The notes below the pieces were generated by a model. That model did not search any database. It was given only the letters and a program-made list of their open reading frames with translations, and was not told where the DNA came from. The translations under genes were made by a program, and so were the position numbers. Shown here piece after piece: positions 1-46,016 of a stretch of 46,016 nucleotides of DNA (position 1 is the first letter of the stretch; every line of letters starts with the position of its first letter). The stretch is taken from contig JAJRVS010000318.1 of the NCBI GenBank assembly GCA_024277195.1, positions 1 through 46,016 of the forward strand, in the 5' to 3' direction. The DNA comes from Verrucomicrobiota bacterium (GTDB lineage: Bacteria; Verrucomicrobiota; Verrucomicrobiia; Verrucomicrobiales; DEV007).

Positions 1-1254
1 AGCTCCCGATTTGAGAACGTCTGCTTTCACCACAAAGCTGTTTCCAGAAACGTATTTGGTTCCGGCCTTCAATCCCGATAGAATTTCCACCCATTCACCG
101 TCACGATGTCCCAGCTCCACAATAGCAATTTCATAGACCGTTCCATTCTGCATGAATACGACGTCCCAATCACGGAACTTTTGCAAAGCGCTGTCTTTGA
201 CAACCACGGGAACTACCTCCTTTTTCACCACTACCTCAGCATTCACAAAAAGACCCGGCAGCCACTCTTTGTCTGGATTCGCGAGCTCGGCACGGGCGAG
301 CATTGTCTGGGTATTTTCGGCACCGAATGGAGACAGATATACAATTGCAGCTTCACCTTTCGGGCCACCATCACCACTATCAAGGAGGATTTCTTGCCCC
401 TTTCGCAAGAGCGAAAAATCATGCCGATGCACGTTCAATTCAACCCACACCGAGCTAAGATCAGCAACCGCATAAATCAACGAATCGTTGGAAACAAATT
501 CACCCAAAGCGATATCGTGATGAGTCACCGTGCCATCTAACAGTGAAATAATATTGTAGGGTTGCAAACTTTCGTTGCTTTCCACAACCGCCAGCACCTC
601 GTTTTTGGCCACCTCATCACCAAGGTGTTTTCGAGCTTCTTTTACGATCCCGGGATAACGTGGATAAACATGCATCACCCGTGTTTCATTAGGAATTATC
701 TTCCCGTTCATACTAACTGTTGTGCGCATCGTTCGTGATCCAGCGACCTCGAACTGAAGTTCAACGCTGGCCGCCGCTTGATCAGAAATTTCAACCCTCC
801 CTTCATAGGATTCGTATTCCCAGGCATATGATTTACCGGCATACTTCGCTACAACCTTGACATCGAATGAGTGGGGCTCTTCGACGACCAAATCCCCAAC
901 AAGGTAATCATCTTGTTTTTTGAACTGGAACTTATCAACCCTCCCGGCAAATCGATGCAACTCGATCACTAGATCAACTTCATCCAGGTTTAAAGGCTCT
1001 CCATTCAAAAAAGGAAACAGCCGAAACTGTGGCGGAATATCCGGTTCGTAGATCGTCACTTCAACAGCAAAGTCTCCCTCGGAAAGTAGGCGGCCATGAT
1101 GCGGCCCCCGAGGATAATCGGACTCCTCTGCCTCCCCATGCCCAGCACCTTCAGCAGCACTATGCTGAGGCTCTAACTTTAAAATTTCTTTTCCTCCCCA
1201 AACGCCTGCTAACAGGATGGCGATAATTGCAATTAGTTTAATAAGTGGTTTCAT
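1..1254 (-). CDS. RND efflux periplasmic adaptor (CzcB/CusB type), 3' end missing
   Basis: The frame is open from an ATG at 1254 to the left window edge (418 codons, no stop), so the C-terminus lies outside. The protein starts with a short basic stretch and a hydrophobic helix (membrane or signal anchor), then a variable N-terminal domain with a HHGRL segment. The adaptor core follows: the barrel-sandwich/lipoyl halves around 'YPGIVKEARKHLGDEV' and 'DGTVTHHDIALGEFV', and the beta-barrel around 'VWVELNVHRHDFSLL'. The family links the inner-membrane RND pump to the outer-membrane channel and exports divalent or monovalent metals (Co/Zn/Cd or Cu/Ag). It starts 6 bp after the czcC-like stop, so the two are one operon, and a CzcA pump gene is expected just outside the window. 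Substrate cannot be told from sequence. Confidence in the family is high. Confidence 0.9.
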   Translation of the reverse strand, partial: MKPLIKLIAIIAILLAGVWGGKEILKLEPQHSAAEGAGHGEAEESDYPRGPHHGRLLSEGDFAVEVTIYEPDIPPQFRLFPFLNGEPLNLDEVDLVIELHRFAGRVDKFQFKKQDDYLVGDLVVEEPHSFDVKVVAKYAGKSYAWEYESYEGRVEISDQAAASVELQFEVAGSRTMRTTVSMNGKIIPNETRVMHVYPRYPGIVKEARKHLGDEVAKNEVLAVVESNESLQPYNIISLLDGTVTHHDIALGEFVSNDSLIYAVADLSSVWVELNVHRHDFSLLRKGQEILLDSGDGGPKGEAAIVYLSPFGAENTQTMLARAELANPDKEWLPGLFVNAEVVVKKEVVPVVVKDSALQKFRDWDVVFMQNGTVYEIAIVELGHRDGEWVEILSGLKAGTKYVSGNSFVVKADVLKSGA

Positions 1255-1260
1255 GTCAGT

Positions 1261-2619
1261 TTATTCTGATAAGTGTGTTTTTAGGCTGGCTGCTCCGGTC
1301 AACCCCTCTATTTGCGCCAGTGCAACCCGGTAGTTAAAAAATGCCTGAATGAGTTGCAGCCGGGCAGCACTAAGTGTGCGTTGAGTATCTAAAACTTCGA
1401 GATAACGAAACAAACCCAATTGATAACCATCATTGGCTTGCTTTTGGGCGATCTCCGCTGCCGGTAGAATTTCATCGCGTAAAACTTTAATTTTAGCGTG
1501 ACTGCTTGTGAACTTCCGATACGCTGCTGTGAGCTCGGCACCGAGCTGAATAACTACTGCATCACGCTGCACTTGCACCTTTTTTTGCTGTTCACCAGCT
1601 GCCCGAATCCCGCCTTGGTTACGATTGATCAACGGCAAAGGAACCGATACCCCCACTACAAAAGCCGTATCATCGCTTATATTGTAACGCCTAACCCCAC
1701 CCCAAAGCGTTACGTCCGGCTTACCGGTCGCGCGAGCCAGATTCAACGAAGCTTTAGCGCGTTCACTCTCTGCTTTATAGCTCAACAGGCGCGGATTTGT
1801 TTCCAATTGATTGCGTAATTCCTGAAGTGGCGCAACCGGAGCAATGCTCTCAAACTCACCTAGGACTCTTGAAAACCTTGGCTCCACCACCCCCCATTGA
1901 GAGCTTAGTTTTTCTCGTGCTGAGAAAAGGGTGCGTTTTGCCTGATCCACCTCGACCATCGCAGAAGATATGGCGATTTTTGATTTTGTTAATTCCAAAG
2001 GATTGCCTTTCCCCGCCTCGATACGTCTCTTGATCACAGGTTCAAACTGCCTCGTCAATTCCACGATCTCCTCGTTGACAATAATGCGCCTTTGAGCTTC
2101 CAACACATCAATGAATCGCAGCGCGGTTTGCACCAACACCGCGCGTTTCTTTATTTCGTATTCCAGACGTTTCACCTCACGTTGGGAGCGTGCAAGGTTG
2201 GTTCGAAAATTTCGTTTGCCGCCACGTTCTATCAACTGGCCTAGCGAAAGGGTTGATTCAGTGGAATTCGCCCCTCTAAACGCACCCGACCCCCCGAATG
2301 CTTCAATTTCAGTATCTAGCGTCGGGTTAGGACGCAGGTTTGCTTGCAGGATAAGGGCATCCGCCGATCGAATATCATACTCAAAACCGATCAGCTCCGG
2401 ATGGCCTTTCAGCGTTAATGCCAAAGCATTGTTAAGCGTCAGGCTTTTAATACTCTCCGATATAACGTTTTCTGTAGTTTCTTGAGCTTCTAGATCAATA
2501 ACACTCAAAAAATGTAGCGCCGTAAAACACGCTACCATTATCAAATTTAAATACCTTATGCACCCCCAATTTAGGGGAGCTCTCGAACTTCGATTCGTCA
2601 AAATTTTAAAATGATACAT
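1261..2619 (-). CDS. TolC-family outer-membrane efflux protein (CzcC-like)
   Basis: A 452-residue protein with the outer-membrane efflux protein architecture: two repeats of long alpha-helices and short beta-strands. The segment 'LTLNNALALTLKGHPEL' begins the first repeat, 'LRPNPTLDTEIEAFGG' is the typical CzcC strand, and 'GYQLGLFRYLEVLDTQRTL' sits in the second repeat. It would form the trimeric channel of a metal RND efflux system with the adjacent CzcB-like adaptor. The first ATG gives a basic stretch before a hydrophobic signal segment ending near 'LEAQ'. An internal ATG about 26 residues in would give a more usual signal peptide, and neither has a convincing Shine-Dalgarno, so the start is uncertain. 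Confidence 0.9.
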   Translation of the reverse strand: MYHFKILTNRSSRAPLNWGCIRYLNLIMVACFTALHFLSVIDLEAQETTENVISESIKSLTLNNALALTLKGHPELIGFEYDIRSADALILQANLRPNPTLDTEIEAFGGSGAFRGANSTESTLSLGQLIERGGKRNFRTNLARSQREVKRLEYEIKKRAVLVQTALRFIDVLEAQRRIIVNEEIVELTRQFEPVIKRRIEAGKGNPLELTKSKIAISSAMVEVDQAKRTLFSAREKLSSQWGVVEPRFSRVLGEFESIAPVAPLQELRNQLETNPRLLSYKAESERAKASLNLARATGKPDVTLWGGVRRYNISDDTAFVVGVSVPLPLINRNQGGIRAAGEQQKKVQVQRDAVVIQLGAELTAAYRKFTSSHAKIKVLRDEILPAAEIAQKQANDGYQLGLFRYLEVLDTQRTLSAARLQLIQAFFNYRVALAQIEGLTGAASLKTHLSE

Positions 2620-2761
2620 GATTTTAGAGTGCAGATAAAAAGGCGCAGCAGTGCCAGAAAGTAAGAGTCATCAATGCAAATAATTGTACATTGACCGAGA
2701 AGCTGGAGCTTAAAGTCCCAAAGAAAATATCGAGATCTTTAACGTCCAAATCGCTTCCACC

Positions 2762-3172
2762 TCAGAGCAGGTAGACGCCAAAAACCTCCCGCAAGGGAAT
2801 TCGGGCAGGATCCGTTTTTTGCGGAGGGGAGGGATCGATAAAATTTCGGAAATCCGAAGGTTCAAATCGTCTGACAAGATATGATTCGGAAAAAAGTGTG
2901 ACCGGACACACAGGTAAAACAACAGAGGCCGACGCAAGTTGTAGGATTCCGCTGTCTCGAGAATGATCAAAAACCGTATGCTCCCCGCTATCCTCGTGAT
3001 CCAACTCTTCATGTTCAACATGCTCATCTGTTGCAACCACAAAGTCATGGTCTCCATGAGACGAACTTGCATGGGGATGATCCAGCAGTAACTCTACAAC
3101 ATGATGCGCTCCACCTGGGCATAAAATCCAGATAGAGAGCCAAACGGCTAGAGCTTTGTTTAATAGTTTCAA
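2762..3172 (-). CDS. Small secreted His-rich protein of the metal-efflux operon
   Basis: This 136-residue protein begins with a TTG codon and a hydrophobic signal segment (about residues 5-20). The middle is very rich in His and acidic residues (HHVVELLLDHPHASSSHGDH and several later HE/DH pairs) and the tail is short and Pro/Arg-containing. Similar small His-rich ORFs often precede czcCBA-type operons. A periplasmic metal-binding or sensing role is plausible but is inference. It lies 142 bp upstream of czcC in the same direction and downstream of a good sigma70-like promoter (3207-3236), so it probably heads the operon. No enzyme domain is visible. No in-frame ATG exists near the N-terminus, so TTG is the only credible start. 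Confidence 0.65.
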   Translation of the reverse strand: MKLLNKALAVWLSIWILCPGGAHHVVELLLDHPHASSSHGDHDFVVATDEHVEHEELDHEDSGEHTVFDHSRDSGILQLASASVVLPVCPVTLFSESYLVRRFEPSDFRNFIDPSPPQKTDPARIPLREVFGVYLL

Positions 3173-3206
3173 GTTGCGAATCGACGTAAATGAACTTTAG
3201 ACAGGG

Positions 3207-3236
3207 AATCTAGACCCGACCTATTTGAAGTGTCAA
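3207..3236 (-). promoter_or_regulatory. Candidate sigma70-type promoter of the metal-efflux operon
   Basis: Reading the minus strand there is a perfect TTGACA (-35) at 3231-3236, an 18-nt spacer, and TAGATT (4 of 6 matches to TATAAT) at 3207-3212. Transcription would start near 3200, about 28 nt before the TTG start codon at 3172. Confidence 0.5.
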
Positions 3237-3282
3237 GAAACAATCACTTCTACAAACTGAAATTTGCAGCTCGAGATCGCGA

Positions 3283-3456
3283 TGGGTGAACGCCGGTGGG
3301 GATAACGTGCATCGCAACGCCGTTCTCGGCTTGCTTGTCGGAGCCACCACCGAATCTTTTCCGGAGCACCTCCGCGAAGGACTCTCCGACGCGGAAGCAT
3401 TACAGCATGAGATCGACGCCTTCGTCGAAGTCACTGCGTCAGGAGATGTTTGGTAG
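3283..3456 (+). pseudogene. Remnant of the C-terminus of an ADP-ribosylglycohydrolase
   Basis: In the plus-strand frame ending at the TAG at 3454-3456 the translation reads 'WVNAGGDNVHRNAVLGLL' followed by a short acidic tail. The G-G-D-N-x-H-R-x-x-x-L-G-x-L-x-G-A block is the conserved C-terminal metal/ADP-ribose-binding signature of the ADP-ribosylglycohydrolase (ARH/DraG) family, which are normally about 300 residues. Upstream of about 3283 the frame has no recognisable domain and the DNA overlaps the promoter of the metal-efflux operon, so everything N-terminal is gone. I read this as a deletion remnant. Confidence 0.6.
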
Positions 3457-3569
3457 AATCCGAGAATTAGGAGTCATGCGACCAATCATAAATATTGTCA
3501 TTTTCCAGATAACCTCATTCCATACGCTCCATCTCGACACGGACGACAATGGACACTACGCAATCATCA

Positions 3570-4223
3570 TCACGCACGTCTCTTTTGTGGGCGGATAAAG
3601 TCGCCTCTCAGCAATTCAATCTCGTCCATCATAGCGCAGCCTTCCATATGGTCATTTACCATACCCATAGCCTGCATAAACGCGTAGGCGGTTGTCGGGC
3701 CAAAGAACTTCCATCCACGTTTTTTTAAGTCTTTACTAAGAGCTAGAGAAGTATTTGTGATGCTGGGAATCACGTGTTTTCGCTCGTCCTTCCCAGCATG
3801 GGTCTCTTTGGCATCCGGCTCCCATTGCCAGATATAGGCGGCCAGGCTTCCAAACTCATCCACGAGTTCAATGGCGCGGCTCGCATTGTTTATGGTCGCC
3901 TCGATTTTTCCTCGGTGGCGAACAATGCCCTTATCCTGGAGAAGTCGAGATACGTCCCGGTCGTCAAACCCCGCTACCTTGTCGAATTCAAAACCAGCGA
4001 ACGCTTTGCGAAAATTTTCCCGCTTGCAAAGAATGGTCAGCCATGAAAGTCCTGACTGGAAACCCTCTAGGCAAATCTTCTCAAAAAGCCTAAAATCGTT
4101 ATCGACAGGGCGCCCCCATTCTTCATCGTGATATCGCTGGTAGTCAGCATGATCACTGCCCCACCAACAACGCGTAACGCCATCGCTCCCTGTATGGAGA
4201 TGTTCATCATCGGAATCAGGCAT
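3570..4223 (-). CDS. tag: DNA-3-methyladenine glycosylase I
   Basis: A 217-residue protein matching Tag along its length: 'RCWWG' near residue 18, 'YHDEEWGRP' at 31-39, 'ICLEGFQSGLSWLTIL', 'GIVRHRGKIEATINNA', 'LSKDLKKRGWKFFGPT' and 'NDHMEGC' near the C-terminus. The structural zinc ligands known in E. coli Tag (Cys4, His17, His175, Cys179) correspond to Cys19, His32 and the His and Cys of NDHMEGC. The enzyme excises 3-methyladenine from alkylated DNA. It has a roughly 15-residue N-terminal extension compared with the E. coli protein. Its promoter region shares a 14-bp motif with the next gene upstream. Confidence 0.95.
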   Translation of the reverse strand: MPDSDDEHLHTGSDGVTRCWWGSDHADYQRYHDEEWGRPVDNDFRLFEKICLEGFQSGLSWLTILCKRENFRKAFAGFEFDKVAGFDDRDVSRLLQDKGIVRHRGKIEATINNASRAIELVDEFGSLAAYIWQWEPDAKETHAGKDERKHVIPSITNTSLALSKDLKKRGWKFFGPTTAYAFMQAMGMVNDHMEGCAMMDEIELLRGDFIRPQKRRA

Positions 4224-4277
4224 TGTAGTTGGGGATCATATATTTTCTAATTTCCTGGTCGATTGATTTGTTTTTCT

Positions 4278-4303
4278 GACGTGCCGCACAATAAATTCTT
4301 ACA
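4278..4303 (-). promoter_or_regulatory. Candidate ECF-type promoter of tag
   Basis: On the minus strand TGTAAG (4298-4303) is followed after exactly 16 nt by CGTC (4278-4281), 54 nt before the tag ATG. The longer string TTTGTAAGAATTTA (4292-4305) is identical to one at the same relative place upstream of the reductase gene (5522-5535). A TGTAA-type -35 box with CGTC as -10 is the general shape of ECF-sigma promoters; the sigma factor is unknown. Confidence 0.4.
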
Positions 4304-4392
4304 AAGCTAGACTTCCCAATTTTAAATAAAATTTAACTGGCGTTTGCAAGTCGCTTATAGAGAGCTCGTCATCTACCTCATCATTTACCAAC

Positions 4393-5463
4393 TCACTCCG
4401 TAAGCTCCATGGCAGGATAATCGGTATAGCCCTCCGCCCCTTCTCCATAATAGGTCTCAGGCCGGGATTTGTTCAGTTCCGCTCTCGCTGCAAAACGCTC
4501 GGGCAGATCCGGATTTGCAATGAACTGTTGCCCCCAGGCTATCGCGTCAGCGTCTCCTGCTTCGATTAGTCCCTCACCGTCCTCCTGGCTCAGACCCTGG
4601 TTAGCAATAAAAGCACCACCAAACACCTCCTTCATCATCGGTCCCTGCCGAGGTTCCGCCAAGCCTTCTCGGACGAAAAGAAATGCGATTTCACGCAGTC
4701 TACACTCGTGTGCCACATATCCGAAGGTCACCGCTGGGTCCGAGTCTGCCATGTCATGCGCGTCACAGCGCGGAGCGAGATGCAAGCCCACACGGTCCGC
4801 CCCCCATACACTGACAACGGCATCGACCACCTCCAGCATCAATCGAGCGCGATTTTCCACCGTGCCACCGTAGTCGTCCGTTCGCAGATTGGTGCTATCC
4901 TGCAGAAACTGATCCAGCAGGTAACCATTAGCACCGTGAATTTCGACGCCGTCAAAACCCGCAAGTTTTGCATTTTCCGCGCCCTTGCGGAAGTCTTCGA
5001 TCACCTCCGGAATCTGGTCAAGCTCCAGGGCTCGTGGTATTACAAATGCTTTTTCAGGTCGAATCAAACTGACGTGCCCTTGTGCCTGCACAGCACTGGG
5101 AGCGACAGGCAATTGCCCCTCAAGATAAAGTGGATCGGATATGCGACCGACATGCCACAGTTGCAAAAGGATCCTGCCACCCGCCTGATGAACCGCATCG
5201 GTCACCAGCTTCCAACCCGCCACCTGTTCCGCTGACCAGATGCCGGGAGTGTTAGGGTAACCGACCCCCATCGGGGATACGGATGTCGCTTCGGAGATAA
5301 TCAAACCTGCGGAAGCCCGCTGGGCATAATATTTCGCCATCAACTCATTGGGCACACGTCCCTTACTGGCTCGACAACGCGTCAGCGGTGCCATGATCAT
5401 TCGGTTCGGAAGTTTCCAGGCTCCGATGTCGATGGCCTGGTGAAGAGTGGATTTTGATTGCAT
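4393..5463 (-). CDS. Old-yellow-enzyme-family alkene reductase (NemA-like)
   Basis: A 356-residue FMN-dependent TIM-barrel oxidoreductase. Characteristic elements are 'LPNRMIMAPLTRCRA' (FMN phosphate/isoalloxazine region), 'LLQLWHVGRIS', the 'EIHGANGYLLDQFLQDSTN' block with the His/Asn substrate-binding pair and nearby Tyr, 'RTDDYGGTVENRAR', and the C-terminal 'ANPDLPERF'. The family reduces activated C=C bonds of enones, maleimides and nitro-esters with NAD(P)H and is usually induced by electrophile stress. The coding region is single and monocistronic-looking. Its promoter shares a long motif with tag, consistent with joint control by electrophile or alkylation stress (inference). Confidence 0.93.
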   Translation of the reverse strand: MQSKSTLHQAIDIGAWKLPNRMIMAPLTRCRASKGRVPNELMAKYYAQRASAGLIISEATSVSPMGVGYPNTPGIWSAEQVAGWKLVTDAVHQAGGRILLQLWHVGRISDPLYLEGQLPVAPSAVQAQGHVSLIRPEKAFVIPRALELDQIPEVIEDFRKGAENAKLAGFDGVEIHGANGYLLDQFLQDSTNLRTDDYGGTVENRARLMLEVVDAVVSVWGADRVGLHLAPRCDAHDMADSDPAVTFGYVAHECRLREIAFLFVREGLAEPRQGPMMKEVFGGAFIANQGLSQEDGEGLIEAGDADAIAWGQQFIANPDLPERFAARAELNKSRPETYYGEGAEGYTDYPAMELTE

Positions 5464-5507
5464 GATGTTCAGAAGGCAAATGGCTATTTTCTCAAGTAAG
5501 GCTAGTA

Positions 5508-5533
5508 GACTGACTTATCTGTAAATTCTTACA
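5508..5533 (-). promoter_or_regulatory. Candidate ECF-type promoter of the OYE reductase
   Basis: TGTAAG (5528-5533, minus strand), 16-nt spacer, then AGTC (5508-5511), 44 nt before the start codon at 5463. The spacing is identical to the tag promoter and the 14-nt -35 region is identical. The -10 differs at one base (AGTC against CGTC). Confidence 0.4.
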
Positions 5534-5591
5534 AAAAATTTTAAGTTGCTTGAGTTTCCCGCAGCAACACCGAGTATGCTCCTCAGTTCAG

Positions 5592-8138
5592 TTAGCTGTT
5601 CATCTCTAAGACCGGTCCGATGCTGTTCCAGAACAGCACCGCCTTGTCTTGCTCGTCGCAGGCGCGTAGATCAACTTCAAAACGGATCGACCAGTCGTTG
5701 AGCTCTTCCTGATCGACCAGAATCTGCTCCACCTTCCAGAGCAATGAGTCGTTGCCATCCTGAATCCGGCAGTGCTTCCTGTTTCGCGCCTCAGGGTCAA
5801 GGCGGATAAGTCCGTGATCCTCGAAATAGGCACTCATCAAGTCACCCAATTCTGCCGATGTCATGGCTTCATCTGATTGATCCGAAATGGAAAGTGCCGT
5901 TCCCCACTCACGCCGCGACAACGCTTTCACGACATCAAACACCTTCGCTCTGAGCAATCGTTGAAACGCTTTCCGGTTCCTCGTGATCGGGATTTTCTTA
6001 GCTGGTGCCTCTGCGTCCGAAACTTCCGGCACATAATCAGGATTTCGAAGCCTCTCCCACTCATCGAGAAGGCTTGAATCGATTCCGCGAAGCATCGATT
6101 CAAAATAGGATTCCGCCTCTAGGACTTGCTCCGTTTTTGCAGCGGGCGGAACCGTTTGCACGAGCACTTTAAACACTTCGGAGAGATGCTTGAGCAAAAC
6201 CGCTTCGCTGCGTTCGAGGCCGTACACTTTGACGTAATCCTCGAACGACTGCCAGTTTTCAAACATCTCACGGGCGATGCACTTTGGTCGCACTGAGACC
6301 TCTTTCGCCCAGGGATGCGTCAGGACAAACTCGTTGTAAGTTGCGTAGATAAACTCTTTTCCTGGCTTCGGCTGTTCAACCTCATCGAGTCGTTCCATAC
6401 GCTCATCGTATTCGATACCTTCAGCTTTCATTTCAGCCATCAGCTCACTCTTTATTTTATCGACTTGTTTTCGGATCACCACGGTAGGGTCCTCAAGAAT
6501 GGCTTCCACAAGGGACAGAATCTGGAGCGAGTATTGGGGATCCTCCTGATCCAACTTCGAAATGGCTTCGAGCAGATAAAGCCCTAGAGATTGGTTCAGC
6601 GAGAAGTCCTCCTGCAGATCAATATTCAGTGCTACCTTGTAAGCTCCACCACGCTCCGATTTTGCAATGATTTTTAGCACATTGCCCTCAACCAGTCCGC
6701 GAAAGAGCGAAAAAGCACGACGTTGGAGCGCCTTCTTTCCTGGGCCGGTTTCGTGAGAACAACGAATAATTTGTCGAAGCGCGTCACAACCGTCCTCCTG
6801 CGTCCGGCTGAGCACATTCAGCAGCATTCCGTGATTCACCGAGAAACTCGAATTCAGCTTTTCTGAAGCTGATTCACGCAGCCTGAGAAAGGTTCCTTCA
6901 TCCCAGTTCACAAAACCCTTCTCCGGCGGCTTTTTTTTCATCGCCTTGCTCTTTTTACCCTTGGCCGCCGCTTTTTGCTCCGCCTTGATGTTGTCAATGA
7001 CATGCGGTGGGGCTTGAACCACCACGTAACCAACAGAGTCGAATCCACGTCGCCCGGCGCGTCCGCTGATTTGTTTGAAGTCACGCACCGCAAGGGTCTT
7101 CGTTTGTTGCCCTCCATATTTGAAGAGCTGGGTGAAAAGCACCGTGCGGATCGGAACATTGACCCCAACTCCAAGAGTGTCCGTGCCGCAGATCACCTTG
7201 AGCAAACCTTGCTGTGCCAATTTCTCGACCAGAACACGGTATTTGGGCAGCAGGCCAGCGTGATGAATGCCGAGACCGTGACGAAGAAATTTTTTCATCT
7301 CCTTGCCGTAAGGACTGCGGAAGTCAGCATCAACCAGATGGGCGGCGATTTTGTTCTTTTCCTCCTTCGAGCAGAAGTTCCGACTCATCAGATTCTGCAC
7401 TGTTTTTGCACAGGAAAGCTGGGTGAAATGGACGAGGTAAATGGGAGCCCGATCCGCCTCAACCAGCTGCTCGATTTTCTCCTCCAACATCGTCGTGCTG
7501 TATTCGTATTCGAGCGGGACGGGACGCTCTTCCGATTTCACTAAAACGGTAGGAAACCCGTTGAGCGCCGTCAATCCTTTTTCAAATATACCGGTATCAC
7601 CCAAGGTCGCCGACATGAGTAGAAAGCGCGCTTGCGGAAGAGTCAACAGGGGCACCTGCCAGGCAACGCCCCGTTGATGATCCGAGTAATAATGAAACTC
7701 GTCCATGATCACCTCGTCGACCTTCGCCTGATCACCCTCACGAAGTGCCAGGTTAGATAAAATTTCCGCGGTGCAGCAAATCACCGAAGCTTCTGCATTG
7801 ACCGTGGCATCGCCGGTGATCATTCCGACATTCTCAGGCCCGAAGACCTGACAGAGCGACAAAAATTTCTCGTTCGCGAGCGCCTTCACCGGCACGGTAT
7901 AAAAGGAACGGCGCCCGAGGCAAATCGATCGATACTGCAGCGCTTGAGCGACGAGCGATTTCCCCGAACCTGTCGGAGTATTGAGAATCACATTGTTGCC
8001 CGCAAAAAGTTCGAGGATCGCCTCTTCCTGATGATCATACGGTTCGATTCCATCCTCGACGAGACTGCCGAGAAAGGCATCGAGAATCTCATCGTTAGAG
8101 GGCGGTGGTGAATCTGGTTCGGGCAGCGGCAAAGACAT
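5592..8138 (-). CDS. Ski2-like superfamily 2 helicase with DUF3516-type C-terminus
   Basis: An 848-residue protein. Helicase motifs are clear: Walker A 'TPTGSGKS' at 54-61, motif II 'DEFH' at 146-149, motif III 'SAT' at 176-178, 'GTDTLGVGVNVP' near 318, and motif VI 'QISGRAGRRG' at 356-365. The DEFH box and the GRAGRRG motif are typical of Ski2/Mtr4-like helicases. The C-terminal half (about 420-848) matches the layout of bacterial helicases that carry the DUF3516 domain. These are ATP-dependent 3'-5' helicases; an RNA-processing or repair role is unproven in bacteria. A Lys-rich linker (about 385-410, KKSKAMKKKPP) follows the core. The next minus-strand gene upstream (8248-9363) is another RNA-helicase gene, but the 109-bp gap does not prove co-transcription. 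Confidence 0.88.
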   Translation of the reverse strand: MSLPLPEPDSPPPSNDEILDAFLGSLVEDGIEPYDHQEEAILELFAGNNVILNTPTGSGKSLVAQALQYRSICLGRRSFYTVPVKALANEKFLSLCQVFGPENVGMITGDATVNAEASVICCTAEILSNLALREGDQAKVDEVIMDEFHYYSDHQRGVAWQVPLLTLPQARFLLMSATLGDTGIFEKGLTALNGFPTVLVKSEERPVPLEYEYSTTMLEEKIEQLVEADRAPIYLVHFTQLSCAKTVQNLMSRNFCSKEEKNKIAAHLVDADFRSPYGKEMKKFLRHGLGIHHAGLLPKYRVLVEKLAQQGLLKVICGTDTLGVGVNVPIRTVLFTQLFKYGGQQTKTLAVRDFKQISGRAGRRGFDSVGYVVVQAPPHVIDNIKAEQKAAAKGKKSKAMKKKPPEKGFVNWDEGTFLRLRESASEKLNSSFSVNHGMLLNVLSRTQEDGCDALRQIIRCSHETGPGKKALQRRAFSLFRGLVEGNVLKIIAKSERGGAYKVALNIDLQEDFSLNQSLGLYLLEAISKLDQEDPQYSLQILSLVEAILEDPTVVIRKQVDKIKSELMAEMKAEGIEYDERMERLDEVEQPKPGKEFIYATYNEFVLTHPWAKEVSVRPKCIAREMFENWQSFEDYVKVYGLERSEAVLLKHLSEVFKVLVQTVPPAAKTEQVLEAESYFESMLRGIDSSLLDEWERLRNPDYVPEVSDAEAPAKKIPITRNRKAFQRLLRAKVFDVVKALSRREWGTALSISDQSDEAMTSAELGDLMSAYFEDHGLIRLDPEARNRKHCRIQDGNDSLLWKVEQILVDQEELNDWSIRFEVDLRACDEQDKAVLFWNSIGPVLEMNS

Positions 8139-8247
8139 TGCCCTACTTATAAGGCCAATCCGGCTCGATAGAAAGCGGCGAGCGGATCAGTTTTCTATGT
8201 GATCCAGTCTGTTAATTTTAAGCGTAGGGCTAATCTTCAGGAATCCC

Positions 8248-9363
8248 TTAAATCACAGCCCCTTTTGAATCGAGGCGATTGATCAAATGCTGATCTCGTG
8301 CGGTTACCAAATTAACTACGGTGCCCTTGCGCCCGGCACGAGCCGTTCGACCGGCACGGTGCAGGTAATTTTCCACTTCTTTAGGCAGGTGATAATTGAT
8401 CACGCGATCAATATTCTCCACATCCAGACCACGAGCAGCGAGGTCGGTGGAAATCAGCAAATCCATTTTTCCCTCGCGGAAGTCTTTAAGATTATTTCGC
8501 CGCTCTAACTTGTCCATATCGCCACGGTAAACCGCACATTTGTAACCATTCTCAACCAGTTGCTCGGCAAGTTTATCACATTGCGCCCGAGTATTGGTGA
8601 ACAGCAGCGATCCTCCCTCAACCGCTTGCGCGAGGATTTCTTCCAGCAGCGGGAATCGTTTTCCGTTAGGCACTTTATAGTTCAGTGTGGCCAAAGTCGA
8701 AACCTGACGATGGTGCCCCGCGGTCTCGATCAGCTCCGCATGACTGAACATTTCCTGAATCAATTTCTGAATCCCCGCCGGCGCGGTGGCCGTGAACAAA
8801 GCCATTTGACGATCAGTGGAACTCGACTTCAGGATGCGCTTGATAACCGGCAGGAAACCCTCGTCGAGAATCTGGTCAGCTTCATCAAATACCAAAAAAC
8901 GAAGATCGGAAAGGTTCACCAACTCTTGCTGCATCAACTGCTCCAGTCGTCCTGGAGTGGCCAGTAGAATTTCAAACGGACTCGCCACGTTGCGGCGGGC
9001 GACTCCCATGGTGATTCCGCCGAGAGCCGAGCGAACTCTTAAACGAGTCTCATGGGTGAACACTTTCAAGACCTTGGTCACCTGCTCACCCAAATCGCTG
9101 GAGGGAACCATGATGACTGCGCGAGGTTGCCCCGCCACGGAAACAGGATCTCCCGTTTGCTCCAATTCCTTCATCTTATGCAAAACGGACAAAGCGTAAG
9201 CCAGCGTTTTACCGCTCCCGGTTTCCGCGACTCCGACCACAGATTCCCCTCTCAACAAAGCCGGCAAAGCACGCTGCTGTATTTCAGTAGGCGTGACAAA
9301 ACCTTGTTTCTTCAAGGTTGATTGCAGAGACGGATTCAGTTTAAAATCTAGAAAAGACGACAT
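8248..9363 (-). CDS. DEAD-box ATP-dependent RNA helicase
   Basis: A compact 371-residue DEAD-box core without C-terminal extension. Visible motifs: Q motif 'TPTEIQQRALP' from 24, Walker A 'AETGSGKT' at 46-53, 'TPGRL' near 136, 'DEAD' at 160-163, motif III 'TAT' at 191-193 (instead of the usual SAT, a conservative change), 'STDLAARGLDV' and motif VI 'HRAGRTARAG'. Bacterial relatives (RhlE, DeaD, CsdA) unwind short RNA duplexes in ribosome assembly, mRNA decay and cold adaptation. The lack of a tail makes it closest in outline to a minimal RhlE-type protein. A specific paralogue name is not justified. Confidence 0.93.
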   Translation of the reverse strand: MSSFLDFKLNPSLQSTLKKQGFVTPTEIQQRALPALLRGESVVGVAETGSGKTLAYALSVLHKMKELEQTGDPVSVAGQPRAVIMVPSSDLGEQVTKVLKVFTHETRLRVRSALGGITMGVARRNVASPFEILLATPGRLEQLMQQELVNLSDLRFLVFDEADQILDEGFLPVIKRILKSSSTDRQMALFTATAPAGIQKLIQEMFSHAELIETAGHHRQVSTLATLNYKVPNGKRFPLLEEILAQAVEGGSLLFTNTRAQCDKLAEQLVENGYKCAVYRGDMDKLERRNNLKDFREGKMDLLISTDLAARGLDVENIDRVINYHLPKEVENYLHRAGRTARAGRKGTVVNLVTARDQHLINRLDSKGAVI

Positions 9364-9451
9364 GGCCTCACCTTACAACGATTACGGGGAAAAACATCGG
9401 AATTAACCTAAGCTTTTGTGAATCTAGGGATATGAAAATACCTAGGCTAAA

Positions 9452-9871
9452 TTACTTGGTCTTCACATCATATACCTTCAGCTTTTCCACCTTACCGCTC
9501 ATCAGTCTAAACCCATGTTTTACGGAGGGAACATCCCCCATATCAGAAGTCCAATCCACAAACTTACCAGCATCGTCGAAAATATAGGCCGAAAAACCAG
9601 AAGACATCCAATGAGCTCGCTCTCCAAGTAAAACCTTATATTCAACCCCGTCGTGACTGAAGATCCCTTCTCCACGAACGCCTCCACTTTTCCAATCGTA
9701 AAATTGAGCGAGGGTTTCTAAATCTGACGGAGGTCTAACATCCGTTCGCGGACCGACCACTCCAAGCATTGATAACAGCCCACAAACAATCCCTACATTT
9801 AAAAGGAATTTTACTCCCAACAAGCCCCTCTTTCTAAAAGTGCTTTCCTCTTCATTTCCCATCACGCTCAT
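9452..9871 (-). CDS. Hypothetical single-pass membrane/secreted protein
   Basis: The frame extends upstream into the preceding propeller gene, but the credible start is the ATG at 9871 (or the one three codons later), giving about 139 residues. The N-terminus has a charged stretch (NEEESTFRKR) and one hydrophobic helix ('VKFLLNVGIVCGLLSMLGVV'). The rest is a small soluble domain rich in aromatic residues and Gly ('FSAYIFDDAGKFVDWTSDMG'). I recognise no family. It lies 61 bp downstream of the PQQ-like propeller gene in the same direction. Confidence 0.55.
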   Translation of the reverse strand: MSVMGNEEESTFRKRGLLGVKFLLNVGIVCGLLSMLGVVGPRTDVRPPSDLETLAQFYDWKSGGVRGEGIFSHDGVEYKVLLGERAHWMSSGFSAYIFDDAGKFVDWTSDMGDVPSVKHGFRLMSGKVEKLKVYDVKTK

Positions 9872-9932
9872 TCTAACTTTACTGACTCGAAATTGTCGAG
9901 AGCGAATCAAATACAAACAACCCTGCCCACCA

Positions 9933-11300
9933 TCACTGAGCGATTGCGAAAAGATGCCGTGATCCGCGAACAAACAGCGTTCCTCCGCCGATGGCCGGTG
10001 TGGCCATGATGGGCTCACCAATCGAGTTGGTGGCCAGCAATTTGAACTGCGAGCCCGCCGCCATCACATACACGACGCCGTCCTCGCTTCCAAGATAGAT
10101 GCGACCATCGGCACTGACCGCGGACGCGCTGAAACCGTCGGTGACTTCGGGCATGCGTCGGTAGTAGTGTTCGGCACCCGTCTTGAGATCGTACGCACCG
10201 ACGATGCCACTGTTGTCGAGTGTGTGAACGACATTGCCCACGATGATCGGCGTCGGCATGTATGAACCGCGCTTGGTCTTGCTCCACGCCACTGACGGGT
10301 TTGATATTGCGCCCCTGGCAAGGGTGATGTCGCCGACCGCACCCGGGCGAATGGCAAAAATCGGACGTTCCGGTGAACGGCCGCTGGCAACGATGATTCG
10401 ATCCTTTGAACAAATCGGCGTCGGTGCGGTGATCTTCGAACTACCACCCAAACGCCACAGTTCCTGGCCGGTCTCTAGGTCGTAAGCGCGAATGAAGTTT
10501 GATCCATTGGTGACCAATTCAGGGCGCTCACCCGTGTAAACCGTCGGGGTCCCCCACGACGGCAATTCGTCACGCTCGGTATTCCAAATGGTCTTGCCCG
10601 TCTTCAAGTCGATCGCTCGAACAAAAGACTCCTTCTGCGTATCGCACTGAACAAACACTTTATTGCCGTAAATCACCGGCGAACTGGCAGACCCCCACTC
10701 AAAGGTCGGCGCGTCGTAAGCACCAACATCCAGGCGCCCCAGGTCGTGACTCCAAAGCGCTTTCCCGGCTGTGCTGAACGCAAACAGACCTTGAGACCCG
10801 AACATCGCAACCACGGTTTCGCCTTCGGTCGCGGGCGTGGCATTGGCATAGGTCGCTTTGATGTGGCGCTTGTCTTGAGGGATCCCTTGCGTGGCGGTTT
10901 TTGACCAAAGGGTTTTGCCACTTCCTGCATCCAGGCAGATCACCTGCCACTGATGCACCGATTGGTCTCTCGACGCTTCACCCGATCCGTAGAGTCCTGG
11001 TTTGAACGTCGCGCCGTCTTTGCTGCTGAGCGCTGTCGTCAAATAAAGGCGATCCCCCCAGAGAATCGGGCTGGAGTGCGCCAGTCCTGGAATCGGAACT
11101 TTGAAGCGAATATTCTCACCCGATTTCACCTTCCATTTCAACGGAAGATTCTGATCTACCGCCACCCCCGAAGCGTGCCACCCTCGGAACGAGGGCCATC
11201 GCGCCATGGGCTTCCTGGCGAACAAAGGTGTGGCTGAAAAAAACAATCCACCTACCATGAATTGCCGACGCGAAAACCGAACTCGACTCAGGCCTTTCAC
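9933..11300 (-). CDS. Tat-exported PQQ-like beta-propeller protein
   Basis: A seven- or eight-bladed WD40/PQQ-like propeller protein of about 455 residues. Repeats end in the usual 'A-x-D-x-x-T-G-x-x-x-W' pattern (CLDAGSGKTLWS, AIDLKTGKTIWN, AYDLETGQELWR, AYDLKTGAEHYY). The N-terminus carries a twin-arginine-like signal 'SRRQFMVGGLFF', so it is probably folded before export. I choose the GTG at 11300 because it overlaps the TGA of the upstream gene as GTGA, a normal translational-coupling overlap, and still includes the Tat motif; an ATG at 11354 would overlap the upstream gene by 58 bp. No quinoprotein catalytic Ca/PQQ residues can be assigned, so it may be a scaffold. It is a paralogue of the divergent gene at 12116-13396. 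Confidence 0.85.
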   Translation of the reverse strand: MKGLSRVRFSRRQFMVGGLFFSATPLFARKPMARWPSFRGWHASGVAVDQNLPLKWKVKSGENIRFKVPIPGLAHSSPILWGDRLYLTTALSSKDGATFKPGLYGSGEASRDQSVHQWQVICLDAGSGKTLWSKTATQGIPQDKRHIKATYANATPATEGETVVAMFGSQGLFAFSTAGKALWSHDLGRLDVGAYDAPTFEWGSASSPVIYGNKVFVQCDTQKESFVRAIDLKTGKTIWNTERDELPSWGTPTVYTGERPELVTNGSNFIRAYDLETGQELWRLGGSSKITAPTPICSKDRIIVASGRSPERPIFAIRPGAVGDITLARGAISNPSVAWSKTKRGSYMPTPIIVGNVVHTLDNSGIVGAYDLKTGAEHYYRRMPEVTDGFSASAVSADGRIYLGSEDGVVYVMAAGSQFKLLATNSIGEPIMATPAIGGGTLFVRGSRHLFAIAQ

Positions 11301-11893
11301 TTGGCCACTTTCGTAAACTTGGCCGACGCCGTCACCTGACGCAGAACAGGCCACAGCGGGTGATTGGATTTCTGCGGCGAGACCGACATCGAAAGACGTG
11401 ATGCGTTCATGTCTGCGATCTTGACCGATTCAATCTCAAAGCGAAGTTTTTGAGCCTTGCCCGTCTTGAACGGTTCCACCCAGTCGAGAACAGCGGTGTA
11501 GTGGCCGTCCTTACCCTCAACTGGCGTGAGGGCCAATGCAAACTTGTCAGTTTCGATCTTGGGTTGACGATCTCGCCCCACCGATGCCGCCAGCCCTCGG
11601 TAGTACTTGAGCAATTCGGTGTGAATTTGCATCTGTGTCAGCGGCTTCTGATTAGGCAGGTAGAAGACCAGCACATACGAGAAAAAATCTTCGAGATCCG
11701 GCTGGAGCATGCCCGGCGCAAATCTTATTTCTTCGATGCCTCGCAAGCTCAGATCGGGTGCAAAGCCTGTGGGCAGAATCAATCTTTCACCGCGCCACTC
11801 AGTATCGAAGGTCACTTGCACCGAATCGTCCGCCGCAAACGAGATGACGCTGATACAGGTGACGAGAAAACAAAACGACAAAACCTTGCTCAT
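11297..11893 (-). CDS. Hypothetical secreted protein coupled to a PQQ-like propeller
   Basis: About 198 residues from the ATG at 11893, chosen because GGAGG lies 7 nt upstream; an upstream in-frame ATG at 11917 lacks this. The N-terminus 'MSKVLSFCFLVTCISVISFA' is a Sec signal peptide with cleavage likely after the alanines. The mature part is mostly beta-strand-like, with 'TEWRGERLILPTGFAP' and 'LRFEIESVKIADMNASRL', and has no recognised motif or Cys pair. Its TGA overlaps the GTG of the next gene, so the two proteins are probably made in fixed ratio and may act together outside the cytoplasm (inference). Confidence 0.72.
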   Translation of the reverse strand: MSKVLSFCFLVTCISVISFAADDSVQVTFDTEWRGERLILPTGFAPDLSLRGIEEIRFAPGMLQPDLEDFFSYVLVFYLPNQKPLTQMQIHTELLKYYRGLAASVGRDRQPKIETDKFALALTPVEGKDGHYTAVLDWVEPFKTGKAQKLRFEIESVKIADMNASRLSMSVSPQKSNHPLWPVLRQVTASAKFTKVAK

Positions 11894-12115
11894 GAGAATG
11901 CCTCCGTGAAAACCCAAGTGCTGTAAATTTTCTTTTTCACTCCCCCAGCCCTCTTGACCGCCGTAGTCGCGCTTCCGCTGGACGAAGGAGGTTTCTTTAC
12001 CAAACCAGGATTGAATCGGTTACTGCCTTTCATTTTTGAGATTAAAACACGTGCTTTTTCCACCGTCAAGCCCCGCGTCTTGCACCACCTCCTCTTTCTG
12101 AGTATGGTCGACGGC

Positions 12116-13396
12116 ATGCGTTCGGTTCTCACCATTCTGTTCCTATCCCTAATTCTTCCATGCTCCGACTCCGCAGCTCAGGAGTGGACACGCTTCCGTG
12201 GGCCCAATGGGTCTGGGATCAGCACCGCTACCAGCATCCCTGTCAAATGGAGCGCAAGTGATTACAACTGGCTGATCGACCTGCCAGTACAGGGCAGCAG
12301 TTCCCCTGTGTTATGGGGCCGGCAACTCTTTCTAACTGGCGATGATGCAGAGGACGGCCAGCGCAGTATTCTCTGCATCAACACGGACAGCGGTCAAATC
12401 CAATGGCGACGTGATTATCCCATCAAGTCTCACTACTTGCATCGCGACAACGATTTCACCTCAGCAACGCCCTGCGTTGATAAAGACGGTATCATCTTCG
12501 TCTGGTCAAACCCGGAACAGGTCCTTGTGACAGCGCTAAGCTTGGATGGACAGGAAATGTGGAGTCGGGATCTTGGTCCCTATAAAGGGCTGCACGGCTC
12601 TTCGAATTCTCCGATCATCGCCGACGGGTTGGTGATACTGGCGAATGATCAGATGGATCCGAAGCGCTTTGCCTATTACCTGCCCAGGGACACGAATATG
12701 GAACCAGGAAAAAGCTTCCTGATTGCCCTCGACCGAAAGACCGGTGAGACACGGTGGAAAGTGGATAGAAAGTCTGAATTAGCCGGTTACGCGACGCCTT
12801 GCATCCGCCGCTCGAGCGGTCGAGCGGAAGCCATTTTTTCCAGTACCGCACATGGTATCACTGCGGTCGATCTACAAAATGGCCGCATTACTTGGGAAAT
12901 TGACAATATCTGGGATAACCGCACGGTCAGCTCACCGCAGCTATTCGGTGATCTGGTATTCGGCAGTTTTGGCAAAGGCCTGTCCGGACAGCGTTTTGTC
13001 GCCGTTCGCCCCGAGAAACCTGGCAGCGCAAAGGGAGAGCTGGTCTATGATATAAAAAAAAATGTACCGCTTGTTCCCAGTTTTGTGGTCAAAGACAAGC
13101 TCATCTATTTGTGGACCGACAGCGGTGTGATCACCTGTCTTGACGCAGCGACCGGAAAACTGCATTGGCGGGAGCGTATCGGAGGCGAATACTACAGCTC
13201 ACCCATCTGGATCCAAGGACGCTTGTATGGGATCAGCAAGCGTGGTCAAGTAGTGGTTCTGGCAGCCAGCACAAAGTTTAAGGTGTTGGCCCGAACGGAA
13301 CTCGGCGAAAAGACCTTTGCCACCCCTGCCGTCGCCGATGGTGTGATGTATCTGCGTACCCAATCGCGTTTGTACTCATTGGGGAAAGCGCAATAG
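12116..13396 (+). CDS. Secreted PQQ-like beta-propeller protein
   Basis: The open frame begins at 11954, but the residues before about 12104 are low-complexity and unlike a protein start. The ATGs at 12104 and 12116 each give a clean Sec signal peptide ('MRSVLTILFLSLILPC', cleavage near AAQ), and I use 12116. The mature protein has the 'EWTRFRGPNGSG' opening common in planctomycete and verrucomicrobial PQQ-like proteins, followed by blades with 'INTDSGQIQWRRD', 'ALDRKTGETRWK', 'AVDLQNGRITWE' and 'CLDAATGKLHWRE'. The C-terminal blade closely parallels the divergent propeller at 9933 ('KFKVLARTELGE' against 'QFKLLATNSIGE'). The role is unknown; such proteins are extracytoplasmic and often lie near degradative enzymes. 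Confidence 0.83.
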   Translation: MRSVLTILFLSLILPCSDSAAQEWTRFRGPNGSGISTATSIPVKWSASDYNWLIDLPVQGSSSPVLWGRQLFLTGDDAEDGQRSILCINTDSGQIQWRRDYPIKSHYLHRDNDFTSATPCVDKDGIIFVWSNPEQVLVTALSLDGQEMWSRDLGPYKGLHGSSNSPIIADGLVILANDQMDPKRFAYYLPRDTNMEPGKSFLIALDRKTGETRWKVDRKSELAGYATPCIRRSSGRAEAIFSSTAHGITAVDLQNGRITWEIDNIWDNRTVSSPQLFGDLVFGSFGKGLSGQRFVAVRPEKPGSAKGELVYDIKKNVPLVPSFVVKDKLIYLWTDSGVITCLDAATGKLHWRERIGGEYYSSPIWIQGRLYGISKRGQVVVLAASTKFKVLARTELGEKTFATPAVADGVMYLRTQSRLYSLGKAQ

Positions 13397-13626
13397 CTGC
13401 ACATTTTGTTTCCCACACAAGTTTCACCTTATTCCAATACCTCCGCCGACTTTAATATTATCATAACTCACTAAAATAATGTAACTTATGAACAATTTTA
13501 CTCATTTAAAATAACATCATACAGAACACCCCTTGCTTGGTCTCGCAATCCCCATTATTATCGAAATCCTATTCCTGCAGCCCATTCTGTAAAATTTCGC
13601 AAATTCCGTCTAAAGACGCTCAACAC

Positions 13627-14331
13627 ATGAAACCACACGTCCAACTTGCCGAGGCCACTATTCCCAATGGCACCCGCTTCTCCCTGCATAAACACGACGG
13701 GAAGTTCTACCTCAATTACAATGGGAACGAACTGATGAGCACCGACCACACCTATTCCGAGCGACTCCTGGCCGACATCGGATGCGCCGCTCTGCTCAAG
13801 GGAAAGTCCTCACGCCCAACTCATCCTCGCGTCCTCATCGGCGGTTTGGGTATGGGCTTCACCCTCAAACGCGCCCTGGAACTCGTCCGTCGTCCCGCCA
13901 CCGTGGAGGTCGCAGAACTGATCCCGGAGCTAGTGGAGTGGAACCGCACTTTTCTGGTCGAACACAATGGTCCCCTGCTCGACGATCAGCGCACCAAAAT
14001 TTACAACGGCGATCTCTTCGACTGCATCTCGAGTGCTAGTAAAAACACCTACGACGCACTGCTGCTTGACATCGACAACACCCCGGACGACCTCATCACA
14101 CCCGAAAATGCGCGCCTCTATACGCCCGATTTCCTTGCCACGATTCGAAGATCCCTGAAGCCCGGTGGATGCGTGGCCTACTGGCTCTCGGAGCCTGCAC
14201 CCAACTTTAAGAAAAAGCTTAGAAAAGCCCACTTCGACGTCGAAGAATTCGCCGCCAAGCCACATGAAAACTCAAAGCGCGCGCGCCACTGTATCTACAT
14301 CGCCCGGCCTCGCCGTGAGGGCCCTAAATAA
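13627..14331 (+). CDS. Spermidine-synthase-like class I methyltransferase-fold protein
   Basis: About 234 residues from the ATG at 13627; the upstream part of the frame looks non-coding. The Rossmann motif I 'PRVLIGGLGMGFTLKRAL' is followed by 'VEVAELIPELVEWN' (acidic residue at the end of beta 2), 'TKIYNGDLFD' and 'YDALLLDIDNTP', which is the spermine/spermidine synthase layout. The short N-terminal beta domain is present ('LYLNYNGNELMSTDHTYSERLLADI' region). Verrucomicrobia encode several such proteins of unknown substrate. True polyamine synthesis is not implied, since no speD or speB neighbour is seen. It converges with the FabZ-like gene, overlapping it by 8 bp. Confidence 0.8.
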   Translation: MKPHVQLAEATIPNGTRFSLHKHDGKFYLNYNGNELMSTDHTYSERLLADIGCAALLKGKSSRPTHPRVLIGGLGMGFTLKRALELVRRPATVEVAELIPELVEWNRTFLVEHNGPLLDDQRTKIYNGDLFDCISSASKNTYDALLLDIDNTPDDLITPENARLYTPDFLATIRRSLKPGGCVAYWLSEPAPNFKKKLRKAHFDVEEFAAKPHENSKRARHCIYIARPRREGPK

Positions 14332-14803
14332 CAATCCCCGTAATATCCCCTTCAAAAACCATTTTATCATTAACAAAACCCTGGGATTCAAATACCGCAA
14401 TTCTCGATCTCAGTTTTTTCGCTCTTGTGATCATGAGAAAATCACATCCCGGTTCCACACTGCCGCGAAACTTCACATTATTTACCCCAGCGAAACCAAA
14501 AAACTTTTTCCCACCGGTATTAAACTTCAGATGATAAATAACGGAACTCAACTGAGCCGCCATTTCAATCATCAGCACACCAGGCATAATCGGGCGTCCG
14601 GGAATATGCCCTCGGGTCCAGAATTCCTCGGCAGTCTGTTTTTTGATACCCACGGCAAGCCCCTGCTCGAGATCAAGTGAAATCAGTCGGTCTAACTGCT
14701 CAAACTCTTCACGCTGCGCATTCAGTTCAAGAATCTCTTCTTTAGTAACGGCCACTGCATCTAAGTTGATGTCAGCCAGTTCCAAAATCGGTTGTGATGC
14801 CAT
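14324..14803 (-). CDS. FabZ-like 3-hydroxyacyl-ACP dehydratase
   Basis: A hotdog-fold protein of about 159 residues from the ATG at 14803. The catalytic His lies in 'GHIPGRPIMPGVLMIEMAAQ', where the downstream Glu is the second catalytic residue, matching the FabZ signature. 'FFGFAGVNNVKFRGSVEPG' is the usual following strand pair. It has a longer N-terminal segment than typical FabZ (about 140-150 residues). It dehydrates 3-hydroxyacyl-ACP in fatty-acid elongation. No other fab genes are adjacent, so it may be a second, specialised copy. It ends with TAG, overlapping the end of the convergent methyltransferase-like gene. Confidence 0.88.
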   Translation of the reverse strand: MASQPILELADINLDAVAVTKEEILELNAQREEFEQLDRLISLDLEQGLAVGIKKQTAEEFWTRGHIPGRPIMPGVLMIEMAAQLSSVIYHLKFNTGGKKFFGFAGVNNVKFRGSVEPGCDFLMITRAKKLRSRIAVFESQGFVNDKMVFEGDITGIVI

Positions 14804-15046
14804 GATGTCTAATCCAATCAATTACGTGTTAAAATTGCCCCTTTGATACAGGACGTGGACGAGGACCAAAAGGCCGACACCCCTATCACATACTATCAGA
14901 GTCCGTTGACTGCTAGAAATAAATGGCAAGCATTTGCAGTTGTGAACCCCGTCAGGGAAAAAACAAGAAGCATTTATTTCCAACAACGGTCACAAATACC
15001 CACCTCCGGCCTACTTGTATGCTACCCTCCCAAGTCCTTCGACATC

Positions 15047-15310
15047 ATGGAAATCACCAACAAAACCAAAAAGCCTCTCAGGGTTCCTCTTCCAGCCGGA
15101 AAAAAACTCTTCTTGAACCCGGGAAAGTCCGGACAGATCACTCAAGCGGCGGCCGCACGCCCAGCAGTGCTCAAACTGATTGAAGCAGGAGACGTTGAAC
15201 TCTCTGAAGAGGGCACCAAACGACAGGGTGGAGATAGTTCCGGCAGCACCGTTTCCAGTGTTTCACGCGACGGTAGATCCGGAGCCATGCGGCAGTCCGG
15301 TGACAAATAA
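15047..15310 (+). CDS. Small conserved-looking protein of unknown function
   Basis: From the ATG at 15047 the product has 87 residues with a compact N-terminal half ('NKTKKPLRVPLPAGKKLFLN', then a 'GKSGQIT' segment and a short helix 'RPAVLKLIEAGDVEL') and a Ser/Gly/Arg-rich disordered tail. The first part resembles the small beta-domain proteins seen next to phage or secretion genes, but I cannot name the family. Another in-frame ATG at 14843 exists, but codon use between it and 15047 does not look coding. It is divergent from the FabZ-like gene. Confidence 0.5.
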   Translation: MEITNKTKKPLRVPLPAGKKLFLNPGKSGQITQAAAARPAVLKLIEAGDVELSEEGTKRQGGDSSGSTVSSVSRDGRSGAMRQSGDK

Positions 15311-15423
15311 GTGGCGCCCCTTAGCTGTAGTTATTATTCTACGCCAACTCACGTTCACGTTGTAACGCCCTTTTCCTCCGTGAGCTGCAACATGGAGCAC
15401 TCTGTCTTCACTGGTGAAGTAGT

Positions 15424-17178
15424 TTAACGAGATCGAGCAACTCCAGTGACGATGATCGTGACCGTAGCTTTACGATCCGCCAAAGGCGCTGTTCCTCCAA
15501 TCACATAGGTGAATGTATCGACGATCGAACCACCTTCGCCTACCCTCCGGAAAGCCGCTGAATCCGTCGGATCGTAGTCGAAGCTCCCGTCCGCGTTCAC
15601 TTTGACTACCGCCCCTTTCGCACTGAGGGCATCATAGTCAATCACATCAGTGACCGGCCCCAAAACTGCCGCACGGACTTCCTGTAAGGTGAAATAATTC
15701 TTTCTCTCTCTGCTTGAATTCCGGGCAATGATACGGATCTGATCAATCGTATTACCCACAGCCAGCTCTACGTCAGTGGTAGAAACCCGCAAATGTTGGG
15801 GAGCACCATCTGGTATTGCCAAGCCTGTGGCAATACCCTGAGATTTCCCCCCACTGAGAAACTCGACGTCAAAATCATTGTCCCGGTTAACGCCTCGTGC
15901 ATAGTCAATGCGGCCATACAAATCAAACACCAGCTCCCCACCTGCAGCGAGCGTCACGTCTTCTGCAATGTCATAGCTGATGATGATCGTCTCGCCAGCC
16001 GTCTCCTCAGCGTGAAAAGAACTAGATTTTGAATAATTCAATTCAGGCAGTGATGCCGTCGGATCAGAAGCATCATAGGCAAATCCATCTGTCAGTGTAT
16101 TGCCTATCGATGACTCATTGTTAATGACCGTAACCACAGCTAATCCATCCGATAACCTCACGGCCGCTGGATCATTCAAGGTCAGCTCGCGAAAATTCTG
16201 CAGGACACCGCTAAAGGCTCTATCTTCGTTCACACGAAAGGTATTACTGCGCCCACGCCCATTAACCGTGACCGTAACCGTGGCGGTGAGATCGGCAAGC
16301 GGCGCCTTACCCGCGACCACATAGGTGAACGTGTCATCAAGCGATTCACCTATGCTCAAGGCCTGAAGAGCGATCGCACTCGTCGGGTCAAAACTGAAAC
16401 TGCCATCCGCATTCACCACCACCACCGCTCCATTTTTACTGGTGGCATCGTGGCTTATTACTGCCGGTGAAACGGCCTTCAGAAACGCTGCCCGGACTTC
16501 CTGTAAGGTGAAATAATTAGGGTCGCCAAGCCCGTTTGAATCCCGCGCAACGATCCGAATCTGATCAATCGTAGTTCCTACATCCACTGACGCTTCAATC
16601 GTCGACACTCTGACGTGCTCGGGAGATGGCGGGTATTGAGCTGCTTGAATAATTACTCCCGCAACGGTATTCCCCACGATCACTCCATCACTGAGAAATT
16701 CCACGTCAAAATCATCATCCCGATCAAAAAAGCCTTTCTCGTTGCGGCCATACAAATCAAACACAATCACCCTACCTGCAGTCAGGGTTGTCCCGACAAT
16801 ATCGTAGCTAATGGTTATTATCTCACCAGCTGGCTCGTTAGCGACAAATGAATTTTTCGCCGAGTAATTCAGCGCAGGCAACGCGGCCGTAGGATTCAGG
16901 GGGTCGTAAGCAAACCCATCAGTCAACGTATTGCCAATCAAGGCACGTCCATAGCTCGTCACAGGCAGTCTATCCTGTCCTACCGCCATCGGATTGCTCA
17001 GTGCAAGCGTCAATTCGTTCCGTAACACTCCTGGAGCTGCCACATTCAGCACTTCATTTTCATCCGTGGAGTAGTTCGGATCGTCTTTCACCACTGCCTG
17101 TCCCCGACCACTGGTGAGCGATATCAGCAGTGTTGCGAAAATCGCGGCTATTCTGGGAACTCGATAGCTATGTTTCAT
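15424..17178 (-). CDS. Secreted VCBS/cadherin-like protein with duplicated inserted domain
   Basis: A 584-residue protein with a Sec signal (residues 1-27) and two copies of a roughly 270-residue unit. Each unit starts with the beginning of a VCBS/cadherin-like domain ('STDENEVLNVAAPGVL', 'RVNEDRAFSGVLQN') and is then interrupted by a roughly 170-residue segment containing 'IGNTLTDGFAYD', 'TISYDI', 'FDLYGR', 'DNDFDVEFLS' and 'NYFTLQEVRAA'. It ends with the rest of the VCBS domain ('GAVVVVNADGSFSFDPTSA', 'DDTFTYVVAG', 'ATVTVTVNG'). The insert resembles a jelly-roll, discoidin-like domain (inference). No C-terminal sorting signal or membrane anchor is visible, so it may be released or assembled with partners. 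It has no enzyme motif, and adhesion or surface binding is likely. Confidence 0.78.
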   Translation of the reverse strand: MKHSYRVPRIAAIFATLLISLTSGRGQAVVKDDPNYSTDENEVLNVAAPGVLRNELTLALSNPMAVGQDRLPVTSYGRALIGNTLTDGFAYDPLNPTAALPALNYSAKNSFVANEPAGEIITISYDIVGTTLTAGRVIVFDLYGRNEKGFFDRDDDFDVEFLSDGVIVGNTVAGVIIQAAQYPPSPEHVRVSTIEASVDVGTTIDQIRIVARDSNGLGDPNYFTLQEVRAAFLKAVSPAVISHDATSKNGAVVVVNADGSFSFDPTSAIALQALSIGESLDDTFTYVVAGKAPLADLTATVTVTVNGRGRSNTFRVNEDRAFSGVLQNFRELTLNDPAAVRLSDGLAVVTVINNESSIGNTLTDGFAYDASDPTASLPELNYSKSSSFHAEETAGETIIISYDIAEDVTLAAGGELVFDLYGRIDYARGVNRDNDFDVEFLSGGKSQGIATGLAIPDGAPQHLRVSTTDVELAVGNTIDQIRIIARNSSRERKNYFTLQEVRAAVLGPVTDVIDYDALSAKGAVVKVNADGSFDYDPTDSAAFRRVGEGGSIVDTFTYVIGGTAPLADRKATVTIIVTGVARSR

Positions 17179-17372
17179 AAAGATTCCCCGCCTCTTAACC
17201 GAGGTTGTTTCAATGTGCTGGAACTCCCCCTATAAATTGGACACAGGGAGGTTAATCCGGTCGATTTTAATTTAAGGTGATTGTTTCAAGGTTAAAGCAT
17301 TTTCTTGGTTTGGACTTTTACCTAGTCCCACCCCACTTTTCCAATCTATTACCCGCCAACGAGAGTTCAAAA

Positions 17373-17386
17373 GCGGACTCGTCCGC
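17373..17386. repeat. GC-rich palindrome just past the tRNA-Ser 3' end
   Basis: GCGGAC-TC-GTCCGC, a perfect 6-bp-arm inverted repeat, lies 18 bp beyond the tRNA 3' end. On the minus strand it is followed by TTTT, so it could act as a weak transcription terminator for the tRNA. The surrounding GC-rich string resembles dispersed REP-like elements, but no second full copy is in this window. Confidence 0.35.
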
Positions 17387-17403
17387 CATAGCCTCGGCGA
17401 CGG

Positions 17404-17490
17404 CGGAAGGAGTGGGATTCGAACCCACGGTAGCTTGCACTACACTCGATTTCGAATCGAGCGCCTTCGACCAGACTCAGCCATCCTTCC
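17404..17490 (-). tRNA. tRNA-Ser(CGA)
   Basis: The minus strand folds as a class II tRNA of 87 nt. The acceptor GGAAGGA pairs with TCCTTCC (17405-17411). The D-arm starts TGGCTGAG, and the anticodon stem CTCGA/TCGAG encloses TTCGAAA with CGA in the middle. The long variable arm (TGTAGTGCAAGCTACC region) is typical of tRNA-Ser, and the T-arm is GTGGG-TTCGAAT-CCCAC. The discriminator is G. CCA is not encoded (the genome continues CCG). Confidence 0.96.
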
Positions 17491-17574
17491 TGTTACCTAT
17501 AAGTGTCTCAGCACTCGGGTGGCGAACCTTAGCTCAATCCATCCAAGTTTCAAGCCTACAAGTGAATCAAAATC

Positions 17575-17747
17575 GGAGTGGGATTGATTCCGTTTCGCAG
17601 CCGCGAAACTCCATCTGTGCTTCTTGCTCGCTTCGCTCGTAAACCTTCAGTCTCGCCTTGCGAGACGATGAGCACTCGAACCCACGGTAGCTTGCACTAC
17701 ACTCGATTTCGAATCGAGCGCCTTCGACCAGACTCAGCCCTCCTTCC
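17575..17747 (-). pseudogene. Second tRNA-Ser copy, split in the T-loop and decayed
   Basis: From the 5' acceptor GGAAGGA (17741-17747) through the D-arm, CGA anticodon arm, long variable arm and GTGGGTTCGA (ending 17676), the minus strand is nearly identical to the intact tRNA-Ser. It changes the normally invariant U8 to G. The T-arm's other half, ATCCCACTCC, appears only 91 bp further on (17575-17584), and the remaining acceptor strand is lost. It cannot make a functional tRNA without removal of the insert and still has a mismatched acceptor stem. Confidence 0.8.
17585..17675. mobile_element. ~91-bp hairpin-rich insert in a tRNA T-loop
   Basis: This segment separates the two halves of the duplicated tRNA-Ser T-arm precisely (ends ambiguous by one base). 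It holds two perfect 7-bp hairpins, GTTTCGC-AGCC-GCGAAAC (17592-17609) and GTCTCGC-CTT-GCGAGAC (17650-17666), and a GCTCGCTTCGCTCG run between them. It encodes no protein. The paired hairpins suggest a REP/BIME-type non-autonomous element. Confidence 0.5.
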
Positions 17748-17889
17748 TTTATGCCGGAATGAATATTTCCTGCAAGTGGCGCACTCTAGGCCGAAAGCTC
17801 TAGTATTCAAGCTCTCAAGTTGATGAATAACCTGCAAGCCTCACTCTCACTGCTCCCAGCAGGCGGATAGCAACTCAATCTCTTTTTTT

Positions 17890-17920
17890 ATCCGTGTTCA
17901 TCCGAGCAATCCGTGATAAA
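17890..17920. repeat. Tandem ATCCGTG-type intergenic repeat, copy 1
   Basis: Three imperfect units of about 10 bp built on ATCCGTG(N)3 lie between the broken tRNA-Ser and the ligase gene. A second, better-preserved copy is at 35532-35560, also intergenic. Function is unknown. Confidence 0.55.
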
Positions 17921-17943
17921 AATCAACCGCTCAAATCTCCCCA

Positions 17944-18702
17944 TCAAAATTTTTCCAACCAGGACTTTGGCGCATATTTCTCTTCAGCCAAGCGTTGCGC
18001 CTGCTGCAACCACTGCTCCGGCGGCTGCCAGTCGATCACGCCGCTGCGCTTGCCACTCAACAGTCCTGCCAAAGCCACCTGCCAGGCCTGCCTGTTTTCA
18101 TCCCCGCTCAAGCCGTCTTCCACCACACTTCCCTGATGCAACAGTCCCCAGCGGGTTCGCCGTTGAGCCGCTCCGGCCACCTTTCCCCCATCATCATCCA
18201 CCACATCAAACTGCACCGGACGATCAAAACAATTGGGCGAATGATCTCCACGCGGCGAAAATGAATCCACACGATCTGTCACCAGGGCCTGCGTCCCGAT
18301 TTGTTGCAAAGCTGCCACCACCTGCCGATGCACCCAGCGATAATTTTTCGCCGGAGGCAGATAATAAAACGGATGATCGCGGGAAACCACCAAGGTATAA
18401 GTCTGATCCTTACGGTGATCCACCTTGCCACCTCCAGTCCAACGCCGGATCACATCCAAGCTCTCAAGTTCGCAAATATCCATCGTTTCCCGCCAACGCT
18501 GGAAATAGCCAATCGATACCGACGGCCGCAGCCAATCGTAATAACGCAGTATCGGCACCTTGCCCGCGGATTCATGCATTTCACGCAGCAACACCTCATC
18601 AATAGCCATGTTCAAAGCCGCCGAGCGTGGCTGTTCATCACACCACACCCGCAATGGCCCCAAGCCTCTTTCAGCCAAAAAACTATCCTCTTCACTCTGC
18701 AT
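17944..18702 (-). CDS. Lipoate-protein ligase A-like (BPL/LplA/LipB fold) protein
   Basis: A 252-residue single-domain protein of the biotin/lipoate ligase fold. 'ALNMAIDEVLL' is the first helix. 'RRWTGGGKVDHRKDQTYTLVV' is the lipoyl-adenylate-binding RRxxGGG motif. 'GGKVAGAAQRRTRWGLLHQGSV' contains the Lys expected to contact lipoyl-AMP, followed by the conserved H-Q-G-S. These enzymes attach lipoate or octanoate to E2/GcvH lysines. It lacks the C-terminal accessory domain of E. coli LplA, which is common in LplA/LipM-type proteins, so octanoyl-transferase activity is also possible. It is transcribed away from copA with a separate, AT-rich upstream region. Confidence 0.82.
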   Translation of the reverse strand: MQSEEDSFLAERGLGPLRVWCDEQPRSAALNMAIDEVLLREMHESAGKVPILRYYDWLRPSVSIGYFQRWRETMDICELESLDVIRRWTGGGKVDHRKDQTYTLVVSRDHPFYYLPPAKNYRWVHRQVVAALQQIGTQALVTDRVDSFSPRGDHSPNCFDRPVQFDVVDDDGGKVAGAAQRRTRWGLLHQGSVVEDGLSGDENRQAWQVALAGLLSGKRSGVIDWQPPEQWLQQAQRLAEEKYAPKSWLEKF

Positions 18703-18832
18703 TGAATTTAACCTATCTCCACCATTTGAAAAAGCACTGCGTTTTTCTCCGCCACTTTCCAGAAAATATAGAAAGTTAAGAAAACCTTACTTTTTACTTT
18801 TATTTATTAAAATTATAGGATACAATCCTGTC

Positions 18833-18868
18833 GTTCCCGTTGTTCTCTGAATGCGGGAACACTTTTTT
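18833..18868 (+). terminator. Intrinsic terminator-like hairpin 1 (plus strand)
   Basis: GTTCCCG (18833-18839) pairs perfectly with CGGGAAC (18854-18860), with a small inner TTC/GAA helix in the loop. A T6 run (18863-18868) follows on the plus strand only. Confidence 0.55.
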
Positions 18869-18888
18869 CCCTTGTGTTGAAGGGGTTT

Positions 18889-18941
18889 GGGGCGGTGTTG
18901 GTTAATGGGGGCATCTTGAAACCAACGCCGTCCCTTTTTTT
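18889..18941 (+). terminator. Intrinsic terminator-like hairpin 2 (plus strand)
   Basis: Stem 18889-18903 with 18920-18934 (15 bp, two G-U), a 16-nt loop, and T7 at 18935-18941. It lies directly downstream of the copA frame and is oriented against it, so it could block plus-strand transcription into copA. Confidence 0.6.
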
Positions 18942-18946
18942 ACGCC

Positions 18947-19093
18947 TCAAATCTCCGTTTTCTTCAATCGAAGAGCGTTCACGATCACCGAAACCGAGCT
19001 GAAGCTCATCGCCGCCGCTGCGATCATTGGGCTGAGCAGCAGTCCCGTAAGCGGATACAAAACGCCCGCCGCAACCGGCACACCCAGCGCATT
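18947..19093 (-). pseudogene. Displaced C-terminal tail of copA after an in-frame TAG
   Basis: Directly after the TAG that ends the 783-residue ATPase the same frame continues for 48 codons to a TGA. It reads '[20 protein letters not shown]', then '[18 protein letters not shown]' and '[10 protein letters not shown]'. This is the normal end of a Cu+-ATPase, with the last two membrane helices, the Asn of the Y-N motif and the M-x-x-S-S copper-site motif. No ribosome-binding site or start codon precedes it. Confidence 0.8.
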
Positions 19094-21445
19094 CTATCCA
19101 AAAGCAAATAGCAAGTTCTGGCGGATATTCTTCATCGTAGCCTGACTCAAACGCCGCGCACGCACAATACCGCGCAAATCTCCCCGCACCAAAGTGATCC
19201 CGGCACTCTCGATCGCCACATCCGTGCCGGTTCCCATCGCTATACCCACCTGTGCCTGCGCCAAAGCCGGAGCATCATTGATGCCATCACCTGCCATCGC
19301 CACGATACGCCCCTCGCTCTGCAGCTTTTTCACCACATCCGCCTTACCGTCTGGCAACACCCCGGCCACCACCTCGTCAATGCCCAGTTTTCCCGCCACT
19401 GCTTGCGCGGTTCCTTTATGATCCCCGGTCAGCATCACAATTCGCAGACCTTCTTTTTTCAATTCGTCAATCGCATGTTGGGCGTCCTCCTTAATCGGAT
19501 CCGCCACCGCCAGCAATCCCGCATAACGACCATCCACGACCGCCAGCACCACGGTCTGGCCTTCCTTGCGTAAATTTTCCGCCACTCCGGGAAAACCACC
19601 TGGCTCCACTCCCATGTCATTCAACAAGTCCGCATTGCCCACCGCCACCTTGCGTCCGGCCACCTGACCGGTTACCCCCTTGCCAGTTACCGAATCAAAG
19701 CCTTCCACTTTTTGCAAAGAAATTCCACGCTCCTCAGCTGCGGACACCACCGCCTCCGCCAGCGGATGTTCACTGCCTTGCTCCAAGCTTGCCAACAACA
19801 TCAACAGCTCTTCTTCTTCGATGTTTTTTGATACTTGTATCGAAACCAACTTAGGTTGCCCCTCGGTCAGAGTTCCGGTTTTATCAACCACCAAAGTATC
19901 CACGCTACGCATCACCTCGATCGCCTCGGCATTTTTGAACAACACCCCGTTCAAAGCCCCCTTGCCGGTAGCCACCATAATCGACATCGGCGTCGCCAAA
20001 CCTAATGCACAAGGGCAGGCAATGATCAAAACCGCCACGGCCGCCAGCAGCGCATGAGCTAATCTCGGATCGGGCCCCACCAAAGCCCACACCACAAAGG
20101 CGATCAGCGAGCAGGCGATCACCACCGGTACAAACCAACCCGCCACCTGATCCACCAGTTTCTGGATCGGCGCCCGACTGCGCTGCGCCTCGGCCACCAT
20201 GTGCACGATCTGCGACAGCAGGGTATCACCGCCCACTTTATCCGCCCGCACCACCAGTGAACCGGTGCCATTAATGGTCGCTCCCGTCACTTGATCGCCA
20301 ACCTTCTTTTTCACCGGCATTGGCTCTCCGGTCATCATCGATTCATCCACCGTGCTGCCGCCTTCCAGAACCTGGCCATCCACCGGCATTTTTTCCCCAG
20401 GTTTCACCCGCAACTGATCCCCCACCTGAATCTGATCCAGTGGCACTTCCTGCTCGCTGCCATCAGCGGCAATCCGACGCGCTGTTTTAGGTGCCAGATC
20501 CAGCAGTGCCTTGATCGCCGCCCCGGTCTGACTGCGAGCTTTCAACTCCAGCACTTGCCCCAATAAAACCAAGGTCACGATCACCGCCGCAGCCTCAAAA
20601 TAAACCGCCACCTCACCACTCGCTCCACGAAATGAAGGAGGAAAAATCCCCGGCAGCAAAGTCGCGATCAAACTATAAACCCAAGCCACCGTCACCCCCA
20701 AAGCGATCAGAGTGAACATATTCAAACTGCGATGCCGCACCGAATCCACTCCACGTTTCAACAAAGGCCAACCCGCCCACCAAACAGCGGGAGCACTCAG
20801 AGCCAACATCACCCAATTCCAAATATGCGGTGATGCCACTGCCGACAATGGTCGTCCGGGCAACATATCCCCCATCGCTATCAGCAACACAGGCAAACTG
20901 AAAATCAACGACAACTTAAAGCGCCGCTGCATATCTATTAGCTCGGAATTGTCCTCCTCCATTTCCACACTCTTCGCCTCGAGCGCCATGCCGCATTTAG
21001 GGCAGTCACCAGGCTCATCCCGTTCGATCTCAGGGTGCATCGGGCAAGTGTAAATTGTGCGACTGCCTGATTGTGGCAAACCCGCTGATTCCAGCGCCAT
21101 GCCGCACATCTTGCAGGTGCCGGGTTTATCACTTTCCTGTCCCGGACACATCGGACAAAAATACGCCGCACCAGCCGAAGGAACCACCGTCGCATGATGA
21201 TGCCCCTCTCCCCCACCACAGCAGGATTTTTTTTCTTCGGGCTCAGGTTCTGGCTTGGGCGAGCAACAGTCCTTTTTAACCGGCTCGGCGGCTTCAGCTT
21301 TTTCATCACCCGAGCAACAATCCTTTGTCTCACTTTCCGCCGCGGGTTCTTCACTTGAGCAACAGCTCTTCTTTTCCACATTTTTCGCTGCCTCCGCATC
21401 ATCTTCCCCCTCATGCCCACAACAGGATTTTTCTTCGTCTTTCAT
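19094..21445 (-). CDS. copA: Cu+-exporting P1B-type ATPase, truncated by a nonsense codon
   Basis: 783 residues. The N-terminus has five Cys-Cys pairs (8-9, 28-29, 43-44, 60-61, 75-76) in K-S/D-C-C contexts, a GHHH, then two small heavy-metal-binding domains ('YFCPMCPG...CKMCGMAL' at 95-118 and 'YTCPMHPEI...CPKCGMALE' at 132-156). No classical ferredoxin-like HMA domain is present. The P-type core is intact: 'TGEP' at 372, metal-site 'CPC' at 477-479, phosphorylation 'DKTG' at 521-524, 'SEHPLAEA' and '[10 protein letters not shown]'. The frame stops at a TAG where relatives have Tyr of 'FGYNALG'. The lost 49 residues include the Y-N and MxxSS copper-site residues, so the product should not transport Cu+ unless read through. 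It lies last in a long minus-strand run, 52 bp after the hydrolase gene. Confidence 0.85.
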
Positions 21446-21497
21446 AAGCAGAATCAGTCAGATACTTCAATTAAAACGACAAAGCGGGAGCATTCCC

Positions 21498-22970
21498 TCA
21501 CTTGTCCGACGTTTTAATAAGCCATCCTGCGATCTGTTTCAAAGCCGAAGTCGAAAAAGTCTGTTCAATCAGAGCATATTCGCTCGGCAATCCCGTCTCT
21601 GCTTTCTGAAACAAATGATTCAAACCCCGCATTTTCTCAACTTCAACCCGCCGATTTCCTGCCGCCAACAAATGACGTTTGATGGTCGGCAAATTGATAT
21701 CAGCTAGAATTTGAAGATCCTTTTCCCCGTTCAAAACCAAAACTGGAACCTTTACTTTCGCTAAAACCCGTCCGGGATCATAAGCCAGAATCCATGAGAG
21801 CCATGGCGATTGCGCTTTCACCTGTGCAAGCTGCCATTCGAGCTGTCCTCCTAGTTCCATTAATTTTGCGCCTTCTTCCGGTGGCAGGGATTTTGTTTTC
21901 TCCTCAAATTCCATCCACATTTTCTCTGCCTTTTTTAAATCCGGCGGGTTCTGAGTCAATAATTTGTAAACCGAGCTCATAAAGCGCCGGGTAAGATCCA
22001 ACATGGCATCATCCAATCCAGTCGCACGACCAAGCGCCTCATTCTGCATCAACAACATCTGATCCCCCCTCACCCCCGGAGCCGCGAGCAAGACCATAAA
22101 TGCTACCCCTTTTCTTTTGTCTGCCACAATAGGCGCGATCAATCCTCCTTCACCATGCCCAATGATCCCCACCTTGCCAGCATCCACCATTTGCTGCTTT
22201 TTTAAAAACTCAAAGGCCGCCGCCGCATCGGTGGCCAAATCCATGGTAGTCGCAAATTCATACGTTCCTGTGGATTTCCCGATCCCCCTGTCATCGTAAC
22301 GCAAACTCGCAATCCCCTTTTTTGCCAGATAATCCGCTATCACCGCCAAGGGTTTGTGATCATGGATCGTTCCATCACGATCCTGCGGACCAAAGTCTGA
22401 AACCAATACCACGGCAGCAAACGGCCCTCTCCCTTTAGGTACCGTCAAAGTCCCGGCAAGGCGATTATCTCCCAACTTATTAGGTATCTCCACTTCCCTC
22501 GTCTGATATGAAAAAGGTGCTTTCGGAGTCTGTGGACGATCGTAAGTCCATTTCTCTTTGGAGCGCTTCAAATCCAAAGCCAGTTGGTTGCCATCTTCCC
22601 CCATCCAGTCTCCCGACATGCGACCGCTTTTCAAAGAAACCTTACCCCGATAACTGCCCACGGTTTTGATCGAAAGATAAATATCTCGCCCTTTCAAACG
22701 AACATCCGTCATCGGCATGGGTGCTGGACTCATATCAGGAGCTCGAAACACCCCACTGATCCGCCCGCTTTTACTTTGCTCAAAATGAAACAAAAAGCGG
22801 AACTGCTTCCCTCCAAAATCCATCTCCCCCACCCAGTCCCCGCTGAGAGCCTCTTTATCTTGCAGTTTCTGGTCTGCTGCTGACAGGCTTAGCCCGTAAG
22901 CACATACGATTAGGCCTATTATCCTACCCAAAGCTGTTTTTTTGATATTCACACTCAAGGTAGTCGCCAT
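21498..22970 (-). CDS. Secreted alpha/beta hydrolase with altered nucleophile elbow
   Basis: About 490 residues from the ATG at 22970, which has GAAGGAGG a few bases upstream; the longer frame (to 23105) would overlap the previous gene. An N-terminal hydrophobic signal or anchor ('LGRIIGLIVCAYGLSLSA') precedes a beta-rich domain with 'ALSGDWVGEMDFGGKQFRFL' and 'KSGRMSGDWMGEDG'. The alpha/beta hydrolase domain starts near residue 160 ('LAGTLTVPKGRGPFAAVVLV'), with the oxyanion region 'SDFGPQDRDG'. 'SLRYDDRGIGKSTG' precedes the nucleophile elbow, which reads G-H-G-E-G-G where relatives have G-H-S-E-G-G. The acid ('NGEKD') and His ('GLNHLF') remain. Related enzymes hydrolyse esters or peptides; this one may have lost catalysis. 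It is 23 bp from the upstream gene. Confidence 0.85.
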   Translation of the reverse strand: MATTLSVNIKKTALGRIIGLIVCAYGLSLSAADQKLQDKEALSGDWVGEMDFGGKQFRFLFHFEQSKSGRISGVFRAPDMSPAPMPMTDVRLKGRDIYLSIKTVGSYRGKVSLKSGRMSGDWMGEDGNQLALDLKRSKEKWTYDRPQTPKAPFSYQTREVEIPNKLGDNRLAGTLTVPKGRGPFAAVVLVSDFGPQDRDGTIHDHKPLAVIADYLAKKGIASLRYDDRGIGKSTGTYEFATTMDLATDAAAAFEFLKKQQMVDAGKVGIIGHGEGGLIAPIVADKRKGVAFMVLLAAPGVRGDQMLLMQNEALGRATGLDDAMLDLTRRFMSSVYKLLTQNPPDLKKAEKMWMEFEEKTKSLPPEEGAKLMELGGQLEWQLAQVKAQSPWLSWILAYDPGRVLAKVKVPVLVLNGEKDLQILADINLPTIKRHLLAAGNRRVEVEKMRGLNHLFQKAETGLPSEYALIEQTFSTSALKQIAGWLIKTSDK

Positions 22971-22993
22971 TAATCCTCCTTCGGTTACAAAAA

Positions 22994-24292
22994 TCACATA
23001 ATCATCCAATACACAGCCAAACCGGCACACACCATCGAAACAGGCATCGCAATCGCAGCTCGATACCACGGCCGATCCCAAAAGGCACCAGCCAGCACAC
23101 TGCACAATACCAAGACCAGTAATTGCGCCAATCCCAATCCTAAATAAAAGCCTCCAAAAGCAATCGCTGCAGACTCGGCCTGCATGCCGGATACACTAAG
23201 TGTCACTGAAAACACAACCCCCAACAAAAAACCTGAGATCGCAATAACGCCCTGCCTCCACCACCGCAACTCCTCGGAAAATAAATTTTCACTCGCCAGA
23301 AAAATGATCCCCAGAGGAAGCCCCCAGGTCATTACTAAACCAGACACTCCCAGCATCCCCGACAAACTCTTTATCGCAAATACCGCCAACAGCAATCCCA
23401 TCGAATAAGCTCCGGTGAACACCACCACCTGTCGTAATATGATAACCGCTTTTTTACTAAAGAAAAAGATACAAAGCACCAACAGTAATCCTTCAAAGTG
23501 ACCAGAGAAAAAACTTCTCACCCCGATTTCCGTGTAATGCCCCAATGAAGAGCTCCCCTCATCCACCTCCTTATCCCCCATACTCTTCCCTGCACCAGAC
23601 TCGCCCCCCCCGCCCCTGGATCCCAAGCCTTTACGATTAGTTTGATTTTTTTCCAAATCACCCATGATATCACCATCCTTCATCGCTCCCAGATTCCCCT
23701 CTTCACCTTCATCTTCACTCTTTCCCTCCACCACTTTCTCAAAAGGGTCTCCGACAATAACGGTCACCATACTAATAGGGGAACTGAACTCACCAGGATA
23801 CAACACCTCAGCCCTACGGCCGGGTTTACCATTTTTGAAAGTGACCATCACCACCGCTGCTGTTGTTTCAGGGGAAACCCGCAATGAAAAATGCTCGGCA
23901 TCTTTAGGAATTTCTCCAAACAAGGTCACCATCACTTTCACTTTTTGCTCCTCGATTTCAGGGTCAACATTAGGATCCTTGATCAATTCGGTCCTGGATT
24001 CTGACTCCACTTGTTTGTCGTCAAAAAATAGTATCAGCGCCTCATTTGAGAAAAAATTAGCAGCCTGTTGTGGAGACACCTTGTCGTTCATCGCTGGATC
24101 TTCCGAAGGATATATATCCATCGCCAACTCAATGCGATATTTAAGCCCCTTGGTATCGAATCGGGAAACCACCGAAACCGCCGTGACTTTATGAGCCCGC
24201 ACCTCACTGGCTAAACCCACAAGAAAAAACAACAATAAACTTAAAGTTGAAACCCTGGTGAATAGAGTGCTCAGGCAGAGATTTTCTTTCAT
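22994..24292 (-). CDS. HupE/UreJ-like membrane protein without the metal-binding histidines
   Basis: 432 residues: signal peptide (about 1-33, ending 'SEVRA'), an extracytoplasmic beta-rich domain (34-190), a charged Gly/Ser/Asp-rich linker (about 195-260, including four consecutive Gly), then about seven hydrophobic helices. The membrane part aligns by eye with HupE/UreJ_2 proteins. 'GVRSFFSGHFEGLLLVL' occupies the place of the G-x-x-H-x-x-x-G-x-D-H-x-x-F motif, and 'FTGAYSMGLLLA' the place of F-T-x-A-H-S. All the expected metal-ligand histidines are replaced. HupE/UreJ proteins import Ni or Co; this one may transport something else or be structural. It sits 37 bp after the FMN-enzyme gene and 23 bp before the hydrolase gene. 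Confidence 0.65.
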   Translation of the reverse strand: MKENLCLSTLFTRVSTLSLLLFFLVGLASEVRAHKVTAVSVVSRFDTKGLKYRIELAMDIYPSEDPAMNDKVSPQQAANFFSNEALILFFDDKQVESESRTELIKDPNVDPEIEEQKVKVMVTLFGEIPKDAEHFSLRVSPETTAAVVMVTFKNGKPGRRAEVLYPGEFSSPISMVTVIVGDPFEKVVEGKSEDEGEEGNLGAMKDGDIMGDLEKNQTNRKGLGSRGGGGESGAGKSMGDKEVDEGSSSLGHYTEIGVRSFFSGHFEGLLLVLCIFFFSKKAVIILRQVVVFTGAYSMGLLLAVFAIKSLSGMLGVSGLVMTWGLPLGIIFLASENLFSEELRWWRQGVIAISGFLLGVVFSVTLSVSGMQAESAAIAFGGFYLGLGLAQLLVLVLCSVLAGAFWDRPWYRAAIAMPVSMVCAGLAVYWMIM

Positions 24293-24329
24293 CTTTAGCT
24301 CTCTAGTTTGTTATTTAAAAAATCTTAAT

Positions 24330-25877
24330 TCAACCTTCGCTAGGCACCACAGCTTCCATCAACGCTTTGGCACTCTTGTATTCATCCTCACTGGGTCGCG
24401 GCAAAACCCCTCCCTCCGGAAAAAGAGTCTCTGAAGAAATGCCCGTCAGATTTCCATCCAGTATTTCAAAATGATCTGGCGTGATCAAAGACGGATGCTC
24501 CACCCCACAGGTATGCGAAAGTTTAAGCAGTTCCTGGCGCAATGTCACCACATAATTGCCCAACCTCACCGACTTCAAATTGGGATCCAATCCCCGCATC
24601 AGCCAACGGTTGTGAGTCGCCACACCTGCTGGGCAGTGGCCGGAATGGCATCGCTGAGCCTGAATACAGCCAATCGAAAGCATCGCTTCGCGGGCGACAT
24701 TCACCATATCGCAACCCATCGCAAAGGCCAATAAAGCCGGCACTGGAAAACCCAGCTTGGCCGAACCAATAAAAACCACCTGATCCTGAATGCCCTGTTT
24801 GACAAATTCGCCATATACCCGTGGAAAACCTAATTTAAAAGGCAAAGCCACGTGATCCGTGTATGCCAAAGGCCCCGCCCCGGTACCCCCTTCCCCTCCA
24901 TCAATGCAAATATAATCCACCCCCCGATTTGTCTCCGCCATCTGCCTGGCCAAATCCTGCCAGAATTCCGATTCACCCACCGCTGATTTGATCCCCACTG
25001 GCAACCCGGTCGCCTCTGCTATCTTCTCGACAAAATCCAGCAAACCCTCCACATCACTGAACTCCGTATGCGAGGCAGGACTGATGCAATCCTCCTCCAT
25101 GGGAATTCCTCGAGCTTCAGCGATCTCCGCGGTAACTTTTTCCTTAGGCAGCAAACCGCCAATGCCCGGCTTGGCTCCCTGACTCAACTTAATCTCCAAA
25201 ACTTTGATCTGCGGATGTTTTTCCACCGTCTCAATCAAAGCGGGCAAACTGAAATTGCCGTCTTTATCCCGGCAGGCAAAATACGCCGTGCCAATTTGCA
25301 AAACCAAATCCGCCCTGTGCAAATGGTGCTTGGACACCCCACCCTCTCCGGTATTGTGCAAACAACCCGCCAAATCACAGCCCCGATTCAGCGCTTCGAC
25401 CGCTGTGCGTCCCAGAGATCCGAAACTCATACCCGACACATTCACCACCGACTGTGGACGAAAAGCTTTTTCCCGTCCGCGTGCTGCACCTAAAACTTTT
25501 GCACAGGGAATTTGATAATCCGCATCATAATCCAGCTGTCCGGCATGCGCCGTATCAAGGGGAAAAGCGCTGTGTTTGACGATCAAATAATTCGGCGCCG
25601 TCTCCAAATCATTATCCGTTCCAAAACCAAAATAGTTGTTCTCCTTTTTCGAAGAAGCATAAACCCAACGTCGCTCGTCACGACTGAAAGGACGTTCGGA
25701 ATCATTGTCAGTGACAATATACTGCCGCAGTTCCGGCCCAATGGCTTCCAAAAAATAGCGTAGATGCCCGACGATCGGAAAGTTCCTTAAAATGGCGTGT
25801 TTGCGCTGGGTCAGATCATAGACCACCAAAACCAACAATAAAACCCCCACCAAAACTGCCAAGCCTATCCAAAACAT
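24330..25877 (-). CDS. Membrane-anchored FMN-binding glutamate-synthase-family protein
   Basis: 515 residues. An N-terminal membrane helix (residues 2-22) is followed by the standalone GltB-type FMN/Fe-S TIM barrel: 'NVSGMSFGSLGRTAVEALN', 'CLHNTGEGGVSKHHLHRADL', 'EIKLSQGAKPGIGGLLPKEK', 'ISPASHTEFSDVEGLLDFV', 'CIDGGEGGTGAGPLAYTDH', and the cluster cysteines in 'CIQAQRCHSGHCPAGVATH'. It lacks the glutaminase domain and the C-terminal GXGXG domain, so it is one of the widespread GltS-like oxidoreductases of uncertain substrate and not complete glutamate synthase. It lies 34 bp downstream of the MBL-fold gene in the same run. Confidence 0.9.
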   Translation of the reverse strand: MFWIGLAVLVGVLLLVLVVYDLTQRKHAILRNFPIVGHLRYFLEAIGPELRQYIVTDNDSERPFSRDERRWVYASSKKENNYFGFGTDNDLETAPNYLIVKHSAFPLDTAHAGQLDYDADYQIPCAKVLGAARGREKAFRPQSVVNVSGMSFGSLGRTAVEALNRGCDLAGCLHNTGEGGVSKHHLHRADLVLQIGTAYFACRDKDGNFSLPALIETVEKHPQIKVLEIKLSQGAKPGIGGLLPKEKVTAEIAEARGIPMEEDCISPASHTEFSDVEGLLDFVEKIAEATGLPVGIKSAVGESEFWQDLARQMAETNRGVDYICIDGGEGGTGAGPLAYTDHVALPFKLGFPRVYGEFVKQGIQDQVVFIGSAKLGFPVPALLAFAMGCDMVNVAREAMLSIGCIQAQRCHSGHCPAGVATHNRWLMRGLDPNLKSVRLGNYVVTLRQELLKLSHTCGVEHPSLITPDHFEILDGNLTGISSETLFPEGGVLPRPSEDEYKSAKALMEAVVPSEG

Positions 25878-25911
25878 ACTTATTCTTAGTGTCTTATCTC
25901 CTATCTACTTA

Positions 25912-27807
25912 CTAATTCACCTTAATCAGAGCCTCACACCATTGGCGCAAATCCATACCTTCGCTTTTGATATCCGCTGTCACCACGTGCACTCCGGCTT
26001 TAATCCCGTCCGCCAGCTCGCCAGTGATTTTCACCACACCATTGCTTCTCGCTTTCAAAGTGATCGGCTGCAAGGCTTTGACATTTTTCAGTATGCCCCC
26101 GGCATTCAGCGTGACCTCAAACGTCCGTTCTTTTTTCGAGTGATTCCAAAACCTCACCTCAAACTCAACTTTATCTCCGGCCTTCGCTTCACTACCGTAG
26201 GGATAAAACCACGCCCACTGTTCATCAATCCCGTAGTTCACATCATCCCAGGCCACCAGCTCACCCAACATCTTCATCCGTTCCCGGTAGCGCCCCTCCA
26301 GATAGTCCATCTCCGCATCCGAAAAGCGGAACAAATGAGGAATGTGCTGATTGACCAACCAACTCCCCTCAGGCAATTCCCTCACTTTTTTGAAACAATA
26401 CAAATAACCAGTGTCCTCACGCATCAAGTTGCGGTTCATCAGACAGTAATCATCTATGCCCGAAGGTGAAAAGGTGTCTCCGATAAAAAACACCGGAGCG
26501 TGCCCCGGTTTTTCCACCAGCAAAGCTCCGTGATTATACATCTGTCCCGGATAAAAATTGAAGGTCAGATCAAAACCTCGCCACTTCATTTTTTCTCCGT
26601 CCTTTTTCACCACCACTTTCTCCACCGCATTCGGACTGACCCCCGGCAAAAACCACGATCCTGGATTCTTCAACACATCAGCCACTTCCTCCACCGTATA
26701 AACCGGACAGTTGAACTCCTTGGCAGCTGCCGCCACAAATGCGGTATGATCGTTATGCGCATGAGTGGCAAAAATCCCCTCGATCGATTTGATCAACCCA
26801 TCGTCGAGCGCCTTTTTTAAAGTCTCCATCATTTTCGGAGAGCCCACATCCAAAGCAAAACCGTGACCATCATCCGAAATCAACAGCTTGGTGGTGCCAA
26901 TGTGTTTGCACCACTCAGGAAGATCGATGCGCTCGCTGTATGGCATCAGTTCATAAGTCGCTCCTTCTCCCAATACCTTCTCTAGACAAATTTTCAGCTT
27001 AGCTTCTTTAAAATACCAGTTCAGCGCATTGGTCGATTGATAGTTGCGGTAGATCGCCTGCACCCGATCAATCGCAGTCTTGATATCTGCCTGCGGATCC
27101 AAAATCACCGCTCCGCGCGAAGGCACCAACACATCCGGTTTCAGCGCTGCCACTTTACGCAAACTCTCAATCCACAAAGCAAAGCGCGCAGCATAGCCAT
27201 GATAACCACCAATCTTAGCGTCTGGAATCGCATCCTGAAAACTGTAAATATCCGCCACCTGACCACCTGACCGAATCAACTCACCTGAGAATAATACTTT
27301 TTTTTCATCGATCTCAAGTAAGTAACTCACCCCATCGCGGGTGTAACCAGGAGTATCCACCACTTCAAAATTCAATCCCTGCCACTGCAACACATCTCCC
27401 TGCTTCACCGCCTTAGCCACCGGCAAACCCGTAACCGGAACCTTGGTCACTTGTTGTTGATAATAGTCAAAACGCGCCGTCCAAAAATCATCCCAGAATT
27501 TCTGCGGTTCTTCGACCAATTCCTGCACCCCCGCAGGTGCCACCACCTTGGCTCCAGCTCCAGCCGAATCGCTAGCAAAATCAAGTAACTGGCGACGGCC
27601 GTGAGTCAACAAAACCCATTCCGCTTTTTTGCCACTTGCATCCGAACCATAAACCAGCAGCTCTTTGCCTTTACGTTCGATTCTGACCGAGTTGATCCTA
27701 CCAGGAGTAACTTCCACACTCTTGGGCAATTCACTTTCTGCCGCCAAGCCTGCATTTTGGCAAAGAGTCAGAGCTAAAAGGCTCACGAGGGTTATAAAGG
27801 GTTTCAT
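25912..27807 (-). CDS. Secreted protein with two MBL-fold domains, the first degenerate
   Basis: 631 residues with a Sec signal (1-22). The first half has the outline of a metallo-beta-lactamase-fold domain ('VLLTHGRRQLLDF', 'VVDTPGYTRDGVSYLLEIDE', 'VLFSGELI') but the H-x-H-x-D-H motif is reduced to a single His. The second half has the intact motif 'ATHAHNDHTAF' near residue 348, with later 'NHGALLVE', 'FIGDTFSPSGIDDYC' and 'NQHIPHLFRF' supplying further His/Asp metal ligands. A C-terminal beta-domain (about 535-631) resembles an Ig-like/CARDB domain. It is probably an extracytoplasmic metallo-hydrolase of unknown substrate, lying between an esterase gene and an FMN enzyme gene. Confidence 0.82.
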   Translation of the reverse strand: MKPFITLVSLLALTLCQNAGLAAESELPKSVEVTPGRINSVRIERKGKELLVYGSDASGKKAEWVLLTHGRRQLLDFASDSAGAGAKVVAPAGVQELVEEPQKFWDDFWTARFDYYQQQVTKVPVTGLPVAKAVKQGDVLQWQGLNFEVVDTPGYTRDGVSYLLEIDEKKVLFSGELIRSGGQVADIYSFQDAIPDAKIGGYHGYAARFALWIESLRKVAALKPDVLVPSRGAVILDPQADIKTAIDRVQAIYRNYQSTNALNWYFKEAKLKICLEKVLGEGATYELMPYSERIDLPEWCKHIGTTKLLISDDGHGFALDVGSPKMMETLKKALDDGLIKSIEGIFATHAHNDHTAFVAAAAKEFNCPVYTVEEVADVLKNPGSWFLPGVSPNAVEKVVVKKDGEKMKWRGFDLTFNFYPGQMYNHGALLVEKPGHAPVFFIGDTFSPSGIDDYCLMNRNLMREDTGYLYCFKKVRELPEGSWLVNQHIPHLFRFSDAEMDYLEGRYRERMKMLGELVAWDDVNYGIDEQWAWFYPYGSEAKAGDKVEFEVRFWNHSKKERTFEVTLNAGGILKNVKALQPITLKARSNGVVKITGELADGIKAGVHVVTADIKSEGMDLRQWCEALIKVN

Positions 27808-27882
27808 TCACTGAACTTGCCTCATCGGCACGATGAATCAAGTTTTCCCTTTATTGAAACGCATGAGTAACCGACTCCTGCT

Positions 27883-28767
27883 TCACTCTGATCTGCTGTG
27901 TTCCTTCGCCCGCTTAGTGACTTCAATCATCCTGTTTACCACCGTCTTCAGTCCCTCGTAACTCCAATGATTACGATCCACTAAAGCCGCTCCACTCGAA
28001 TCCACCGCATAAACATCCGCCATGTCAGCAGCAATTTTCGCGATCGCCGCATCGGTTTGCGGATAAATACCTTTATCCCCGTCTTTTCCCATCGCTTGAA
28101 ACTGAGTCATAACCACAATGGCACCCGGCAGCGTCGCCTGAATTTTTTTGATATGCGCCCGGGTTTCTTTCTCCCACAGCTCAATCGGCGTTTTATCAAT
28201 GGCATCATTGATGCCCAAGCTGAACCACACCACCCACTGCGCATTCGCAGGCACCTGCTTTTTTCCCGCCTCGATACGCTGAAGAAACTTTTTCCAAAAC
28301 CCCGAGGCATTGCCCTCACTCCACTGACCAATCATCGAACCCCCATGCCCCGTTTTGATCAGATACACCTGTTTGCGTCCAGAGCAATCACCTCGCTCGA
28401 CAGCATTCGCCAATTCATTTTCAAAACCATGCCGGTCTTCATAGCGATTCTGTAAACCAAAATGATCCCGCAAATTATTCACCCCCAGTTGCAGAGCCTC
28501 AAAGCCAAACTTGCCATCTGTCAAATTCATGATCTGAACAGCAGCTCTAGGCTCCATTTCCTTCGGTGACGCATTGGAGTTCCTACCCACCCCTCCCGAA
28601 TTGCTCTCTCCGGTGATCACAAAAACCAAGGCCTGTTTTTTTTCTGTCGGTTCATTATCCGCGCACCAAACCTCCGGCACAGCCACCTGGAAGCCACAAC
28701 AACCTATCCATCCCAAAGCAATCAGTGTGTATCGTTTCATCATTCTGTTTTTTAAAAATATTCTCAT
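27883..28767 (-). CDS. SGNH-family carbohydrate esterase (SASA/sialate O-acetylesterase-like)
   Basis: From the ATG at 28767, which overlaps the sulfatase TGA as ATGA, the product has 294 residues. A signal peptide follows ('MKRYTLIALGWIGCCGF'). 'VFVITGESNSGG' carries the nucleophile Ser (G-x-S-N block I of the SASA family), 'YLIKTGHGGS' is the second block, 'VVWFSLGINDAID' is block III with Gly/Asn, and 'ALVDRNHWSYEG' gives the C-terminal Asp/His pair. Relatives remove acetyl groups from sialic acids or plant and algal polysaccharides. Coupling to a sulfatase fits a role in stripping ester substituents from a glycan. Downstream ATGs at 28743 and 28740 are possible alternative starts. Confidence 0.78.
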   Translation of the reverse strand: MRIFLKNRMMKRYTLIALGWIGCCGFQVAVPEVWCADNEPTEKKQALVFVITGESNSGGVGRNSNASPKEMEPRAAVQIMNLTDGKFGFEALQLGVNNLRDHFGLQNRYEDRHGFENELANAVERGDCSGRKQVYLIKTGHGGSMIGQWSEGNASGFWKKFLQRIEAGKKQVPANAQWVVWFSLGINDAIDKTPIELWEKETRAHIKKIQATLPGAIVVMTQFQAMGKDGDKGIYPQTDAAIAKIAADMADVYAVDSSGAALVDRNHWSYEGLKTVVNRMIEVTKRAKEHSRSE

Positions 28768-30242
28768 TTTGCCCGCGGCATATTGGCATCCACATCTTTC
28801 CTCCACTGATGGAGTTTTTTTCGTAGCCGCTTCACCTTGTCAGGGTAAGCGCTGGCAAGATTGTTTTGCTGCCCGACATCCTCCGCCAGATTAAACAAAT
28901 CCACCGACTCGTCCTCAAGCCACTCAATCAAGGTCCAATCCCCCTCGCGAATTGCGCTGTACGGCCCGCAGCCATAACTGGCATAGTGAGGGTAATGCCA
29001 GAACAAAGCATCATGCACCGCTTCACTATTACCCTTCAATAAGGAAGTGATACTGGTCCCGTCCAAATGCAGCTCAGGACGAAGCGGCAAGCCGACCATA
29101 TCCAAAACCGTAGGGAAAATATCGGTAAAAATCACCGGCACATCACACACACTTCCCGCCTGGGTCACTCCCGGCCATTTCACCAACCACGGTTCGCGAA
29201 CCCCTCCTTCATACGCCCATCCCTTGCCCCCACGAAAAGGCAGATTACTGGCTATGGGAGGATAACCCCCATTATCAGAAGTGAAAATCACGATGGTATT
29301 CTCTTCAAGCCCCATTGTTTTCAATCCGTCAAGAATGCGTCCCACATTCGCATCCAAAGTTTCCACCATCGCCGCATAAGCAGGATGATTCTGTTCCTGC
29401 CGAGCCCTGTTCTGTTTAAGTCCCGCTCGGGTGCCCCGCGCCACTGTTCCATCCTGTTTGAATTGAGCCTGTTTTTCTTCCGGCAATCCCATCAGTTTTG
29501 CTTTTTTGCGGTACTTTCCGACCAAGTCCGCCTTGGCCTGAATCGGGGTATGCACATCATAAAAAGGCAGGTAGAGAAAAAACGGTTTGTCCTTGTGGGC
29601 TTCGATCAACTTGAGCGCTTCCGTGGTCAATCGATCACCGAGGTGCTCGCCCTTTTTTCCTGCTTCGGCCAAACCAGGAACTTCGGTGCCATGATAGCCT
29701 TTGTGGGCTTTATTCCGCCGGTAAGGCCAAAAATAACTACCGGGCGCACCGGAACGATTGCCTCCAATGTTCACATCAAAACCCTGTTTTTCAGGCAGAT
29801 AAGGTTTGTCGCCCAAATGCCATTTACCCACAAACAGAGTTGAGTAGCCTTCCTCCTTCAGCACCTCAGCCAGCGTCACTTCTTCAAAAGACAACTGCAT
29901 CCGCATTTCCGCCGGCAGGTATTTACCACTCAATTTCGGACCGGGAATATAAGCGGTGATTTTTAACCGCGCCGGATAACGTCCGGTCAACAGGGCTGCC
30001 CGCGACGGCGAACAACTCATGTGCGCCGCGTAGCCGTTAGTGAAACGCATACCCTCGGCAGCCAATCGGTCAAGGCTCGGAGTTTCGTGAAATTTCGCCC
30101 CATAACAAGCCACATCCGCCCAAGCCATATCATCAGCAAGAATGATAACCACGTTGGGTCGGCGATCCGTTTTTTCTCCCGCCAATAACGAGCCTGGCAA
30201 TGCAAGCAACACCGAGATCACGCCTGTAAAAATTCGTTTCAT
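28764..30242 (-). CDS. Secreted type I sulfatase (formylglycine type)
   Basis: 492 residues with a Sec signal (1-21). The sulfatase hallmark C-S-P-S-R (Cys77-Arg81) followed by 'AALLTGRYP' is present, so maturation by a formylglycine-generating enzyme is needed. Metal ligands are in 'ILADDMAWADVACYG' (Asp37, Asp38) and 'FTSDNGG'. 'FVGKWHLG' contains the conserved Lys/His pair. The overall layout resembles arylsulfatase A / N-acetylgalactosamine-6-sulfatase-type (S1) enzymes, but the substrate cannot be assigned. It is 20 bp downstream of the PVC-type cytochrome gene and overlaps the esterase gene by 4 bp. Confidence 0.95.
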   Translation of the reverse strand: MKRIFTGVISVLLALPGSLLAGEKTDRRPNVVIILADDMAWADVACYGAKFHETPSLDRLAAEGMRFTNGYAAHMSCSPSRAALLTGRYPARLKITAYIPGPKLSGKYLPAEMRMQLSFEEVTLAEVLKEEGYSTLFVGKWHLGDKPYLPEKQGFDVNIGGNRSGAPGSYFWPYRRNKAHKGYHGTEVPGLAEAGKKGEHLGDRLTTEALKLIEAHKDKPFFLYLPFYDVHTPIQAKADLVGKYRKKAKLMGLPEEKQAQFKQDGTVARGTRAGLKQNRARQEQNHPAYAAMVETLDANVGRILDGLKTMGLEENTIVIFTSDNGGYPPIASNLPFRGGKGWAYEGGVREPWLVKWPGVTQAGSVCDVPVIFTDIFPTVLDMVGLPLRPELHLDGTSITSLLKGNSEAVHDALFWHYPHYASYGCGPYSAIREGDWTLIEWLEDESVDLFNLAEDVGQQNNLASAYPDKVKRLRKKLHQWRKDVDANMPRAK

Positions 30243-30262
30243 GTGGAATTATCAATGTGCAT

Positions 30263-33200
30263 TTATTTTCCAGCCATCTTCAGCGAACTCAAATAGGCAA
30301 CCAAATCTGCAATTTCTTGAACAGAAAAAATCGCCCCCACCGGCGGCATCGTCGAAATCGGAGACAGCACCCGCTCCTTGATATCAACCACCGGCACACG
30401 GATCTCCCCGCCAGTCATTTGGGCTAATACGATATTTTTTTCATCCTCCGACACCAAAGTCCCTGCTTGGAATTTGCCGTCCCTGGTGGTGATCACCATC
30501 GTCTGATAACCTTCCACAATCTTCGCGTTCGGCACGATCAGCGATTCCAACAAGTATTCATCGCTGCTCGCCCGACCACCCACATCACTCAAATCCGGAC
30601 CGATAAAACCACCGCCGGATTTCCCCACCTTATGACAAGCGTTGCAACGCAAAGAAAGGTTGGTGTGGAAAATCTCTTTACCACGATCGGCATCACCGTT
30701 TTTCAAAACATCACGATATTTTGCCAAAGGGTCAAGCGGTGCCGCTGGCTGTGACTTGGCTCTCGCTGCCGGATCCAACAGTTCTTCCACCAGCCAGGGA
30801 ATACTCCGACCTGCCGACTCCTTTCTGATCGCAGCAACCAACTCGGGCTCCACCGCTTCCCCATAATTCCCCCAGGCCCGGCGGATATAGGTCAATACCG
30901 CCGCCAGGCGTTCGTCATTCAAAATCGGACTACTGCCCAGACCCGGCATGGTATGATTCCATACCGTTCCATTCACCTCAATCGGCCCCTGCACCCCGTT
31001 CAACGCAATGCGCACAACCCTATCCGCCGGACCGTTCACCCAGTCTGAATCTGCCAACTGTGGCGCCTGCCCGATCAAACCCCGTCCATTGCCTTTATGA
31101 CAAGCAAAACAGGTAGCATTGTATACCGCTTCTCCGGCAATGCGCCGTTGCTCTTGGGTGGCAGTCAACGCTTTGGGCACTGGCCGTTTAGGATGCGGAA
31201 ATCCATCACTCGGCCAGGTCACAATCCGTTGCAGCGCAGTCAACATCTTTGCCCGATCAAATTCCGACGATGCTCCAAGTTTATCCAGAATCTGCGGTTT
31301 GACTGTTAACTCAAAAGGGGTCGGCCATTTCTCTTTGGCTCGATTAGATTCTAATATTCCAGTTAATATAGACCGCCCTCTCCACTCCTGCCCACCTTCT
31401 TGCACGGCTGCCAGTTCAAGCAAGCTGGCCACTCGCTCGCCCGCCCCTTCATTCACCACCGCACTGGCCAAGGTTTTCAAAACAAGACTATGATTTTCTT
31501 TTTCACTCGACCACTCTCCCCCCTTTAACAAACGAGTGATGAATTCCAATTCACGCCCAGCAAGTCCGCTGACCGTAGCCGTGGCAAAAAGCCGGCTGGG
31601 GTTCCGATTCAAAATCTGAACCATTTGCGCTTCAGCGGCCACCGTTTTCATACCTCCCAAAGTCAACTGAAGCTGAAGTTGAACCATCGGTTTTTCCATC
31701 GCAAAACTCTCTCGCAAACGATCGAACACTTGCGCCCGCTCCCGCTTAGTTTCGATAAATGCTTCACTCAGCCGAATCGCCGTCGCTCTGACCATCTGAT
31801 CTTCATCCCCCATTCCCTCATTCACGATTTTCCAGTCCAACTTACCGATACCCTGCAAAGTCCACAAAGCATGCAAGCGGGCGAGAGCATTCTCTCCACC
31901 CGTCACCAACTCTTTAAGCTGATCAGCCACCTCCACCGCTTTGCGCTCGACCAACAATCGTTGCGCCGTATCACGCCACCAACCATTAGCATGGGAAAGA
32001 TGCGCGACCAGTTCTGCCGAACTCTGTCCGGACATGCGCGGCACTTTTCCCAAAGCTTTGCCCTCATGAGTGATCCGGTAAATTCGCCCTAAGCCAACCG
32101 GCTTGTCGAGACCTCGTGACTGAATCTGATTTTTCAAATAAGGCATCATGAAAATCACATGCTCGATGATGCCACGATAGATGTCACCAATATATAACGC
32201 CCCATCCGGACCGGTGCGGCTCCAAACCGGACGAAATCTCTCGTCGGTCGAAGCCAGCAACTCACGTTGATCAAAAGCATTCTGCGTTTCCAACTCCGCA
32301 CCATCACCAAACACCCGGTCTAATCTTACCAAGTTCCCCGCCGCCTCCGGAATCACAGCATAACCATTAAATTTATCAGGGAACTGAGTACCTCGATAGA
32401 TAGATGGTCCGCAGGCAATCGTAAAAGTGCGCAGAGTACCATCCTTACGCAATTCGGTTCCTCCCAGCGTGATGCCTGGCGTCACCCGAACCGGAAACAC
32501 CTCCTGCGCCTTCGCCGCAACTTTAGTATTCAATCCATAGGACGAACGACCACCGATGTGGCGATTGCGCAATACATACTCCGCCGGCAACAAATCCGCA
32601 TGCAGCGATGAATTTTCATAGTTGTAAAACAAACGCCCGTAGTCATCCTGCGTCACTCCCCACTGTCCACGAAAAATCGTTTTTTCAGCAATCAATTTCC
32701 CATCGACAAACTTGTGCCGCTCGGTGGACTTGGCATTATACATCCAGTTATCAATCGCGTGCATCAGACCGTTCTCGGTATGCTCAGGATTACCCGCCCG
32801 GCCCCAGTCAGCCACTTTGGTTTTACGGTCACACTTCAGATCACCATCGGTATCTTCGCAAAACCACAAAAAAGGCGGCTCGGCGATCAACACCCCTCCC
32901 TGAACAAAAGAAACGGTGCGCGGCATCACCAATTGATCGAGAAAAACCGTCGACTTATCCATGATCGTATCCCCATCCGTATCCTCGAGCACCACCACCT
33001 TGCCAATCGGATCACCCTCACCCGAACCTTCAAGGTCACGCATCCAACCACGCATCTCCACCACCCAGATGCGCCCGTCAGGATCAAATTCGAACATCAC
33101 CGGATCCACGACCAATGGCTCGGAAGCCACGCACTCCACTTTGAATCCCGGCGCCATTTTAAAAGAAGCCAAAGCTTGTTCAGGGGTCAGAGGTGGAGCG

Positions 33201-33382
33201 GGCGGTATCTTGATATGTTTCCACATCTCATCCGCAGTGAACGGATTGTAGGATTTGAGCGACTGCTCACGGTGAGTGATGCGTCGCTCCTTGGGCGTCG
33301 ACTGCGCCTGACTCTGCTTTGCCACAGCGCAACACAAGGCAAGCAACATCAAGAATTTTAAAAATACGGGGGATTTTTTCAT
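30263..33382 (-). CDS. PVC-type secreted protein: membrane-bound-dehydrogenase-like propeller, HEAT region and two cytochrome c motifs
   Basis: 1039 residues with a Sec signal (1-26). The first half is the 'membrane-bound dehydrogenase' beta-propeller common in Planctomycetes and Verrucomicrobia ('FKMAPGFKVECVASEPLVVDPV', 'VVLEDTDGDTIMDKSTVFL', 'GPDGALYIGDIYRGIIEH'). The middle is alpha-helical HEAT-like. The C-terminal part holds two c-type haem sites, CFACH (near residue 757) and CNACH (near 911). The second lies in the PVC-type context 'CNACHKVGKSGGGFIGPDLS' and is followed by the typical beta-domain ending in 'FSVQEIADLVAYLSSLK'. It is likely a periplasmic or surface redox protein that oxidises sugars or passes electrons; the substrate is unknown. 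It is first in the minus-strand run. Confidence 0.92.
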   Translation of the reverse strand: MKKSPVFLKFLMLLALCCAVAKQSQAQSTPKERRITHREQSLKSYNPFTADEMWKHIKIPPAPPLTPEQALASFKMAPGFKVECVASEPLVVDPVMFEFDPDGRIWVVEMRGWMRDLEGSGEGDPIGKVVVLEDTDGDTIMDKSTVFLDQLVMPRTVSFVQGGVLIAEPPFLWFCEDTDGDLKCDRKTKVADWGRAGNPEHTENGLMHAIDNWMYNAKSTERHKFVDGKLIAEKTIFRGQWGVTQDDYGRLFYNYENSSLHADLLPAEYVLRNRHIGGRSSYGLNTKVAAKAQEVFPVRVTPGITLGGTELRKDGTLRTFTIACGPSIYRGTQFPDKFNGYAVIPEAAGNLVRLDRVFGDGAELETQNAFDQRELLASTDERFRPVWSRTGPDGALYIGDIYRGIIEHVIFMMPYLKNQIQSRGLDKPVGLGRIYRITHEGKALGKVPRMSGQSSAELVAHLSHANGWWRDTAQRLLVERKAVEVADQLKELVTGGENALARLHALWTLQGIGKLDWKIVNEGMGDEDQMVRATAIRLSEAFIETKRERAQVFDRLRESFAMEKPMVQLQLQLTLGGMKTVAAEAQMVQILNRNPSRLFATATVSGLAGRELEFITRLLKGGEWSSEKENHSLVLKTLASAVVNEGAGERVASLLELAAVQEGGQEWRGRSILTGILESNRAKEKWPTPFELTVKPQILDKLGASSEFDRAKMLTALQRIVTWPSDGFPHPKRPVPKALTATQEQRRIAGEAVYNATCFACHKGNGRGLIGQAPQLADSDWVNGPADRVVRIALNGVQGPIEVNGTVWNHTMPGLGSSPILNDERLAAVLTYIRRAWGNYGEAVEPELVAAIRKESAGRSIPWLVEELLDPAARAKSQPAAPLDPLAKYRDVLKNGDADRGKEIFHTNLSLRCNACHKVGKSGGGFIGPDLSDVGGRASSDEYLLESLIVPNAKIVEGYQTMVITTRDGKFQAGTLVSEDEKNIVLAQMTGGEIRVPVVDIKERVLSPISTMPPVGAIFSVQEIADLVAYLSSLKMAGK

Positions 33383-33394
33383 TTGCTCAAATTC

Positions 33395-33418
33395 ATTATA
33401 ACAAGAAATACTTATAAT
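33395..33418. promoter_or_regulatory. Back-to-back TATAAT boxes between divergent catabolic genes
   Basis: TATAAT occurs on the minus strand at 33395-33400 (just upstream of the cytochrome gene) and on the plus strand at 33413-33418 (toward the sialidase gene). Neither has a good -35 at 16-18 bp, so these are only candidate -10 boxes in an AT-rich divergent promoter region. Confidence 0.3.
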
Positions 33419-33475
33419 ATCCCATCATTGTTTTATAAAATAACACAAGCTCCGAATTCCCGATAACTATTCGCT

Positions 33476-33504
33476 ATCTCTGGTATCTTTATGATACCAG
33501 AGAT
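33476..33504. promoter_or_regulatory. Perfect 12-bp inverted repeat, candidate operator
   Basis: ATCTCTGGTATC, 5-nt spacer TTTAT, GATACCAGAGAT: a perfect dyad in the 176-bp divergent region, 54 bp before the sialidase start. The TGGTATC/GATACCA core is like GntR/FCD-type operators (the NanR half-site is GGTATA; FadR-like sites contain TGGT...ACCA). It could also form an RNA hairpin in the leader. No GntR gene is in the window. Confidence 0.5.
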
Positions 33505-33558
33505 TGAAACCTTGCACATCAGCCCTGCCAATGCTGATATTAATCAACCTATATCCTG

Positions 33559-35514
33559 ATGACAAAAAATCCCCCCTTCATGTTTCGCTACGCACTTGGC
33601 GCAGCGCTCGCCCTACTGATTCCCAACGCGCAAATCCAGGCGGCAGGCTCGACGCCTCCTGCACCCGGCACGATCCATCTGGATGCCAAGACCAGCGCCA
33701 AAGGCTTGAAAATTCTGCGTGACGGGATTCGCGCACAAGGCCCCGACAATTTCTGGCCATCGATCCATGCCTGCGAAGCTCTGACACTGGCTGGTCACGG
33801 GGATGAAGTCACCAAATTCCTCACCCCCAAACTCAAAACAGAAAAAGACGATCAACACCGGGTCGGCCTGGCTCGCGAACTGGTTCGTGCCGGCGACCGC
33901 AGCAAGGCTGCCATCATGTTCGACATCCTAGCAGGAAAAGATCCCCACGGCCATGTGCACGCCTGCGAAAGCCTCTACAAGGTCAACGAGATCGCCGACG
34001 GTCAACTGATGCGCGCCGCGCTCAAAAGCAAAAACATCAAACAAGCGCTGATGGCCGCCGCTGCCCTCGGTCGCCAAGGCAACCCTCAGGCGATGAAGTT
34101 CTTACGTGATCACCTCGACGATGAAGATCAGGACATCGTGCGCATTGTCGCCTGGGTGCTCGGCCGTATTGGTGATGCCCGCGCTGATCTACCCGGACTG
34201 CGGACAGGTCTGAGCAAACAAAAAGATCCACTCATTCGCGCCTACTTCGAGAACTCCCTTGCCCTGCTCGGTGCCCCTCGTGGCATAACGGCTGTACTGC
34301 GCAACCTTCGCTCCGACGATCCCGCTATCAGAACTTACTCCGCCACCTTCGCTGGCGAGGCCCGCATCACCTCCGCCAAGGATCGCCTGATCCCCTTGCT
34401 CGATGATGAAAATATTGACGTCCGGGTGAGAGCCGCGCAAGCCCTGTTTGTGCTTTCCCAAGACGTGCCGCCTGACAGCAACGAAAACATTTCCCGCGAA
34501 GTTTTCCCCGCCACCAGAAAAAACCCGCGTTACAGCGAGGGCTCCATCCTGCCCATGCCGGACGGCAGCCTGCTCTACGCCACCACCGAATTTGTCGGCA
34601 GCGGTTCCGATCATGCTGAAGCCCGCCTCATCGCTCGGACTTCACCCGACGCAGGACGCAGCTGGGGTGATACCATCGTTCTGCAAAAACCGGAAAAAGG
34701 CAAAAACATCATGTCGGTCACCCTGCGTTACCTGACTTCTCCGCTGGGCGAAGATACCCAGATCGGTTTTTTCTATCTAAGAAAAAACTCTCTCAACGAC
34801 ATGCATCCCTACATGCGGACCTCGTCCGCTAAAGAGCCATTGAAATTTGGCGAACAACACAGCCTCACCGATGAAGCCGGATACCAGGGAATGAACAATG
34901 ACCGCATCACCCGCCTTACAGACGGACGACTGTTAGCCCCTATGTGGTTCAGCCCGGACATCAAAAAAATCAGCCACATCAAATCCTACTGCCTGTTTTC
35001 TGATGACCAGGGCAAAAGCTGGCAGAAAAGCAAAGACATCGTGGACTACAGCAAACGCGGCGCGATGGAACCCGAGTTCATTGAATTCAAGGACGGCCGG
35101 ATCGGCATGCTGATCCGCACCCAGTCCGGCCACATCGCCATCAGCTACAGCAAAGACCGTGGTGAAACCTGGTCCAAACCGGTGTCCTGGAACGTGCGTT
35201 CACCCGAAGCCCCCGCCACCATCCGCCGCATCCCCTCCACCGGCGACCTGTTGTTGATCTGGAATGACAACTATGAAAAGGGAGCCGGGCACAGCGGCAA
35301 ACGCAGCCCGCTCACCGCCGCCATTTCATCCGACGAAGGCAAAACGTGGCACAACAAAATTAATCTGGAGACCAGCAAGCAGCATACCTTCTCCTACATC
35401 AGCCTGACCTTCATGCATGGCCGCGCCATCATGAGCTACTACGTGCGTGACGAAAAAAACAAACAAATATCCTCCCGCTTCCGCTCCCTGCCCATCGCTG
35501 CCTTTTACCAATAA
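33559..35514 (+). CDS. Secreted HEAT-repeat/sialidase fusion (BNR family)
   Basis: 651 residues with a signal peptide (about 1-29). Residues 60-300 form HEAT-like helical repeats ('MAAAALGRQGNPQAMKFLRD', 'VAWVLGRIGDARADL', 'VRAAQALFVLSQ'). The C-terminal half (about 315-651) is a six-bladed sialidase-type propeller with four Asp-boxes: SPDAGRSW at 362, SDDQGKSW at 481, SKDRGETW at 531 and SSDEGKTW at 590. The Arg in 'MLIRTQSGHIAISY' and the Glu in 'GAMEPEFIEF' are candidates for active-site residues. Exo-alpha-sialidases release terminal sialic acids, but many environmental BNR proteins act on other sugars. It is followed in the same direction by an SSS symporter and a DenD-like dehydrogenase, which suggests a catabolic operon. 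Confidence 0.82.
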   Translation: MTKNPPFMFRYALGAALALLIPNAQIQAAGSTPPAPGTIHLDAKTSAKGLKILRDGIRAQGPDNFWPSIHACEALTLAGHGDEVTKFLTPKLKTEKDDQHRVGLARELVRAGDRSKAAIMFDILAGKDPHGHVHACESLYKVNEIADGQLMRAALKSKNIKQALMAAAALGRQGNPQAMKFLRDHLDDEDQDIVRIVAWVLGRIGDARADLPGLRTGLSKQKDPLIRAYFENSLALLGAPRGITAVLRNLRSDDPAIRTYSATFAGEARITSAKDRLIPLLDDENIDVRVRAAQALFVLSQDVPPDSNENISREVFPATRKNPRYSEGSILPMPDGSLLYATTEFVGSGSDHAEARLIARTSPDAGRSWGDTIVLQKPEKGKNIMSVTLRYLTSPLGEDTQIGFFYLRKNSLNDMHPYMRTSSAKEPLKFGEQHSLTDEAGYQGMNNDRITRLTDGRLLAPMWFSPDIKKISHIKSYCLFSDDQGKSWQKSKDIVDYSKRGAMEPEFIEFKDGRIGMLIRTQSGHIAISYSKDRGETWSKPVSWNVRSPEAPATIRRIPSTGDLLLIWNDNYEKGAGHSGKRSPLTAAISSDEGKTWHNKINLETSKQHTFSYISLTFMHGRAIMSYYVRDEKNKQISSRFRSLPIAAFYQ

Positions 35515-35531
35515 ACTCCCTCGCTCATCTT

Positions 35532-35560
35532 ATCCGTGCTATCCGTGCAATCCGTGGTTA
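35532..35560. repeat. Tandem ATCCGTG-type intergenic repeat, copy 2
   Basis: ATCCGTGCT-ATCCGTGCA-ATCCGTGGTTA: three near-perfect units in the 94-bp gap between the sialidase and symporter genes. Compare the copy at 17890-17920. Confidence 0.6.
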
Positions 35561-35608
35561 ATTTCCTGCCATACGGTGTAAAGATACACTGACCTCACCC
35601 AAATCCCC

Positions 35609-37144
35609 ATGTTAGCCAATACCCCTCCGCCATCAGGTCTCGCCATCATCGACTGGGTGATCGTCGCTGTTTACGCAAGCTCCACTATCGTGCTCGGTTG
35701 GTGGTTCGGCCGCAAGCAGGAAAGCACCAAGGAATACTTCACTGGAAGCGGCAATATGAACTGGATGCTGATCGGCGTCTCGCTCTTTGCAACGCTACTC
35801 AGCACCATCAGCTATTTGTCGATGCCGGGTGAAATTTTGGGCAAAGGCCCTATTTATTTAACTAACTTAATAGCTTACCCTTTTATTTTTATATTTGTCG
35901 GATTTGTCTTGATCCCGGTTTACATGAAACATCGGGTCACCAGCGCCTACGAACTGTTGGAAAAAAAACTTGGTCTCAGTATTCGCCTGCTCGGTGTGGT
36001 CATGTTCCTGGCTTTGCGCCTGACCTGGATGTCGCTGCTCGTCTATCTGGCGGCCAAAGCCATGATCATAATGATCGGTGTCGACGAATCCTGGATCCCC
36101 TACATTGTGCTCACCACCGGATTGGTATCGGTCATCTACACAACTCTCGGTGGTCTACGCGCGGTGGTGGTCACGGATCTGATACAGACCGTTCTACTTT
36201 TTGGCGGTGCGCTAACCGTGATTGCCATGATCACCATCGACTTCGGTGGTTTTGGCTGGTTCCCCACCGAATGGCATCCAAACTGGGACAAACAACCCAT
36301 CATCAGTATCGATCCTTCGACGCGTGTCACCGTCATCGGCACGATACTTTCTGTTTTTGTCTGGTATGTGTGCACCTCCGGTGGAGACCAAGTTTCAATT
36401 CAACGCTTCATGGCGACAGCCGATGTCAAATCCGCCCGCAAAGCTCTCGCCACCCAATTGGTCGTAGGTTCTTTTGTCGGTGTCACCCTCGGTTTGGTAG
36501 GCATGGCGCTGCTCGGATATTTCCAAGCCCACCCCGATGCGCTACCGGCCGGTATGGATCTCAAAACAAACTCTGATGCCATTTTTCCGCGATACATTGC
36601 CTATCACCTCCCTCCGGGCGTTTCTGGAATTGTCATTGCCGCCATGTTCGCCGCGGCGATGTCGAGCATTGATTCGGGAGTCAATTCCATCACCGCAGTG
36701 GTCACCACTGACATATTTGATCGTTTTGGTTACAGCCCGAAAACTGAAAAAGGTCACATCCGTTTAGCGCGGATCCTCGCGTTTTCCATCGGCGCTTTCA
36801 TCGTCTTCTTCAGCCCGGTGATGGGAAGCATATCCGGCAACATCACCACCATGGCAGGCAAAACCGTCAACCTCTTTGTCCCGCTCATCTTCTGTCTGTT
36901 TTTCTTCGCCCTGTTCGTGAAATTATCCAAACCCGCAGGCGTCTGGGCAGGCTGGATCTGTGGTCTGATCACCGCCATCCTGATCGCCTTCTCTGGCTCG
37001 ATCTTTGGGATGAACCCAAAAACCGGTTACGACCCCATCAGCTTTCAATGGACCGGCCCTGCCGCCCTACTCGTCAACCTCATCGTAGGCCTGGGCGTGA
37101 GCTATCTGCTGTCGCGTGCTGACCATAAACACGCGAAGTCCTAA
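35609..37144 (+). CDS. Sodium:solute symporter (SSS family)
   Basis: 511 residues with about 13 hydrophobic helices. Family hallmarks: 'TKEYFTGSGNMNWMLIGVSLFATLLSTISYLSMPGE' region (helix 1/2 Na+ site), 'YTTLGGLRAVVVTDLIQTVLL' (the SSS signature G-G-x-x-A-V-x-x-T-D-x-x-Q), 'SGGDQVSIQRFMATADVKSARKA' and 'MFAAAMSSIDSGVNSITAVVTTD' (helix 8 Na2 site). The family co-transports Na+ with sugars, sialic acids, amino acids or vitamins. Its position behind a sialidase-type gene suggests uptake of a released sugar, perhaps sialic acid (inference). Start ATG at 35609; the next gene begins 75 bp after the stop. Confidence 0.92.
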   Translation: MLANTPPPSGLAIIDWVIVAVYASSTIVLGWWFGRKQESTKEYFTGSGNMNWMLIGVSLFATLLSTISYLSMPGEILGKGPIYLTNLIAYPFIFIFVGFVLIPVYMKHRVTSAYELLEKKLGLSIRLLGVVMFLALRLTWMSLLVYLAAKAMIIMIGVDESWIPYIVLTTGLVSVIYTTLGGLRAVVVTDLIQTVLLFGGALTVIAMITIDFGGFGWFPTEWHPNWDKQPIISIDPSTRVTVIGTILSVFVWYVCTSGGDQVSIQRFMATADVKSARKALATQLVVGSFVGVTLGLVGMALLGYFQAHPDALPAGMDLKTNSDAIFPRYIAYHLPPGVSGIVIAAMFAAAMSSIDSGVNSITAVVTTDIFDRFGYSPKTEKGHIRLARILAFSIGAFIVFFSPVMGSISGNITTMAGKTVNLFVPLIFCLFFFALFVKLSKPAGVWAGWICGLITAILIAFSGSIFGMNPKTGYDPISFQWTGPAALLVNLIVGLGVSYLLSRADHKHAKS

Positions 37145-37219
37145 TGCTTGATTCGACCTTCAAAGCTGTTACCTTATTTTCATGTCGACCATAGCCCAAC
37201 AGGCATTAGACCCACGTTC

Positions 37220-38212
37220 ATGAAAGTTGTTATCACAGGAGGAGGAGGTTTCCTCGGCAATCAACTCGCCCGCCAACTCATCAAACGTGGTGAATTAACC
37301 GCGCCGTCGGGGCAAGTCACAGTGATCGACGAAATCCTGCTGTTTGATACCCACCTTTCCGATGCCGCCAAAAGCGGCCTCGAGGATCATCCGCAAATGA
37401 GCTGGGTCACCGGTGATATTTCAGACCGGGACCAGGTAAGCTCCCTCATCGATCGCGATGACATTTCAGTCTTCCACCTCGCTTCGATGGTCAGTGGCGA
37501 ATGCGAAGTCCGCTTCGATGATGCCCTCAACATCAACCTCGACGGTCAACGCCATCTACTGGAAGCCTGTCGCGCCCGTGCCAGCACCCCACGTTTGGTT
37601 TTCACCAGCAGCATCGCCGCCTTTGGAGGCGAAGTCATGCCGGAGACCGTGTCTGACAGCACCAAACGCACCCCACAAACCACTTACGGGATGACCAAAG
37701 TGATTGGCGAACTTTTGATCAACGACTACAGCCGCAAAGGTTTCATCGACGGTCGCTCCGCCCGCCTGCCGACCATCATCATCCGCCCGGGCAAACCCAA
37801 TACCGCCGCCTCCAGTTTTGCCAGCGGCGTTTTGCGCGAGCCTCTCGCCGGTCAAACCTGTGAACTGCCCGTCGACCGCGCTCAACTGATGCCTATACTG
37901 GGTTACCGCGATGTGATTAATTCATTCATCGCCCTACACGAAGCCAAGCCGGATGTCCTCGGTGACGACCGAGCCTACGGCCTGCCAAGCATCCAACACA
38001 GCGTGGCCGAGATGATCGAGAACCTCGAAGAAGCTGCTGCCAGCCGTAACATCACCCTCGGCCCCATTATTGACAGCCCCGATGAAACCATTCGCCGCAT
38101 CGTCGCCACCTGGCCCACCGCCACCGACGGTGCCCGAGCCCTCAAAATCGGCGTCCCCCCGCCATCGACCCTGATGCAAATCATTGATACCTACATCGAT
38201 GACTTCATGTGA
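37220..38212 (+). CDS. SDR-family dehydrogenase, D-erythronate dehydrogenase (DenD)-like
   Basis: 330 residues from the ATG at 37220 (a frame from 37148 adds a non-homologous-looking leader). It is an extended short-chain dehydrogenase/epimerase fold: 'VVITGGGGFLGNQLARQL' gives the NAD(P)-binding G-x-x-G-x-x-G at 7-13, 'TGDISDRDQV' holds the Asp that contacts the adenine, 'VFHLASMVSG' follows, and the catalytic Ser-Tyr-Lys appears as 'FTSSIAAFGG' and 'YGMTK' (Tyr156, Lys160). 'RLPTIIIRPGKPNTAASSFA' is characteristic of the DenD group, which oxidises D-erythronate-type acids, so a sugar-acid substrate is likely but unproven. Third gene after the sialidase and symporter. Confidence 0.83.
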   Translation: MKVVITGGGGFLGNQLARQLIKRGELTAPSGQVTVIDEILLFDTHLSDAAKSGLEDHPQMSWVTGDISDRDQVSSLIDRDDISVFHLASMVSGECEVRFDDALNINLDGQRHLLEACRARASTPRLVFTSSIAAFGGEVMPETVSDSTKRTPQTTYGMTKVIGELLINDYSRKGFIDGRSARLPTIIIRPGKPNTAASSFASGVLREPLAGQTCELPVDRAQLMPILGYRDVINSFIALHEAKPDVLGDDRAYGLPSIQHSVAEMIENLEEAAASRNITLGPIIDSPDETIRRIVATWPTATDGARALKIGVPPPSTLMQIIDTYIDDFM

Positions 38213-38395
38213 CCGCCGGAAATCCTCTCAAATTGGCCTTCAGACCGCATCCTCCCGGCTGTCTAGACTTCGCTCCGGCTCAAATCTCAAATCCCTAATT
38301 TCAAGCCCATTCACTTGAAAGCTCCCAAATAAGTGCTATGGGAAACACTCTCCGCACTTCGCCCCCTTAATATTCACTAGGGACATCCAGTTATT

Positions 38396-39787
38396 TTGAA
38401 AACTTTGCACCAAGCCCGTGTGGCTATCGTCGGCAGACCTAATGTCGGAAAATCAGCCTTATTCAACCGTCTCGCCGGACGGAGAATCTCTATTGTGCAC
38501 GACGAACCTGGCATCACCCGCGACCGCATCGCCGCCGAGTGCAAACAAGGCGATATCACCTTCGAAGTCACGGACACCGGCGGTATTGGCGCCTTTTTGG
38601 ATGACGCCTTTTCCGCCCAGATCCGCACTGAGGCCGATATCGCCATGGAATCCTCGGATCTCATCCTCTTTGTCGTCGATGGACGTGAAGATCTCACTCC
38701 GATCGACCACGACCTGGCCCAGCACTTGCACCGTTCCAACACCCCCGTGCTGCTGGTCGTCAATAAAATCGACGATGTCAAAGTGGACAACGACGCAGCC
38801 GTTTTTTCTGCCCTTGGATTTGATCAGGCCATTTCTGTCAGTGCCGCCCACGGACGCCATTTTGACCAACTCATACAAGCCGTCGACCAACACTTGGGCA
38901 CCCTGGGCTTTTCCCCGATCACCGCCGAAGCCGAAGATGAGAAAAAAGAAGACCCGGTCAAAGTAGCCATCGTCGGTCGCCCCAACGTCGGCAAATCCTC
39001 TCTCATCAACGCCATCCTCAAAGACGAACGCACCATCGTCAGTGACGTGGCCGGCACCACCCGCGATGCCATCGACGTGCCTTATACCCGAGGTGACGAT
39101 CCCTACCTACTGATCGATACCGCTGGCATGCGTAGAAAAACCCGCCGTGACAGCTCGGTCGAGGTCTTCAGCGCCATGCGCGCCGAACGCAGCATTCGCC
39201 GTGCCGACATCTGCCTGCTCACCATCGACTGCGCCAAAGGCGTTGTCGCCCAGGATCGACGCATCGCGCGCATGATCATGGAGGCCGAAAAACCCTGCAT
39301 CATCGTACTCAACAAATTTGACCTCTACCACCCTGAAGGCAAATTCCGCGACCGTATCGAAAACCTCGAAGAATCGATCCGTCAGGATCTGTTTTTTCTC
39401 GACTACGCCCCGCTGATCGCCGTATCGGCCTTAGAAGGCGAATTCCTCAATCAGATTTTCAAATCGATCCGCCGGATCAAAAAAACTGCCAGCAAACCGA
39501 TCGGCACAGGGAATCTCAACCGCCTGCTACGCGAAGCCATCGAGGCCACCCCGCCGCCACGCAAAGGCGGCAAACGCCTCAAACTGCTCTACTGCACCCA
39601 GCGCCGTCACGATCAACCCATGCTTATCCCCAGCCCGGAATACATCCTCTTTGTCAACTACGCCAACCTGCTCACCCGCACTTACGAGCGTTACCTCGAG
39701 AAAAAAATCCGTGCCGAAATTCCACTGATCGGTCTACCGCTGATTTTCAAAATGAAATCCCGCACGGTAAAACCAAAGAAAAAGTAG
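38396..39787 (+). CDS. der: Ribosome-associated GTPase Der (EngA)
   Basis: 463 residues with two tandem GTPase domains and a C-terminal KH-like domain. G1 motifs 'GRPNVGKS' occur near residues 13 and 197. The first domain also has 'PGITRDR' (G2), 'DTGGIG' (G3) and 'NKID' (G4); the second has 'AGTTRDAIDV', 'DTAGMRRK' and 'NKFD'. The tail 'NYANLLTRTYERYLEKKIR' and 'GLPLIFKMKSR' is the usual KH-like end. Der is essential for 50S subunit assembly. It begins with TTG at 38396, preceded by AGGGA about 12 nt upstream; no ATG fits the N-terminus. It follows a 183-bp gap with no other gene, so it probably has its own promoter and is a core gene inside an accessory region. Confidence 0.96.
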   Translation: MKTLHQARVAIVGRPNVGKSALFNRLAGRRISIVHDEPGITRDRIAAECKQGDITFEVTDTGGIGAFLDDAFSAQIRTEADIAMESSDLILFVVDGREDLTPIDHDLAQHLHRSNTPVLLVVNKIDDVKVDNDAAVFSALGFDQAISVSAAHGRHFDQLIQAVDQHLGTLGFSPITAEAEDEKKEDPVKVAIVGRPNVGKSSLINAILKDERTIVSDVAGTTRDAIDVPYTRGDDPYLLIDTAGMRRKTRRDSSVEVFSAMRAERSIRRADICLLTIDCAKGVVAQDRRIARMIMEAEKPCIIVLNKFDLYHPEGKFRDRIENLEESIRQDLFFLDYAPLIAVSALEGEFLNQIFKSIRRIKKTASKPIGTGNLNRLLREAIEATPPPRKGGKRLKLLYCTQRRHDQPMLIPSPEYILFVNYANLLTRTYERYLEKKIRAEIPLIGLPLIFKMKSRTVKPKKK

Positions 39788-39808
39788 GGATTGAAGAACA
39801 ATCCCTAC
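39784..39808. terminator. Hairpin between convergent der and AraC-type genes
   Basis: GTAGGGATTG-AAGAA-CAATCCCTAC, a perfect 10-bp stem with 5-nt loop, overlaps the der TAG stop. No T-run follows on either strand, so it may be a Rho-type or mRNA-stabilising structure rather than a classic intrinsic terminator. Confidence 0.5.
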
Positions 39809-39888
39809 CTCTTCACTTCACTTCATCATTCCCCTGTTCCTTGTTCAATACTGCTTTCAGGCGGCGGCAGCTGTCTCGCAAACTCGGC

Positions 39889-40671
39889 TCAACATTCTCC
39901 TCCCCCCGCGAAGCCCTTCTTAGCATAACGCTTCCGATACGCACTCGGACTCATCCCAAGCACCCGCTTGAACCGTTTGGTGAAATGGCTCTGATCGTAA
40001 AAACCACAATCGATAGCGATCTCTCCGATACTGTCCCCTGACTTCTCCAACAAACTGCGTGCCGCGTTCACCCGCACCCGATGGATATAATCCGAAGGAG
40101 TCATCTGAAACAAATCCTTGAAACGACGGTCAAACTGACTCAAAGACAAACCCGTCATCTCCGCCAATCCACGGATCGAAATACGCTCCGCATAGTGATT
40201 CATCACATAAGCCACCGATGGGGTCATTTCCCGGTAAGGTTCGACCACCGACCCCACCTGGTCCATCCGCACCATCGCGCCCGCAATGCCAATCACCTTG
40301 CCCATCTTATCAAAAACCGGCACCTTGCTGGATAAATACCAAAACAGCATACCCGACGAGTTGGGAACCAGCCACACTTGATTCGGCAAAGCTTTACCGC
40401 TCTCCCTCACCCGCCGGTCTTCATCGATGTACTGAGCCGCCAACAACGGCAGATGAAAATCAAAATCATTTTTACCCAGCATCTCCGACTCATGCTTCAA
40501 ACCATGCGTCCTGAGCATCGGCTCATTCACTTTGATGAATCGACTCTGCTCATCCTTTAGATAAAAATAAACATCCGGTATAAAGTCAAACAAACCGGCC
40601 AAACTCCGAGCCTCTCCCATCCGGTCAAAAAAATCCTGCTGAAACTCTCGGTAATCCTCCTCGTCCGTCAT
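39889..40671 (-). CDS. AraC-family transcriptional regulator with N-terminal PAS domain
   Basis: 260 residues from the ATG at 40671; an upstream extension would overlap the divergent gene. Residues about 20-135 form a PAS domain ('LFDFIPDVYFYLKDEQSRFI', then 'LGKNDFDFHLPLLAAQYIDED', 'FWYLSSKVPVFDKMGKVIGIAG'). Residues about 165-255 are the double helix-turn-helix AraC domain ('ISIRGLAEMTGLSLSQFDRR', 'SIGEIAIDCGFYDQSHFTKR', 'FKRVLGMSPSAYRKRY'). The PAS replaces the usual sugar-binding cupin, so it may sense a small ligand or cofactor. It is divergent from the nitrilase gene with 106 bp between starts and probably controls that operon (inference). Confidence 0.92.
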   Translation of the reverse strand: MTDEEDYREFQQDFFDRMGEARSLAGLFDFIPDVYFYLKDEQSRFIKVNEPMLRTHGLKHESEMLGKNDFDFHLPLLAAQYIDEDRRVRESGKALPNQVWLVPNSSGMLFWYLSSKVPVFDKMGKVIGIAGAMVRMDQVGSVVEPYREMTPSVAYVMNHYAERISIRGLAEMTGLSLSQFDRRFKDLFQMTPSDYIHRVRVNAARSLLEKSGDSIGEIAIDCGFYDQSHFTKRFKRVLGMSPSAYRKRYAKKGFAGGGEC

Positions 40672-40777
40672 GCGTAAATCATACCAAAATTCAAAGCCCA
40701 AACAAGTTCCTTTTACCTTGCGGCACTTACGGAAACCAATTATTGCCAAACCCACCGATGTCCCTGACATTCCCCTC

Positions 40778-42157
40778 ATGAAACCTCTAGTCACCACCCT
40801 CGTTCTTTTCAGCTTGTCGCTGTTGCAACTTTCTGCCGGCCCTCAGAAGGACACTTTGCTCCCCCCTCCGGCCAACACCCCCGACGGTTGGACTACCGGT
40901 GCCCCCCTGCCCGACCTTGCTCCAAGCTTCTCCTACAATAAAGACAAAAAACAATTCAGCAGCCAGGCGGGAAAAAGCAAAGGCGTGCACGGTTTTTGGA
41001 GAAAAACCTTCCCCGTCAAAGGTGGAGAGTATTACTATTTCGAGGCCGAACGCCACACCCTGAACGTGCCTTATCCGCGCCGCAGCACCGTGGTGGAAAT
41101 TGAATGGCAGAACGACAAAGGCAGCTCCGTCACCTCCCCCCATGCGGTCAATCCGGAATACTTCGGCGAAACCACTTCGCGCGCGCGCCCTGACTACCCA
41201 AGGGACAAGGAAACCAGCACCGACGGCTGGACCAGCGTGAACGACAGTTACCTCGCTCCCGACAAAGCCACCCAAGCCATCGTCACCCTGCGTTTCCGCT
41301 GGGCTCCCGAGGGCGCACTTAGCTGGCGCAAGGTTTCCTTTGCGACCAGTGGCCCACCCGCACCTCGCAAGGTCCGGCTCGCGGCAGTGCATTACTACCC
41401 CAAAGGCGCATCGACCGCCTTGGATGTGTGCAAACAATTTGCCCCTTTTGTTGCCGAAGCAGCAGAGAAAAAAGCCGACCTTGTGGTATTAGGAGAAACC
41501 ATCACCGTTGCCGGCATCAAACCCCGCCCAAGCTACCCAGAAGTCGCCGAATCCATCCCCGGCCCCTCGACCGACTACTTCGGCACCCTAGCAAAAAAAC
41601 ACGACCTCTACATCGTCGTCGGCCTGATGGAAAAAGAAGCGGAGACCAACTTGGTTTACAATGTCGCCGTGCTGATCGACCCCGACGGCAAAGTCGCAGG
41701 CAAATACCGTAAGACCTCCCTGCCGCGCAGTGAAAACATCAGCGGCATGGTGCCTGGAGACTCGTATCCTGTCTTTGACACCAAATTTGGCAAAGTCGGC
41801 ATGATGGTCTGCTACGACGCTTTTTTTCCTGAGGTCGCCCGTCGCCTCGCCCTCAACGGCGCAGAAATCATTGCCCTGCCCGTGTGGGGCTGCAACCCTG
41901 AACTGGTCACAGCCCGCTGCGCAGAAAACGGCGTTTACATCGTCTCCTCCACCTACACCGATCCCAAGCACAAATGGATCAAAACCGCCATCTGGGATCG
42001 TGAAGGGCGCCGTATCGAAACCGCCGATCACCAGGGACAAGTCATCGTCAGCGAAGTCGATCTCACCACCCCTCACATCTGGGCAGGACTCGGCGATTTT
42101 CCCTCACGCATCCCGCGTGACGCCCCAATCTGGAAGGCCGAAAAAACCGCCAAGTAA
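40778..42157 (+). CDS. Secreted carbon-nitrogen hydrolase (nitrilase superfamily)
   Basis: About 459 residues from the ATG at 40778, with a signal peptide ('MKPLVTTLVLFSLSLLQLSA'). Residues 25-205 form a beta-rich N-terminal domain, perhaps carbohydrate binding. The C-terminal part is a nitrilase-fold domain with the Glu-Lys-Cys triad: Glu239 in 'VVLGETIT', Lys312 in 'GKYRKTSLP' and Cys345 in 'MMVCYDAFFPEVAR'. The family cleaves amides or carbamoyl groups. A secreted, two-domain form next to glycan enzymes suggests N-acyl or amide trimming of an extracellular substrate (inference). It is first in a plus-strand run with the next two genes. Confidence 0.87.
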   Translation: MKPLVTTLVLFSLSLLQLSAGPQKDTLLPPPANTPDGWTTGAPLPDLAPSFSYNKDKKQFSSQAGKSKGVHGFWRKTFPVKGGEYYYFEAERHTLNVPYPRRSTVVEIEWQNDKGSSVTSPHAVNPEYFGETTSRARPDYPRDKETSTDGWTSVNDSYLAPDKATQAIVTLRFRWAPEGALSWRKVSFATSGPPAPRKVRLAAVHYYPKGASTALDVCKQFAPFVAEAAEKKADLVVLGETITVAGIKPRPSYPEVAESIPGPSTDYFGTLAKKHDLYIVVGLMEKEAETNLVYNVAVLIDPDGKVAGKYRKTSLPRSENISGMVPGDSYPVFDTKFGKVGMMVCYDAFFPEVARRLALNGAEIIALPVWGCNPELVTARCAENGVYIVSSTYTDPKHKWIKTAIWDREGRRIETADHQGQVIVSEVDLTTPHIWAGLGDFPSRIPRDAPIWKAEKTAK

Positions 42158-42162
42158 TAGTT

Positions 42163-42195
42163 TGTCAAGATTTGTTGCCTGACCCCATTTTGACA
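42163..42195. repeat. Short inverted-repeat element in the nitrilase-GH gap
   Basis: TGTCAAGAT (42163-42171) and ATTTTGACA (42187-42195) form an imperfect 9-bp dyad (one G-T position) around TTGTTGCCTGACCCC. The T-G-C-C-T-G-A-C-C-C-C string with flanking TGTCAA/TTGACA recalls small palindromic elements linked to IS200-like Y1 (RAYT) transposases in other bacteria. The right arm overlaps the next start codon. Confidence 0.4.
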
Positions 42196-45100
42196 TGGCG
42201 CCGCCCATTCGACTTTTTCAGCAACTTTATTATTTTACGCTGCTACTGCTGCTTACGACTCCCCTTGCAAAATCTTACGCACAGGACCAACAGACACTTT
42301 ATAAACAGATCCCGACTGCGGAAAAAGCAAAGCACCCCGACCTTTCTTTTTTTCTCACATTTGATGGGAAATCCGTCGCGGCTGACCGGGCTCTTGGCAA
42401 TCCGGACAGCTCCACCTTTGGAGACGGCAATTTGGAGTTCCGCATCGTTCCCGGCTTTGACGGACAAAATGCCTTCAGCAGAAATGATGAAGAAAAGCTC
42501 CACTACCCGGTTGATGGCAACATAGACCACCGTCAAGGCACGATGACTTTCTGGGTTATGGCCCAGGACTATGACCCAGAAGCGGTCAGTGTCAGTGATC
42601 CAATCAAGACACACAAACCCTATGTTTTCGCCCGATTCTATCAGGGCAAAAAATGGGTGACCCTTTTTTTCTATCAATATTTCACCAACCCCACCGCGAA
42701 TTTTTACTGGCAAAGTTCCGAGACGGAAAAGGGCGTCCTTACCATTGCTTCGGCGCCACTCACCAGAATCAAAGCCGGGCAATGGTTTCAACTGGCCGCC
42801 ACTTGGGATGAGAAAAAAATAAAAGTATATCTCAATGGTGAAATCCAATCGACAGTGCCTTTACCCGCAGTGGTCGTCGAAACCCAAGAGCTCATTCCTG
42901 AAGCCAAACGCTCCTGGTTAGGCATCCGCCAAATGATGTGGACAGGAGCTGAGGAGTCAGGCAAAACAGCCATCGATGACCTGGCTATTTATCGGCGCCC
43001 ACTCACCGCACTGGAAATCAAACGTCAATACCATGCTCTGGTTGATTCTATAACCACCGTGGAGCTGCCTCCTTTTGATCTGAGCATCGACGGGGTGGAC
43101 GACGCTCAAGGCCCGCTTGATCGCCTCGATGTTTCCCTGGACTTCGCATCCTTACCACAAAACTGGCGCAAAGAGCTCGAACAAAAAAAACTCAAACTCA
43201 ACTACCAACTCACCCTGCCCTACTCCTCCCAACAGAGTGGTGATTGGAAACTGACAGAGCTGCAAACCCACCGGATTTTCAATAACATCACTCAAGCGGG
43301 GAAACATCAACTCGAGCTCACGCTCACCAATTCCGCAGGTGAACAGAAAAAACTCAAGCGCGAATTCCAACGCCCAACTACCCAATGGCACGGCAATACA
43401 CTGGGACTGGAAGACCGGGTGCCTGCGCCATGGATCCCTCTTTCCATCGACAAAAAGAACATTATCAAAATGTGGGGACGTGAATACCATTTCGGAGATT
43501 CGCCACTACCTGAAAAAATCCTCCACCACGGAGACTCGTTGCTTGTTTCAGGCCCCAAACTTATCATCCGAACTCCCACAGGTGAAGCCCTCATCAAATA
43601 CACCCGCAAATCGATCACTAAAAATAACACTTTTATTGATATCAAGGGAACCGCTGAATCACCAGACTTCACCCTTGATTACACAACCCGAATCGAATTC
43701 GATGGCCTGATCCGTTACGATTTTGTCGTCAAAGGCAAACCCCTCATCGAATCGATGAAACTTGCCTGGGATGTCGCCCCCCCGTATTCTAAATACCTAC
43801 TCAGCCCACTGCTGAAAACCAGCACTGATGGGAAATTCACCTTCCCACTCAATTTGAATGATCGCCGCAATGTTTCCCAACTATGGCTGACCTCGGATAA
43901 AAAAGGCTTCTGCTGGACACTCGAACACGACGCCAACTGGATCTACAACAAAACCGATCGCCCCCTGCGGGTCACCATCGATCCAAAAACAAAACAAGGA
44001 CACTGTGAAGTCGAAATGATTTCCCACAGCACTCAACTCCCGGACGACGTCCCCTATCACGCCCTCTTCATTGCCACTCCTTCTCGCCCCCTGCCCAAGC
44101 GCTCACGCACCTATCGCCTCGGCAGTGGCGGTGGCGTGAAATACAAAAACCTCGATGTCGCTCTGGTCTCCCACCAAGGTGCAGGTTTAACTTCTGTATT
44201 CACCTTTAAACCCGACAAGGATTTTGGCGACTACATGGACAAGCTCGCTGCGAGAAAATGGCTGCCCAATCCCCTCGCCGCCATGGACCACCTCGCCATC
44301 TATGGCGGCGCCACCGCCTTGAATAACTACGAACCTGAAGGTAAATATTTTGCCCGTTACTGGGAACTCCCCGGCGGTCCTATTGTGCCCTTTCACGACA
44401 AGCGCGAACACCACGAAATCAAATGCCTGCAAACCAATACCTGCCCGCACACCGCGTACAGTGATTACATTCTCAACAACATTCACCTTTTGTTTGATCA
44501 CCCCAAACAACGAGTCAGCGCGATCTATTATGATCTATCAGGCAACACCTCCTGCTCGAATGCTCTTCACGGCTGCGCGTTCAAAGATCGGTTCGAGCGC
44601 CCCATTCAACGAATGATTCTACTCGGCCTGCGCCGACATCTGCGCCGCACGATGCAGTACAGTCACGACCGAGGACGCAACACCATTTACCACGCCCACT
44701 CCTACTACAATCCTGTATGCCACAGCTTCGCCGACTACTGGTACCCCGGCGAGCAGTACGCCTCTGCTCTACTGAGAAAAAAAAGCCCTTACCTCTATTC
44801 CGACGACATCCCCGATGCCGTTTTTCGCAGTGAGCTCAACATGCATGCCCACGGCAGTGGTATCCTCTTCCTGCCCAATTTAAGCCGTGCTGACAAAAGC
44901 TACGGCACCACCGAGCAAACCGAAGCCATGCTGACCAAACTCCTGCTCAACGACATTCCTGTGTCGATGGCCTACTGCGATGGTGCTGTGATCGACCGTT
45001 GGTGGGGCATCGCGCTTAAATACGATCTCGATAACGCCGAGATGCATTTTCATGATCAACAAAAAGAAATGGTCAGCGACAATCGTGCCGTCAAAATCAG

Positions 45101-45320
45101 TTATTACACTTGCCAGAATGAGCAAAAACTGATCATTGTCGGTAACGCATCAAAAAAACAACAAACGGCTCTCATCAATTTGGGTCAAGCCTCACAAAAT
45201 GCCCTGACTTCAGAATACGTGAAATCACCCATCACCCCCACCGAACAGGGATTTAAAATAACCCTTCCCTCGCGTGCTTTTGCCATCATCGCCCTATCCC
45301 CTCAAAAAACAGATAAATAA
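42195..45320 (+). CDS. Secreted LamG-domain protein with DUF6067-type putative glycoside hydrolase core
   Basis: 1041 residues. The signal peptide (about 1-29) is followed by a concanavalin-like LamG domain (50-285: 'GTMTFWVMAQDYDPEA', 'WFQLAATWDEKKIKVYLNGE', 'IDDLAIYRRPLTALEIKRQY'). A linker domain (290-400) comes next. A long core starts near 400 ('DRVPAPWIPLSIDKKNIIKMWGREYHFG', shown here in part as 'VPAPWIPLSIDKKN'). This opening and the later Trp/His/Asp-rich barrel region ('YYDLSGNTSCSNALHGC', 'HAHSYYNPVCHSFADYWYPG', 'MAYCDGAVIDRWWGIALKYD') resemble DUF6067 proteins, which are related to glycoside hydrolases. The catalytic acid/base cannot be fixed by eye. It lies 37 bp after the nitrilase gene. 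Confidence 0.78.
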   Translation: MAPPIRLFQQLYYFTLLLLLTTPLAKSYAQDQQTLYKQIPTAEKAKHPDLSFFLTFDGKSVAADRALGNPDSSTFGDGNLEFRIVPGFDGQNAFSRNDEEKLHYPVDGNIDHRQGTMTFWVMAQDYDPEAVSVSDPIKTHKPYVFARFYQGKKWVTLFFYQYFTNPTANFYWQSSETEKGVLTIASAPLTRIKAGQWFQLAATWDEKKIKVYLNGEIQSTVPLPAVVVETQELIPEAKRSWLGIRQMMWTGAEESGKTAIDDLAIYRRPLTALEIKRQYHALVDSITTVELPPFDLSIDGVDDAQGPLDRLDVSLDFASLPQNWRKELEQKKLKLNYQLTLPYSSQQSGDWKLTELQTHRIFNNITQAGKHQLELTLTNSAGEQKKLKREFQRPTTQWHGNTLGLEDRVPAPWIPLSIDKKNIIKMWGREYHFGDSPLPEKILHHGDSLLVSGPKLIIRTPTGEALIKYTRKSITKNNTFIDIKGTAESPDFTLDYTTRIEFDGLIRYDFVVKGKPLIESMKLAWDVAPPYSKYLLSPLLKTSTDGKFTFPLNLNDRRNVSQLWLTSDKKGFCWTLEHDANWIYNKTDRPLRVTIDPKTKQGHCEVEMISHSTQLPDDVPYHALFIATPSRPLPKRSRTYRLGSGGGVKYKNLDVALVSHQGAGLTSVFTFKPDKDFGDYMDKLAARKWLPNPLAAMDHLAIYGGATALNNYEPEGKYFARYWELPGGPIVPFHDKREHHEIKCLQTNTCPHTAYSDYILNNIHLLFDHPKQRVSAIYYDLSGNTSCSNALHGCAFKDRFERPIQRMILLGLRRHLRRTMQYSHDRGRNTIYHAHSYYNPVCHSFADYWYPGEQYASALLRKKSPYLYSDDIPDAVFRSELNMHAHGSGILFLPNLSRADKSYGTTEQTEAMLTKLLLNDIPVSMAYCDGAVIDRWWGIALKYDLDNAEMHFHDQQKEMVSDNRAVKISYYTCQNEQKLIIVGNASKKQQTALINLGQASQNALTSEYVKSPITPTEQGFKITLPSRAFAIIALSPQKTDK

Positions 45321-45342
45321 CGACCTTCCTGCTCACCCATTT

Positions 45343-46016
45343 ATGAAAAATTCACTTCTTTCCTTTCTGCTATTTCTCTTTGCCATCTCCAATGCCAACG
45401 CTCAAACTTGGTACCGTGGCAATACCCACACTCACTCCCTCTGGAGTGACGGCAACGATTTCCCAGAAATGATCACTGAATGGTATCTCCGCAATGGATA
45501 CGACTTCATGGCTTTAAGCGATCACAATATCCTCGCCGACAGCGAGAAATGGGTGTCACTCGACACCATCAAAAAGCGCCAAAAAGGCCAAGGCTCCTCG
45601 GCAATGAAAAAATACCTCAAACGTTACGCGGGTACCGATTGGATCGAAACCCGTGACAACAATGGCATTAAAGAAGTGCGACTCAAAAAACTAGCCGAAT
45701 ACCGCTCGCTACTTGAGAAACGCGGCAAATTCCTAATCATCAAAGCCGAAGAAATCACCACCAGCTTCGAAAAAAAAGCTATCCACATCAATGCGGTCAA
45801 TGTCCAGCAACTGATCACGCCACGTAAAGGTGACTCTCTTCGCCAAGTCATGAGCAACAACCTGCAGGCAGTTGCCGAACAGGAAAAATCCAGTGGCGAA
45901 CCCATCCTTGCCCACCTCAACCACCCCAACTTCCGTTGGTCGATCACCGCCGAGGATCTGGCGCATGTGATTGAGGAAAAATTCTTCGAAGTTTACAACG
46001 GCCACCCCGGCATCAA
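45343..46016 (+). CDS. Secreted PHP-domain phosphoesterase, 3' end missing
   Basis: The frame opens with ATG at 45343, 22 bp after the previous stop, and runs to the right edge (224 full codons). A signal peptide ('MKNSLLSFLLFLFAISNANA') precedes 'WYRGNTHTHSLWSDGND', the first metal-binding motif of the PHP family (H-x-H), then 'FMALSDHN' (D-H) and 'ILAHLNHPNF' (later His). PHP domains hydrolyse phosphate esters with a trinuclear metal centre. A secreted member at the end of a glycan-related operon may remove phosphate from sugars (inference). The C-terminus lies outside the window. Confidence 0.85.
   Translation, partial: MKNSLLSFLLFLFAISNANAQTWYRGNTHTHSLWSDGNDFPEMITEWYLRNGYDFMALSDHNILADSEKWVSLDTIKKRQKGQGSSAMKKYLKRYAGTDWIETRDNNGIKEVRLKKLAEYRSLLEKRGKFLIIKAEEITTSFEKKAIHINAVNVQQLITPRKGDSLRQVMSNNLQAVAEQEKSSGEPILAHLNHPNFRWSITAEDLAHVIEEKFFEVYNGHPGI

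Follow-up and report, generated by a model that had tools for sequence, protein, structure and literature searches.

The second of two tRNA-Ser(CGA) genes in the stretch analysed here is split within its T-loop by 91 nt that are the core of an RtT-type tRNA-tail unit. It is probable that this split copy arose when a duplicate of the tRNA gene was fused to the RtT core by a deletion in a tandem array, and that the fusion was maintained afterwards. RtT RNA is Rfam family RF00391, the rttR repeats of the Escherichia coli tyrT-tyrV operon; such repeats are known from E. coli and related bacteria, with no agreed purpose.

A live tRNA-Ser(CGA) and its split copy

The window, meaning the whole stretch of 46,016 nucleotides, is contig C255 of a 422-contig, 5.49-Mb genome (G000). 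The features of the locus are listed below, with comparisons to G001, the second species of the genus.

17402..17490, minus strand: live tRNA-Ser(CGA), copy 1 (ARAGORN; Rfam RF00005 at 17404-17490, 56 bits)
17491..17574, minus strand: spacer from the split copy to the live tRNA, the presumed leader or promoter region of the live gene (48% identity to G001, near the shuffled level)
17575..17584, minus strand: unit tail ATCCCACTCC, that is, the T-stem 3' strand and three acceptor bases (read from the sequence; G001 is truncated at the same point)
17585..17675, minus strand: RtT-type core (P3 domain, 91 nt) within the T-loop (R2 covariance model and alignment to units)
17592..17609, minus strand: hairpin GTTTCGC-GGCT-GCGAAAC (against G001, two compensatory changes, one G-U change and one lost pair)
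17617..17620, minus strand: 3' strand GCAC of the P3 closing helix, opening the conserved motif GCACAGAT (common to units L126, L148 and L039)
17626..17638, minus strand: palindrome GAGCGAAGCGAGC, the third of the insert (read from the sequence; one loop change in G001)
17650..17666, minus strand: hairpin GTCTCGC-aag-GCGAGAC (against G001, one compensatory and one G-U change)
17672..17675, minus strand: 5' strand GTGC of the P3 closing helix, pairing with GCAC at 17617-17620 (GCAC/GTGC in G001, two compensatory changes)
17676..17747, minus strand: tRNA-Ser(CGA) body of copy 2, from the 5' acceptor strand through the T-loop TTCGA, with T8 changed to G (71/72 against the live copy; 68/72 against copy 2 of G001)

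The preliminary description had reported a duplicated tRNA-Ser(CGA) whose second copy is interrupted in the T-loop by 91 bp, and this was borne out. Copy 1, called as a live gene by both ARAGORN and Rfam, is the only intact tRNA-Ser(CGA) found in G000 and the sole intact tRNA gene of the window. The split copy lies upstream of it on the same (minus) strand and, read along that strand, consists of tRNA bases 1-72, the 91-nt insert and ATCCCACTCC, where the match to the tRNA ends; the T-loop junction is thus TTCGA / 91 nt / ATCCCACTCC. Positions 17676-17747 agree with bases 1-72 of the live copy at 71 of 72 positions (98.6%), the change of T8 to G being the sole difference. The mutated U8 and the lost acceptor strand had both been described correctly, with the acceptor bases past TCC and the CCA missing from copy 2. 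No complete cloverleaf with an acceptor stem was found for the split copy, ARAGORN and RF00005 calling the live copy only in the window, and Rfam reported nothing but tRNA at the locus, with no RtT in the window stretch. A scan of the locus for consensus promoters and terminators, spacer 17491-17574 included, found none.

The same gene pair lies beside the same lplA gene in G001, where the second copy is split at the same T-loop point by an insert of 129 nt as aligned, with CTCCCACTCC at the corresponding place after it. Since the same arrangement stands at the same locus in a second species, it is not an assembly accident. The acceptor strand is lost at the same base in both species, and this shared truncation point places the loss before the two separated. 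The split copy of G001 (L026 302-389, minus strand) was called as a tRNA by ARAGORN and Rfam (31.3 bits), a call that apparently takes in the start of the RtT core as the 3' end of the tRNA. Outside these two genomes no split tRNA-Ser(CGA) was found, either in 75 genomes of the family or in 387 of the order. Three extra pattern matches among the 387 were ordinary tRNAs with TTCGAG or TTCGAC, and in the search of the family no Ser(CGA) match came from a third genome of the genus, G002, which is 73% complete.

The break point is base-precise, as had been claimed, with the same split in G001 and in dozens of the units described below. That the match of ATCCCACTCC at 17575-17584 might be due to chance, a possibility raised earlier, is ruled out because G001 has the same split and the break points recur in dozens of units. 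This 10-nt match is best read as the unit's own tail rather than as the displaced end of an interrupted tRNA.

RtT-type units at tRNA genes and identity of the insert

In other genomes, tRNA-Ser(CGA) is often followed closely by a unit of ~110-175 bp, or by several, each closing with the 3' end of that tRNA. At least 10 other tRNA genes of G000 (Asp, Asn, Gln-CTG, Val-TAC, Pro-TGG, Cys, Ser-TGA, Ser-GCT, Ser-GGA and Lys-CTT) are followed by such units, one to four each and ending in the own tail. Across Verrucomicrobiota, dozens of tRNA genes have units downstream. Among 122 tRNA genes with 300 bp of downstream sequence, part of which were fetched through the RtT motif so that the count speaks to linkage and not to prevalence, the own tail was repeated downstream (13/14 or better) in 54, compared with 0 of 117 upstream and 2 of 122 with swapped tails.

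Most units follow one plan, with these parts in sequence: an inverted arm, GAAC-GTTCGA, hairpins, and [A]ATCC with the host tRNA's 3' end including CCA. The 5' arm pairs with the T-stem side of the tail and is followed by GAGAAC-GCA-GTTCGA or a variant of it, and the P3 closing helix of the hairpin domain covaries. The T-arm is split as TTCGA / insert / ATCC in nearly every unit, a few lacking a clean TTCGA. Pairing of arm to tail over 11 nt is only modestly above that with swapped tails, in part because T-stems are alike in sequence.

When 84,980 species were scanned for GATGAGAACGCAGTTCGA, 53 stretches were recovered, almost all of them belonging to Verrucomicrobiota. At 31 of these loci there is a tRNA whose own tail is repeated, and many others lie at a tRNA or at a contig end. 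Under a stricter model search, 8 of 115 genomes of the phylum had units, which makes for a patchy distribution. Over some units the Rfam RtT model gives an end-to-end alignment that scores under its cut-off, relatives' units reaching at most 36.9 bits against the 45 bits required, and no RtT was found at the gathering cut-off in 18 verrucomicrobial loci. Rfam matches to Plastid-psbl-rps4 and sX4 at unit loci overlap tRNA sequence and were ignored. In the literature searched, no report of RtT in Verrucomicrobiota was found.

Two covariance models were built from 20 units, two of them from G000 itself (Asn and Gln): R1 describes the full unit and was trained without E. coli sequences, and R2 describes the units' 3' part from GTTCGA to the tail. 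Searched against the window, R2 ranks the split copy first, over 17577-17681 (32.9 bits, E 2.4e-4), the next match scoring 11.7 bits. R1 matches the split copy weakly (13.7 bits), as would be expected with the 5' half of the unit absent, and neither this half (GAGAAC) nor the inverted arm was found at the locus. On the split copy of G001, R2 finds the correct place but weakly (13.8 bits, E 0.5). The closest matches of the insert are the Ser(CGA) units L148 and L126 (z 6.0 and 5.6), and its layout, GTGC, GCACAGAT and TCA followed by ATCCC, fits the RtT hairpin domain. The insert is therefore identified as the core of an RtT-type unit, and as far as structure shows it would work like the RtT hairpin domain. 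The two perfect 7-bp hairpins first described were confirmed at 17650-17666 and 17592-17609, and the palindrome at 17626-17638 was added to them. A suggested search of the genome for the 91-bp segment near tRNA genes gave a divided answer: G000 holds no second copy, and related elements do adjoin other tRNA genes.

Several further loci bear on the units at large. At G000:C41:20721-20816 (L161, L171) a Gln(CTG)-type unit stands without a tRNA as an exact tail-to-tail copy (GCTACCA ... GGCTACCA), adjoining a repeat of which G002 has multiple copies; from this lone unit, units may move as cassettes. The overlapping contig ends G000:C118:1-377 and C233:1-479 (L172, L173) are 96-99% identical and apparently represent one tRNA-Ser(GCT) locus. 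They differ by ~100 bp, one carrying an RtT unit and the other lacking most of it while retaining part of the 5' arm, so loss of unit sequence occurs elsewhere too. Another tRNA-RtT fusion occurs in a member of the Spartobacteria (L106, near 2600, minus strand): here the 5' part resembles tRNA-Ala(CGC) and passes without a gap into an RtT unit, at a break point that differs from that of the split tRNA-Ser(CGA). G000:C68:13734-15447 (L063) holds a dense cluster of low-scoring tRNA genes, possibly phage-derived. In two relatives, tRNA-Ser(CGA) is followed by a second copy of its 3' part (L023 in G015:C101, 373-463 and 2459-2657; L011 in G018:C121, 1503-1592 and 2127-2182); these second copies start at the anticodon loop, as integrated elements leave them, and that of G015 has its own RtT unit.

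Probable origin and fate of the split copy

At the ancestral locus an RtT unit would have separated two tRNA-Ser(CGA) genes arranged in tandem, as in E. coli tyrT-tyrV. GTTCGA is present in both the T-arm of a tRNA and the second hairpin of its unit, and a deletion between the two motifs would remove the 3' side of the T-arm, the acceptor strand, the CCA, the tail hairpin and the 5' arm of the unit, leaving the tRNA body, TTCGA, the RtT hairpin domain and ATCCCACTCC. Such a deletion would yield exactly the junction observed, with the 5' half of the unit gone. From its pairing, the tRNA T-stem GTGGG/CCCAC could now close the RtT domain. The 75 genomes of the family yielded no tandem tRNA-RtT-tRNA intermediate, which leaves the deletion route as one that we infer.

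Identity between the window and G001 is 39% over the 150 nt upstream and 48% over the spacer, both near the shuffled level, and rises to 67% over the insert and 94% over the tRNA body. Both tRNA-Ser(CGA) copies within each genome share the same two lineage-specific changes in the variable arm, probably through gene conversion, which would have held the tRNA body near the live copy of the same genome and which alone could account for the conservation of that body. Gene conversion from the live copy cannot explain the conservation of the insert, since the live copy has none. The consensus structure of the two inserts has 22 pairs, of which six carry compensatory double changes, two G-U changes and none a break, counts that rest on two sequences; beyond the consensus, one window pair is lost, a T-A pair in hairpin 17592-17609 being A-G in G001. 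In 3000 random-substitution controls with the structure re-predicted, six or more double changes were rare (P=0.015), and none reached the observed consensus energy. The minimum free energy fold of the whole split copy is no better than that of shuffles (z -1.3), so it is the covariation that carries the structural case.

These results bear on the statement of the preliminary description that the copy is dead, which holds for its role as a tRNA. It would not be simply dead, the region being conserved in two species far beyond its flanks and the insert having changed in compensatory fashion. The same points weigh against a plain decaying pseudogene, in which a tandem duplicate was fused to the downstream unit, lost all function, and resembles its counterpart in the other species through gene conversion and slow decay. 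This reading shares the fusion origin preferred here and differs as to whether the product is maintained. It draws on the lost acceptor strand, on the changed T8 of the window copy and on the variable-arm bases common to both copies, a sign of gene conversion; however, it leaves 91 nt that the live tRNA could not maintain at 67% identity, against 48% for the spacer and 39% for the upstream sequence, and consensus helices that changed by compensation, and we regard it as rather unlikely.

If the fusion was instead retained, as we think probable, we would expect the split copy, by analogy with E. coli RtT, to share a transcript with the live tRNA and to be freed from it, as a structured RNA, when the tRNA is processed. 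A passage of PMC4986893 cites the release of RtT RNA from the tRNA transcript in E. coli. Because its fold has been preserved in two species, the fused gene may be functional as an RNA and not dead. The fuller proposal of a selected working RNA, with a tRNA-Ser body, an enlarged and structured RtT T-loop and no acceptor end, conserved in the genus, is offered tentatively and is itself rather unlikely.

It had also been suggested that the insert marks a site-specific insertion, T-loops being crossover sites for some integrases. On this account a small mobile element entered the T-loop of an intact duplicate, and RtT cores themselves were inserted likewise at tRNA T-arms. The identity of the break point TTCGA/ATCC in the split copy and dozens of units would fit, as would the tail-to-tail Gln-type cassette away from any tRNA at G000:C41:20721, which suggests that units can move. 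Against it, no empty-site allele, that is, no second, uninterrupted copy at the locus, turned up in the genomes searched, nor did a second copy of the 91 bp in the genome, and none of six neighbouring proteins has a recombinase domain. The 5' half of the RtT unit is missing here, and direct insertion would need a truncated unit. The integrated elements in tRNA-Ser(CGA) of G015 and G018, moreover, duplicate from the anticodon loop and not from the T-loop. Insertion by an integrase or a similar enzyme is accordingly judged improbable. It is more improbable still that the split copy is the ancestral form and that RtT units descend from tRNAs whose T-loop gained a hairpin domain and whose 5' body was later lost, for although units keep a split tRNA T-arm and their own tRNA's tail, units that carry the inverted 5' arm are spread through Verrucomicrobiota and are present in E. 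coli too, whereas of 387 genomes of the order only those of two species, both in one genus, had a split tRNA-Ser(CGA).

Comparison with known systems

A likeness of the insert to REP/BIME elements, proposed at first, lies in its short G+C-rich palindromes, and a 2010 study (PMC2965389) assigned enterobacterial elements similar to the rtT transcript to the BIMEs. REP/BIME elements are dispersed and multi-copy, whereas the insert is single-copy in G000 and part of a tRNA-linked unit, and the comparison was set aside. With tRNA genes that serve as att sites the locus shares a partial tRNA duplication beside an intact copy; here, however, it is the 5' part that is duplicated, with a 91-nt hairpin insert, and no element, integrase or att pair was found.

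The closest parallel is RtT itself. The E. coli repeats, like the units of Verrucomicrobiota, have a tail equal to the 3' end of the adjacent tRNA, a T-arm split as TTCGA / insert / AATCC and a hairpin domain; R1 finds them at 20-23 bits, and in tyrT-V one RtT unit lies between two tandem tRNAs. The split copy departs from this anatomy in lacking the inverted 5' arm, the GAAC strand of P2 and the CCA tail, and in being joined to a nearly full tRNA body. Its tail is ATCCCACTCC only, whereas the other units of G000 end in the adjacent tRNA's 3' end with CCA, and in place of the inverted 5' arm with its GAUGAGAAC..GUUCGA hairpin the T-arm of the tRNA supplies GTTCGA. It falls below the Rfam gathering cut-off. 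The hairpin domain between GTTCGA and AATCC is present, as R2 and the alignment with L126 and L148 indicate. The split copy is thus best called an RtT-derived core fused to a tRNA body, the whole not being a full member of the RtT family.

RtT anatomy accordingly appears beside many different tRNA genes in another phylum than that of E. coli, with the tail and the inverted arm following the host tRNA while the core stays recognisable. So many natural variants offer tests of the role of the RtT structure and of how units acquire the end of their tRNA, and the fused tRNA-Ser(CGA) copy is a natural experiment that shows which part of a unit persists once the rest is lost.
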